A stretch of DNA of 53,443 nt from Pseudomonadota bacterium. GTDB taxonomy: Bacteria > CALINM01. Below are positions 1-53,443 of this stretch, piece by piece (within the stretch, counting starts at the first letter, position 1; each line of letters begins with the position of its first letter). The notes below the pieces were generated by a model. The model was given only the letters and a program-made list of their open reading frames with translations, did no database searches and was not told where the DNA came from. Location of the stretch: contig JAOAGA010000003.1 of assembly GCA_026415985.1 (NCBI GenBank), positions 1-53,443 of the forward strand, written 5' to 3'. A program made the position numbers and the translations under genes.

Positions 1-404
1 CCTTAAAGGATTACCTTAAAGGATACGGAATATCTGATAATGAAGTTGTTTTGTGGGGTAGCGGAGAGCCCTACAGGGAGTTTCTATATGTGGAAGATCT
101 GGCTGATGCTGTTTTATATCTGACGGAGAGATTAGAGGCAGAGGATATTAAAAAGATTTCGCCTGATTACTTTGTAAATGTTGGCTCCGGTAAAGATATT
201 AAGATAAAGGATCTGGCGGGATTAATTAAGGATATTGTTGGTTATGGTGGAAATATTATCTATGATAAGATGAAACCCGATGGTACTCCAAGGAAGCTTC
301 TTGATGTTAGCAAGGTAAACTCTTTGGGATGGCATGCAAAAACGGCCCTTGAAGAAGGGGTAAAAAAGACCTATGAATGGTATCTTGAAAGATTAAAAAA
401 TTAA
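1..404 (+). CDS. NAD-dependent epimerase, C-terminal part (GDP-L-fucose synthase-like); 5' end lies outside the window
   Basis: Frame is open from base 3 (LKDYLKGYGISDNEVVLWGSGEPYREFLYVEDLADAVLYL); 'WGSGEPYREFLYVEDLADA' and C-terminal 'DGTPRKLLDVSKVNSLGW' are typical of GDP-fucose synthase. Confidence 0.85.
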   Translation, partial: LKDYLKGYGISDNEVVLWGSGEPYREFLYVEDLADAVLYLTERLEAEDIKKISPDYFVNVGSGKDIKIKDLAGLIKDIVGYGGNIIYDKMKPDGTPRKLLDVSKVNSLGWHAKTALEEGVKKTYEWYLERLKN

Positions 405-557
405 ATCAGTGGAGCCTCGGATTATATTAAAGGTGAGTCTGCAGGTCTTCTTAAGCCTGAAAATCTAAAATCGAACTCTTAAATACGCTGATACTAACAT
501 TGTTTCAAAACGTTCATAAAAATTGCATTTTTTTCATTTAATTGTTATCTTAATGTT

Positions 558-2039
558 ATGAACGCCCTAATGATTCAGGGGACTTCTTCCCATGCGGGGA
601 AAAGCATAATCACTGCTGGAATTTTGCGGATACTTAAAAGAAGAGGTATCTCCTGTGCCCCTTTTAAGCCCCAGAATATGGCCCTTAACTCCTTTGTTAC
701 AATGGATGGCTATGAGATAGGGAGAGCACAGGCGATGCAGGCTGAGTCTGCAAAAATACTGCCAACTGTTCATATGAACCCGATTCTTCTTAAACCAACC
801 TCTGATTCGAAGGCACAGGTAGTCTTACTGGGTAAACCTTATAAAAATCTTAACGCAAGAGAGTATCTTGAGGAAAAAAAGATTTTAAGAAAATATGCCA
901 TTGAAAGTTTTAATTATCTCAAAAAGAGTTTTGATGTTGTGGTTATTGAAGGAGCGGGAAGTCCCGCTGAGATAAATCTGAGAAAAAATGATATAGCAAA
1001 TATGGGTTTTGCTAAAATTTTTGATATACCTGTGGTCATTGTTGGTGACATAGACAGAGGTGGTGTATATGCCTCTTTTTATGGCACCTATGCTTTATTA
1101 AACAGAAGCGAGAGAAGGCTGATAAAGGGATTTCTTATAAACAAGTTCAGAGGTGACTCTTCTCTCCTTCAAAGCGCAAATGAGTATATTACAAAAAAGA
1201 CTAATGTTCCGGTAATTGGAGTAGTGCCTTTTTTTAAAGATATAAAGATTAGCGAAGAAGACGGCGTGGCTTTAACCAACCCGGGCGGGGGCAAAAAAGA
1301 TAAGGCAGTAAATATCGGTGTGATAAAACTGCCAAGGATATCTAATTTTACTGATTTTGAGCCTTTTCTGCTGGAAGAAGATGTTAATCTTATTTATCTT
1401 AACAGCCCATCAGAAGGGCTAAACTGCGATCTGATAATAATTCCCGGAAGCAAAAATACTATTGAAGATCTCATATATTTGAGAAATAGTGGTTTTGAAG
1501 CCTTTTTAAAAAGCTTTGTTAAAAAAGGCGGAGAGCTCATAGGCATCTGTGGTGGTTATCAGATGTTAGGAAGAAAGATTTATGATCCCTATGGTATAGA
1601 AAGTAATATCAAGGAAGCAGAAGGACTTGGCTATCTGGCAATGGAAACAACCATGGAAAAAGAAAAGAGACTCGAGCAGGTTACTTTTGAAACCATAGAC
1701 GGTAAGCTTAAGGATATGAAAGGTTACGAGATTCATATGGGTATCAGTAAAGTTTTTGATGGAGAAAGAGTTTTCAGAATAAAAGGCAAGGAAGAGTTTG
1801 AGGATGGTGTAAAATCAAAAAAGGCTAATGTCTGGGGAAGTTATATCCATGGACTTTTTGATAATGATAGTTTCAGATTGCATGTTCTTAATGGTCTCAG
1901 AGAAATAAAGGGGCTTCCTGTAAAAAAAAGGACATATAATTATTTGAGGTATAAAGATGATGCCTATGAAAAACTGGCAGATACTATTGAAAACTCAGTT
2001 AATATGGACTATCTGCTAAAAATAATAGGAATTGGTTAG
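558..2039 (+). CDS. cobQ: Cobyric acid synthase
   Basis: N-terminal MIQGTSSHAGKSIITAGILRIL, PFKPQNMALNS and class I amidotransferase core GICGGYQMLG fit CobQ. Confidence 0.95.
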   Translation: MNALMIQGTSSHAGKSIITAGILRILKRRGISCAPFKPQNMALNSFVTMDGYEIGRAQAMQAESAKILPTVHMNPILLKPTSDSKAQVVLLGKPYKNLNAREYLEEKKILRKYAIESFNYLKKSFDVVVIEGAGSPAEINLRKNDIANMGFAKIFDIPVVIVGDIDRGGVYASFYGTYALLNRSERRLIKGFLINKFRGDSSLLQSANEYITKKTNVPVIGVVPFFKDIKISEEDGVALTNPGGGKKDKAVNIGVIKLPRISNFTDFEPFLLEEDVNLIYLNSPSEGLNCDLIIIPGSKNTIEDLIYLRNSGFEAFLKSFVKKGGELIGICGGYQMLGRKIYDPYGIESNIKEAEGLGYLAMETTMEKEKRLEQVTFETIDGKLKDMKGYEIHMGISKVFDGERVFRIKGKEEFEDGVKSKKANVWGSYIHGLFDNDSFRLHVLNGLREIKGLPVKKRTYNYLRYKDDAYEKLADTIENSVNMDYLLKIIGIG

Positions 2040-2041
2040 AG

Positions 2042-2902
2042 ATGGATATTGTTGAAAGCTTTGAAAAATATTTAAAGATTGAAAAAGGTTTACTGCCACT
2101 TTCTCTGTCGGCCTATATAAGAGATGTAAAAGAGTTTCTGGAATTCAGCAAAATCAATGAAATTAGCGATGTGAGTGCAGAAGAGGTCAGACACTTTGTT
2201 TATCATCTTCATGGAAAAAATAAGGCTACCAGTATTATCAGAAAATTATCTTCTCTGAGAGTTTTTGGAAAGTTTCTCGTAAGGGAAGGTTTTCTGAGTA
2301 AAAATATCTTTGAAGACCTTTCTTTACCCAAAAAGCCAAAACATCTTCCTTCCTTCGTTACGGTTGATGAAGCCTTTGAGATAATAGATGGCATTGAAGG
2401 AGATGATTTTTTATCTAAAAGAAATAAGGCCATATTTGATTTTCTATACTCAGAGGGACTTAGAGTAAGTGAAGTGGTTAATATCAAGACAGATCAGATA
2501 AGCCTGACAAATAAAACCATCAGGATATCTGGAAAGGGGAAAAAGGAAAGGATAATCCCATTAGGGGAGAAAGCCATTAAAAGTCTCAATGATTACCTTA
2601 ATGAAAGAAAGAAAAAAGGATGGGAAGACAGAGAATACATCTTTTTGAATAACAGAGGTGGGAAGCTAACAACAAGGACTATTGAGTTATATATCAAAAA
2701 ATTTTCTAAAAGGGACATAACCCCCCATGCCCTGAGACATAGTTTTGCAACACATCTTCTTGAGGGGGGGGCAGATTTAAGAAGTATCCAGAAATTACTG
2801 GGGCATGAAAGCCTTTCAACTACTCAAAAATACCTGCATCTTAATTTCGATAAATTAGCCTATGTTTATGACAAGTGTCATCCGAGGGCGAAAAAAAAGT
2901 AA
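2042..2902 (+). CDS. xerC: Tyrosine recombinase XerC/XerD family
   Basis: 286 aa; catalytic SEGLRVSEV, HALRHSFATHLLEGG, LLGHESLSTTQKYLH; next to hslVU, a common xerC neighbourhood. Confidence 0.88.
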   Translation: MDIVESFEKYLKIEKGLLPLSLSAYIRDVKEFLEFSKINEISDVSAEEVRHFVYHLHGKNKATSIIRKLSSLRVFGKFLVREGFLSKNIFEDLSLPKKPKHLPSFVTVDEAFEIIDGIEGDDFLSKRNKAIFDFLYSEGLRVSEVVNIKTDQISLTNKTIRISGKGKKERIIPLGEKAIKSLNDYLNERKKKGWEDREYIFLNNRGGKLTTRTIELYIKKFSKRDITPHALRHSFATHLLEGGADLRSIQKLLGHESLSTTQKYLHLNFDKLAYVYDKCHPRAKKK

Positions 2903-2988
2903 AAATTATGATATGTCAACGGGAGACCGACTTTTTTTAAAAATCACATTTTTTTGTCTTCCGCTAACATAATTATTTGGGAGGTAAT

Positions 2989-3525
2989 ATGAGTGAGCTA
3001 AAGGGGACAACGATAGTTGCAGTAAAAAAAGACGGGAAGATAGCGATGGCAGCAGATGGACAGGTTACTATGGGTAATAGCATAGTTTTGAAACACTCTG
3101 CGAGAAAGATACAGAAACTTTATAAAGGAACGGTGCTTGCAGGCTTTGCAGGCAGTACCGCAGATGCCTTTTCTTTATTGGAAAGGTTTGAACAAAAATT
3201 AGAAGAGTTCAGAGGTCAGTTAAAGCGGGCTTCTGTTGAGCTTGCCAAGGATTGGAGGACAAATAAAATTTTTCAGAAGCTTGAAGCTCTCTTGATAGTT
3301 GCCGATAAAGATAATCTTTTTATAATATCTGGTAGCGGTGATGTAATAGAGCCTGATGATGGAATTGCCGCTATTGGTTCAGGTGGCCCCTACGCACTTG
3401 CTTCTGCCCGGGCACTTCTGCGTAACACCAATCTGTCTTGTGAAAAGATAGTAAAAGAAAGTATAATGATAGCTTCAGAAATATGTGTTTATACAAACAG
3501 TAATATTATATATGAGGAGCTTTAA
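2989..3525 (+). CDS. hslV: ATP-dependent protease subunit HslV
   Basis: [26 protein letters not shown] and [18 protein letters not shown] at 2989 preferred because GGGAGG lies just upstream (track start 2977 is TTG). Confidence 0.95.
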
Positions 3526-4862
3526 TGATGATAAATCTCGGACTTACTCCAAAAGAGATTGTAGCAGAGCTTGATAAATATATTATCGGTCAAAGGGAAG
3601 CCAAAAAGGCAGTTGCGGTTGCCTTAAGGAACAGGTATAGAAGAAAATATGTTTCTTCACCTTTGAGAGAAGAGATAATGCCTAAAAATATTATAATGAT
3701 CGGGCCTACGGGTGTTGGTAAAACGGAAATAGCAAGGAGATTGGCAAGATTAGCAAAAGCACCCTTTTTAAAGGTTGAGGCCTCTAAGTTTACTGAGGTA
3801 GGCTATGTCGGAAAAGATGTGGAATCTATAATCAGAGAGCTCGTTGAGCGTTCAATTAATATGGTTAAAGAAGAAGAGATGGAAAAGGTTAAGAAAAAGG
3901 CAGAAAAACTTGCCGAAAAAAGGCTTATAGATGCCATATTAAACAGTAAGAAGTCTGCCGATATTTACTCCAAGGATGAACCTCTTTCAAAAGAGAAGGT
4001 GATTTCATCACTTATGGCAGGGGAGCTCGATGAAGATTACGTGGAGTTAGAGATTTCTGAAAAAAAACCGCCTTTTCCCTTTATAGAGGTGTCTGTTCCA
4101 AATGTAGATGATATAGATATGGGGTTAAGAGATGCCTTTTCACAATTGTTTCCTCCGAGAAGGGCAAAGAAAAAGATTAAGGTAAAGGAAGCAAGAAATG
4201 TTTTGATTCAGGAAGAATCAGAAAAACTTATTGATATAGAGGCAATAAAAAGGGAGGCCATAAGAAGGGCTGAAAATGACGGAATAGTTTTTATAGATGA
4301 GATAGATAAGATCGCAAGCAGGGGGACAACTCACGGACCTGATGTATCGAGAGAAGGGGTTCAGAGAGATCTGCTTCCCATTGTTGAAGGTTGTACCGTC
4401 AATACAAAGCACGGGCAGGTTAGGACTGATTATATACTGTTTATAGCATCGGGAGCCTTTCATATATCAAAACCTTCCGACTTAATACCGGAACTTCAGG
4501 GAAGGTTTCCCATCAGGGTTAGCTTAAACTCTCTGACACAGGAAGACTTCAAGAAAATTCTTACTGAACCGGAAAACGCTTTAACTAAGCAATATACAGA
4601 ACTTCTCAAAACAGAAGGTATTGAGGTGAGTTTCTCTGCTGATGGTATTGAAGAGATAGCGAAATTTGCCTATGAAGTTAACGAAAAGACTGAAAATATA
4701 GGCGCAAGAAGGCTTCATACGATTCTTGAAAAGTTATTGGAAGAGATTTCCTTTAATGCCCCCGATATCTCTCCTGCAAAAATCGTTATTACAAGAGATT
4801 TTGTAAGAGAACAGATTAAGGATATTGCCGAAGACAGGGATTTAAGTAAGTATATTTTATAG
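3525..4862 (+). CDS. hslU: ATP-dependent protease ATPase subunit HslU
   Basis: [58 protein letters not shown]. Start overlaps the hslV stop. Confidence 0.97.
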
Positions 4863-4919
4863 TTGGCTAAAAGTAATTTTAGAATTAAAGTATGTTTTAA
4901 AAGGCGGGTATATTATTTT

Positions 4920-6410
4920 ATGTCAGAAAAGATTTTAGTCTATCACCCCAAGGTTTTTTACAGAAATTTTATCTATGAAACGTTAAACAAGGAAGGTATT
5001 AGCGTAGAGACTGTTGAGAGCATTAAGCTACTTTTAAAAAATATTGATGATATTAAACCTCAGGCAGTTATTGTAGATGTTGATGAGTTGGGGACGAAAG
5101 ACCTTGCTTTCGTTGAATATCTCAGAAAAAACTTTCCTAATACTGCAATAATTGTTCTCTTGTCGTCCGACAGAAGGGAGTATGCAGTCAGATATTTAAG
5201 AATGGGTGCCATTGACTGTCTGGAAAAGCCGTTAAAAAAAGAGGAGCTCATTGCATCGGCAAGTAAAGCAATAAAAATTGAAAAACACAAGAAGGAAAAA
5301 AGTGTTGCTTCAATAGACCGACTTATTTCTCTTGCAGAAAGCTCGGAAAAAATCTCAAAACTGGCTCACAAAAAGTTTGCCTTCAAACTCAGGTCTCCTC
5401 AGAGAGATCTCGTTCAGTCGGTTCTCGACACTATCTCTCTGTTATTCAATGCGGAAAAGGTTTCCATAAGCTGGCTTGATATGGATAAAAGAAAATACTA
5501 CGTAGTAGCCTGTGCGGGAATATGTGTGGATGTGACACTTATGAAACCAAAGGCTATGGGAGAGGGCATAATAGGATATGTGGCAGACAAGAAAGAGGCT
5601 GTTTTGGTTAAAGATATTAACAAAGATGACAGATTTCCTGTATCTCCTTATAAAAAACAATACAAAGGTAATTCCTTTTTGTGCGGACCAATATTTATTG
5701 ATGATGAGGTAGTTGCTGTGGTAAGTGTTAGCGACAGAAAGGATGGTTCTGTCTTTACAGAGGAAGACCTTATCATATTTAAATCTTTTCTGACACAGCT
5801 TTCTTTTGTTTTTAAAACCAATCAGTTGATAGAGGAGTTGGAGAAAAACAGCAAGAGATTTGAAATTTATTATGATCTTTCTGATTATATCATTAATCTT
5901 GTAGAAACAAGTGAGATTTTAAAAAACCTCCTTTTTTCTGTTTCAAAACATTTTACAGCTAAAGGCTCTGCCATATATCTTATCGATGAAAACAGGGAGT
6001 TTATTGTAAAGGAAAGTAGTGTAGGGAGTAAGTTCAGGGATAAAGTGGATTTTTATGATCATTTGGGGGATTTCTTATCAAAAATTCAGTCTTCGCTGGT
6101 TAATAAGGATGTTACAAAGCTGATGGAGGCGCTGTTTGTTGAGGAAAAAATAAATGATGCCATTACGGTGCCTATTACCCTGAAAAATTTCCCCCTTGGT
6201 TTTTTGGTGATAACGGACTTTAAGTTGGAAAATATTGACGATAAAATGTTGAAAGATATTTCAAGGCTTTTTTCTGTTGCTATTAAAAACGATTGGTTAT
6301 ATAAAAATCTTACAAAGACCGTTGATGAGCTTGTGGAAACAAATAAAGCCTTGTCACTTCTGATGGAAAAGTATAAAAAGATTACAAAGGATAAGGAAAG
6401 CAGTGATTGA
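4920..6410 (+). CDS. Response regulator receiver domain protein with two GAF-like domains
   Basis: N-terminal REC-like segment (AVIVDVDELGTKDLAFVEYLRKNFPNTAIIVLLSSDRREYAVRYLRMGAIDCLEKPLKKEELI), then GAF-like blocks. ATG at 4920 (MSEKILVYHPK) preferred over TTG at 4863. Confidence 0.75.
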   Translation: MSEKILVYHPKVFYRNFIYETLNKEGISVETVESIKLLLKNIDDIKPQAVIVDVDELGTKDLAFVEYLRKNFPNTAIIVLLSSDRREYAVRYLRMGAIDCLEKPLKKEELIASASKAIKIEKHKKEKSVASIDRLISLAESSEKISKLAHKKFAFKLRSPQRDLVQSVLDTISLLFNAEKVSISWLDMDKRKYYVVACAGICVDVTLMKPKAMGEGIIGYVADKKEAVLVKDINKDDRFPVSPYKKQYKGNSFLCGPIFIDDEVVAVVSVSDRKDGSVFTEEDLIIFKSFLTQLSFVFKTNQLIEELEKNSKRFEIYYDLSDYIINLVETSEILKNLLFSVSKHFTAKGSAIYLIDENREFIVKESSVGSKFRDKVDFYDHLGDFLSKIQSSLVNKDVTKLMEALFVEEKINDAITVPITLKNFPLGFLVITDFKLENIDDKMLKDISRLFSVAIKNDWLYKNLTKTVDELVETNKALSLLMEKYKKITKDKESSD

Positions 6411-6534
6411 TGAACCACAGAAATCAGATTATAGGCTAATTTAGGCAGGAGAGTCTTAAAATACCTGATATAAGGGCTCAGATAGCGATATTTTTTTAAT
6501 ATAAAACTTTTAAAAAATATTTGAGAGGTAAGAG

Positions 6535-7422
6535 ATGAAAGAGGCAAAAACAAAGGTAAAAACTCTGCTTGAATGTCTTCCCTATATTAAAAGCTTTTAT
6601 GGGAAAACGGTTGTTATTAAGTATGGCGGGCATGCTATGGTTGATGAAGAGTTACAAAATGCCTTTGCTGAGGACATTGTACTTTTGAGGTATGTAGGAA
6701 TCAAACCAATAGTAGTTCATGGTGGTGGACCTCAGATAGACGATCTGATGGAAAGATTGGGGAAAAAATCAACCTTTGTTGAGGGTATGAGAATTACCGA
6801 TGAAGACACAATGGATATAGTAGAGATGGTGCTTGGCGGTAAGATTAATACTGACATAGTGAGCCTGATAAACAAACACGGCGGGAGGGCCATAGGGTTA
6901 TCAGGCAAAGACGCTAATTTTATAAAGGCAGAGAGGATTTATGGCAGGAAAAAGATAAAAGATGGTTATGAAGATATAGATATAGGACTGGTTGGTGAGG
7001 TTGAGGAGGTAGATGTCTCAATTCTTAACGCAATACTTGATAATGGGTTTATACCTGTTATTGCACCATACGGCACCGGTGAGAACGGTGAGAGTTTGAA
7101 TATCAATGCGGATCTTGTGGCAGGTAATATTGCCTCAGCGATGACCGCAGAAAAGCTTATTTTATTAACCGATACGGAAGGTGTTCTTGATAGAAATGGT
7201 AAGCTTTTATCTTTTATCAAATATGAAGATGCGGTAAATATGGTTGAAAAAAAGGATATTATATCTGGTGGTATGATTCCCAAGATTAAATGTTGTATAG
7301 ATGCACTGAAGGGAGATGTTCACTCCTGTCATATAATTGATGGCAGAGTGGAACATTCAATACTCCTTGAGATATTCACCCAAAAGGGAATAGGAACAAA
7401 GATAGCGATGGAAGAGGATTAA
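6535..7422 (+). CDS. argB: Acetylglutamate kinase
   Basis: VIKYGGHAMVDEELQNAFAEDIVLLRYVGIKPIVVHGGGPQI and SGGMIPKI are diagnostic. Confidence 0.97.
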   Translation: MKEAKTKVKTLLECLPYIKSFYGKTVVIKYGGHAMVDEELQNAFAEDIVLLRYVGIKPIVVHGGGPQIDDLMERLGKKSTFVEGMRITDEDTMDIVEMVLGGKINTDIVSLINKHGGRAIGLSGKDANFIKAERIYGRKKIKDGYEDIDIGLVGEVEEVDVSILNAILDNGFIPVIAPYGTGENGESLNINADLVAGNIASAMTAEKLILLTDTEGVLDRNGKLLSFIKYEDAVNMVEKKDIISGGMIPKIKCCIDALKGDVHSCHIIDGRVEHSILLEIFTQKGIGTKIAMEED

Positions 7423-7423
7423 G

Positions 7424-8626
7424 ATGGCAAAGTACAAAGATACTGATAAATATATAATGAATACATATAAAAGGTATCCCTTAACAATTTTATCGGGAAA
7501 GGGTTCATACCTTTTTGACAGCGATGGCAGAAAATATCTTGATTTTATTGCAGGAATAGCGGTATGTTCACTGGGACATTGTCCGGAGGTCATTCATAAG
7601 ACATTGTCTGATCAGTCAAAAAGGCTTATCCACACTTCAAACCTCTTTTATACGATTCCTCAGGCAGAGCTTGCGGGTGCTTTAGCTAAAAAGATCCAGA
7701 CTTATGACAAAAAACTACCTCTTTACAAATCATTTTTTTGTAACAGCGGAGCAGAAGCAAATGAATCTGCAATAAAGCTTGCAAGGAAATTTCAGAAAAA
7801 AAACGGGCAGGACAGATATGAGATTATAACTTTTTTAAACTCTTTTCATGGCAGGACATATGGAGCCATTTCCGCAACAGGACAGGATAAGTTTCACAAA
7901 GGTTTCGAACCTATGCTACCGGGCTTTAAATATTTGCCCTTCAATGATATTAAATCTTTAAAAAAAGCCATAAATAAGAAAACATCTGCCATTATGCTCG
8001 AACTGGTTCAGGCAGAAGGTGGTGTAAATATTATCGATGTAAATTTTTTAAAGGAGATAAAAGGTATCTGCGAAGAGGAAGGTGTTCTTTTAATATATGA
8101 TGAGGTGCAGACCGGTGTCGGAAGAACAGGAAGATTTTTCTGCTTTGAACATTTTGGCATTGAACCCCATATAATAACCTTGGCTAAAGGAATTGCGGGT
8201 GGTCTTCCTATGGGAGTTATGATGGCTAAAGAAGAGATTGCATCTGCCTTTGAGCCGGGCAATCATGCATCAACATTTGGTGGGAACCCCCTTGTTTCAC
8301 AGGTTGCATTAGAAGTAATTTCAAAGATGGATAAAAAATTTCTTAAATCTGTTGAAAAAAAAGGGGAATATCTTATAAAATCATTATCTCTGTTGAAGGA
8401 AAAATATCCTTTAAAAGACATAAGAGGTTTAGGATTACTTATTGGTGCAGATATAGACATAAAAGAACCTTCCAAGATTATTGATAAGGCAATGGAAAAG
8501 GGGCTTTTAGTTAACATTACGGCGGGGAAGACAATGAGACTTGTTCCGCCTTTGACAGTATCCTTTGACGAAATAGACGAGTTTATTTCAAAACTTGAGA
8601 ATACCTTAAAAGAGGTAACAAGATGA
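7424..8626 (+). CDS. argD: Acetylornithine aminotransferase
   Basis: FCNSGAEANESAIKLARKF, IYDEVQTGVGRTGRFFCFEHFGIEPHIITLAKGIAGGLPMG, HASTFGGNPL; inside the arg cluster. Confidence 0.96.
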   Translation: MAKYKDTDKYIMNTYKRYPLTILSGKGSYLFDSDGRKYLDFIAGIAVCSLGHCPEVIHKTLSDQSKRLIHTSNLFYTIPQAELAGALAKKIQTYDKKLPLYKSFFCNSGAEANESAIKLARKFQKKNGQDRYEIITFLNSFHGRTYGAISATGQDKFHKGFEPMLPGFKYLPFNDIKSLKKAINKKTSAIMLELVQAEGGVNIIDVNFLKEIKGICEEEGVLLIYDEVQTGVGRTGRFFCFEHFGIEPHIITLAKGIAGGLPMGVMMAKEEIASAFEPGNHASTFGGNPLVSQVALEVISKMDKKFLKSVEKKGEYLIKSLSLLKEKYPLKDIRGLGLLIGADIDIKEPSKIIDKAMEKGLLVNITAGKTMRLVPPLTVSFDEIDEFISKLENTLKEVTR

Positions 8627-9528
8627 AAAGAGATTTTTTAAGGCTTCTTGACCTATCTCCTTCTGAGATAGATAAAATTATTAAAAGAACCTCCCTTTTA
8701 AAAAAAAACAGAGGAAAGACAGAAAAAAAACTTCCTTTAAAAAATAAGACAACCGCTCTTATTTTTGAAAAATCTTCAACCCGAACGAGGGTATCCTTTG
8801 AAGTAGGTGTCTATGAGTTAGGTGGCAAATCAATTTTTTTAAGTCCAAGAGACCTTCAAATGGGAAGGGGAGAACCTATAAAAGATACCGCAAGGGTTCT
8901 TTCAAGATATGTTCATCTTATAGTTTACAGATGTTTTGAGCATTCAAAGCTGGAAGAACTGGCAAAATATTCTTCCTGTCCTGTCATAAACGGGTTATCA
9001 GATTTAACTCATCCGGTGCAGGTTCTTTCAGATCTTTTTACTATCTACGAGCATTTTGGAGACTATAAAAAACTTAATATCAGCTGGGTTGGCGATGGCA
9101 ACAATATGGCTAATGCCTGGATAGAAGCCCATTTGGTATTAGGTTTCAATCTTACCCTTGCCTGTCCCAAAAAATATTATCCCGATAAAGAACTTTTAAA
9201 AAGGGCTATGAAAAACAAAAATTTCAGGATTACCGAAGATCCTAAGGAAGCAGTTAAATCATCGGATGTCATTAACACCGATGTGTGGATTAGTATGGGA
9301 GACGAGGAAGAGGCAGAAGAAAGAAAAAGGGCCTTTAAGGGTTATCAGATCAACAGGGATCTTTTAAAACTGGCTGACAAGAATGCCATAGTTCTTCACT
9401 GTCTCCCCGCCTACAGAGGTCAGGAGATTACCGATGAGATAATAGAGGACAAAAAATCGGTTATTTTTACACAGGCAGAAAACAGATTACATACACAAAA
9501 GGCATTAATGGAGTTTTTAGTTAAATAA
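8623..9528 (+). CDS. argF: Ornithine carbamoyltransferase
   Basis: [55 protein letters not shown] overlap with argD. Confidence 0.97.
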
Positions 9529-9547
9529 AATATTAAAGGAGTTTTGT

Positions 9548-10741
9548 ATGGCTAAAAAGATTGTTCTTGCGTACTCAGGCGGGCTCGATACCTCTGTAAT
9601 ACTAAAATGGCTTAAAGAAACTTATAAAGCTGAGATAATCGCCTTTGCCGCAGATTTAGGACAGGGAGAAGAGCTTGATACCGTGGAAGAACGGGCTAAA
9701 AAAACAGGTGCCAAGAAAGTGTATATTGATGATCTGAGAGAGGAGTTTGTCAGAGATTTTGTTTTTCCCATGCTTAGAGGAAACGCTATCTATGAAACAG
9801 GTTATTTACTGGGCACTTCAATAGCAAGACCATTAATCGCAAAGAGACAGATTGAGATAGCCAGGAAAGAAAAGGCAGAATACATTGCCCACGGTGCTAC
9901 CGGTAAAGGAAATGATCAGGTCAGATTTGAGCTTACCGCTTATGCCCTTATGCCAAATATAAAAATAATTGCTCCGTGGAGAGAATGGAATTTCAAATCA
10001 AGAACAGATTTAATAGACTATGCAAAAAAACACAAGATACCGGTTCCGGTAACAAAGGATAAACCTTACAGTAGTGACAGGAATCTCTTACATATAAGCT
10101 ATGAAGGGGGCATACTGGAAGATATTACAAAGGAACCGCCTGAGGATATCTTTCAGATAACAATATCACCGCAAAATGCTCCAGACAAACCAGAGTATAT
10201 TGAGGTTGAGTTTAAAGCGGGTGATCCCATTGCTATTAACGGAAAGAAGATGAAGCCACACATTTTGCTTGATACACTTAACAAGATTGGCGGAAGAAAT
10301 GGCATTGGAAGAGATGATATAGTGGAGAACAGGTTTGTAGGTATGAAATCGAGAGGAGTATATGAAACTCCCGGTGGAACCATAATTCATAAGGCAAGAA
10401 GGGCTCTTGAAGCGATAACTCTCGACAGAGAGGTATTAAGGATTAAAGATAGCCTTATGCCTAAATATGCAGAGCTTATTTACTATGGATTCTGGTTTTC
10501 CCCTGAAAGGGAGTTACTACAGCAGTTTATTGATACTGCATCAAAAAATGTTGAGGGTAAGGTTAGACTTAAGTTGTATAAGGGCAACGTAATAATAGCT
10601 GGAAGAGAGTCCAAAAAGAGCCTCTATATGGAAAAGATGGCAACCTTTGAAAAGGATGATGTTTACAATCAAAAAGACGCAGAAGGATTTATAAAACTCA
10701 ACGCATTGAGATTGAGAATCAGGGCTATGTTGGATATATGA
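9548..10741 (+). CDS. argG: Argininosuccinate synthase
   Basis: [54 protein letters not shown]. Confidence 0.98.
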
Positions 10742-10813
10742 GTGATATGTGATATACGTGATACGTGATACGTGAGATGTAATATGTGATATGTGATAGG
10801 TGATTGGTGAGTG
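10742..10813. repeat. Degenerate tandem heptamer repeat, consensus GTGATAY (about 10 units, one 2-bp interruption)
   Basis: Read directly after the argG stop: gtgatat gtgatat ac gtgatac gtgatac gtgagat gtaatat gtgatat gtgatag gtgattg gtgagtg. Confidence 0.9.
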
Positions 10814-10848
10814 TTTTTAATATAAACAAGTAAGTTATCGGGGAAGAT

Positions 10849-12222
10849 ATGAAAAAGTTATGGGGTGGTAGGTTTAAGGAATCAACAGAAAAGGTAGTGG
10901 AAGAATTTACTGAATCAATCTCTTTTGACAAGAGACTTTACATTGAGGACATAGAAGGCAGTATAGCCCACTGTAAGATGCTGGCTAAACAAAAAATTAT
11001 TGGTTCTGAAGAGTCAAAAAAAATTATAAAAGGTCTTAAAGAGATAAAAAAGGATATTGAAGAAAACAGGTTTGTTTTTAAAAAAGAGTTTGAAGATATC
11101 CATATGGCAATAGAATCGAGGCTCAGGGAGAAGATAGGAGAAACTGCGGGCAAACTACATACAGCAAGAAGCAGAAACGATCAGGTAGCTCTTGATATAA
11201 GGATGTATCTTAGGAAAAAAACCTGTTCTCTATATTTACTCATAGAGGAGCTTCAAAAATCTTTTCTTTCCAAGGCAAAGGAGTATCTGGATCAGATTAT
11301 ACCAGCCTATACCCACCTGCAAAGGGCACAGCCTGTTTTATTATCACACTATCTCCTTGCCTATATAGAAATGTTAGAAAGAGACAGGGAAAGATTTATT
11401 GACTGTTACAAAAGGATTGACAGAATGCCTCTCGGCTCTTGTGCTCTTGCAGGAACTACCTATCCCTTAGACAGAGAGTATGTTGCGAAGGAGTTAGGCT
11501 TTTCAGAGGTAACAAGAAACAGTATTGATGCAGTTTCTGACAGAGATTTTGCTATAGAGTTTGTATCAGCTTTAGCCATATTGATGATGCATCTGTCGAG
11601 GTTTTCTGAAGATATGATTATCTGGAATACAACCGAGTTTGGCTATGTAATCTTACCCGATGGTTTTTGCACAGGAAGCTCCATTATGCCTCAGAAAAAA
11701 AATCCCGATGTATTAGAGATTGTAAGAGGAAAAACGGGTAGGGTCTATGGAAGCCTTATGGCATTGCTTACAATTATGAAAGGACTTCCTTTGAGCTACA
11801 ACAGAGATATGCAGGAGGATAAAGAGCAGATATTTGACGCCACAGATACGGTGGAAAGTTCATTGAAGGTTTTAATACCACTTGTTTTAAAAACTTCCTT
11901 TAACAGAAAGAGGTTGTCTGAAGAAGCAAAAAAAGGGTTTATCTTGGCAACAGAGATTGCAGATTATCTTGCAAAGAAGGGGGTTCCCTTTAGAGAAGCC
12001 CATGAAATTACTGGTAAGATAGTAGCTTTCTGTGATGAGAATAAAAAAGATCTGACAGACCTTACATTAGAGGAACTTAAAAGATTTTCCTCCCTTTTTG
12101 ATAAGGATATTTATAATGATATAGATATCAAAAAGGCGGTTAATAATAGAAATATTATCGGAGCGACGGGGATAGATCAGGTAAAAAAGATGATTAGATA
12201 CTGGGAGAAGAGATTTGAGTAG
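10849..12222 (+). CDS. argH: Argininosuccinate lyase
   Basis: LWGGRFKEST, LHTARSRNDQVALD, GSSIMPQKKNPDVLEIVRGKTGRVYG. Confidence 0.98.
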   Translation: MKKLWGGRFKESTEKVVEEFTESISFDKRLYIEDIEGSIAHCKMLAKQKIIGSEESKKIIKGLKEIKKDIEENRFVFKKEFEDIHMAIESRLREKIGETAGKLHTARSRNDQVALDIRMYLRKKTCSLYLLIEELQKSFLSKAKEYLDQIIPAYTHLQRAQPVLLSHYLLAYIEMLERDRERFIDCYKRIDRMPLGSCALAGTTYPLDREYVAKELGFSEVTRNSIDAVSDRDFAIEFVSALAILMMHLSRFSEDMIIWNTTEFGYVILPDGFCTGSSIMPQKKNPDVLEIVRGKTGRVYGSLMALLTIMKGLPLSYNRDMQEDKEQIFDATDTVESSLKVLIPLVLKTSFNRKRLSEEAKKGFILATEIADYLAKKGVPFREAHEITGKIVAFCDENKKDLTDLTLEELKRFSSLFDKDIYNDIDIKKAVNNRNIIGATGIDQVKKMIRYWEKRFE

Positions 12223-12379
12223 ATACTTAAAAGCGACAACACTTGTTCTGTTAATAATATTAATTAGCTCCTGTGGCAGAAAGGCACCCCTTCTGGCACC
12301 GGAAGAGATAAAAAGGGGAAAGGTTTTTAAAAACTACTCAAAGACAATTTTAAAATCTTTCAGTAGTTCAGTCACTTAA
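12215..12379 (+). CDS. lptM: Small lipoprotein, LptM (YifL)-like, 54 aa
   Basis: Not in the ORF track (under 60 aa). TTG-start translation MSRYLKATTLVLLIILISSCGRKAPLLAPEEIKRGKVFKNYSKTILKSFSSSVT*; lipobox ISSC then C-G-x-K-x-P-L-x-x-P; overlaps the argH stop by 8 nt. Confidence 0.75.
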   Translation: MSRYLKATTLVLLIILISSCGRKAPLLAPEEIKRGKVFKNYSKTILKSFSSSVT

Positions 12380-12424
12380 GCATTCCTAACTTGAAAAATA
12401 ATTAGAAACTGTTAATATTTAATT

Positions 12425-14782
12425 GTGAAAAAACTTATATTTACAATTCTGTCTTTTATAATACTTTCCTTCAGATCCTTTGGATACGGACAACAACCTA
12501 TAAGAGTAGTTACCGCTCTCTATGAACCCTTTGTATATTATGATGAAAACAGAAAACTAACAGGTTTTGACATTGATCTTTTAAAAAAGATATGTGAAAG
12601 GATTAATATCTCCTACTCAATAGAAGTTGTTTCGTTTCCTGAAATTTTAAACAAAATATCAAAGGGCGAAGCAGACATTGCAATTGGTGCTATATATGTT
12701 ACCGATGAGAGAAAAAAGATTGTCAGTTTTACTGATCACTATCTGGAAACAGGATTAGTTTTTGTTATTAAAGCAGGTGATATTTTTTCTAAGGATTTAT
12801 CAAATAAAACTATAGGTGTTAAAAAAAGGGCAACTGGTGAGGTTCTGGCACAAAAATATTCTCAAAAATTCATAAATTGCAAGGTAGTAAGTTTTAATTC
12901 AACGGAAGAATCTATTAATGCCCTTATTGACAAGAAGGTAGACGTTGTTCTGAATGATTTTTTAAACACAAACTGGCTTATGTTTAAAAAATATCGTGGT
13001 AGTATTGTTATACCAAGAAATTTTCTTGATTTGCCTGTATCCCTGACCAAAGATAAGATTGCCTTTCCTGTTAATAAGAATAGAGCAGATTTGCTTGAGA
13101 AGTTTAATGATGCACTTAGACAACTAAAACAGGAAGGTTACATTGCTCAGCTTCTTAAGGCAAATCCCTATATACCCCATTATCCAAATTTAATTAGAAG
13201 AATAATAATTGGCGCAGGCTTTCTGTTTTTATTGTTAGGTGTGATTATCCTTGTTGACAGAAATTTTAAAAATAAAGAGAGGCTAAAATTATTAATGGCC
13301 GAAGAGAGAAAGCTTAAAAATATTCTTAATGGCTTTCCTAATCTTATTCTATTTCATAATAGTAAGGGAGAAATAATTTATTTAAATGAAAAATCACAAG
13401 AGTTTGGAGTAAAAGAGAGGGAGAACCTTTTTGAATTTTTTAATAAACGAATTATTAAAAAAGAAGATAAAGATTTAATCAGAAAAAGATATGAAAAACT
13501 TTTTAAAGATAACAAATCATTGGAGATTACAAACATATCTGCAACTGATGAAAAAAACGTATTCAAGATATGGGAAATCAGAGCCACCACCGTAGAGGAT
13601 TATAACAAAAAATTGTATCTTACCTTCATTCAGGATGAAACTTACATAAAGGATATGGAAAAACAGATTTTTCAGATGCAAAAGTTAGATAGTGTTGGCA
13701 GATTAACTGCAGGAATAGCTCATGATTTTAATAATTCTCTTTCTGCGATACTTGGATATATTCAGCTTGCTAAATTGAAAATAGATAATAAAGAAGATGT
13801 CTCTAAAAGTCTCGATAAGGCAATTTATGCTGTCGATAGAGCAAGCGGAATGGTAAAAAAATTACTTGCCTTTACTAAAGCTCAGGCTATTCAGCCACAG
13901 ATATTAAACATTAATAACTTTATTTTAAATACAAAAGAAGTGATGGAGAAACTTGTAGGAGAAGATATAAATATTGAAATTAATCTTCAGCAGGAACTTC
14001 TAAATATAAAAATAGATCCCACTCAGTTTGAGCAAGTTCTGATAAATCTCATTGTTAACGCAAGGGATGCGATGCCAAAGGGGGGCAAGATAACCATAAC
14101 AACAAAAAATGTTTTTATTAGTGAGGAAAGTCCATCCCTTGAAATTGGTGAGTATGTTTTAATGGTCGTAAGTGATACAGGTACCGGAATGAGCGAGGAG
14201 GTCAAAAGCAAGGTCTTTGATCCCTTTTTTACAACAAAGGAAAAAGGGACAGGTTTAGGACTATCAACAGTATATGGGATAATCAGACAAAACAGGGGCG
14301 ATATATCTATTTCAAGTGAGTTAGGTTCAGGAACATCAATAAGTATTTATCTGCCTGCTGTTAGAGATGAAGCCAATGAAGAAAAAAAAGAAGCTCATCC
14401 GAAGATTGAAGTTAAGCCCCGTCATTTGATTCTTTTAGTTGAGGATGATTCTATGATCAGGGAATCGGTGGTTCTTATGCTAAAAGAGTTGGGTTATGAT
14501 GTATTAACCGCCGAGAATGGTAAGGAAGGATTGGAAGTTTACAGAAAAAACAAAAATATATCGGTAGTTATCACAGATATAATAATGCCGGAGATGTCTG
14601 GTATAGATATGATTAACGAGATGTGTAAGATTAACAGTTCTTTAAAGTGTTTATTTATGACCGGTTATTCAGATGCATATTTTGAAGGAAAGATTGAACT
14701 GTCATCCAATAAAAATATTATAAACAAACCTTTCACAATAAATATTCTACTGGAGAAAATGAATAGTCTCTTAAATAATTAA
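12425..14782 (+). CDS. Hybrid sensor histidine kinase: periplasmic SBP_bac_3-type sensor, TM, PAS, HisKA, HATPase_c, C-terminal receiver
   Basis: PIRVVTALYEPFVYYDENRKLTGFDIDLLKKICERI (solute-binding fold), GIAHDFNNSLSAILGYIQLA (H-box), GTGLGLSTVYGIIRQ (G-box), receiver VVITDIIMPEMSGIDMI. GTG start. Confidence 0.88.
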   Translation: MKKLIFTILSFIILSFRSFGYGQQPIRVVTALYEPFVYYDENRKLTGFDIDLLKKICERINISYSIEVVSFPEILNKISKGEADIAIGAIYVTDERKKIVSFTDHYLETGLVFVIKAGDIFSKDLSNKTIGVKKRATGEVLAQKYSQKFINCKVVSFNSTEESINALIDKKVDVVLNDFLNTNWLMFKKYRGSIVIPRNFLDLPVSLTKDKIAFPVNKNRADLLEKFNDALRQLKQEGYIAQLLKANPYIPHYPNLIRRIIIGAGFLFLLLGVIILVDRNFKNKERLKLLMAEERKLKNILNGFPNLILFHNSKGEIIYLNEKSQEFGVKERENLFEFFNKRIIKKEDKDLIRKRYEKLFKDNKSLEITNISATDEKNVFKIWEIRATTVEDYNKKLYLTFIQDETYIKDMEKQIFQMQKLDSVGRLTAGIAHDFNNSLSAILGYIQLAKLKIDNKEDVSKSLDKAIYAVDRASGMVKKLLAFTKAQAIQPQILNINNFILNTKEVMEKLVGEDINIEINLQQELLNIKIDPTQFEQVLINLIVNARDAMPKGGKITITTKNVFISEESPSLEIGEYVLMVVSDTGTGMSEEVKSKVFDPFFTTKEKGTGLGLSTVYGIIRQNRGDISISSELGSGTSISIYLPAVRDEANEEKKEAHPKIEVKPRHLILLVEDDSMIRESVVLMLKELGYDVLTAENGKEGLEVYRKNKNISVVITDIIMPEMSGIDMINEMCKINSSLKCLFMTGYSDAYFEGKIELSSNKNIINKPFTINILLEKMNSLLNN

Positions 14783-14797
14783 ATTAGGAGTTAAAAA

Positions 14798-15433
14798 ATG
14801 AGCCTATTAATTACCTATAAAGAAGTCTTAGAAAATATGTATGGTATAACCTACATGATTGACAAAGAGGGTTGTTTGATTGATTATGGAGAGAGGAACT
14901 GGAATAGTTTTGCCATCTCAAACGATGGTGAGATACTTACAAAGAAAGATAATGTTATTGGCAAAAACCTCTATGATTTTATATCAGACGAAGAAACCAG
15001 AGAAAGTTACAGAAAGATGAATGGCTTACTTTTTAATGGCATTATGGAGAATATTCATTTTTATTATAGATGTGATGCCCCTGAGTTTAGGAGAGATATG
15101 AAAATGTGTATAACACCTATAAAAAAAGATGGTGAGGTTAAATATCTCATTTATCAGTCTATACTATTAAAGGAGACAATGAGACCACCGATGAATATTT
15201 TTAAAAATCAAGATGCCCAGAGAGAAAGAACCAGTAATATTGTAACTATCTGTAGTTACTGCAAAAACATAAAGATACCTAAAAGCTACGATGACAGTAA
15301 AAGCTACATATGGGTTACACCAGAAAAGTATTATCAGCTCGGTGGCAGAGAAAGTATTCTTTTAAGTCACGGTATTTGTCCGCTATGTTATGAAAATATT
15401 GTTTTAAAGTTTCTACCTGCTGATACCCTATAG
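14798..15433 (+). CDS. PAS-like domain protein with C-terminal Cys4 motif (CSYCK...SHGICPLC)
   Basis: TYMIDKEGCLIDYGERNWNSFA... sensor-like N-terminus; CSYCKNIKIP...ILLSHGICPLCYENIV at the C-terminus. Confidence 0.6.
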   Translation: MSLLITYKEVLENMYGITYMIDKEGCLIDYGERNWNSFAISNDGEILTKKDNVIGKNLYDFISDEETRESYRKMNGLLFNGIMENIHFYYRCDAPEFRRDMKMCITPIKKDGEVKYLIYQSILLKETMRPPMNIFKNQDAQRERTSNIVTICSYCKNIKIPKSYDDSKSYIWVTPEKYYQLGGRESILLSHGICPLCYENIVLKFLPADTL

Positions 15434-15449
15434 CTAAAATAATTCGGGT

Positions 15450-17159
15450 TCATTGTTTTACTGGAAGGGTGATTATAAACTTGGTTTTTTTTCCGGGACT
15501 GCTTTCCAATTCAATAAAGCCGTTATGGAGCTCTATAATATTTTTTACTATTGCAAGTCCAAGTCCCGTGCCTCCCAACTGTCTTGAACGGGATTTATCA
15601 ACGATAAAAAACCTTTCAAATATTCTGTCTTGGAAGTTTTTTGGAATTCCGATACCTGTATCTTCTATTGTAAATATAATATTTTTTTCTTCTTTTTTTA
15701 CCGATATGTAAATTTTTCCACTCACGGGGGTAAACTTGATTGCGTTAGAAATAAGATTTATCAGTGCCTGAAATATTAAAAAGCTGTCACCAAAGTATGT
15801 AACATCTTCTCCAATATCTAATTTGATCTCAAGCTGTTTTTCCGAGATATCATTCGTAAACATCTCCAGGGCGTTCACAATAATCTCCTTGAAACTGAAA
15901 AACTCTCTTTCTATGGAGATTCTTGAATCTAATCTTGATAATAGCAAGACATCACTTACGAGGGCAGAGAGTCTGTCTATATGTTTTTTCAGTATGTTTA
16001 CAATTCTCTTTTTATTTTCGTCAATCTCCTCTTCAAGGGTATCTATATACCCCTTAAGAACAGTTATAGGGGTTTTGAGCTCATGAGATACGTTGGCGGT
16101 AAAATCTGCCTGCATTCTTTCAACCCTTTTAACCTCTGTTATATCAACAAAAGATAGCAGAAGAAACTGACTTTTCTGATGATCAATCTTATTACCAGAG
16201 ACTGAAAAAAATTTTCCTTCATATTCTATCTCAATGTTAAAATTTTCTTTTCTTTCATAAAAAGATTTGAGGGCACTGTAAAAATATTCATTTCTTAAAA
16301 TATTTGCAATTTCGTCAAGGTTTTTAAAATTCCGGAAAATTTCTCTGAAAGGTTTATTGGCTATAAAAAATAGCTTGTCTTCCTTTGCAATTACCACCGG
16401 GAAAGGGAGATTTTCTATAATATTTGATAGAAACTCCTTCTGGCTTTTTATATCCTCTGTTAGATCTCTCAATGAATCGGAAAGATATTCTATCTGCTGA
16501 GCTAAAGGATAGAGGATATTTTTTTTATCAATTTTCAGTTCCTCAATAAAATTACCTTTACTTATCTGAGATAAAGAATCCTGAATTTTATCCATGTTTT
16601 TGGCGAAATTTTTTAAGTTTTGAAAAACAAAAAACAAGATTATTAAAAAAAGAGAACTCAAAAGAAGTAAAAAGGTTTTTCTGTAAGGTTTAATAAAGTG
16701 AGATAACTCTGATATCTCGGCAGAGACTCTGAGTATGTAAATATCTTTATCATAGCTGATCTTTTTTGCATAGTATAACAATCGTGTGTTTAGTGTATTG
16801 CTGAACCGGACCACTTCAGCTTCACCTTCTTTCAGTGCCCTTTGAACCTCCTCCCTGTTTTTATGATTTTCCATGGTTTTCGGATTGTTATGAGAGTCAT
16901 AGATAACTTGCCCATCTTCTTTAATGAGGGTGATTCTATAACTGTTTATCTGGGATAGTAAGCTTAGTATCTGGAATGTTTTATCTTCATCAATCCTTTC
17001 AAGATATTTGGTTGTATTCACTGTAAAGTTTTTCAACGCCTTTTTTGATGAGTTTAGATATACCCTTTCTATGAAAAGAGAGGAAAGATATATTGAAAAA
17101 ACAACTCCCAGAAAGAAGATAAGAAAAATCTTCAGGAAATAAAGATATATGTTCTTCAT
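15450..17159 (-). CDS. phoR: Sensor histidine kinase, PhoR type
   Basis: Two N-terminal TM segments, PAS region, VSHELKTPITVLKGYIDTLEEE, GTGLGLAIVKNIIELHNG; ATGA overlap with an OmpR-family regulator gene; next to pstS. Confidence 0.8.
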   Translation of the reverse strand: MKNIYLYFLKIFLIFFLGVVFSIYLSSLFIERVYLNSSKKALKNFTVNTTKYLERIDEDKTFQILSLLSQINSYRITLIKEDGQVIYDSHNNPKTMENHKNREEVQRALKEGEAEVVRFSNTLNTRLLYYAKKISYDKDIYILRVSAEISELSHFIKPYRKTFLLLLSSLFLIILFFVFQNLKNFAKNMDKIQDSLSQISKGNFIEELKIDKKNILYPLAQQIEYLSDSLRDLTEDIKSQKEFLSNIIENLPFPVVIAKEDKLFFIANKPFREIFRNFKNLDEIANILRNEYFYSALKSFYERKENFNIEIEYEGKFFSVSGNKIDHQKSQFLLLSFVDITEVKRVERMQADFTANVSHELKTPITVLKGYIDTLEEEIDENKKRIVNILKKHIDRLSALVSDVLLLSRLDSRISIEREFFSFKEIIVNALEMFTNDISEKQLEIKLDIGEDVTYFGDSFLIFQALINLISNAIKFTPVSGKIYISVKKEEKNIIFTIEDTGIGIPKNFQDRIFERFFIVDKSRSRQLGGTGLGLAIVKNIIELHNGFIELESSPGKKTKFIITLPVKQ

Positions 17160-17836
17160 TCATTCATATCGAAGGTATAGCCTATACCCCGAACCGTTTT
17201 CAGATACTTTCCGTAAGGTCCTAACTTGTCGCGCAACCTTTTTACGTGAACATCTATTGTTCTGTCAACAACTATCTTTTCATTACCCCACAATTTCTCA
17301 AGAAGCCCCTCTCGAGTAAAAACTTTGTTCTGATTTTCGACTAAAATTTTCAATATGTAAAACTCTGTCTTTGTAGTTTCTACCTTTTTTTCATCTACGA
17401 ACAGGCAAAAGGCTTCTAAATCAAGAGTGATCCCGTTTATTTTAATTAATCTCGATAAGGTTTTTGCAGGTGTTACTCTTCTTAAAACCGCTTTAACCCG
17501 TGCGATAAGCTCCCTTACCCCGAAAGGTTTAGTAATGTAATCGTCGGCGCCTAACTCAAGCCCAAGCACCTTGTCGCCTTCCATATTCCTTGCAGTCAAG
17601 ATTATTATAGGAATGTGGGACTTTGATGGATTATTTTTTATTAGTCTCAGTATCTCTAAACCATTCATGCCGGGAAGCATCAGGTCAAGTATAAGAAGAT
17701 CAAAATTATCATTTTTATACCTCTTTAAAAAATCTTCCGGTGTGAGAAAGTATTCAACAGAAAGTCCCTCTTTTTCCAGATTATGTTTTATTAACTCTGC
17801 GATGTCCTGCTCATCTTCTAAGATAAAAATTTTCAT
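17156..17836 (-). CDS. phoB: OmpR/PhoB-family response regulator
   Basis: LLILDLMLPGMNGLEILRLIK, GADDYITKPFGVRELIARVKAVLRR, winged helix VDRTIDVHVKRLRDKLGPYGKYLKTVRGIGYTF. Confidence 0.85.
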   Translation of the reverse strand: MKIFILEDEQDIAELIKHNLEKEGLSVEYFLTPEDFLKRYKNDNFDLLILDLMLPGMNGLEILRLIKNNPSKSHIPIIILTARNMEGDKVLGLELGADDYITKPFGVRELIARVKAVLRRVTPAKTLSRLIKINGITLDLEAFCLFVDEKKVETTKTEFYILKILVENQNKVFTREGLLEKLWGNEKIVVDRTIDVHVKRLRDKLGPYGKYLKTVRGIGYTFDMNE

Positions 17837-18093
17837 AATTGTTTATTCTCTTTCTCTTTGTTTATACTGACTGATTTTTCTTTTAATTCCGATATGGTTA
17901 TGTTTTTTCTTAATATTGATGGTATAAGATAAAAAAAACCGCTCAAAACTCCTATTAAATAACAAAGAATTATTACAAGGGCGAGGGACCCTTCAAATGT
18001 CCTGTTGAAAAAACTTACCGATACAATAGCTGAGTTTTGGATAGCGAATATTGTTACAAGAATGGAAATCAAAATCAAGATTAGTAACTTCAT
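17833..18093 (-). CDS. LapA-domain (DUF1049-like) small membrane protein
   Basis: 86 aa, two TM helices; LVTIFAIQNSAIVSVSFFNRTFEGSLALVIILCYLIGVLSG is typical of LapA_dom. Confidence 0.75.
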   Translation of the reverse strand: MKLLILILISILVTIFAIQNSAIVSVSFFNRTFEGSLALVIILCYLIGVLSGFFYLIPSILRKNITISELKEKSVSINKEKENKQL

Positions 18094-18186
18094 ATGAAAA
18101 TTCTAACAATATGGTTTTTCTTTGTCAATCTTACTTGGTCTTTAGGAGATTAATATTTATGGAATTAATAAAAAAATAATTTTCTT

Positions 18187-18203
18187 TTAACAAAAATTTA
18201 ACA
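18187..18203. promoter_or_regulatory. Candidate Pho box: two TTAACA direct repeats with 11-bp period
   Basis: TTAACA AAAAT TTAACA in the lapA-phoBR / pstS divergent intergenic region, followed by AT-rich TTACACTTAAAC. Confidence 0.5.
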
Positions 18204-18249
18204 AATTACACTTAAACTCAAATCATACAAAAAATTTCGGAGGTTTTTT

Positions 18250-19254
18250 ATGATTAAAAGGCTTTTAATGGTTTCTGTAATTTCCTTGATGTTACTGTTA
18301 AGCATCAAAGGAGCCTATGCGGTAGAAAAGGTCATCAAGATTGATGGTTCAAGCACAGTCTATCCCATTACTGAGGCAGTGGCTGAGGAGTTTCAGAAGC
18401 TTAAAAAGGGTTCTGTTAATGTAACTGTTGGTATATCAGGAACAGGCGGTGGTTTCAAAAAGTTCTGCAGAGGTGAAACGGATATCTCAAACGCCTCAAG
18501 ACCTATTCTTAAGAAAGAAATGGATGTTTGCAAAGAGGCAGGCATTGAGTATATCGAGTTACCCATTGCCTATGACGGATTAGCGGTTATGGTAAACCCG
18601 AAAAATAACTGGGTTAAAAGTTTGACAGTAGAAGATCTGAAAAAGATGTGGGAACCATCTGCTCAGGGAACCGTTACAAAGTGGAATCAAGTAAGATCAG
18701 AATGGCCCGATGCACCTCTTAAACTATATGGTCCGGGAGTAGATTCAGGTACTTTTGATTATTTTACTGAAGCAATTGTTGGTAAGGCAAAGGCATCAAG
18801 AGGAGACTTTACCGCAAGTGAAGACGACAACGTACTTGTTCAGGGTATAGCGGGTGATAGAAACGCCCTTGGTTATTTTGGGCTTGCTTACTATGAAGAG
18901 AATAAGGATAAGCTTAAAATAGTTCCTATAGTTAACCCTAACACAAAAAAGGAAGTTCTGCCATCTATTAAAACTGTAATGGATGGTGAGTATCAACCAC
19001 TTTCAAGACCACTTTTTATATATGTAAACAAGAAATCAGCGGAAAAACCAGAGGTAAAGGAGTTTGTTGAAAACTACCTGAAAAATGCCTCCAAGCTGGT
19101 TAGACAAGTAAAGTATATCCCTCTCCCGGACAGGGCATATAAACTTGCAGAGGAGAGATTTTCCAAGAGAGTAACAGGAACTATGTTTGGTGGTTCTGCC
19201 GAAGTGGGAGTAAAAATTGAAGATTTACTTAAGAGAGAAGAGAAAGGTAAATAA
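18250..19254 (+). CDS. pstS: Phosphate ABC transporter substrate-binding protein
   Basis: Signal peptide, [64 protein letters not shown]. Confidence 0.95.
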
Positions 19255-19281
19255 TTAGTCTTTGGTAAGAATCTTTTAAAA

Positions 19282-19309
19282 AAGCCCTGCTATATGGCAG
19301 GGCTTTTTT
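19282..19309 (+). terminator. Rho-independent terminator after pstS
   Basis: aaGCCCTGCtatatgGCAGGGCttttttat: 7-bp GC-rich stem followed by a T-run. Confidence 0.9.
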
Positions 19310-19375
19310 ATTTATAAAGGTAGCAAAACAATTTATTTGAAATTAGGTATCTAAAGTTATAAAATCATTAATTCT

Positions 19376-20533
19376 ATGGATCAGCTGCTAATAGAAGGTG
19401 TGACAGGAAAAGATAGTCCGGTTGGAGTTACCGAGACAAAATTCTATACCTTCGACGGGATAACCTTAGAAAGCGGAGAGAAACTATCTCCGATAACCGT
19501 TGCCTATGAAACCTACGGAAATCTAAATGAAAACAAAGATAACGCCATATTAATATGTCACGCCCTTACCGGTGATGCTCACGTTGCAGGGGTTTCCAAA
19601 GAGGATGGTAAGCTCGGTTGGTGGGATTTTATGATTGGTCCGGGCAGAGCCTTTGATACGGATAAATATTTTGTTATCTGCTCAAATGTTATAGGTGGAT
19701 GCAAAGGCTCAACGGGCCCCTCTTCGATTAATCCTGAAACGGGTGTTCCCTATGGAATGAGCTTTCCTGTGGTAACAATAAAGGATATGGTTAATGTCCA
19801 GAAAAGGCTCATAGATTATCTTGGTATTAAGAGGCTTTTTTGTGTAGCTGGTGGTTCAATGGGAGGGATGCAGGTTCTTCAGTGGACCTATTCATATCCG
19901 GAATGCGTCTATACCGCAATACCTATTGCGACCACAATAAGACATACTCCTCAACAGATAGCCTTTAACGAGGTGGGCAGAAGGGCTATAATGTCCGATC
20001 CGGAATGGTTAGGCGGAGACTATTACGGCAAATCCTTTCCTGCCAGCGGGCTTGTGGTTGCCAGGATGATAGGGCATATAACCTATATGAGTGATCAGTC
20101 AATGAAAGAAAAATTTGGCAGAAAGAGAAAGAAAAGTGAAAAGTACGGCTATGATTTTGAGGCCGAGTTTGAGGTTGAAAAGTATCTAAAATATCGTGGA
20201 GAAACCTTTGTCCAGAGGTTTGATGCCAATTCTTACCTATATATTACAAAGGCAATCGATTATTTTGATTTAGGCGAAAACAGGGAGTTAATCAAGTTTT
20301 ATGACAGCAGGGATCTGAAATTTCTGGTGATCTCCTTTTCTCACGACTGGTTGTATCCTCCCTACCAGTCAAAAGAAATAGTTAAAATACTTAAATATGC
20401 ATGGGTTGATGTAACCTATTGTGAGATATCATCTACCTATGGACACGATGCCTTTTTAATACAAAACGAAGAACAGGAAAACCTTGTTAGGGATTTTCTT
20501 AAAAATGCATGGCAACAAAAGGGAAAGAGGTAA
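19376..20533 (+). CDS. metX: Homoserine O-acetyltransferase
   Basis: [51 protein letters not shown]. Confidence 0.95.
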
Positions 20534-20536
20534 CAG

Positions 20537-21133
20537 GTGACTAAAGAGATAAGTTTTGACCATAGCTTAATAGTCGAGATTATAGAAGAAGGATCTAAAA
20601 TTCTTGATTTAGGCTGTGGTAATGGTGAGTTATTAAGAATTCTGATGGACAAAAAGAAGGTCAAAGGGGTTGGAATTGAGAATGATGAAGAGATGATTTA
20701 TGCCTGTGTTAAGAAAGGTGTTACTGTCGAACATTTTGACATAGATGAAGGCTTACCGGATTTTCCCGATGATTTTTTTGATTATGTAATTCTAAACTTT
20801 ACCTTACAGGAGACTAAGAAACCTAAAAAGGTTATAAAAGAGGCCTTAAGGGTTGGAAGAAAGGTTATAGTTTCCTTTCCAAATTTTGCTTACTATCCCG
20901 TTAGATTTTATATAGGATTTCTTGGCAAAACTCCTCAGACAAAAGCTTTACCTTACAGATGGGATGAAACGCCTAACTTACACTATTTTACAATAAAAGA
21001 TTTTATCGAGTTTTGTTCAAGAGAAAGAATAAAAATTGTTTCCTTCATTGGTTTTACCGAGAATAAAAAAGTAAACTATCTTCCCAATATCTTTGCCGAG
21101 AAGGCAATGTTTATTTTGGAACGGATTAACTAA
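20537..21133 (+). CDS. metW: Methionine biosynthesis protein MetW (class I SAM methyltransferase fold)
   Basis: GSKILDLGCGNGELLRIL, DYVILNFTLQETKKP, VSFPNFAYYPVRFYIGFLGKTPQTKALPYRWDETPNLH; directly after metX. Confidence 0.93.
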   Translation: MTKEISFDHSLIVEIIEEGSKILDLGCGNGELLRILMDKKKVKGVGIENDEEMIYACVKKGVTVEHFDIDEGLPDFPDDFFDYVILNFTLQETKKPKKVIKEALRVGRKVIVSFPNFAYYPVRFYIGFLGKTPQTKALPYRWDETPNLHYFTIKDFIEFCSRERIKIVSFIGFTENKKVNYLPNIFAEKAMFILERIN

Positions 21134-21231
21134 CCTATCTTTTAAGCAGTGACTTATCTTATAATTAGTTTATCAGTTAAAGCGGGTCTTATTATATTTG
21201 TCCCTATTTGTATCTGAATTCCAAAGTTTGT

Positions 21232-21261
21232 TTGACAAAAATCTACAAAGTAAAGTAAAAT
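21232..21261 (+). promoter_or_regulatory. Candidate sigma70-type promoter TTGACA-18-TAAAAT
   Basis: TTGACA at 21232-21237 and TAAAAT at 21256-21261, just upstream of the aminotransferase gene. Confidence 0.55.
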
Positions 21262-21282
21262 GTGATAAATTTGGAGGTGGCT

Positions 21283-22455
21283 ATGTTTGATTTTCCAAGA
21301 ATTAAGAGGCTTCCGCCGTATGTCTTTAATATTGTTGTAGATTTAAAAAATAAGGCGCGCAGAGAAGGTGAGGATATTATTGATTTAGGAATGGGTAACC
21401 CCGATATTCCTACACCCCAGCATATTGTTGATAAGCTCGTTGAATCAGCCTATAATCCTAAAAATCACAGATATTCAGCATCTAAAGGTATAACCAAGTT
21501 AAGGGTTGCAATTGCTGACTGGTATAAAAGAAACTATGATGTTCATATAGATCCTGAGACAGAAGCTATTGTAACTATTGGAGCCAAGGAAGGGCTTTCA
21601 CACTTTGCATTGGCGGTATTGGAAAGAGGTGATGTGGCATTAGTTCCAAATCCTACCTATCCGATTCATACCTATTGTGCGGTTATGGCGGGTGCAGATG
21701 TTCATTCCATACCTTTTACGGAAGACAGAGATTTTTTTGTAGAGCTTGAAAAATCTGTTAAAAGGGTCTGGCCTCAACCAAAACTTTTACTTATAAGTTT
21801 TCCTCATAACCCAACCACCCGTATTGTGGATATTAACTTTTTTGAAAGGATCGTTGATTATGCCAAGGAAAACAATCTTATAGTTGTTCATGATTTTGCC
21901 TATGCGGATTTATGTTTTGATGGATATAGAGCACCGAGCTTTATGCAGGTGCCCGGTGCAAAGGATGTAGGGATAGAGTTCTACTCTCTTTCAAAGGGCT
22001 ATAGTATGCCCGGCTGGAGGGTGGCTTTTGCGGTTGGAAACAGGGAGCTTATAAATGCCCTTGCAAGGCTAAAAAGCTACTTTGATTACGGAGTTTTCCA
22101 GCCTATTCAGATTGCCTCAATTATCGCTCTGAATGGGCCGAGGGACTGCGTAGATCAGGTAAGAGAGACTTACAGGATCAGAAGAGATGTATTATGCGAA
22201 GGTCTGAACAAGATTGGCTGGGATATTGAAAAGCCCAAGGCAACCATGTTTGTATGGGCAAGAATACCGGAGGCCTATAGAAATTTAGGTTCCATCGAGT
22301 TTTCCAAGCTACTTTTAAAAGAGGCGAAAGTGGCGGTATCTCCGGGAATCGGTTTTGGTGAATATGGTGAAGGTTTCATAAGATTCTCTCTTGTGGAGAA
22401 CGAACATAGAATTAGACAGGCTGTAAGAGGAATAAAAAAATTGATGGGAAAGTGA
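21283..22455 (+). CDS. Class I/II aminotransferase (AlaC/LL-DAP aminotransferase-like)
   Basis: [52 protein letters not shown] at 21283 follows ggaggtggct. Confidence 0.88.
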
Positions 22456-23774
22456 GTATGAAGAAAAAAATTTCCTTTGGTGTAATTGGCTTTGGAACGG
22501 TAGGATCAGGCGTTGTTAAGCTTTATCTTGATAATTTGGATGAGATAAAAAAGAAGCTTCCCTTTGATCTCAGGCTTAAGACCATAGCGGAGAAAACAAA
22601 GACTTCCAAAGAAGGGATTAAAACACCCAGATCAATAAAAATCACCGATGATGCTTACGAACTGATAAACGATCCTGAGATAGACATTGTAGTGGAGCTT
22701 GTTGGTGGTAAAACTTTTGCAAAAGATTTTATTATCTCAGCTGTTAAAAAGGGTAAGCACATAGTTACCGCTAACAAAGCACTCCTTGCTGAAGCGGGAG
22801 ACGAGATCTTCGGGCTATGTGAAAAAAATGGTGTTGAGATCGGTTATGAAGCCTCAGTAGCAGGTGTTATACCTATAATAAGAAGCATAAAGGAATCTTT
22901 AGCAGGCGACAGAGTAGAAAATATTTATGGTATTATTAATGGTACCTGTAATTATATTCTCACCAAGATGACAGAAGAGGGAAAGGATTTTGATGAGGCT
23001 CTTAAGGAGGCACAAAAAAAGGGCTACGCTGAGGCAGATCCAACTCTTGATATAGAGGGTATTGACGCAGGACATAAAATAGCAATACTTACATCTCTTT
23101 CTTTCGGGAAAAAGGTCGATTTTAAGGATATTTATATAGAAGGGATAACTAAAGTAACAAATATTGATATCAAGTTTGCCTCACAGTTCGGATATGTAAT
23201 CAAATTACTGGGAATATCAAAGAAGCAGGGGGATAGAATTGAAGTAAGGCTTCATCCCACACTGATTCCGAAAACACACCCCCTTGCAAGCGTGAGGATG
23301 GAATATAATGCGGTATTTGTGAAAGGATATGCCTCAGGCTCAATCTTGCTCTACGGCAAGGGTGCAGGAATGATGCCCACCGCTTCAGCAGTTTTGGGAG
23401 ATGTTATTTCAATAGCAAGAAATATTGCCAATGAAACTGTGGCTACTGTTCCGATCAGAGGGTATATCTCTAAATTTATAGATAAGGGTGATATCCTTAA
23501 TGTTACAGACATAGTAAGTAAATATTTTATAAGACTTATGGTTGTTGATAAGCCGGGTATACTGGCAAAAATATCAGGTATCCTTGGAAAGAAAAATATT
23601 AGTATAGCTTCGGTTATTCAGGAGGGCAGAAATGACGAAGGCGGTGCGGTTCCTCTTGTTATAATTACCCATGAGACTCAGGAAAAAAAGTTGAGGGATG
23701 CCCTAAAAGAGATTGAAAAGCTTAATATAACCTTTGATAAACCGGCCTTTTTAAGGATAGAGGAAAGTTTGTAG
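22452..23774 (+). CDS. hom: Homoserine dehydrogenase
   Basis: [89 protein letters not shown]-terminal ACT. Confidence 0.96.
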
Positions 23775-23873
23775 CTGATTTTTATAAGACAATTGTCTCT
23801 GAGTTGGGAAGTTTTATTGGGAAGGTTGTTAATTTTGGATTTTAAATTATAATCATAACTTAAAGGAAAAAAT

Positions 23874-24926
23874 ATGAGTTGGCAGGGGATAGTTAAACAT
23901 TACATTGATTTTTTCAGTATAGATGAGAAAAATATTATAACGCTATTAGAGGGTAACACCCCTCTTATTCCTTCTGTTTGCATCGGGAAGAGTTTTGAAA
24001 GACCTATAAATCTCTTCTTTAAATATGAAGGCCTTAATCCTACAGGCTCATTTAAAGATAGGGGGATGACCTACGCTATAAGTAAAGCGGTAGAGTCAGG
24101 CTCAAAGGCGGTAATTTGTGCCTCTACCGGCAATACTTCTGCCTCTGCAGCGGCCTATTCTGCAAGGGCGGGATTAAAATGTATTGTGCTAATTCCTGAG
24201 GGGAAAATTGCATTGGGAAAGCTTTCTCAGGCTATGATACACGGTGCCAAGGTTATTCAAATAAAAGGAAATTTTGATGACGCCCTGAAGATTGTGAAAG
24301 AAATTTCTGAGAAATATCCCATAACATTGGTTAATTCTTTAAACCCCCATAGATTGGAAGGTCAGAAAACCGGTGCTTTTGAGATTTGCGATGTGTTGAA
24401 GAATGCTCCTGATTATCACTGTCTTCCTGTAGGTAATGCAGGCAATATCAGTGCCTACTGGATGGGATATAAGGAGTATAGATCCTGTGGCAAGATTAAT
24501 AGTCTTCCAAAAATGCTGGGCTTTCAGGCGGAAGGGTCTGCTCCCATAGTTAGGGGGTATCCCATAGAAAAGCCGGAAACCATTGCTACTGCCATAAGAA
24601 TTGGTAACCCCGCAAGTTGGGATAAGGCGGTCAAGGCAAGAGATGAATCAGGTGGTTTAATAGATATGGTGTCTGATGATGAGATTATAAAGGCATATAA
24701 ATTATTGGCAGAAAAAGAAGGGGTCTTTTGTGAGCCTGCATCATCGGCAAGTGTTGCAGGAATAATCAAACTTTCTGAAAGAGGATTCTTTCAGGGCGGA
24801 GAAACTGTGGTTTGCACATTAACAGGTCATGGCTTGAAAGATCCTGACAACGCTATTGCAAACTCAGAAAAACCTTCAAGCATTGAACCGAATATATCGG
24901 ATATTTTAAAAATAATAGGTTTATAG
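23874..24926 (+). CDS. thrC: Threonine synthase
   Basis: [51 protein letters not shown]. Confidence 0.95.
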
Positions 24927-24935
24927 GGAGGAGAT

Positions 24936-25541
24936 ATGAGACCAGTTGAGAAGTCGCTTTTTGACTACCAGAAAAGGCTTTCCGATTCAACGGAAGATTT
25001 GTTGTCTATGCTAAATTTTATCTATGACGGCTTTATTAAACACAAAAAAAACTTACTCCACGAAGCAGAGCTATTAGGCAAAAAGGTGCACGACTTTGAG
25101 AAAGATTTTACCTCAGATATTATTAAGGAAGGAAATAAGGATAGTGTCAGGCTTCTGATAACTATTGCAGGACATTTGGAAAGGATTGGGGATTGTTTTG
25201 AGAATATAATCAGGACAGTCCATACCAAGATTAAAGAGGGAACACTATTTTCTGATAAAGCAGTATCGGAGTTAAACTATCTTTTTAATACAGCCAAGGA
25301 GCTTATTAAAAATTTGAAAGATCTTATTGCCACCTTTAATACGGTTCTGATTGAACACATAGTAAATGTTGGAACAAAGGCAAACCAGATGGCCGATGAG
25401 TTTGCCACACAGCATGAGGAAAGGCTTGTTACAGGCATTTGTCATCCAAAGCACTCTTCAATGTATTTAGATATTCTTGATAATTTAAGAATGAGCATCT
25501 GGCACATAAAAGAGATAGCAAGAAGGATTGAAAGTTTTTAA
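24936..25541 (+). CDS. PhoU/DUF47-like helical protein
   Basis: About 200 aa, all-helical; EAELLGKKVHDFEKDFTSDI...AGHLERIGDCFENIIR resembles PhoU-type bundles. Confidence 0.65.
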   Translation: MRPVEKSLFDYQKRLSDSTEDLLSMLNFIYDGFIKHKKNLLHEAELLGKKVHDFEKDFTSDIIKEGNKDSVRLLITIAGHLERIGDCFENIIRTVHTKIKEGTLFSDKAVSELNYLFNTAKELIKNLKDLIATFNTVLIEHIVNVGTKANQMADEFATQHEERLVTGICHPKHSSMYLDILDNLRMSIWHIKEIARRIESF

Positions 25542-25723
25542 AGAGGCAGGTTGGAGGTAATCGGTGATTTGTTTAAACAAATAAGGTATAGAAATTTGAA
25601 CATAAAAATTGAGGCATAGTTTAAAAATTATATAATCTTCTCAAACTTGCCTTGATTTCTTGATATTTCACTTCTTACAGATCACCTTCTTACCTTAAAC
25701 CTCACTTCTTTCGCAGGTCAGGT

Positions 25724-26857
25724 ATGGCTGAAAACAGCAGAGTAATCTATTGTTATTCCGATGAGTTTTTAAAGTATGATTATGGCGATGATCATCCCTT
25801 AAAGGTCTATCGGCTAAAACTAACTTATGAATTATCAAAATCCTATGATCTTTTTAAGAATATCACGGTTATAGAGCCAGAGTATTGTTCTGAGGAAGAC
25901 ATCTTAAAGGTCCATTCTTCTCATTATCTTTATGTTTTAAAACAGTGTAACAATGGTTTATGCCCGCCTGAAGCCTTTTTTTATAACTTAGATACCTCTG
26001 ATAATCCTGTATTTGAAGGTGTCTATGACTGGTCAACCCTTGTTTGTGGCTCGAGCCTTAAAGGGGCAAAGAGCCTTCTTTCCGGTGTTTGTGATACCTT
26101 CTTTAGTATATCAGGTGGGTTACATCATGCTATGCCGGAAAAGGCGTCGGGATTTTGCTATCTCAATGATATAGCGGTTGCTATTAAATATCTGATTGAC
26201 AATGGCAAAAAGGTTCTTTACATAGACACAGACGCACATCACGGAGATGGTGTTGAAAAAATTTTCTATGAAACTTCAAAGGTTATGACAATATCTTTCC
26301 ATGAATCGGGCAGATTTTTATTTCCCGGAACGGGTTTTGAAACAGACATAGGGGCAGGAGATGGGTTAGGGTATGCAGTTAATTTTCCTCTTTACCCCTA
26401 CACAGATGATAAAAATTTTTTGAGAGGGTTTTTTGAAATAGTTCCAACTCTTATAGAAGCATTTAAACCGGATATAATTGTTACACAACTTGGCGTTGAC
26501 TGCTTTTACAATGACCCTCTGGCTACTCTTAACTTAACAACCATATCTTTTGAAAAAATAATAAAATTTTACAAAGAATTAGGTATTCCTTGGCTGGCTT
26601 TGGGTGGTGGAGGATACAATCCCGCAAATGTGGCAAGGGCATGGACCTTGGCTCTGGCTATTATGGCCGATAAAGAAATATCTGATCCTATACCGGATAG
26701 TTTCACCGATATAGCCCTACCATATAAAGTAAAAATTAATAAACTAAGGGATACAGAAAGTATTAAAGACGAAGAATATTCAAACTTGATAGACAGAGAA
26801 ACAAGCAGGGTTATAGAAAAATTAAAAAAGCACCTGTTTCCCTATCACCATTTATAA
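25724..26857 (+). CDS. Histone deacetylase superfamily protein (AcuC-like)
   Basis: ISGGLHHAMPEKASGFCYLNDIAVAI, YIDTDAHHGDGVEKIFY, VTQLGVDCFYNDPLATLNLT, ALGGGGYNP; metal and catalytic residues present. Confidence 0.9.
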   Translation: MAENSRVIYCYSDEFLKYDYGDDHPLKVYRLKLTYELSKSYDLFKNITVIEPEYCSEEDILKVHSSHYLYVLKQCNNGLCPPEAFFYNLDTSDNPVFEGVYDWSTLVCGSSLKGAKSLLSGVCDTFFSISGGLHHAMPEKASGFCYLNDIAVAIKYLIDNGKKVLYIDTDAHHGDGVEKIFYETSKVMTISFHESGRFLFPGTGFETDIGAGDGLGYAVNFPLYPYTDDKNFLRGFFEIVPTLIEAFKPDIIVTQLGVDCFYNDPLATLNLTTISFEKIIKFYKELGIPWLALGGGGYNPANVARAWTLALAIMADKEISDPIPDSFTDIALPYKVKINKLRDTESIKDEEYSNLIDRETSRVIEKLKKHLFPYHHL

Positions 26858-26877
26858 AAGTTAGTTACTAAAAAATA

Positions 26878-27390
26878 TTACAGCATCATATCTATCATTC
26901 TTGCTAATTCCCCCCCTTCAACATAGCCGGTAATTGTCTGAATTAATCTGCCTTTTTTGTCATACAATAATGTGGTTGGAACAGCATCAATCTTATAGAT
27001 ATTGTTTAAATCCTGGGTTGTAAGATATAGTGAGTAGTTGATATTTACTTTTTCGGCAAAGGGTGTAACTGCAGAAGCGCCATTTTCATCTATTGCTATC
27101 CCAATAAACTCAACATTTTTGCTCTGATAGGTCTTGTAAAGTTCCACTAACTCGGGAACCTCTTTTCTACAAGGCGGACACCATGTGGCAAAAAAATTAA
27201 CGAGAACTACCTTGCCTTGATTGGATTTCAGTATTTCCTGAAGATCTTTTGCAGATATTGATTTAAGCTCCTTTGTGCTTTTGCTTTCAACGGTTTTCTG
27301 AGGTGTTGTTTCAGCCTTTTTTTCTTCTTCCTTTTTTGCACAGGAAAAAATGAACAAACTTACTAAAACCAAGAAAAAAAATCTCTTCAT
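26878..27390 (-). CDS. TlpA/ResA-like thioredoxin-fold lipoprotein
   Basis: Lipobox IFSC, VVLVNFFATWCPPCRKEVPELVELYKTY, IDAVPTTLLYDKKGRL. Confidence 0.9.
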   Translation of the reverse strand: MKRFFFLVLVSLFIFSCAKKEEEKKAETTPQKTVESKSTKELKSISAKDLQEILKSNQGKVVLVNFFATWCPPCRKEVPELVELYKTYQSKNVEFIGIAIDENGASAVTPFAEKVNINYSLYLTTQDLNNIYKIDAVPTTLLYDKKGRLIQTITGYVEGGELARMIDMML

Positions 27391-28272
27391 TTATATCTCC
27401 TTTTTTATCAAATCAGTCTTTTGTGCCCCGACTAATTCTATAGATATTGCTCCAAATTTGCAAGAGTCTGTATAGCATTTAAAGCATCTTATGCAGTTTA
27501 GCTGATTGGCACCATCGGGGAATTTTAAATGCATGGGGCAATCACGGTAGCATTGATAGCATCTTACACATTTATCTTTATTGTGGCTCATCCTGAGAAT
27601 ACTAACCTTGTTAAAAAGTGAGTAAAAACCACCTAAAGGACAGATGGTTCTGCAAAAGGGCCTTCTTATAAAAACCATCGAGACAAGCAAAAAAATTAAG
27701 ATAATCAGCTTATTGTAAAATAAAACTCCTATGAGCCTCTGAAGAGAGTTATCAAGAAACATAAGAGGTATTCCCGCTGTAAGAGTTCCCGCTGGACAGA
27801 CATATTTACAAAACCAGGTAATACCGTAACCAAACTCATCAACTATAAGTAATGGCAGGATAATTACAAAACCAAATAAGAATATATATTTTCCATATTG
27901 TAACTTAGAGGGAATGTTAAATTTTTTTGATGGTATCTTATGAATAAGTTCTTGTAGAAAACCAAAAGGGCAGAGCCAGCCACAGGGAAATCTGCCCACA
28001 AGCATTCCAATGGTTCCGAGAAAACCAACTACATAAAAGCCAAAATGATATTTCATGGAGCTTATAGAAACCCTTATGTTACCCAAAATAACCTGTAATG
28101 CTCCCATTGGACAGGCAAGAACTGATGCGGGGCAGGAGTAACAGTTAAGTCCGGGGGCACAAAAAGCCTTTGTAGGACCCTGAAAGATTTTTTTTGTCCA
28201 GATGAAGCCAAAATAGGAGTTATTTAAAAAGGTTACGATGGTTTGTATGATCCTTCTTAGATGTTTTGTCAT
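27391..28272 (-). CDS. Polytopic 4Fe-4S binding membrane protein (NapH/CcoG-like)
   Basis: CxxxCP membrane motifs GRFPCGWLCPFGFLQE and RRPFCRTICPLGGFYSLFN, plus DKCVRCYQCYRDCP and LNCIRCFKCYTDSCKFGAI. ATG at 28272 preferred (ATGA overlap with the upstream small ORF). Confidence 0.88.
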   Translation of the reverse strand: MTKHLRRIIQTIVTFLNNSYFGFIWTKKIFQGPTKAFCAPGLNCYSCPASVLACPMGALQVILGNIRVSISSMKYHFGFYVVGFLGTIGMLVGRFPCGWLCPFGFLQELIHKIPSKKFNIPSKLQYGKYIFLFGFVIILPLLIVDEFGYGITWFCKYVCPAGTLTAGIPLMFLDNSLQRLIGVLFYNKLIILIFLLVSMVFIRRPFCRTICPLGGFYSLFNKVSILRMSHNKDKCVRCYQCYRDCPMHLKFPDGANQLNCIRCFKCYTDSCKFGAISIELVGAQKTDLIKKEI

Positions 28273-28406
28273 CCTATACCTACACAGCTTAGACAAATCC
28301 TTATCGCCTTTTCAAGAACAGCGGAAAATTCACTGAAGTTTATGCCTAATATGAAAATTACTACAAAAAATATTAATAAAAGGTAGCTTTTTCTGACTTC
28401 ATTCAT
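28269..28406 (-). CDS. 45-aa single-TM protein with C-terminal CxxC (RICLSCVGIG); resembles small CD1871A-type CxxC proteins
   Basis: Not in the ORF track. Reverse-strand translation MNEVRKSYLLLIFFVVIFILGINFSEFSAVLEKAIRICLSCVGIG*; TGA overlaps the ATG of the 4Fe-4S protein. Confidence 0.7.
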   Translation of the reverse strand: MNEVRKSYLLLIFFVVIFILGINFSEFSAVLEKAIRICLSCVGIG

Positions 28407-28459
28407 TTTTTTATTATATTACTAATATTAATTTTTTCAATTTAAAATTATTAAATTTG

Positions 28460-28477
28460 ATGAAATAGGCGTTTCAT
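28460..28477. promoter_or_regulatory. Palindromic operator candidate ATGAAA-N6-TTTCAT
   Basis: Direct reading: ATGAAA TAGGCG TTTCAT in the divergent intergenic region. Confidence 0.4.
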
Positions 28478-28485
28478 TTTTAATG

Positions 28486-28586
28486 ATTTGTTTCACAAAT
28501 ATTGTTCTGAATTTTTTCATTAAAAATCAGATATTTGAAATAAAGATTAAATCAAATGATAAAAAAAGCCTTTTTGTGAAACAAAT
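28486..28586. promoter_or_regulatory. Inverted pair of identical operator-like sequences (ATTTGTTTCACAAAT at 28486-28500; TTTGTGAAACAAAT at 28573-28586)
   Basis: The second copy is the reverse complement of the first over 14 bp, about 72 bp apart, upstream of the cytochrome operon. Confidence 0.5.
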
Positions 28587-28629
28587 TATTAAAAGAAATT
28601 AAAAATAAAAATTCAATTATTTCAGTAAT

Positions 28630-28658
28630 TTGTAAAAATTAAGTTTTGGCATTATAAT
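28630..28658 (+). promoter_or_regulatory. Candidate sigma70-type promoter TTGTAA-17-TATAAT
   Basis: TTGTAA at 28630-28635, perfect TATAAT at 28653-28658, about 45 bp upstream of the cytochrome start codon. Confidence 0.55.
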
Positions 28659-28704
28659 TGATAATGTAAATGAAAATAAAAGAAAATTAATAGGGGGTGA
28701 TTTT

Positions 28705-29037
28705 ATGAAAAAAATAGTAGTTTTTTTAGTTGTTCTATCTTTTTTTAGTGTTTCCTATGCTGTCGACGCAAAAAAAGGTGATATCAATAAGGGAAAACAG
28801 CTTTACAGAGAAGTTTGCAGGAGTTGTCACGATGGTTCTAAGGCAAAAAAGGTAACACCTATGCATAAGACTACCGCACAGTGGAAAAAATTGTTTGATA
28901 ATGATATGGCAAGGCTAAAGGAAAAGCATGAAGGCAATGATGCCTTCAACAAGATTAAGGCAGAGGATTTTGACCACATCTATAGGTTCGTACTGGATGG
29001 AGCATTAGACTCTGAGCAACCACAGACCTGTGATTAA
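28705..29037 (+). CDS. Small periplasmic c-type cytochrome (monohaem, CRSCH)
   Basis: Signal peptide; GDINKGKQLYREVCRSCHDGSKAKKVTPMHK. Confidence 0.9.
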   Translation: MKKIVVFLVVLSFFSVSYAVDAKKGDINKGKQLYREVCRSCHDGSKAKKVTPMHKTTAQWKKLFDNDMARLKEKHEGNDAFNKIKAEDFDHIYRFVLDGALDSEQPQTCD

Positions 29038-29101
29038 AAATGGTTACAGGTGTAAGTTTTGGTTTTGATTCAACCTTAATTAATAATTTGGAGGTATTAA
29101 G

Positions 29102-30961
29102 ATGAGAAAATGTTTTGTTTTGCTTATGTTAATGTTTTTTACTACCCTTTCAGGAAAGGTTTTTGCACAGGAACAACCAAAGGTTGAAGACTTATTGAAA
29201 CAGATTAAGCAGTTAAAGTCCGAGCTGGCAGAGATAGAAGACAGGGTATCTGCAACAGAAAGACATACCGTAACAGATAAGGTAAGTTTGGGAATTGATT
29301 TCAGAACCCAGGCTATTTCAGCCCATTACAAAGACTTAAGAGGACTACCAGAGTGGGCGAGTTCAATGATGCAGTTATGGGCCTTTAACAGGCTTGCTAT
29401 TGATGGGACAAAAATTGGCGGAAATCCTATCCCGTCCGGAAGCAGTAGTTATACATTCAATCCAACCTTTTTACAGAAATACGGAGCAACATTGCAACCT
29501 ATGTTTCCCGCAATGGTCTCTTTAGGATTCGTAAACGGCGGTGCTTTTCTCGATATGAATGGCAACAGTACCTTTGATGCTACAGCTGATCTGCCGGTAC
29601 TTGGTAATAACTCTCTTGGCAACCCTCATTTTTCAGGCACCTTTGGTGCAACTGACCTCGCTAAGTATCAGGGAATGTTTAAAAGCATAGCACCACAGAA
29701 ATATGATTCCAACAATGATATTATGTTTACTAACAGACTGAGAGTTAACCTGGATTCTAAGGTCTCAGATAATCTTTCTTTTTCTGGCAGACTTGCCATG
29801 TATAAGACCTGGGCAGATGCGTCAGGTGTAAAATTTTATAATGGCAATATGAATACAATGAATATGGATGGTAATGATGTTTCCGTTCCTACCGATGATT
29901 TACTTAAGGTAGAAAGGGCATATTTTGTTTATAAAAACAGGTGGGGTAAGGTAGACTGGCATCTGTCCTTTGGCAGAAGACCCGCAACAGATGGTCCGCC
30001 TCTGGAGCTTAAGGCAAACTCAGAGGTTGGAGGCTCTCCCCTCGCCCATATTATAAACTGGCAGTTTGATGGTGCCTCCTGGGGGTTTGAGCTTGAAGAG
30101 TTAACGGGTATTCCCGGTGCATCTTTTAAGCTTTGCTATGGTGTAGGCTTTGAGTCGGGGGTAGGCAACTCCTATTCCTTAACTTCTCAGAATAATGTAA
30201 AAGATGTTCATATGCTTGGTTTTATTGCAAAGCTATATGACAACAAGAACACAAAGGTTGCTGTAAACTACGCCCACGCCTTTGATATTACCGATGGTTT
30301 TACAGGAACAGTGATCATGCCTTTTACGATAAATGCCCTTGATATTGATGGTAATGGTGTTTTTGATGAGTACTATCTAAACCCAAACTGGGGTGGTTAT
30401 GTATCCCGTATGCAACCTACCGCAAATATTGGTTCTATGGATATGGTAAACGTTCTCTATCAGTCAAAGGTTAAAGACATTAACTATTTTGTCTCTTTGG
30501 CATTGAGCAATACAAATCCCGACGGCAGATCCATGAACCCGATGATGCAGTTTATGGGACAGGACGCATTGTTAAACGATAACGGCGAACAAAAATCAAG
30601 AACAGGCTATTCTGTCTGGGCTGGGATCAAGGCACCAGTTACAGTTACTAAAGGTCAGTTAGGGCTGGAATATAACCATGGTTCCAAATACTGGCTTAAC
30701 TTTACAGGTGCAGAAGACAATGTGGTAGGCTCTAAGATTGCAGTAAGAGGAGATGTTTACGAAGTTTATTATATTCAACCAATCACTGGTAAAAACTTCT
30801 TTTTAACTCTTGGTGCCCAGCTTTATGATTATGATTATACAAATAGCGGTAGTCCGTTGGGTGCACCTAAGAAGATATCAGATGTGAATGCATTGGATAG
30901 TCTGATGCCTGTAGCAGACAAGATCAATGTTTATTATGCATCTCTTACCTATAGGTTCTAA
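29102..30961 (+). CDS. Outer-membrane beta-barrel/porin-like protein, DUF3373-like
   Basis: Signal peptide, short coiled coil (VEDLLKQIKQLKSELAEIEDRV), NDIMFTNRLRVNLDSKVSDNLSFSGRLAMYKTWAD, and C-terminal strand VYYASLTYRF ending in Phe. Confidence 0.8.
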   Translation: MRKCFVLLMLMFFTTLSGKVFAQEQPKVEDLLKQIKQLKSELAEIEDRVSATERHTVTDKVSLGIDFRTQAISAHYKDLRGLPEWASSMMQLWAFNRLAIDGTKIGGNPIPSGSSSYTFNPTFLQKYGATLQPMFPAMVSLGFVNGGAFLDMNGNSTFDATADLPVLGNNSLGNPHFSGTFGATDLAKYQGMFKSIAPQKYDSNNDIMFTNRLRVNLDSKVSDNLSFSGRLAMYKTWADASGVKFYNGNMNTMNMDGNDVSVPTDDLLKVERAYFVYKNRWGKVDWHLSFGRRPATDGPPLELKANSEVGGSPLAHIINWQFDGASWGFELEELTGIPGASFKLCYGVGFESGVGNSYSLTSQNNVKDVHMLGFIAKLYDNKNTKVAVNYAHAFDITDGFTGTVIMPFTINALDIDGNGVFDEYYLNPNWGGYVSRMQPTANIGSMDMVNVLYQSKVKDINYFVSLALSNTNPDGRSMNPMMQFMGQDALLNDNGEQKSRTGYSVWAGIKAPVTVTKGQLGLEYNHGSKYWLNFTGAEDNVVGSKIAVRGDVYEVYYIQPITGKNFFLTLGAQLYDYDYTNSGSPLGAPKKISDVNALDSLMPVADKINVYYASLTYRF

Positions 30962-30973
30962 CTGAATAGTTAC

Positions 30974-31016
30974 AGGTTTAGGTTATGGTTGGTCAGTTTC
31001 TCCATAGCCTAAACCT
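30974..31016 (+). other. Intercistronic stem-loop between porin and octahaem cytochrome genes
   Basis: AGGTTTAGGTTATGG (30974-30988) pairs with CCATAGCCTAAACCT (31002-31016), one G-U wobble; no T-run follows. Confidence 0.6.
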
Positions 31017-31092
31017 AAACTTTAACTAAATGGTATTTAGTCTTTAAGGAACAAGCAATTTTAAATTATTTAATGTTTTTGGAGGCAATTAA

Positions 31093-32514
31093 ATGAAGAA
31101 GTATCTGATTTTTATTTTGTTGGCAATGTTTACGTTAGTAAGCATTGGCTATTCACAAAGGACCGGAGAGGGGGTGTACAAGGAAGAAGGTGAAAACCCC
31201 CATGAAGGATATGTAAAGAGTTTTGAGGGAACTAAAACCTGTCTTGAATGTCATGAAAAAGAGGCGAAGGACGTTTTTCATAGCACCCATTATCAGTGGA
31301 AGACCGACACATCAGATGTAGTTGGTGGTTCAGGAAAGAAACTTGGCAAAATTAACGTCATCAATGACTTTTGCACGGGACCATGGATTAACTGGATATT
31401 TGATATTAAAAATAAAGGTGGAAAGATAGTTACCAATGGTTGTTCTAAATGTCATGCGGGACTGGGGCTTATGCCCTCTGAGACAATGTCACAGGAACAG
31501 CTGGAAAACATCGATTGTCTTATATGTCACGCCCCCGGTTATAACAGAAAGGTTGTGAATGATAACGGAAAGCTGAGATGGGCACCTGCCGATGAAAAGG
31601 ATGTTTTGTTAGTGAGGGCACAAAATGTTCAGAAACCTAAAAAAGGTATGTGTTTGAGATGCCACGCGGGAGCGGGTGGTGGATTCAATTTTAAAAGGGG
31701 TGATATTGAAGCGGGTATGGTAAAGGCAGATAAAGACTTAGATGTTCATCTGGCAGGTGGGCTAAATTGTGTTGATTGCCACAAGAGTAAAGAACACAGG
31801 ATTTCCGGAAGAGGTGTTGACCTGGCAGGAAGGGACAACAATGAGTTCAGACCTACATGTGATACTAAGGATTGTCATGGTAATAAACCCCATAGTAAGA
31901 ATGTCCTTAACAAACATACCGCTTCTCTTGATTGCACCGTTTGTCATATCCCTGAGTTTGCTAAAAGAGAAAAAACTGATATGGAAAGAAACTGGGCACA
32001 TCTTGAGTATTTAAAAGATGCCGACAAATATGAGCCGGAGATAAAATTTCAGAAGAATGTAATTCCCGTTTATGCCTGGTGGAATGGCAGATCTTTCATA
32101 AATGACCCTGAAAAACCTATTAAAGACACCAAGACAATCTTTAAGATGGCAAAGCCGGATGGGAGTATAAAGGATACAAAATCAAAAATCTATGCCTTTA
32201 AACTTCATAAGGCAAATCTGCCCTATGACACAGAAACAAAAAGATTAATTCCTGTTGCAACCGATATTGCTTTTCTAGAAGGGAATGTAGATAAGGCAAT
32301 AAAGGAAGGTGCAAAAAGGGCCTTTGGAAAGGAACTGCAAAGGTATGATTTTGTTAAAACGGAAAGATATATGGGAATATTCCATGGAGTCTCACCAAAG
32401 GAAAAGGCTCTGAAATGTAATGATTGTCATTCGGAAAAGGGAAGAATCGATTTTAAAGCCTTAGGTTACAAGGGAGACCCGATGAAAGTTGGTGGCAGAT
32501 TTTCTAAGAAGTAG
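31093..32514 (+). CDS. Octahaem c-type cytochrome (seven CxxCH and one CX4CH)
   Basis: Signal peptide; CLECH, CSKCH, CLICH, CLRCH, CVDCH, CDTKDCH, CTVCH, CNDCH counted in the translation. Confidence 0.9.
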   Translation: MKKYLIFILLAMFTLVSIGYSQRTGEGVYKEEGENPHEGYVKSFEGTKTCLECHEKEAKDVFHSTHYQWKTDTSDVVGGSGKKLGKINVINDFCTGPWINWIFDIKNKGGKIVTNGCSKCHAGLGLMPSETMSQEQLENIDCLICHAPGYNRKVVNDNGKLRWAPADEKDVLLVRAQNVQKPKKGMCLRCHAGAGGGFNFKRGDIEAGMVKADKDLDVHLAGGLNCVDCHKSKEHRISGRGVDLAGRDNNEFRPTCDTKDCHGNKPHSKNVLNKHTASLDCTVCHIPEFAKREKTDMERNWAHLEYLKDADKYEPEIKFQKNVIPVYAWWNGRSFINDPEKPIKDTKTIFKMAKPDGSIKDTKSKIYAFKLHKANLPYDTETKRLIPVATDIAFLEGNVDKAIKEGAKRAFGKELQRYDFVKTERYMGIFHGVSPKEKALKCNDCHSEKGRIDFKALGYKGDPMKVGGRFSKK

Positions 32515-32530
32515 TTATTAGAGTTATCAT

Positions 32531-32597
32531 GTTTTGGGTGTAAGGTTTGAGTAAAGATTAATATGACCTCTGCCAAGCACCCAAAACTTTATTTTTA
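32531..32597 (+). terminator. Candidate terminator with long loop after the cytochrome operon
   Basis: GTTTTGGGTG (32531-32540) and CACCCAAAAC (32578-32587), a perfect 10-bp inverted repeat, then TTTATTTTTA. Confidence 0.5.
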
Positions 32598-32622
32598 TAC
32601 TCAGCCAATCATCCCAAGCCTT

Positions 32623-34119
32623 TTAATAAATTATCTGGTAATTATGCCAGGGAAGTTCTTTTGAGACCTCAATTAAGATATCTTTCTTGGTATTTTTCTT
32701 TATTGCGTCTATTATCTTTTTCTCTTCACCGAATAACAGGTCTCCGATTTCTCTTCCGACTCTTACGAGAATTCTCTGGGTGGTAGCTTTTGAGATAGCC
32801 TTGAGGAGCTCTCTGTAAATAGCTAAACAGATTGTCTTTTTAGATAATACAAAGCCTTTGCCTTCACAAAAGGGGCATGTTTCGCCAAGTATCTTAGAGA
32901 GACTGTTTCTCAGTCTCTTTCTTGTAAGCTCTACAAGACCCAAGTCAGACATCGGATTGAGAAAAATTTTTGTTCTGTCTCTGAGACATTCCGATTCAAG
33001 AAGTTTGAATACCTTTTCTTTATTTTTCGGATCTTTCATATCTATAAAGTCAATTATTATTATCCCGCCTATGTTTCTTAGTCTTAACTGATAGGGGATC
33101 TCTTTGGCTGCCTCCAAGTTTGTCTGCAATATGGTGGTTTCTAAGTTATCTTTACCTATAAATCTGCCGGTGTTTACGTCTATTATTGTAAGAGCCTCCG
33201 TCTCATCAATTACTATATAACCACCGGATTTCAGCCATATATATCTTTCAAGGGCCTTTGTAATTTCCAGTTCAATGCCAAACTTTTCGAAGATCGGTGT
33301 CTCATCGGTATAAAGCTCAACATTAATCTGTTCTTCAGGCCAGAACTCCTGAATATAGCTTTTAAGTCTTTCATAGATTTCTTTATTGTCTATGACAATC
33401 TTTCCGATCTCTTCAGATGGTAAGTCCCTTACGAGTCTGAATGGCAACTCTAACTCCTGATATATAATGGCGGGTGCATTATTTTTTGCCCTTTTTTCCT
33501 TTATGTGCTCCCAGAGTCTGAGAAGATAGTTCATATCTCTTTTGAGCTCTGTATCAGATTTCCCCTCAGCTGCAGTCCTTACTATATATCCGGCGGAAGG
33601 GGTTCTAAGCTCTTCTACTATAAATTTAAGCCTTTCACGTTCTTTTTCATCCTGAATTTTGTGTGAGATACCAACATGGTCAGAAAAGGGGAGTAATACA
33701 AGGTATCTGCCGGGCAGGGCGATGTTTGTAGTTACCCGTGCACCCTTTGTGCCAACAGGACATTTTTCCGTCTGAACAAGTATTTCCTGACCTTCCTTAA
33801 TGAGATCCTGAATTTTTGTGGTGATCAGATGAAAACTATCTTTTAGATACCTTTCTTCTTCTTCAGACTCAATTGCGATCTCAAAGGGATCTTCATCTGT
33901 AATTGAATAGGGCTCTAAATCCTTTACATAAAGAAAGGCAGCCTTTTCAACGCCAATATCTATAAATGCCGATTGCATACCGGGAAGAATTCTCAATACT
34001 TTTCCTTTGTATATATTACCTATGTTTTCTTTGGTATTTTCCCGCTCTATAAATATTTCAATAGGGGTTCTGTTGTCTAAAAGAACCGCCCTTGTTTCAA
34101 AGGGTGTTACATTAATCAT
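32623..34119 (-). CDS. rng: Ribonuclease G/E family
   Basis: GNIYKGKVLRILPGMQSAFIDIGVEKAAFLYV, GGYIVIDETEALTIIDVNTGRFIG, GGIIIIDFIDM, CPFCEGKG. Start at MINVTPFETRA (34119) preferred. Confidence 0.95.
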   Translation of the reverse strand: MINVTPFETRAVLLDNRTPIEIFIERENTKENIGNIYKGKVLRILPGMQSAFIDIGVEKAAFLYVKDLEPYSITDEDPFEIAIESEEEERYLKDSFHLITTKIQDLIKEGQEILVQTEKCPVGTKGARVTTNIALPGRYLVLLPFSDHVGISHKIQDEKERERLKFIVEELRTPSAGYIVRTAAEGKSDTELKRDMNYLLRLWEHIKEKRAKNNAPAIIYQELELPFRLVRDLPSEEIGKIVIDNKEIYERLKSYIQEFWPEEQINVELYTDETPIFEKFGIELEITKALERYIWLKSGGYIVIDETEALTIIDVNTGRFIGKDNLETTILQTNLEAAKEIPYQLRLRNIGGIIIIDFIDMKDPKNKEKVFKLLESECLRDRTKIFLNPMSDLGLVELTRKRLRNSLSKILGETCPFCEGKGFVLSKKTICLAIYRELLKAISKATTQRILVRVGREIGDLLFGEEKKIIDAIKKNTKKDILIEVSKELPWHNYQIIY

Positions 34120-36550
34120 CAACTCTCTTGCCAAACCAGCCAATCTCCTTTATAAATACTTTTTCTTTAATTAAATCAAAGTTTGTGACTTCTTCTCCCG
34201 CTACCTTCCGGGCATATTCAAGAGGTTTCAACCCACCTGCTGTAACTTTAAGTTTAAATCTAAAGGCGTTATCGAGCTTTTCCAAATCTGTGACAAACTC
34301 ACTTCGTAAAAAAACCTTCTCGCTATCCTTTCTTTTTACCATAATTTTATCCTCTATGTCAAAAAGATAGGGTTTTTTGCAATAGATCTGGAAGCATTCC
34401 GAAAGTACATCAAGGGATTTATCGGTTTCTGTTTCAACAATATCAATTAAGTTTATGCCATCAATAATCTTTGATTTAAGTATCTCTAAATTTTTATCAT
34501 TTATCGGACGTTCTGTTTCAATCTTTATTGCTTCGCAGTAACTTTCAATTCCCAAAGGTAGGGCCCAGCCGGTATCTATTTTTGGCTGGGGGTTAAAACC
34601 TTTTGTATAGGCCAATTTAAAGTCTGATAGTCTCAAAAGTCTGTGCCAAAGTCTCATAATATCAAGATTACCAAGAAATACGGCATCATCTACCTTAGTA
34701 TAGATAATAAGATATTTTTTTATAACCGAAGGGTTTTTATCCTCTGATTGAAGCTTAATTTCGGTTCCTGATGAGAGTATATTTTTTACTTCCTTAAAAT
34801 CACAGACACCACAGTTGTTACATATTCCTGATCTGCAATCTTCGGTTATCTCTCCCTGTTTAAATTTATCGTACTCTCTTAGTAAAAATTCCTTTGTTAT
34901 ACCCGTATCAATAAACTCCCATGGCAGGTCAGTGTTTATTGGTTTTTCCTTAAGATAATTTTCATACTCCATATCAAGAGAGTTAAAGGCATTTTGCCAT
35001 ATTGCAAAATTAAACCTTTCATCCCAGGCATCAAGAATTGATCCCTTCTTGTAGGCATTATAAATAACCTCGTTCAAGTTTGCATCTCCCCTTGATATTA
35101 TTCCTTCAAGAATGCTCATATAGGGATTGTGAAGTTTAAGAAAGATCTTTTTTTCTTTGAAAAAGAGGTCTTTCAGTATCTTTTGTTTATCCAATATCTC
35201 GTTTAACCCGTTCATTCTTTCCCATTGAAGAGGTGTATGGGGTTTGGGAACAAAGGTAGAAAAAGACAGTGTAATATTTGCCTTATGGGTTTTGACCTTA
35301 ATTAAGATATCTTTTAAAAACCTCTTTAAATCATAAATTTCGTTTATGTTTTCATCGGGTATGCCTATCATAAAATAAAGCTTGATATTAAGCCAGCCCT
35401 CTTCCAGTGCGGTTAATATATCGCTTTCTAATTTTGAAAAATCGATATTTTTGTTAATCTTTTTTTGCATTGAGAAAAAACTTTCCGGTGCTATTGTAAA
35501 TCCTGTCTTTCTTATCTCTTTTATCTTCTCGGCAATTGTGTTTTTAACACTGCCTACCCTTAGAGAAGGTAATGATATAGAGGCCTTCTTTTGGATACTT
35601 AAGTGATAGAGACAGTGAAACAGCTCAGAAAAGCAGGAATAATCAGATGTGCTTAGTGATGAAGGAGAAAACTCGTCAAAACCTGTATCTTCAATACCTT
35701 TTTTGAAATAATTATAAATTGAGTCGAGATTTCGTTCTCTGTAGGGTCTTTGAGTATATCCTGCAAAGCAAAATCTGCAACCTCTTAAACACCCCCTTGC
35801 TATCTCTATGGAAAACCTGTTGAAAGTAGTCTCTACTATGGGGACTAAGTTTGCAGAAGGTTCATATTTATTAAGGTCCTTCACTATCAACTTTTTAATT
35901 TTATCTTTCTTTGTATTATGGATTGAAGGAACGTAGATACCATCGGTTTTACTGATCTCTGACAAAAATTTCTCCCTGTTGAAACCAGCAGATAAGAGTA
36001 TTTCAGTAATTTTATCGAGAATATCTTCACCATCACCGATTACAAACAGATCAAAGAAATCTTTAAAGGGCAGGGGGTTGAAGGCTAAGGCCCCTCCTCC
36101 TATTATAAGGGGCATTTTAGCTCTTTCTCTGGCATACAAGCTTATCTGAGATAACTCAAAAAATTTAAGAATGTTTGTCAGGGTAAGCTCATAGGGTAAG
36201 GTTATACCCAGTATGTGAAAGTCAAGGGGCGCCTTCCTGTTTTCCATTGAAAGAGGTGGAATTTTTTCCTGCTCCATAATCTTTACAGCATCTTCGGCTG
36301 GGAAATAAAACCTTTCACAGAGGGAAAGAGGGTTTTTATTAATGATATTATATAAGACGCTGATTCCTAAGTTTGAGGCACCGATTTCGTATAGATCCGG
36401 AAAAAGCAACCCCCACTTAACCTTTATCTTGCTCCAGTCTTTCCTTATAAGATTAAGCTCAGCGCCTATGTATCTTGCTGGTTTCTGACATTTTTTTAAA
36501 ACCTTTTCTTTGAATATATCATAGTGATTAACCATTATCTTTTTGCTCAC
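34112..36550 (-). CDS. Fused radical SAM protein (TIGR03960-type) with C-terminal DUF2344 (TIGR03936-type) domain
   Basis: N-terminal KPARYIGAELNLIRKDW, radical SAM IEIARGCLRGCRFCFAGYTQRPYRERN; C-terminal NLDIMRLWHRLLRLSDFKLAYTKGFNPQPKIDTGWALPLGIES; precedes rng, as in many bacteria. Confidence 0.92.
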   Translation of the reverse strand: MSKKIMVNHYDIFKEKVLKKCQKPARYIGAELNLIRKDWSKIKVKWGLLFPDLYEIGASNLGISVLYNIINKNPLSLCERFYFPAEDAVKIMEQEKIPPLSMENRKAPLDFHILGITLPYELTLTNILKFFELSQISLYARERAKMPLIIGGGALAFNPLPFKDFFDLFVIGDGEDILDKITEILLSAGFNREKFLSEISKTDGIYVPSIHNTKKDKIKKLIVKDLNKYEPSANLVPIVETTFNRFSIEIARGCLRGCRFCFAGYTQRPYRERNLDSIYNYFKKGIEDTGFDEFSPSSLSTSDYSCFSELFHCLYHLSIQKKASISLPSLRVGSVKNTIAEKIKEIRKTGFTIAPESFFSMQKKINKNIDFSKLESDILTALEEGWLNIKLYFMIGIPDENINEIYDLKRFLKDILIKVKTHKANITLSFSTFVPKPHTPLQWERMNGLNEILDKQKILKDLFFKEKKIFLKLHNPYMSILEGIISRGDANLNEVIYNAYKKGSILDAWDERFNFAIWQNAFNSLDMEYENYLKEKPINTDLPWEFIDTGITKEFLLREYDKFKQGEITEDCRSGICNNCGVCDFKEVKNILSSGTEIKLQSEDKNPSVIKKYLIIYTKVDDAVFLGNLDIMRLWHRLLRLSDFKLAYTKGFNPQPKIDTGWALPLGIESYCEAIKIETERPINDKNLEILKSKIIDGINLIDIVETETDKSLDVLSECFQIYCKKPYLFDIEDKIMVKRKDSEKVFLRSEFVTDLEKLDNAFRFKLKVTAGGLKPLEYARKVAGEEVTNFDLIKEKVFIKEIGWFGKRVDD

Positions 36551-37307
36551 TCAGATTATTCCAGTTTGTAAGACAGGCAGAGACCTCTTCTTCGTTATGC
36601 ATCTCCATGGTAATCCATTTGATATTCTTATCCGGTAAGTTGGAAACAAAAAATCTGAAAGGGAAGGTACCTCTCCCAACGGGGATATGATCGTCTTTGA
36701 AACCAAAATTATCATGTATATGAAGGGAAAAAAAATATTTACCCATCTCTTCCAACCAGCTTTTTAGAGATGTTCTTGAAAAGATGTTGAAATGTCCGGT
36801 ATCAAAACAATGGCCTAAGTAGGGGGAAGAAAAATGTTCAAGCAGTTTTTTCAGATTTTCGTAACTTTCTTCAAAGATGTTTTCTACCGCAAGGTATATC
36901 TTTAATTGTTCAGCCTTTTTTAATAGGGGTTCGATATTTTTGGTGATATTTTTAAACCAGCTACCTTGATCATCTAAATATCTGAAGGGGTCGTAACCCG
37001 GATGGATTACAACACCAACCGCATTGAGTATTTTAGCAAAATCAAGCGTTTTCAGCATTCTTGATATAACAATTTTTGATATCTCTTCATCCTTTGCAGA
37101 AAGGTTTATATCAAGAAAGGGTGAATGGATAGAAGGAATAAGGTTTTTTTCTTTTAATTTCTGAGAAATCTCTTCTAACTCTCTGTAATCAAAGTTTTCA
37201 AAATCACCACCTTCAAAATAAAACTCAGGCTGAAGATTAAGCTGTATAAGTTTTGTTAAGTATTTTCTTCTCGATTTGTAAGGTAGGTGAACATTAACTT
37301 TTACCAT
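36528..37307 (-). CDS. Sugar phosphate isomerase/epimerase (AP endonuclease 2 TIM-barrel family)
   Basis: VVIHPGYDPF, LAVENIFEESYENLKKLLEHF, LGHCFDTGHFNIF, SLHIHDNFGFKDDHIPVGRGTFPF. Confidence 0.85.
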   Translation of the reverse strand: MVKVNVHLPYKSRRKYLTKLIQLNLQPEFYFEGGDFENFDYRELEEISQKLKEKNLIPSIHSPFLDINLSAKDEEISKIVISRMLKTLDFAKILNAVGVVIHPGYDPFRYLDDQGSWFKNITKNIEPLLKKAEQLKIYLAVENIFEESYENLKKLLEHFSSPYLGHCFDTGHFNIFSRTSLKSWLEEMGKYFFSLHIHDNFGFKDDHIPVGRGTFPFRFFVSNLPDKNIKWITMEMHNEEEVSACLTNWNNLSEQKDNG

Positions 37308-38319
37308 ATGCCATATCCTCCAGTGTGGTTAGATGTTCCTCACTCCCTAAGGCTATAAAGACATCTCCTGCATCAATTTTATATTTTGGTTTGGGGTTAA
37401 ACTCCATAGTTCCATCGGATTTTTTTATTGCTATAATTATTGAACCAGTTATCTCTCTAATCTGGCTTTCCATAAGGGTTTTGCCCACCAGCTTTGAGTT
37501 TTGTGATATCAGTATCTCTTCCATCTTGAGAACACCTTTATGTGCCTTTCCTCCAACCGCTATTTCTATAAAATCAAGGACACTTGGCTTTAATACCGCT
37601 AAAGCCATTCTCTCACCACCAATTATGTAGGGGGAAATAACCTTGTCCGCTCCTGCCTTATACATCTTTTGTTCGGAAGACTCCTCTGCAGCCCGTGCAA
37701 TAATATATAATTTTGGGTTTAGTTGCCTTGCAGTTAAAACTATATAAACGTTGTCAGCATCAGAAGAAACAACGCTTATAAGACCCTTTGCGCGTTCCAC
37801 TCCCGCAAAGGTTAACACCTCTTCTCTTGATGAGTCGTCAAGAATATATAGATAATCCTCGTTTTCCAAATGGGTTTCTAATGCAGGGTTTTTATCAATA
37901 ACAACAAACGGTATCTTTTCTTCTTTCAACTTTTTGCATATATAACTGCCCATTCTGCCATATCCACATACAATATAGTGGTCTTTAAGCTTTTCCAACA
38001 TTTTTTTCTTCCTCCTAAAAATCCATACCTGCTTTAACTCCCCCTCAACTATAATCGATGTGATTACTGAATATCCGTAGGCAACTGTAGAAACGCCGAA
38101 CAGTATAAGAAAGGAGTTAAAAATCTTGCCGTAGCTTGAAAGTTCCTTTATCTCTCTGTATCCAACCGTAGATATAGTTATAACGGTCATATAGAAGCTG
38201 TCCAGGAGAGCCATATCTTCAAGAAAATGAAAACCAAAGGTTCCAAGTAAGAAGATACTTAATATAATTATTACTACAATCTGTAATTTTTTGATTATAA
38301 AGGCATATTCTTTTGTCAT
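37294..38319 (-). CDS. Potassium channel protein with TrkA-N and TrkA-C domains
   Basis: Pore/selectivity-like VITISTVGYREIKELSSYGK, YIVCGYGRMGSYICKKLKEEKIPFVVIDKNP, C-terminal RCK_C. Confidence 0.88.
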   Translation of the reverse strand: MTKEYAFIIKKLQIVVIIILSIFLLGTFGFHFLEDMALLDSFYMTVITISTVGYREIKELSSYGKIFNSFLILFGVSTVAYGYSVITSIIVEGELKQVWIFRRKKKMLEKLKDHYIVCGYGRMGSYICKKLKEEKIPFVVIDKNPALETHLENEDYLYILDDSSREEVLTFAGVERAKGLISVVSSDADNVYIVLTARQLNPKLYIIARAAEESSEQKMYKAGADKVISPYIIGGERMALAVLKPSVLDFIEIAVGGKAHKGVLKMEEILISQNSKLVGKTLMESQIREITGSIIIAIKKSDGTMEFNPKPKYKIDAGDVFIALGSEEHLTTLEDMAYGKS

Positions 38320-38414
38320 TGTTAATCATTTATTTTATACTATAAGGAGATATTAGGCAATAGAACTGACAAAATCTTTAAAAATATAATGAGGAGCTGT
38401 GAAGGTTAATTAAA

Positions 38415-38957
38415 ATGAGAGTTATTTCTGGTAGCTTAAAAGGAAGAATATTAAAGAGTCCCGAAGGTATCAGACCTTTGACAGATATGATAAAAGAGGC
38501 TATATTTAATATTCTTCAATTTGAGAATTGGGAATACCTGAGTGTTCTTGATTTATTTGCAGGCTCGGGAAACTTTGGAATTGAGGCATTAAGCAGAGGG
38601 GCGAAATCGGTGATGTTTGTTGATAAAAACCCGGTGAGCAGAATATTTATTGAAAAAAACATTAATGACGGAAGCTACGATTATAAAATTTTAACAGGTG
38701 ATGTCTTCAGCATAATAAAAAAACTTTTCAAAAAAAACTTAAAATTTAATATAATTTTTGCAGATCCTCCATTTGATTTGTTTTTAGGTAATAAGATTTT
38801 GAAAGAGTTATCATTAAATAACCTGCTTGAAGAGAAAGGAATGATAATTTTAAGGGTCAGAGATAAGGAAAATATTGATTTCCCAGAGGGGTTTGAGATA
38901 GACAAGAGAGTATATGGTGATTCAGTTATATATTTTTTAAGAAAGGTAAGTAGATGA
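38415..38957 (+). CDS. rsmD: 16S rRNA (guanine966-N2)-methyltransferase
   Basis: MRVISGSLKGRILKSPEGIRPLTDMIKEAIFNIL, VLDLFAGSGNFGIEALSRGA, IIFADPPFD. Confidence 0.95.
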   Translation: MRVISGSLKGRILKSPEGIRPLTDMIKEAIFNILQFENWEYLSVLDLFAGSGNFGIEALSRGAKSVMFVDKNPVSRIFIEKNINDGSYDYKILTGDVFSIIKKLFKKNLKFNIIFADPPFDLFLGNKILKELSLNNLLEEKGMIILRVRDKENIDFPEGFEIDKRVYGDSVIYFLRKVSR

Positions 38958-39394
38958 AAAAAGTACTTTTGTCTATATTAGTTATCATTTTTTTAATTCC
39001 AGACTTATCTCACTCAAAAAAACCAGAAGCAGATATCTCTGCAAAAGCCCAGAAGTTTTATGATGACTTTATGGATATGGCAAGTTATGGCAGGAAGAGA
39101 GATTTTTATGATAATTATATCGATTTCAGAGAGTTGACCTTTGATGAGTTTTCAAAGATAATAGACGAATCGGACATAAAGATAGAAGGTTCCTATAAAT
39201 CAAAACTTATCTCATGGGAAGCCAAAGGCAATGAGGTTGAGGTATTTCTTAAGTTAGCAGTAAAAAGGCTGAAAAGGCCGGAAAACTATGAAAAAAATAT
39301 AAAGATTGTTCTAAAAAAGAAAGATGATTCCTTAATCCTTTCGAAAAAAGAGCTGTTAAAAATTTATACCGGAAAAAGGAGCAAGAAAAGATGA
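38954..39394 (+). CDS. Hypothetical exported protein
   Basis: N-terminal signal peptide [21 protein letters not shown]; 4-bp overlaps with rsmD and coaD. Confidence 0.7.
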
Positions 39395-39894
39395 TTGCCA
39401 TATACCCGGGGTCTTTTGATCCAATTACAAATGGTCATTATGATATTATTGAAAGGAGTTGTAAGATCTTTGATAAGGTTATAGTAGGGGTGGCCTATAA
39501 CTCAGAGAAATCGGGCCTTTTCACTCCTCAGGAAAGGGTGGAGATAATAAAGGAAGTCTTTAAAGGTAATGACAAGATTGAGGTTGATAGGTTTAACGGG
39601 CTCCTTGTTAATTATGTTAAGGAGAGAAATATTAAGGTTATAATAAGAGGGCTTAGAGCGGTTTCTGACTTTGAGTATGAGTTTCAGATGGCTTTGATGA
39701 ATAAAAAGCTATGGGGAGATGTTGAGACCGTCTTTATGATGAGCTCCGAAAATTATATGTATGTTAGCTCAAGAATCGTTAAAGAAATCTTTAGTTTAGG
39801 TGGTTGTATTAAGGATCTTGTTCCTGAGATTGTAAGGGTACACTTAGAAAGAAAGTTAAGAGAGATAAAAAACAAACAGGAAGGAAGGTTATGA
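39391..39894 (+). CDS. coaD: Pantetheine-phosphate adenylyltransferase
   Basis: [67 protein letters not shown]. Confidence 0.98.
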
Positions 39895-41096
39895 AAAATA
39901 TTTTCGCAAAAAGAGTATCAAAGCTCAATCCGTCTCCTACCCTTGCCTTAGACGCAAAAATTAAAGATATGATTAAAAATGGTATTGAAGTCATCAGTTT
40001 TGGAGTTGGAGAACCAGACTTTGATACCCCTCAGTATATAAAAGAGGCAGGAAAGAAGGCTATAGACGAAGGATTAACGAAATATACACCTGCAGGCGGG
40101 ACAGAAAGTCTTAAAAGGGCAGTTTGTATGTGGTATAAAAGGGAGTATGGGGTAGATATTAACCCATCAATGGTTGTGGTATCAAACGGAGCCAAACACT
40201 CTCTTTTTAATATCGCCCTTGCATTAATTGATCGAGGCGATGAGGTTATTATTCCTTCCCCCTACTGGGTATCTTATCCCGAACAGGTTTCTCTTGTTGG
40301 TGGCAAGCCCGTTTTTATCAAGACAACTATAGATGACAACTTTAAGGTAACACCAAAAAAACTGAAGGAAAGTATAACCGATAAGACAAAGGCTATAATA
40401 ATCAGTTCACCTTCAAATCCTACCGGTGCGGTTTATTTTAAAGAGGAGCTCTCAGAAATACTTAAGATAGCAAAGAAATATAATTTTTATCTTATCTTTG
40501 ACGAGATTTATGACAAGCTTGTTTATGATGAAAAATTTTATTCAATACTTGAGCTTATTAAAGACGATAAAAATTTAAAAGACAGGGTAATAGTAGTTAA
40601 TGGTGTTTCAAAAAGCTATGCTATGACAGGTTGGAGAATTGGCTATACCATCTCTAATGATAAGTTAGCAAAGGTTATGAATGATATTCAAAGTCAGACC
40701 ACTTCAAACCCGTCATCGATCTCTCAGAGGGCTGCAGAAATTGCTCTGACCGAGAAGACCGATGATTTGAAAAAAATGGTATCAGAGTTTAAGAAAAGAA
40801 GAGATTTAATCTTTAAACTTATCTCTGATATCCCCGATGTGAGGGTCCATAAACCTGAGGGGAGTTTTTATATATTTCCGGACTTTTCTAAATATTTAGG
40901 AAGAAAAGATGGTAAAAAAGTAATTAAAACTACTCTTGATCTTGCCGATTATCTCCTGCAGAATGCCAAATCAGGAGTTGTCCCCGGTGAAGCCTTCGGT
41001 GCCCCCGGCTATCTTAGGTTTTCCTTTGCAAACTCAAGTGATAAGATTAAGAAAGGAATAGGAAATATTAAAGAGGCGTTACTCAGGCTTTTGTAA
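39891..41096 (+). CDS. Pyridoxal phosphate-dependent aminotransferase (aspartate aminotransferase, AspC type)
   Basis: [52 protein letters not shown]. Confidence 0.93.
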
Positions 41097-41201
41097 AAAG
41101 ATTTCTCCTTATTTTCATCGTATCTCCGGGAGTAATTACATTTGTATTTTTTGTTATCCTCTGTTTAAATTTAAATAGGATAAAAAAACAGGAGGTGACA
41201 A

Positions 41202-42062
41202 ATGCTTAGTAAAGTTCTTATAGCAACCGATCTTTCAGGAACATCCTATAACATGGTTCAATCTCTTAAAGAGTTGAAAAAATTTAATGTTTCCAATCTA
41301 ATTCTTACCCATGTTATTGATTTAAAATATTCTGCCATTGTACCTACGGAGCTTAAGGATGAGTCCCTTATGCTATTAAACAAAGAGGCGGAGATATTAA
41401 CCAATGAGGGTTTTAATGTAACGGTCGATTTAAGGGTAGGTACCTGCTGGAAAGAGATATTGGATTCCGCTAAAGACAACAAAGCTTCAATGGTCATAAT
41501 CGGTTCCCATGGAAAAAGCATAGCGAAAGAGATTGTTTTAGGTAGTGTTACATCGGAACTCATAGAAAACGCTAATCTGCCCGTTCTTGTTCTTAAGATG
41601 AGTGATTTTGATACAGAGAAAAAGGCAAGATTCACCTCCATAAAAATATCTCATCTTTTTGATAATGTTCTTTTTGCTACAGACTTTTCATCGGAAACAG
41701 GGGGGGCAAAAAAGTTCCTCAAGGACAATAAAAATTTCATAAAAGAGCTTACCATCGCCTATGTTCAGGAACCTATTATACTTGAACAACCCATCGAGTT
41801 TGATATAACAGAGTTGGATGCAATAGCTCTGAAAAGACTTGAAGACATTGAAAAAGAGATAGAAATAACATCAAAAAGGGAGTTACTGCACGGACTTCCT
41901 TCCTTAGAGATTACAGACTTGATAAATAATGGTAATTTTTCCCTTGTTGTTATGGGGACCCGTGGGTTAGGACTGGCTTCCCGGCTTCTTTTGGGAAGTA
42001 CATCCCGATATGTAATCAGACATTCAAAAACACCTATACTGATTGTTCCCCAGACAAAATAA
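41202..42062 (+). CDS. Universal stress protein, tandem UspA domains
   Basis: VLIATDLSGTSYNMV...VIIGSHGKSIAKEIVLGSVTSELIENANLPVLVLK and second domain VVMGTRGLGLASRLLLGSTSRYVIRHSKTPILIV. Confidence 0.92.
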   Translation: MLSKVLIATDLSGTSYNMVQSLKELKKFNVSNLILTHVIDLKYSAIVPTELKDESLMLLNKEAEILTNEGFNVTVDLRVGTCWKEILDSAKDNKASMVIIGSHGKSIAKEIVLGSVTSELIENANLPVLVLKMSDFDTEKKARFTSIKISHLFDNVLFATDFSSETGGAKKFLKDNKNFIKELTIAYVQEPIILEQPIEFDITELDAIALKRLEDIEKEIEITSKRELLHGLPSLEITDLINNGNFSLVVMGTRGLGLASRLLLGSTSRYVIRHSKTPILIVPQTK

Positions 42063-42075
42063 GAAGGAGATATAG

Positions 42076-42513
42076 ATGCTTAAATGTGAAAGTTGCGGTG
42101 CCTTACTTAAGCCTAAAAACCCCTTTTTAACCGTTGATATAATAATAGAAGTGGAAGACGGAGTTGTACTTATTGAGAGGAAAAATGAGCCCTATGGATG
42201 GGCTATACCCGGTGGTTTTGTTGATTACGGTGAGACCGTGGAAACGTCGGCAAAAAGAGAGGCTAAAGAGGAGACTAATCTGGATATAGCCAATCTTTTT
42301 TTGTTTGGCGTTTATTCGGATCCTAAAAGAGACCCCCGATTTCATACCGTATCTGTGGTTTTTGTAGCTACTGCCAGAGGTGACCAGCTCATTGCAGGAG
42401 ACGATGCGAAAAATGCTAAAATTTTTAAAGAGAATGAGCTACCAGAAAATATAGTCTTCGACCATAAAAAGATATTGAAGGATTATTTCAGGTGGAAGAG
42501 GTCATGGATATGA
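42076..42513 (+). CDS. NUDIX hydrolase with N-terminal Cys pair
   Basis: Nudix box [27 protein letters not shown]-terminal CESC. Confidence 0.92.
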
Positions 42514-42520
42514 CCTTTTA

Positions 42521-43171
42521 TTAAAGCCTTGTAAGTTTTATAATTCCATCGTTTGTTCCAAGAAGGAGTAATATATCGTCTTCTTTTATCTTGTCTTCTC
42601 CTGAGGGGTTTATGATAAGGTCATTGCCTCTTCTGATAGCTAAAATATTAACATTAAAGCTTTTTCTGAGCTGAAGTTCCTTTAATGACTTATCTACAAA
42701 AGATTTCGGGGTGTTTATCTCAAAAATTCCGTGTTTTGGTGTCAGGGGTATCTCTTCAAGTACATTTTTCATAAGCAAGGAGTGGGAGACTCTTATTGCC
42801 ATATCTCTTTCAGGATAGACAACCCTTGTAACACCAATTTTTTCGAGAAGTTTTCCGTGTAATGGTGTTACCGCCTTTGCAATGATATTTTTTATGCCCA
42901 AATCAATAAGAACCATAACTACTATAAGGTTTGCTTCCACATTCTGACCAATACTAACAATTGCAACATCAACGTTTGCTATCCCTGCCTCTTTCATCGC
43001 CTTTTCATCCATCGCATCAAGGATATAAGTTTGAGTTACAAAATCTGAAAGTTCACGAACATTCTCTTCTTCTCTGTCGATGGCTATTACTTCTGCACCA
43101 AGCTCAGCTAATGTCTTGGCTACATGAAAGCCAAATCTTCCCAATCCTATTACTGCAAATGTTTTTTTCAT
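42521..43171 (-). CDS. Trk/Ktr K+ uptake regulatory subunit (TrkA family)
   Basis: FAVIGLGRFGFHVAKTLAELGAEVIAIDREEENV, RCK_C; adjacent to the TrkH-type gene. Confidence 0.93.
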   Translation of the reverse strand: MKKTFAVIGLGRFGFHVAKTLAELGAEVIAIDREEENVRELSDFVTQTYILDAMDEKAMKEAGIANVDVAIVSIGQNVEANLIVVMVLIDLGIKNIIAKAVTPLHGKLLEKIGVTRVVYPERDMAIRVSHSLLMKNVLEEIPLTPKHGIFEINTPKSFVDKSLKELQLRKSFNVNILAIRRGNDLIINPSGEDKIKEDDILLLLGTNDGIIKLTRL

Positions 43172-44523
43172 ATCAGTATCCTCGCTTCTGGATATTTAAT
43201 TCTTGCCTCTTTTGGCTTTTTTGACAAAGCAATTACAAAGCTTATCAGCCCTATCTTTCCGATAAACATCGTTGCCATTATAATAATTTTACCAAGAACG
43301 GTAAAGTTTGCCGATAAACTCAAAACATCGCCATTTCCGACAGAAAGACCAACCGTTGAAAAGGCAGAGATTACCTCGAAGAGGGAACGAGTAAAGGTAA
43401 CATTTTCAAGTTTGCTAATAAAAATTGCGACAAAGGTAATGTAAAGAAAAGAAAAACTAAAGATAACAAGAGCTTTATATACCTGTTCAACGTTTATCTT
43501 CCTGAAATTGAAGTTAACGGTATTGCTTCCTTTTACATAGTTTACTATTGCCAGGAAAATTACTGTTATAGTTGTAGTTTTTATACCACCGCCTGTTGAG
43601 CCCGGCGATGCACCGACAAACATAAGTGCAGACATAATACTTAGTGTTGCATCGGTAAAACCAGACAAATCTACTGTATTAAAACCAGCAGTTCTTGTGG
43701 AGATACTATGGAACAGGGCGGAAATTATTCTGTCGATCCAGTTATATTTCCATAAACCGGAGTTATTGGAATATTCAAAGATGATAATAAGCATAGCACC
43801 AAAAAAAATTAGGTATAGAGAAGAAAAGCAGGCAATAAGAGAATGATTTGATATCCTTTTAACCTCTTTTCTTAAAAAGAGATAAAAGTCATTTATAACA
43901 AAAAACCCAAGCCCGCCTATTATTATTAAAGAGGCTATGGTGACATTAACTATCAGGTTATGTTGATAGTCCAACAGATTATTGGGAAAAAGAGAAAATC
44001 CCGCATTGTTAAAGGCAGAAATAGAATGAAAAATACTGAGCTTGATTGCGGAAAATATGTTATTGCCCCTTAAAAAACCAAAAAAAAGAATTATTGCCCC
44101 TAACATCTCGATAATTATTACAAATAAAAAAACCCTTGTCAGGAACCTAATCAAACCACCCGCTCCGGGATAGTTGAGAGATTCTGCAAGAATAAGTCTG
44201 TCTTTAAAACTTATCTTCTGTCTGAAGGTTAGAAGAAAGAAGGTGGTAAAGGTCATATATCCTAAACCGCCTATATGTATGAGCAAAAGGATAATAAACT
44301 TACCGAAGGGAGTAAAATCCTTTGGAGTATTCAGAACAATTAAGCCCGTATCAGTTATAGCGGATACAGTTGTAAATAATGCGTCTAAGTAATTGATGGG
44401 TTTAGTTGTTGAAATCGGCAGGAATAAAATAACGGAACCCAAAAAGATAATTAAAAGATAGGATAATAAAATAATCCTTGGTGGTGAAGAAAATATATCA
44501 TCGATGAATTTTTTTATTACCAT
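43168..44523 (-). CDS. TrkH/KtrB-type K+ uptake permease
   Basis: Polytopic; FTTVSAITDTGLIVLNT, ISAFNNAGFSLF, ISTRTAGFNTVDLSG, ISAFSTVGLSVGNG pore repeats. Confidence 0.93.
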   Translation of the reverse strand: MVIKKFIDDIFSSPPRIILLSYLLIIFLGSVILFLPISTTKPINYLDALFTTVSAITDTGLIVLNTPKDFTPFGKFIILLLIHIGGLGYMTFTTFFLLTFRQKISFKDRLILAESLNYPGAGGLIRFLTRVFLFVIIIEMLGAIILFFGFLRGNNIFSAIKLSIFHSISAFNNAGFSLFPNNLLDYQHNLIVNVTIASLIIIGGLGFFVINDFYLFLRKEVKRISNHSLIACFSSLYLIFFGAMLIIIFEYSNNSGLWKYNWIDRIISALFHSISTRTAGFNTVDLSGFTDATLSIMSALMFVGASPGSTGGGIKTTTITVIFLAIVNYVKGSNTVNFNFRKINVEQVYKALVIFSFSFLYITFVAIFISKLENVTFTRSLFEVISAFSTVGLSVGNGDVLSLSANFTVLGKIIIMATMFIGKIGLISFVIALSKKPKEARIKYPEARILI

Positions 44524-44601
44524 AGCATTTTATTTTAAAACCTTTAAGTTTTTTTGCAACCGTTAATTGAAAAAAAGATAAAAATATGACAGTATAAAGA
44601 T

Positions 44602-45504
44602 ATGAAAAATATCGTTGAAGGATCTGACATAGTTAAAAATTATGGCTCCTTTCCTGCGCTGAGGGGGATAAACTTTTTTGTAAAAGAAGGAGAGATTGTA
44701 GCTTTTTTAGGGCCTAATGGTGCAGGAAAAACTACGTTGATTAAACTAATCACCTGCACCTCAAAGATAACAAGTGGCAGGCTTTCGGTTTTTGGCAAAG
44801 ATATATCAGGTAATGAAAGATTTATAAAATCCATGATAGGAGTTGTTCCACAGGATAACAATTTAGATCCCGATTTTACCGTTGAAGAGAATCTCTTTGT
44901 TTACTCAAGATATTTTTTCATGAAAAAAAATTACGCAAGAAAGATCATCGATGATTTATTAAGTTTTGTCAGTCTCAGTGATAAAAAAGATGTTAATGTT
45001 CAGGATTTATCTGGTGGGATGAAAAGGAGACTGATTATTGCAAGAAGTTTAATAAATGATCCTCAGTTAGTTATTCTTGATGAGCCGACAACAGGTCTCG
45101 ATCCTCAGGCAAGAAGACATATATGGGAGAAAATTATTGAGCTTAAGAGGATGGGAAAGACAGTAATACTTACAACCCATTATATGGAAGAGGCAGAAAG
45201 TCTTTGTGATAGAGTATATATAATGGATTTGGGAAAGATAATTCTTGAAGGAAGTCCAAAGAACCTTATAGAAAACTATTTGGGAGAAGAAACAGTTGAG
45301 ATTTTTAACTGTGAGGAGAGACTGATATCTTCTTTTCCCGGGAAGAAGACCTTTTTTAAAGACAGGGTCTACATACATCACAAAGACAAAAGGGAGATAT
45401 TAGAAAGGCTTATGGCACTTTGTAACGATGCACAATTTGTTGTAAGGCCGTCAAACTTAGAAGACCTCTTTATATATCTGACCGGAAAGGAACTAAAAGA
45501 GTAA
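44602..45504 (+). CDS. ABC-2 type transporter ATP-binding protein (NodI/DrrA-like)
   Basis: FLGPNGAGKTTLIKLIT, LSGGMKRRLIIARSLINDPQLVILDEPTTGLDPQARRHIW. Confidence 0.93.
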   Translation: MKNIVEGSDIVKNYGSFPALRGINFFVKEGEIVAFLGPNGAGKTTLIKLITCTSKITSGRLSVFGKDISGNERFIKSMIGVVPQDNNLDPDFTVEENLFVYSRYFFMKKNYARKIIDDLLSFVSLSDKKDVNVQDLSGGMKRRLIIARSLINDPQLVILDEPTTGLDPQARRHIWEKIIELKRMGKTVILTTHYMEEAESLCDRVYIMDLGKIILEGSPKNLIENYLGEETVEIFNCEERLISSFPGKKTFFKDRVYIHHKDKREILERLMALCNDAQFVVRPSNLEDLFIYLTGKELKE

Positions 45505-46262
45505 TGCTTAGATTTGGTTTTATACCTGTTTGGAAAAGAAACAGAGATGTCTTTATTAAACTTTTTTGGGTAAATTTTTTATTACCGCTTTTAGAACCGG
45601 TCTTTTATATCTTTGCCTTCGGATATGGATTAGGTGCCTTTGTGAGAGAGATAAACGGTTTTCCATATAAAGTGTTTATTACCCCTGCGATTATTTCTAT
45701 GGCGGTCTTAAACTCATCGTTTTTTTATACCACCTATTCGAGTTTTGTTAAGATGATATTCCAAAAAACATTCGATGCAATTATAGTAACACCTGTAAGT
45801 ATTGAAGATGTAGTGATAGGTGAAATTTTATGGGGGACAACAAGAGGTATTGTTAGTGGATTGATTGTAATGACACTATTTCTTATACTTGGTCTTATAA
45901 AGGTATTTCACTTTTTGGTATTTCTGCCTGTAATATTGGTTTTAAGCTTTACCTTCTCAAGTTTAGGTATGTTTTTTACCGCTACTGTAAAAAATATAGA
46001 ATCTTTTAATTTCCCTATTTTCCTATATTTCACTCCAATGATGTTTTTCTCGGGAACATTTTTTCCTTTGAGTAATATCGATGAGAAGGTAGTTTTTACT
46101 AGCAAAATTATTTTTCCTTTGTCCTTCAGTGTAGATGCTTTAAGAAGTAGTTACCTCGACTTTACCCTTGCTAAACTATTTTTGGGTTTTGTTCCTGTAA
46201 TACATGGTTTAGTGTTTTTCCTAATGTCAATAAAAATTATGTCTAAAAAACTGATAAAATAG
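45504..46262 (+). CDS. ABC-2 type transporter permease (NodJ/DrrB-like)
   Basis: Polytopic, LEPVFYIFAFGYGLG, FFSGTFFPLSNI; overlaps the ATPase stop. Confidence 0.88.
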   Translation: MLRFGFIPVWKRNRDVFIKLFWVNFLLPLLEPVFYIFAFGYGLGAFVREINGFPYKVFITPAIISMAVLNSSFFYTTYSSFVKMIFQKTFDAIIVTPVSIEDVVIGEILWGTTRGIVSGLIVMTLFLILGLIKVFHFLVFLPVILVLSFTFSSLGMFFTATVKNIESFNFPIFLYFTPMMFFSGTFFPLSNIDEKVVFTSKIIFPLSFSVDALRSSYLDFTLAKLFLGFVPVIHGLVFFLMSIKIMSKKLIK

Positions 46263-46270
46263 GGGGATTA

Positions 46271-46972
46271 GTGAATATTTCTGATGATTTGAGAAAAACC
46301 TTATTGTTTTCAGGGCTTTCAGAGGAGGATCTGAAAGAAATTGCTAAGATAGTGATAGTTAAAGAGTATCCAAAAAAATCTATTATCTTTTCTGAAGGAG
46401 ATGAGGCAAAAGGTTTCTACATTCTCCTGTCGGGGATGGTTAAGATTTATAGAATTTCCACCGATAGCAGAGAACAAATCTTACATATTATCAACCCCGG
46501 AGAAACCTTTGCTGAAGCGGCTATTTTCATAGGAAAAAACTATCCTGCCTTTGCGGAGACCATACTGGATAGCAGGTTAGCCTATATTGACAAAAAAATT
46601 TTTTTAAAGACCCTTGAAAAAAACTCCAAGATAGCATTAAATCTGATAATAAGTTTATCGATGCTTTTAAAGAAGGTAGTTGATCTTGTTGACAATGTCT
46701 CTCTTAAAAATGTCGATGCCCGACTGGCAGAGTTCCTCATAGAGGAAGCCATAAGAAAAGGTAAAAAGATTGACGATTATATAGAGATTGAGCTAAATAT
46801 TACAAAGACTGAACTTGCCAAGAAGTTAGGGACAGTAAACGAGACCCTCTCAAGATCTTTAAGAAAGTTAAGAGAAAAAGGGATAATTGATGCTGAAAAA
46901 AATAAGGTTTACATCTTCGAGCTTGAGAAACTTCAGGAGATAAAAACCTTAGGAAGTCTTAGGATTGATTAA
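46271..46972 (+). CDS. Crp/Fnr family transcriptional regulator
   Basis: cNMP-binding-like fold (IIFSEGDEAKGFYILLSGMVKIYRIS), HTH ITKTELAKKLGTVNETLSRSLRKLREKGII. GTG start. Confidence 0.92.
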   Translation: MNISDDLRKTLLFSGLSEEDLKEIAKIVIVKEYPKKSIIFSEGDEAKGFYILLSGMVKIYRISTDSREQILHIINPGETFAEAAIFIGKNYPAFAETILDSRLAYIDKKIFLKTLEKNSKIALNLIISLSMLLKKVVDLVDNVSLKNVDARLAEFLIEEAIRKGKKIDDYIEIELNITKTELAKKLGTVNETLSRSLRKLREKGIIDAEKNKVYIFELEKLQEIKTLGSLRID

Positions 46973-47022
46973 ACAATAATTTTCTTTGACAGAATTTAAA
47001 GTAAGTTTAATAATAAATAAAA

Positions 47023-47094
47023 GGGCGATTAACTCAGAGGGAGAGTGCTACCTTCACACGGTAGAAGTCACTGGTTCGAATCCAGTATCGCCCA
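47023..47094 (+). tRNA. tRNA-Val (anticodon CAC)
   Basis: GGGCGAT/ATCGCCC acceptor stem, CTACC-TTCACAC-GGTAG anticodon arm, ACTGG-TTCGAAT-CCAGT T-arm; CCA not encoded. Confidence 0.93.
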
Positions 47095-47099
47095 TTTAA

Positions 47100-47171
47100 A
47101 GCCATCGGGGGGATTTGAACCCCCGACCTGCTGATTACGAATCAGCTGCACTGCCACTGTGCTACGATGGC
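47100..47171 (-). tRNA. tRNA-Thr (anticodon CGT)
   Basis: Reverse strand: GCCATCG...CGATGGC acceptor, GCTGA-TTCGTAA-TCAGC anticodon arm, GGGGG-TTCAAAT-CCCCC T-arm; CCA not encoded. Confidence 0.93.
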
Positions 47172-47236
47172 ATTGCTAAAAATTATATCATAAAACCTTT
47201 ATTTTTTAAATTTTTTATAAAAGGTTTCTAACAATA

Positions 47237-47267
47237 AAAAAGCCGAAGGTTAAGCCTTCGGCTTTTT
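47237..47267 (-). terminator. Rho-independent terminator of groESL
   Basis: aaaaaaGCCGAAGGttaagCCTTCGGCttttt; U-run on the minus strand, so it fits groEL transcription. Confidence 0.88.
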
Positions 47268-47291
47268 CGTAACTGAATTGTTTTGCCGATA

Positions 47292-48908
<1,617 letters not shown>

Positions 48909-48942
48909 CTATCATTCCTCCTTTCAATTTTTTAATTTTTTT

Positions 48943-49239
48943 TTATTTTTTTTCGATAATACCAAGAATATCATCTTCTCTCATAATGAGATACTCTTCG
49001 CCATCAATCTTAATCTCATTGCCTGCATATTTACCGAATATTACGATGTCGCCGACCTTAACTTCCATAGGTATCTTCTGACCATTTTCGAGTATTCTTC
49101 CGTTACCTACCGCGATTACCTCTCCTTCCTGTGGTTTTTCTTTTGCGGTATCGGGTATTATAATACCGCTTTTTGTCTTTTCTTCTTCAGGTAGTCTTTT
49201 GACAATAATTCTGTCGTGTAGTGGTCTTACTTTGCTCAT
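48943..49239 (-). CDS. groES: Co-chaperonin GroES
   Basis: [48 protein letters not shown] at 49239 preferred, with an upstream SD. Confidence 0.98.
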
Positions 49240-49274
49240 AGTGCACCTCTCCTTTCTATAGTTTTTTTTGTTTG

Positions 49275-49301
49275 TTAGCACTCAAAACTTTTAAGTGCTA
49301 A
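49275..49301. promoter_or_regulatory. CIRCE element (HrcA operator), one mismatch in the distal arm
   Basis: TTAGCACTC-N9-AAGTGCTAA versus consensus TTAGCACTC-N9-GAGTGCTAA, upstream of groES. Confidence 0.9.
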
Positions 49302-49302
49302 T

Positions 49303-49331
49303 AAGATAATTACTCTTTAGGTTTTTGTCAA
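49303..49331 (-). promoter_or_regulatory. groES: groESL sigma70-type promoter TTGACA-17-TATCTT
   Basis: Reverse strand TTGACA (49331-49326), TATCTT (49308-49303), immediately preceding CIRCE. Confidence 0.75.
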
Positions 49332-49352
49332 GAGGGGGGATAAAAATTTTTT

Positions 49353-50687
49353 TTAATCTCTTAAATGTTCCTGAACTTCTATGTCTTGCCAGGTAGCACT
49401 TACAGTGCCGACAATAATAACTTTCTGATTAGTTTCTTCGTCAACAGGTTTTTGGGATAGATCATAAATTTTAGGTTTCTCCAGCTTGGTTCCGAATATG
49501 TCATAAATTACCTTGATTACCGGTTCATCGGGCGATGAAGGGTTGGGGCTTGATACTATAGCTGTTTCTCCTGTATTAAGTTTTACCAGAGTGCCCTGTG
49601 GATATATGCCAAGCATTTTTATAAAGGCCTTAAGATAGTTTGGTTCAAAACTAACCCCTGCCATTCTCGTCATAAACTCAAGGGCTTCTCTTGGCTCATG
49701 GCATCTTTGATATACCCTGTGGGTTGTCATGGCATCATAGCAGTCACAGATAGAAAGAATCATACTTGCGGGATGGAGTTTATATTCCTTTGTAACCTCC
49801 GGATAACCTGTTAGATTGTATTTCATATGATGCTCAAGGGCTACTCTTAATACAACCTCCGATACACCTTCCATTTTTTTCAGTGTTTCGTAACCAGTAA
49901 CGGGATGTTTTTTCATCTGCTCCCATTCTTCATCGGTTAGCTTATCTGGTTTTAAAACTATTTTAGGGTCAATGGAGACCTTTCCGATATCGTGAAGCAT
50001 TGCTGCAGTCCCCATCTCTCTTAACAGATCGGGCCTTATCTTTAATGTTTCCCCCAGTGCCAGTGAAAGTATTGTTACATTAACAGAGTGGTGAAAAAGA
50101 TAGTCATCATAGCTTTTTATAAGGCTTAAACCAATCATTGTCTGTTTATCTTTAAGGACCATATCAACCATTTTTCCGACAACGCTTTTTACCTCATCGG
50201 CCTTTGGAATTCTTCCCATCCTGACTTCGGAGATAACATTTTTTACCACATCTATCGCTTCTGTATAGACCTTTTCGGCAGTCTTTTTAATGTCCTCCGA
50301 TTCAATAGAATGAAAAACAATGTTTTCAGAGAACTCATCGGACAGAATCTCCTCTTTAATTAGGGCAACCTTAGTTACAAAATCTTCCCATTCCTTGAAA
50401 GTGATATTTTTTAAAATCTTCAGGTTGTCTTTGTTTTTAACCTTAAAGACATTCATTATATAATCCCACATATTTTCAGAGGGTAGGGGGATATTCTGGA
50501 CCCAGATTAGACCCTCAATTGATGATATATTCACTTCATCAGATTCTTTGAAAAAGTTTGACAGCATCTCGTAGGATCTTTTTATAGGTTGGGCTACATA
50601 AGGATGCCCCTTTGGATAAAAACTGAAGTTTTTCAGAGATGAGTTAAGTTGCTGAATAAAACTTTCGCATTCTTTTAAACTTGGCAT
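49353..50687 (-). CDS. HD-GYP domain protein (candidate cyclic-di-GMP phosphodiesterase) with N-terminal FYPxGHP domain
   Basis: LHDIGKVSIDPKIVLKPDKLTDEEWEQMKKHPVTGYETLKK, LEHHMKYNLTGYP, ICDCYDAMTTHRVYQ. Confidence 0.9.
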   Translation of the reverse strand: MPSLKECESFIQQLNSSLKNFSFYPKGHPYVAQPIKRSYEMLSNFFKESDEVNISSIEGLIWVQNIPLPSENMWDYIMNVFKVKNKDNLKILKNITFKEWEDFVTKVALIKEEILSDEFSENIVFHSIESEDIKKTAEKVYTEAIDVVKNVISEVRMGRIPKADEVKSVVGKMVDMVLKDKQTMIGLSLIKSYDDYLFHHSVNVTILSLALGETLKIRPDLLREMGTAAMLHDIGKVSIDPKIVLKPDKLTDEEWEQMKKHPVTGYETLKKMEGVSEVVLRVALEHHMKYNLTGYPEVTKEYKLHPASMILSICDCYDAMTTHRVYQRCHEPREALEFMTRMAGVSFEPNYLKAFIKMLGIYPQGTLVKLNTGETAIVSSPNPSSPDEPVIKVIYDIFGTKLEKPKIYDLSQKPVDEETNQKVIIVGTVSATWQDIEVQEHLRD

Positions 50688-50688
50688 A

Positions 50689-52269
50689 TCAGATCCTTAT
50701 TTTTTGTAAGGCATCGAATGCCTTTTCTCTTATCTCAATATCAGAATCTCTTATGAGTTTCTCAAGAACTTTTTCCGTATCCTGTCCTTTAATCTCAGAA
50801 AGTCCTTCTATGGCATTCAGCCTTAATATCTTATTGTTTGCTTTGTTAAAAAAGGTCTTTTTTGTAGCATAATCCTTTAAAACTTCAAAAGCCACTTTAT
50901 TACCAATCCTGCCTATAGCCAGAAGGGCTTCTTTTTTTATCGATGGATTACTATTTATACTCAACTCGTTAATTATCTCAGGAAGAGAACCTTCATCTTT
51001 TAATATTCCTAATGAAAAAATTACTAACTGCTTTACATCATCTCCTTCCTTTTTTAACATCTCTCTAAGGTATTTAAGTGATTCCCTGCCCGGTATCCGG
51101 GCTAAAGTTTTGACCAATTCTTTTCTAACCCTAACATCAGGATGATCCATGAGCTTTTTAAGATCCTGAAGGTATTTTTCCTGCCCTGCAAACCCCAGAA
51201 TGGTGAGCATATTTCTGACTACAAACCATCTCTCGTCATCTAAGTAATATATAACCCTTTCAAAGGCTTTTTCACCTAATTTTGTTATCTCGTTAATTAT
51301 AAAACGCCTTTCTTTTATATCATTAGAAGATGTAAGCCTTTCCAAGATTACATCAACCGCATTAATTCCCAACACGGAAATAATAGTGTGAATCTTGTTT
51401 AGCAGTTCATCCTTTCCCTGATTCGTAATCATTATGTCAATGAGCCTTTTAATTTTTTTCGTGTTAAGTTTGTCTCTGACGAAGGCTTCCGCCTCTTTTC
51501 TGATACCGAAAACTACTGAAGTGTCTTTTGCATCAAGGGAAAGATGGTGAAAAATGTCTATGGTAAGTTTGTCATTTTCCTCGCTTCTGTTTACAATATT
51601 GTCAATATCTTTTAAATTTTCTATATAAAGGCCAGCATTATTATTTTTCTTGATGTCTGTAAGAGCCGTTTTAATTCTTTCCCATAACTCTTCGTCAGTT
51701 TCTTTCTTTTTTTCTGTCTTGCCTGCACCCTCAAAATTTTTATTTATAACATTCAGATTGAGGTCATCCAAACTAAAGACAGGCTTTTCAGATGTTTGAT
51801 TTTCTGAAGTAATTTCAACGCCTTTTTGTGATTTAATCTCCATATGTTTTGCAAATTGTCTTTCCGATAGGGCAATATTTTCTATATTTCTGCTATCAAT
51901 AATATTTTCAAGTCCTCCCGCTGAGAATATGGTGTTCATATCCATTGTAAGGATATTGAGAAAATCATATAACTCTTCTCCTGAGACCTTGCAGTTGAAA
52001 ATTATCCTGTTTACCCTCCTTAAAAAGAGGGTTTGAAGAAACTCTCTGATTAGCGGGTTTGTCAGCGTGACCTTTGTATTCCTGACAAGAAAGTGGTCTT
52101 TGGCAATCTCAATCTCCAATCTGTCTCCGGAGCATAGGGTACCTATATCACTGGCGATTTTATTAAGGGCCTTATTAAGGGATGGATGTCCTTCGGGATA
52201 GAAAGAAATTACTTTAACTGCTTTGGCAAGGTCAAGGATAATATTCTCGAAAATGGTTATATTAAACAT
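50689..52269 (-). CDS. HEAT-repeat protein with N-terminal FYPxGHP domain
   Basis: C-terminal repeats such as VRKELVKTLARIPGRESLKYLREMLKKEGDDVKQLVIFSLGILKDEGSLPEIINEL; N-terminus VISFYPEGHPSLNKALNKIA. Confidence 0.85.
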   Translation of the reverse strand: MFNITIFENIILDLAKAVKVISFYPEGHPSLNKALNKIASDIGTLCSGDRLEIEIAKDHFLVRNTKVTLTNPLIREFLQTLFLRRVNRIIFNCKVSGEELYDFLNILTMDMNTIFSAGGLENIIDSRNIENIALSERQFAKHMEIKSQKGVEITSENQTSEKPVFSLDDLNLNVINKNFEGAGKTEKKKETDEELWERIKTALTDIKKNNNAGLYIENLKDIDNIVNRSEENDKLTIDIFHHLSLDAKDTSVVFGIRKEAEAFVRDKLNTKKIKRLIDIMITNQGKDELLNKIHTIISVLGINAVDVILERLTSSNDIKERRFIINEITKLGEKAFERVIYYLDDERWFVVRNMLTILGFAGQEKYLQDLKKLMDHPDVRVRKELVKTLARIPGRESLKYLREMLKKEGDDVKQLVIFSLGILKDEGSLPEIINELSINSNPSIKKEALLAIGRIGNKVAFEVLKDYATKKTFFNKANNKILRLNAIEGLSEIKGQDTEKVLEKLIRDSDIEIREKAFDALQKIRI

Positions 52270-52399
52270 AAATTATTAATTATTGAATTTAACAGAAAAA
52301 CTCAATAAGGTCAATTGTTTTAGTTACATAAAATTTTTATTGCCTTGAATGCATAATTTTTGTAAAATAAACTTTCTAAATTTTAATGAGAGGTGTGTT

Positions 52400-52594
52400 A
52401 TGTCAAGGAACTGTGAGATATGTGGTAAGGGACCTCAGGTTGGCAACAATGTCAGCCATGCAAATAACAAGACAAAAAGGATATTTTATCCAAATTTACA
52501 GAACGTAAAGGCGCTTCTGCCCGGCGGGCAGGTGAAAAAGATTAAGGTTTGCACAACCTGCATCAAATCAGGAAAAGTTAATAAGGCGGTTTAG
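52400..52594 (+). CDS. rpmB: 50S ribosomal protein L28 (Cys-containing, zinc-ribbon form)
   Basis: [37 protein letters not shown]...[15 protein letters not shown] at 52400 follows GAGAGGTG. Confidence 0.95.
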
Positions 52595-52971
52595 TCTTTA
52601 CAGGCAACCACCTCTATTTCAATCAATGCACCTTTGGGCAGATTAGAGACCTCAACGGTTGATCTGACAGGGTAGGGTGGGTTAAAAAAGCTCTCATAAA
52701 CCTTATTCATTCCTGCAAAATCAGATATATTTTTTAAAAAAATTGTTGTTTTAATTACTTCCGCAAGTTTAAACCCTGCTTCTTCAAGGATTGCTGAAAT
52801 ATTCCTAAATACCTGAAGAGTTTGTTCTTCAATGTTTTTGCCTACTATCTCACCACTATCCTTATCTAAAGGTATCTGTCCTGACAAAAACAAGAATCTG
52901 TCGCACAAAACTGCCTGAGAGTACGGTCCGATAGGTTTTGGTGCCTTTTCCGTTAAAATCTCTTTTTTCAT
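52591..52971 (-). CDS. ridA: RidA family reactive intermediate/imine deaminase
   Basis: [61 protein letters not shown]. Confidence 0.96.
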
Positions 52972-52982
52972 AAAATCCCCTT

Positions 52983-53443
52983 TTACGGTCTTGTATTTAA
53001 TTTCAGCTTTTCTTCAAAGAAATCTTTAAGTAAATCTTTACCTTTCCCAACAATTTTTATTCCTCTCGTCTTTTCTCCTATGTCTTTACTTTTAACAAGA
53101 TAGACACTTTCTGCCCTTTCAAGCTCAATCCCGCCAAGCTGAGAGGTGCTTGCATAAATGATTATATTTTCCTCGCCAAAAGGTGGTGTTACCTCAAGCT
53201 CAAACCTATCTGGTCCCGATGGTATCTCATAAACTACCCCACCCTGAAAATAGTTGTCTTCTCTATAGGGGTTTGGCAAAATCTGTATTAAATTACCATC
53301 TGCCTGTTTATATACAATTCTTGCATAAAAGGGCTTGTTACCCTTGAAATAAATTTTTATCTTCTCTCCCTTTTTAAACTCTCCCTTCTCAGTCCAAACC
53401 TTAACTTTCAGCGGTAAAGAGGGATCATCAAGTTCTTTTGCTT
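52983..53443 (-). CDS. DUF4384-like domain protein, C-terminal part; 5' end lies outside the window
   Basis: Frame stays open to the window end: KVWTEKGEFKKGEKIKIYFKGNKPFYARIVYKQADGNLIQILPNPYREDNYFQGGVVYEIPSGPDRFELEVTPPFGEENI, a DUF4384-like pattern. The track start at 53279 is an internal TTG. Confidence 0.7.
   Translation of the reverse strand, partial: AKELDDPSLPLKVKVWTEKGEFKKGEKIKIYFKGNKPFYARIVYKQADGNLIQILPNPYREDNYFQGGVVYEIPSGPDRFELEVTPPFGEENIIIYASTSQLGGIELERAESVYLVKSKDIGEKTRGIKIVGKGKDLLKDFFEEKLKLNTRP

Follow-up and report, generated by a model that had tools for sequence, protein, structure and literature searches.

The window analysed here, a stretch of 53,443 nucleotides from a Pseudomonadota bacterium (contig JAOAGA010000003.1), carries at 26878-32597 a locus of six ORFs in two divergent units. 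The original prediction of a redox locus, with an AT-rich control region of about 300 bp between the units and genes of other functions on both sides, held in all these respects: the six ORFs were confirmed in place (26878-32514); thioredoxin, 4Fe-4S, CXXC and cytochrome families were matched far beyond chance; and the flanking genes, unrelated in function, encode an AcuC-like deacetylase (25724-26857) and an RNase G-like protein (32623-34143). Two details required correction, as the last coding sequence ends at 32514 and the mini-protein belongs to an already named family, CD1871A. The left arm runs from 28406 to 26878 and the right arm from 28705 to 32514, with the following features:

26878-27390, minus strand: TlpA/ResA-type periplasmic thioredoxin (CPPC), probable lipoprotein (IFSC), by a TlpA/ResA-like match
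27391-28296, minus strand: NapH-like polytopic 4Fe-4S (polyferredoxin) membrane protein, by a Fer4_5 match
28269-28406, minus strand: CD1871A-family CXXC mini-protein of 45 aa, by NF040920 above its cut-off
28407-28704, no strand: divergent, non-coding control region between the arms, 298 bp, 16% G+C
28478-28499, plus strand: arm 1 of a 22-nt inverted pair, containing TTTGTTTCACAAA, candidate operator
28573-28594, minus strand: arm 2 of the pair, 22 nt, candidate operator and partner of 28478-28499
28705-29037, plus strand: small periplasmic monohaem cytochrome c with a single CXXCH, in the same position in other triads
29102-30961, plus strand: DUF3373 outer-membrane porin, by PF11853, an AlphaFold2 model and alignment
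31093-32514, plus strand: octahaem c-type cytochrome of a distinct subclade of the octahaem tetrathionate reductase (OTR) superfamily, by TIGR04315 and PDB 1SP3

The octahaem cytochrome matches TIGR04315, the OTR family, over residues 44-459 (E=8e-92) and is homologous over its full length to the OTR of Shewanella oneidensis (SO_4144, PDB 1SP3; E=1e-60), which is also the sole significant Foldseek match of its model (E=2e-28) and indicates an OTR fold. Because its score of 308.6 bits lies below the curated NCBI cut-off of 375 bits for TIGR04315, the protein is assigned to the OTR superfamily and not to the named subfamily. It has a signal peptide, no lipobox and eight haem motifs, one of them CX4CH. 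The likeness to the Shewanella enzyme comprises the fold, the eight haems, the Lys haem ligand and the active-site Cys and Asn. The ligand K201 aligns with Lys153 of 1SP3 and is kept in 117/117 aligned sequences, and the active-site cysteine C94, equivalent to Cys64, is present in the alignment in the whole window clade, in all seven-haem members and in 93 of the 95 others. Among Asn61, Cys64 and Asp150 of 1SP3, the active-site residues in the 2004 structure, Asn and Cys are retained in the window protein and Asp is replaced by Phe.

A long branch separates the window clade from the classical OTRs, including that of Shewanella, from which it also differs in the replacement of Asp150 by P, F, L or Q and of His154 by Arg, in a loop of 22-23 residues after the active-site Cys (9 or 14 elsewhere), in one haem motif relaxed to CX2-4CH and in the DUF3373 porin gene that adjoins the window enzyme's gene. 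The window protein belongs to a separate OTR clade whose active site has been remodelled, and given the loss of Asp150 and the longer loop, the enzymes of this clade may act on another substrate. Four OTR homologues that contained a TGA in frame in the survey list were checked, and in all of them UGA falls exactly at the codon of the active-site Cys, where it probably encodes selenocysteine. The exchange of Cys for UGA in these relatives points to the active-site Cys as catalytic and makes the mechanism directly testable. TIGR04315 appears among the GenBank-annotated selenoprotein families in a 2026 review that does not name the residue (PMC13188914).

The barrel protein is a clear member of DUF3373 (PF11853, E=3e-139, 465 bits against a cut-off of 26.1), and a GRRP[SA]T motif is invariant in the alignment. 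Its AlphaFold2 model shows an N-terminal helix (28-60) followed by 16 predicted beta strands, and Foldseek returned OmpF-class matches (OmpF/OmpK36), OmpF being the best. The confidence of the AlphaFold models is intermediate (mean pLDDT 61 and 66); the barrel models as an OmpF-like diffusion porin and not as a wide MtrB-type sheath. The two papers examined that mention DUF3373 describe no genomic partners for it.

The predicted pairing of porin and cytochrome was borne out by gene neighbourhoods: 146 Desulfuromonadia genomes contain 40 adjacent DUF3373-OTR pairs, against 0.35 expected by chance, and in 39 of these the two genes share a strand with the porin upstream. The monohaem cytochrome, with its CRSCH haem motif and a conserved C-terminal DS..P.TC, precedes them to complete the triad in Desulfuromonadia as well as in five relatives within the window clade, and this order is also found in Acidobacteriota, Kiritimatiellota, Krumholzibacteriota and Gammaproteobacteria. 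The suggestion of a respiratory module is upheld for the right arm, as a conserved respiratory-type module whose order is kept across phyla. Shewanella oneidensis likewise has a monohaem cytochrome gene, SO_4142, two locus tags from its OTR gene (PMC5789149). When DUF3373 genes without a classical OTR neighbour were sampled, 8/20 adjoined seven-haem OTR-like cytochromes and 5/20 PhsA-like or other molybdoenzymes, two of these with a rhodanese protein.

The left arm is a complete CD1871A-4Fe-4S-TlpA set. The mini-protein (NF040920, 41.9 bits, cut-off 32) has one hydrophobic segment and ends in CLSCVGIG; its ORF runs into the start of the NapH-like gene, and orthologues of the protein are present in two relatives (L016 and L017). 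Orthologues of the NapH-like protein, 70-73% identical, occur in both sister genomes. It shares with the NapH quinol dehydrogenase subunit a broad family and the build of a polytopic 4Fe-4S membrane protein; membership of NapH itself was rejected, as its scores of 57.7 and 52 bits fell below the cut-offs (213 and 234), and neither napG nor napA was found among its neighbours here or in the sister-genome loci. In Peptoclostridium acidaminophilum (EAL2_RS15620/RS14575/RS14585), the mini-protein gene likewise extends into the beginning of the 4Fe-4S gene with TlpA nearby, but an MFS gene separates TlpA there, whereas all three genes are contiguous in the window, and the host is a Gram-positive bacterium without an outer membrane. 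A search for CD1871A over Desulfuromonadia gave no match, but none in control genomes either, and is uninformative.

The two arms are distinct gene sets, each widely conserved, and their back-to-back placement is fortuitous. Conserved co-occurrence, on which the idea of a single module depended, was not observed: the left arm lies apart from any OTR arm in both sister genomes, where it is found elsewhere, and in Peptoclostridium; one sister genome retains it without OTR; it adjoins OTR genes in 0/80 OTR loci; and among 20 genomes surveyed for co-occurrence, its orthologue is absent from right-arm-bearing genomes outside the window's family. Within the phylum, the arms adjoin in the window's genome only. 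The single module was rejected on these sister-genome, relatives' and OTR loci; the proposed envelope-spanning electron route is not supported by them, and the small barrel and the absence of a surface multihaem lipoprotein also speak against it.

The shared control region holds a 13-bp palindrome, TTTGTTTCACAAA, with half-sites TTTGT/ACAAA, inside each arm of the 22-nt inverted pair; the 1.57-Mb assembly contains two exact copies, both in this region, so the arms may be regulated together locally, and the pattern suggests co-regulation in this genome. By-eye comparison with the consensus sequences of Rex, CRP and FNR gave no fit. Promoter-like matches occur at 28440-28413 (minus strand) and 28630-28658 (plus strand), their total over the region being no higher than chance.

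We consider it somewhat more probable than not that the arms are independent modules with a common promoter region, the right arm being a periplasmic respiratory reductase and the left arm a thiol-redox unit. The substrate, the direction of electron flow and the roles of the monohaem cytochrome and the TlpA arm are those that we infer. The 16-stranded porin would admit a small anionic acceptor to the periplasm, for which a sulfur oxyanion or another tetrathionate-like S-S compound is the likeliest candidate. The monohaem cytochrome would carry electrons from the quinol pool to the OTR-type enzyme, which would reduce the acceptor at the Lys-ligated haem beside the catalytic C94, its remaining haems feeding electrons in. 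In the left arm, the NapH-like ferredoxin and the CXXC mini-protein would relay electrons through the inner membrane to the lipid-anchored TlpA. We count in support the OTR homology, C94/K201, the UGA codons, the triad order, the 40 pairs, the molybdoenzyme and seven-haem neighbours of DUF3373, the 16-strand model and the left arm standing alone; we count against it the nitrite and hydroxylamine activity of Shewanella OTR, the loss of Asp150 with the longer loop, the middling pLDDT and the palindrome pair. The strong, phylum-crossing DUF3373-OTR pairing, with its molybdoenzyme alternatives, gives both families a testable role, in which the porin would be dedicated to the acceptor of periplasmic thiol or haem reductases.

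Nitrite and hydroxylamine are also substrates of purified Shewanella OTR in vitro (PMC4484225), and the otr of D. autotrophicus has been proposed for nitrite reduction (PMC6896113). An octahaem enzyme reducing these nitrogen oxides, with the porin admitting nitrite, is nevertheless unlikely, since PhsA-like enzymes with a rhodanese protein are among the sampled DUF3373 neighbours, a catalytic Cys/UGA beside a haem is unexpected for nitrite ammonification, and nitrite should cross general porins without a dedicated one.

No CcdA/DsbD transmembrane domain was found in the 84%-complete genome by a search that was positive in 10 of 14 control genomes. This result, the divergent layout and the palindromes would accord with two forms of cooperation between the arms. 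The left arm may, although we consider it rather improbable, be a complete transmembrane thiol-reducing relay that replaces CcdA/DsbD in a cytochrome-bearing bacterium, placed in this lineage under one regulator with the Cys-dependent OTR-type enzyme, the arms being linked by thiol chemistry and not by an electron wire. A literature search found no link between CcdA, NapH and TlpA. Still more doubtful is a role for TlpA, supplied with electrons by the NapH-like/CD1871A pair, in maturing the octahaem apocytochrome or in holding C94 in the reduced state, given the lack of conserved co-occurrence and the presence of the left arm in a sister genome that lacks OTR. Equally doubtful is a detoxification unit, as opposed to respiration, for reactive sulfur, selenium or tellurium oxyanions: an ArsR-like regulator and a universal-stress-like protein, recognised by eye, adjoin the triad of one relative (L022), and the cytochrome is weakly similar to the ExtM/N/O selenite-tellurite cytochromes, but no resistance genes were recognised in the cluster, and a dedicated cytochrome donor and eight haems suggest high flux.

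The porin-cytochrome conduit of the original prediction, in which the octahaem cytochrome sits inside or docks on the barrel and electrons pass out of the cell, is highly improbable despite the conserved pairing in taxa where extracellular electron transfer is common and the proposal of the OTR-related MmcA of Methanosarcina as an electron conduit (PMC11024163), because the 16-strand OmpF-like barrel lacks the width to enclose a multihaem cytochrome, unlike MtrB with its 28 predicted strands (PMC7096707), and was rejected as a conduit on this model, no surface multihaem lipoprotein occurs among the ORFs of 25724-34143, the cytochrome is of a catalytic family with its enzyme-type active site retained and Cys/UGA exchanged in relatives, and DUF3373 porins pair with molybdoenzymes too. 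A barrel gene adjoining a multihaem cytochrome gene, the likeness to MtrCAB and other porin-cytochrome conduits, is by itself no evidence of extracellular electron transfer. The window protein shares the full Pfam domain and the pore class of the putative outer-membrane pore family DUF3373/TCDB 1.B.62 (PMC4827864), for which TCDB lists 18 strands against the 16 of the model.

The original prediction of six ORFs in two divergent units sharing an AT-rich gap of about 300 bp is borne out, with five ORFs of 110–619 codons, one of 45 codons and a gap of 298 bp at 16% G+C. The family assignments rest on strong matches, and the genes are as follows:

26878–27390, minus strand, TlpA/ResA-type thioredoxin, third in transcription order
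27391–28296, minus strand, NapH-like polyferredoxin, second in transcription order
28269–28406, minus strand, CD1871A-family CXXC mini-protein, first in transcription order
28705–29037, plus strand, monohaem cytochrome c
29102–30961, plus strand, DUF3373 porin
31093–32514, plus strand, octahaem cytochrome

The host assembly is a 1.57-Mb draft, 84% complete, of a phylum represented by three genomes. Elsewhere in the window (15450–19254 and 24936–25541) lie a PhoR/PhoB-like pair and PstS-like and PhoU-like proteins, without pstCAB in between.

The two arms are separate modules, their linkage being seen only in the window's lineage, as judged from the two sister genomes of the phylum, 80 named octahaem tetrathionate reductase (OTR) loci and the Gram-positive Peptoclostridium acidaminophilum. 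Both sister genomes carry the left-arm set of mini-protein, NapH-like protein (70–73% identical to that of the window) and TlpA behind an epimerase-like gene, with the mini-protein gene overlapping the NapH-like gene as in the window; the neighbourhoods retrieved contain no cytochrome gene. One has OTR and DUF3373 genes together, on a contig other than that of the left arm; the other has neither and still keeps the left arm. A left-arm orthologue adjoins OTR in none of the 80 loci, where the only left-arm-type match is a TlpA-like one of 38 bits (L093), and genomes with OTR or DUF3373 genes outside the window's family hold nothing nearer than remote ferredoxin relatives (partial matches, about 22–38% identity). 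In P. acidaminophilum, the mini-protein and 4Fe-4S genes overlap as in the window's left arm, with a TlpA gene nearby. The conserved co-occurrence expected of a single electron route across both arms was thus not found. The left arm probably supplies reducing power to periplasmic thiols; the whole host genome yielded no CcdA/DsbD transmembrane domain (PF02683), though it encodes c-type cytochromes, an absence that at 84% completeness is suggestive only.

The right-arm genes form a conserved unit. Within the window's OTR clade, the order monohaem cytochrome, DUF3373, OTR is complete in L022, L024, L025, L026 and L029, truncated where the contig ends in L020 and L027, and missing in L021 and L023; the same triad, there with a classical OTR, occurs in Desulfuromonadia (L053, L062 and L065; 11 of 20 sampled loci). 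Among 146 Desulfuromonadia genomes, DUF3373 was listed above cut-off in 117 and OTR in 69, and 40 DUF3373–OTR pairs lay within 5 kb against 0.35 expected; 39 of these pairs share a strand, porin upstream. The predicted porin–cytochrome pairing therefore holds for this arm. Among 20 sampled DUF3373 genes without a neighbouring classical OTR, eight adjoin a 7- or 8-haem OTR-like cytochrome, five a PhsA-like or other molybdopterin oxidoreductase (L110, L114, L118, L121 and L129) and six neither kind of partner, with one not resolved. The genomes behind all of these counts are related, and the events counted are not independent. PhsA is the best NCBIfam match for both molybdopterin oxidoreductases tested, and a rhodanese protein accompanies two of the five loci (L110 and L114); L121 also has the same monohaem cytochrome. 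In other loci, mostly from Chloroflexota (L040, L044, L046, L048, L052, L054, L068, L071, L073, L078 and L080), OTR is immediately followed by an 870–950-aa protein with seven haem motifs, apparently a conserved partner.

The AlphaFold2 model of the porin (mean pLDDT 61; barrel blocks about 80–90) comprises an N-terminal helix and 16 strands, and Foldseek ranks OmpF, OmpK36 and related diffusion porins highest for it (lowest E 1.5e-11), whereas MtrB is predicted to have 28 strands (PMC7096707). The barrel was rightly taken for a porin. With 16 strands it has no space for a multihaem protein in its interior, which favours reading it as a solute pore.

For the octahaem protein, Shewanella oneidensis OTR (1SP3) is the only structure matched significantly (E=2e-28). 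In a 117-sequence tree (quick method, midpoint root), it belongs to a ten-member clade (98% SH-aLRT) that is borne on a long stem and is distinct from both the classical OTRs and the 7-haem group. In 1SP3, Lys153 is reportedly the haem ligand, with Asn61, Cys64 and Asp150 lining the pocket (attributed to Mowat et al., 2004). The clade retains Asn91, Cys94 and Lys201 (1SP3 Asn61, Cys64 and Lys153), but has P/F/L/Q in place of Asp150 and Arg in place of His154, and its loop after the active-site cysteine spans 22–23 residues against 9 or 14 in classical OTRs; this altered pocket may serve a different acceptor.

Among the survey's matches listed, four OTR homologues above cut-off, from four Desulfuromonadia genomes, contain an in-frame TGA, in all four exactly at the Cys64 position (NN[FY]U; given-strand positions):

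L169:2208, plus strand
L170:2979, minus strand
L171:2992, minus strand
L172:1943, plus strand

One of the four is an ordinary octahaem OTR, and the other three are long and carry additional haem motifs at the N-terminus; a scan of all fetched loci (102 Cys sites) found no further UGA at this position. Three of the four, which form one related group, have a perfect 7-bp stem (GCAACGA/UCGUUGC) beginning 13 nt beyond the UGA. Folding energies at the sites do not improve on those of shuffled sequences (z −0.4 to −1.1), and a SECIS element is accordingly not demonstrated. A 2026 review lists TIGR04315, the OTR family model, as a GenBank-annotated selenoprotein family, the residue not being given (PMC13188914). 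The exchange of cysteine for UGA in these relatives argues that the active-site cysteine is catalytic.

Most likely, a small sulfur-containing anion, the putative substrate, would enter via the DUF3373 pore; the C94 thiolate, next to the Lys-ligated haem, would attack it, and electrons passed from the monohaem cytochrome through the other haems would reduce it, direction and partners being presumed. Nitrite and hydroxylamine are further substrates of the Shewanella enzyme (PMC4484225). The OTR, DUF3373 and CD1871A families and selenoprotein OTRs are names already in existence; no account of DUF3373 paired with OTRs or molybdoenzymes, of a separate OTR clade whose pocket is altered, or of UGA located at Cys64 turned up in the literature searched, which left most subscription journals outside.

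The shared gap contains a 22-nt inverted pair, its arms 95% complementary and 73 nt apart, within which lie both exact copies of TTTGTTTCACAAA; no further exact copy occurs elsewhere in the assembly, and the TTTGT-N3-ACAAA element is absent from the NapH and OTR loci retrieved from the sister genomes. Promoter-like hexamers lie in the gap on either side of the inverted pair, such matches being no commoner than chance across the region. Local co-regulation of the two arms by the palindrome pair is possible. At 21227–21239 of the window, 23 bp upstream of an aminotransferase ORF at 21262, lies a further copy of the palindrome that differs by one mismatch (TTTGTTTGACAAA).
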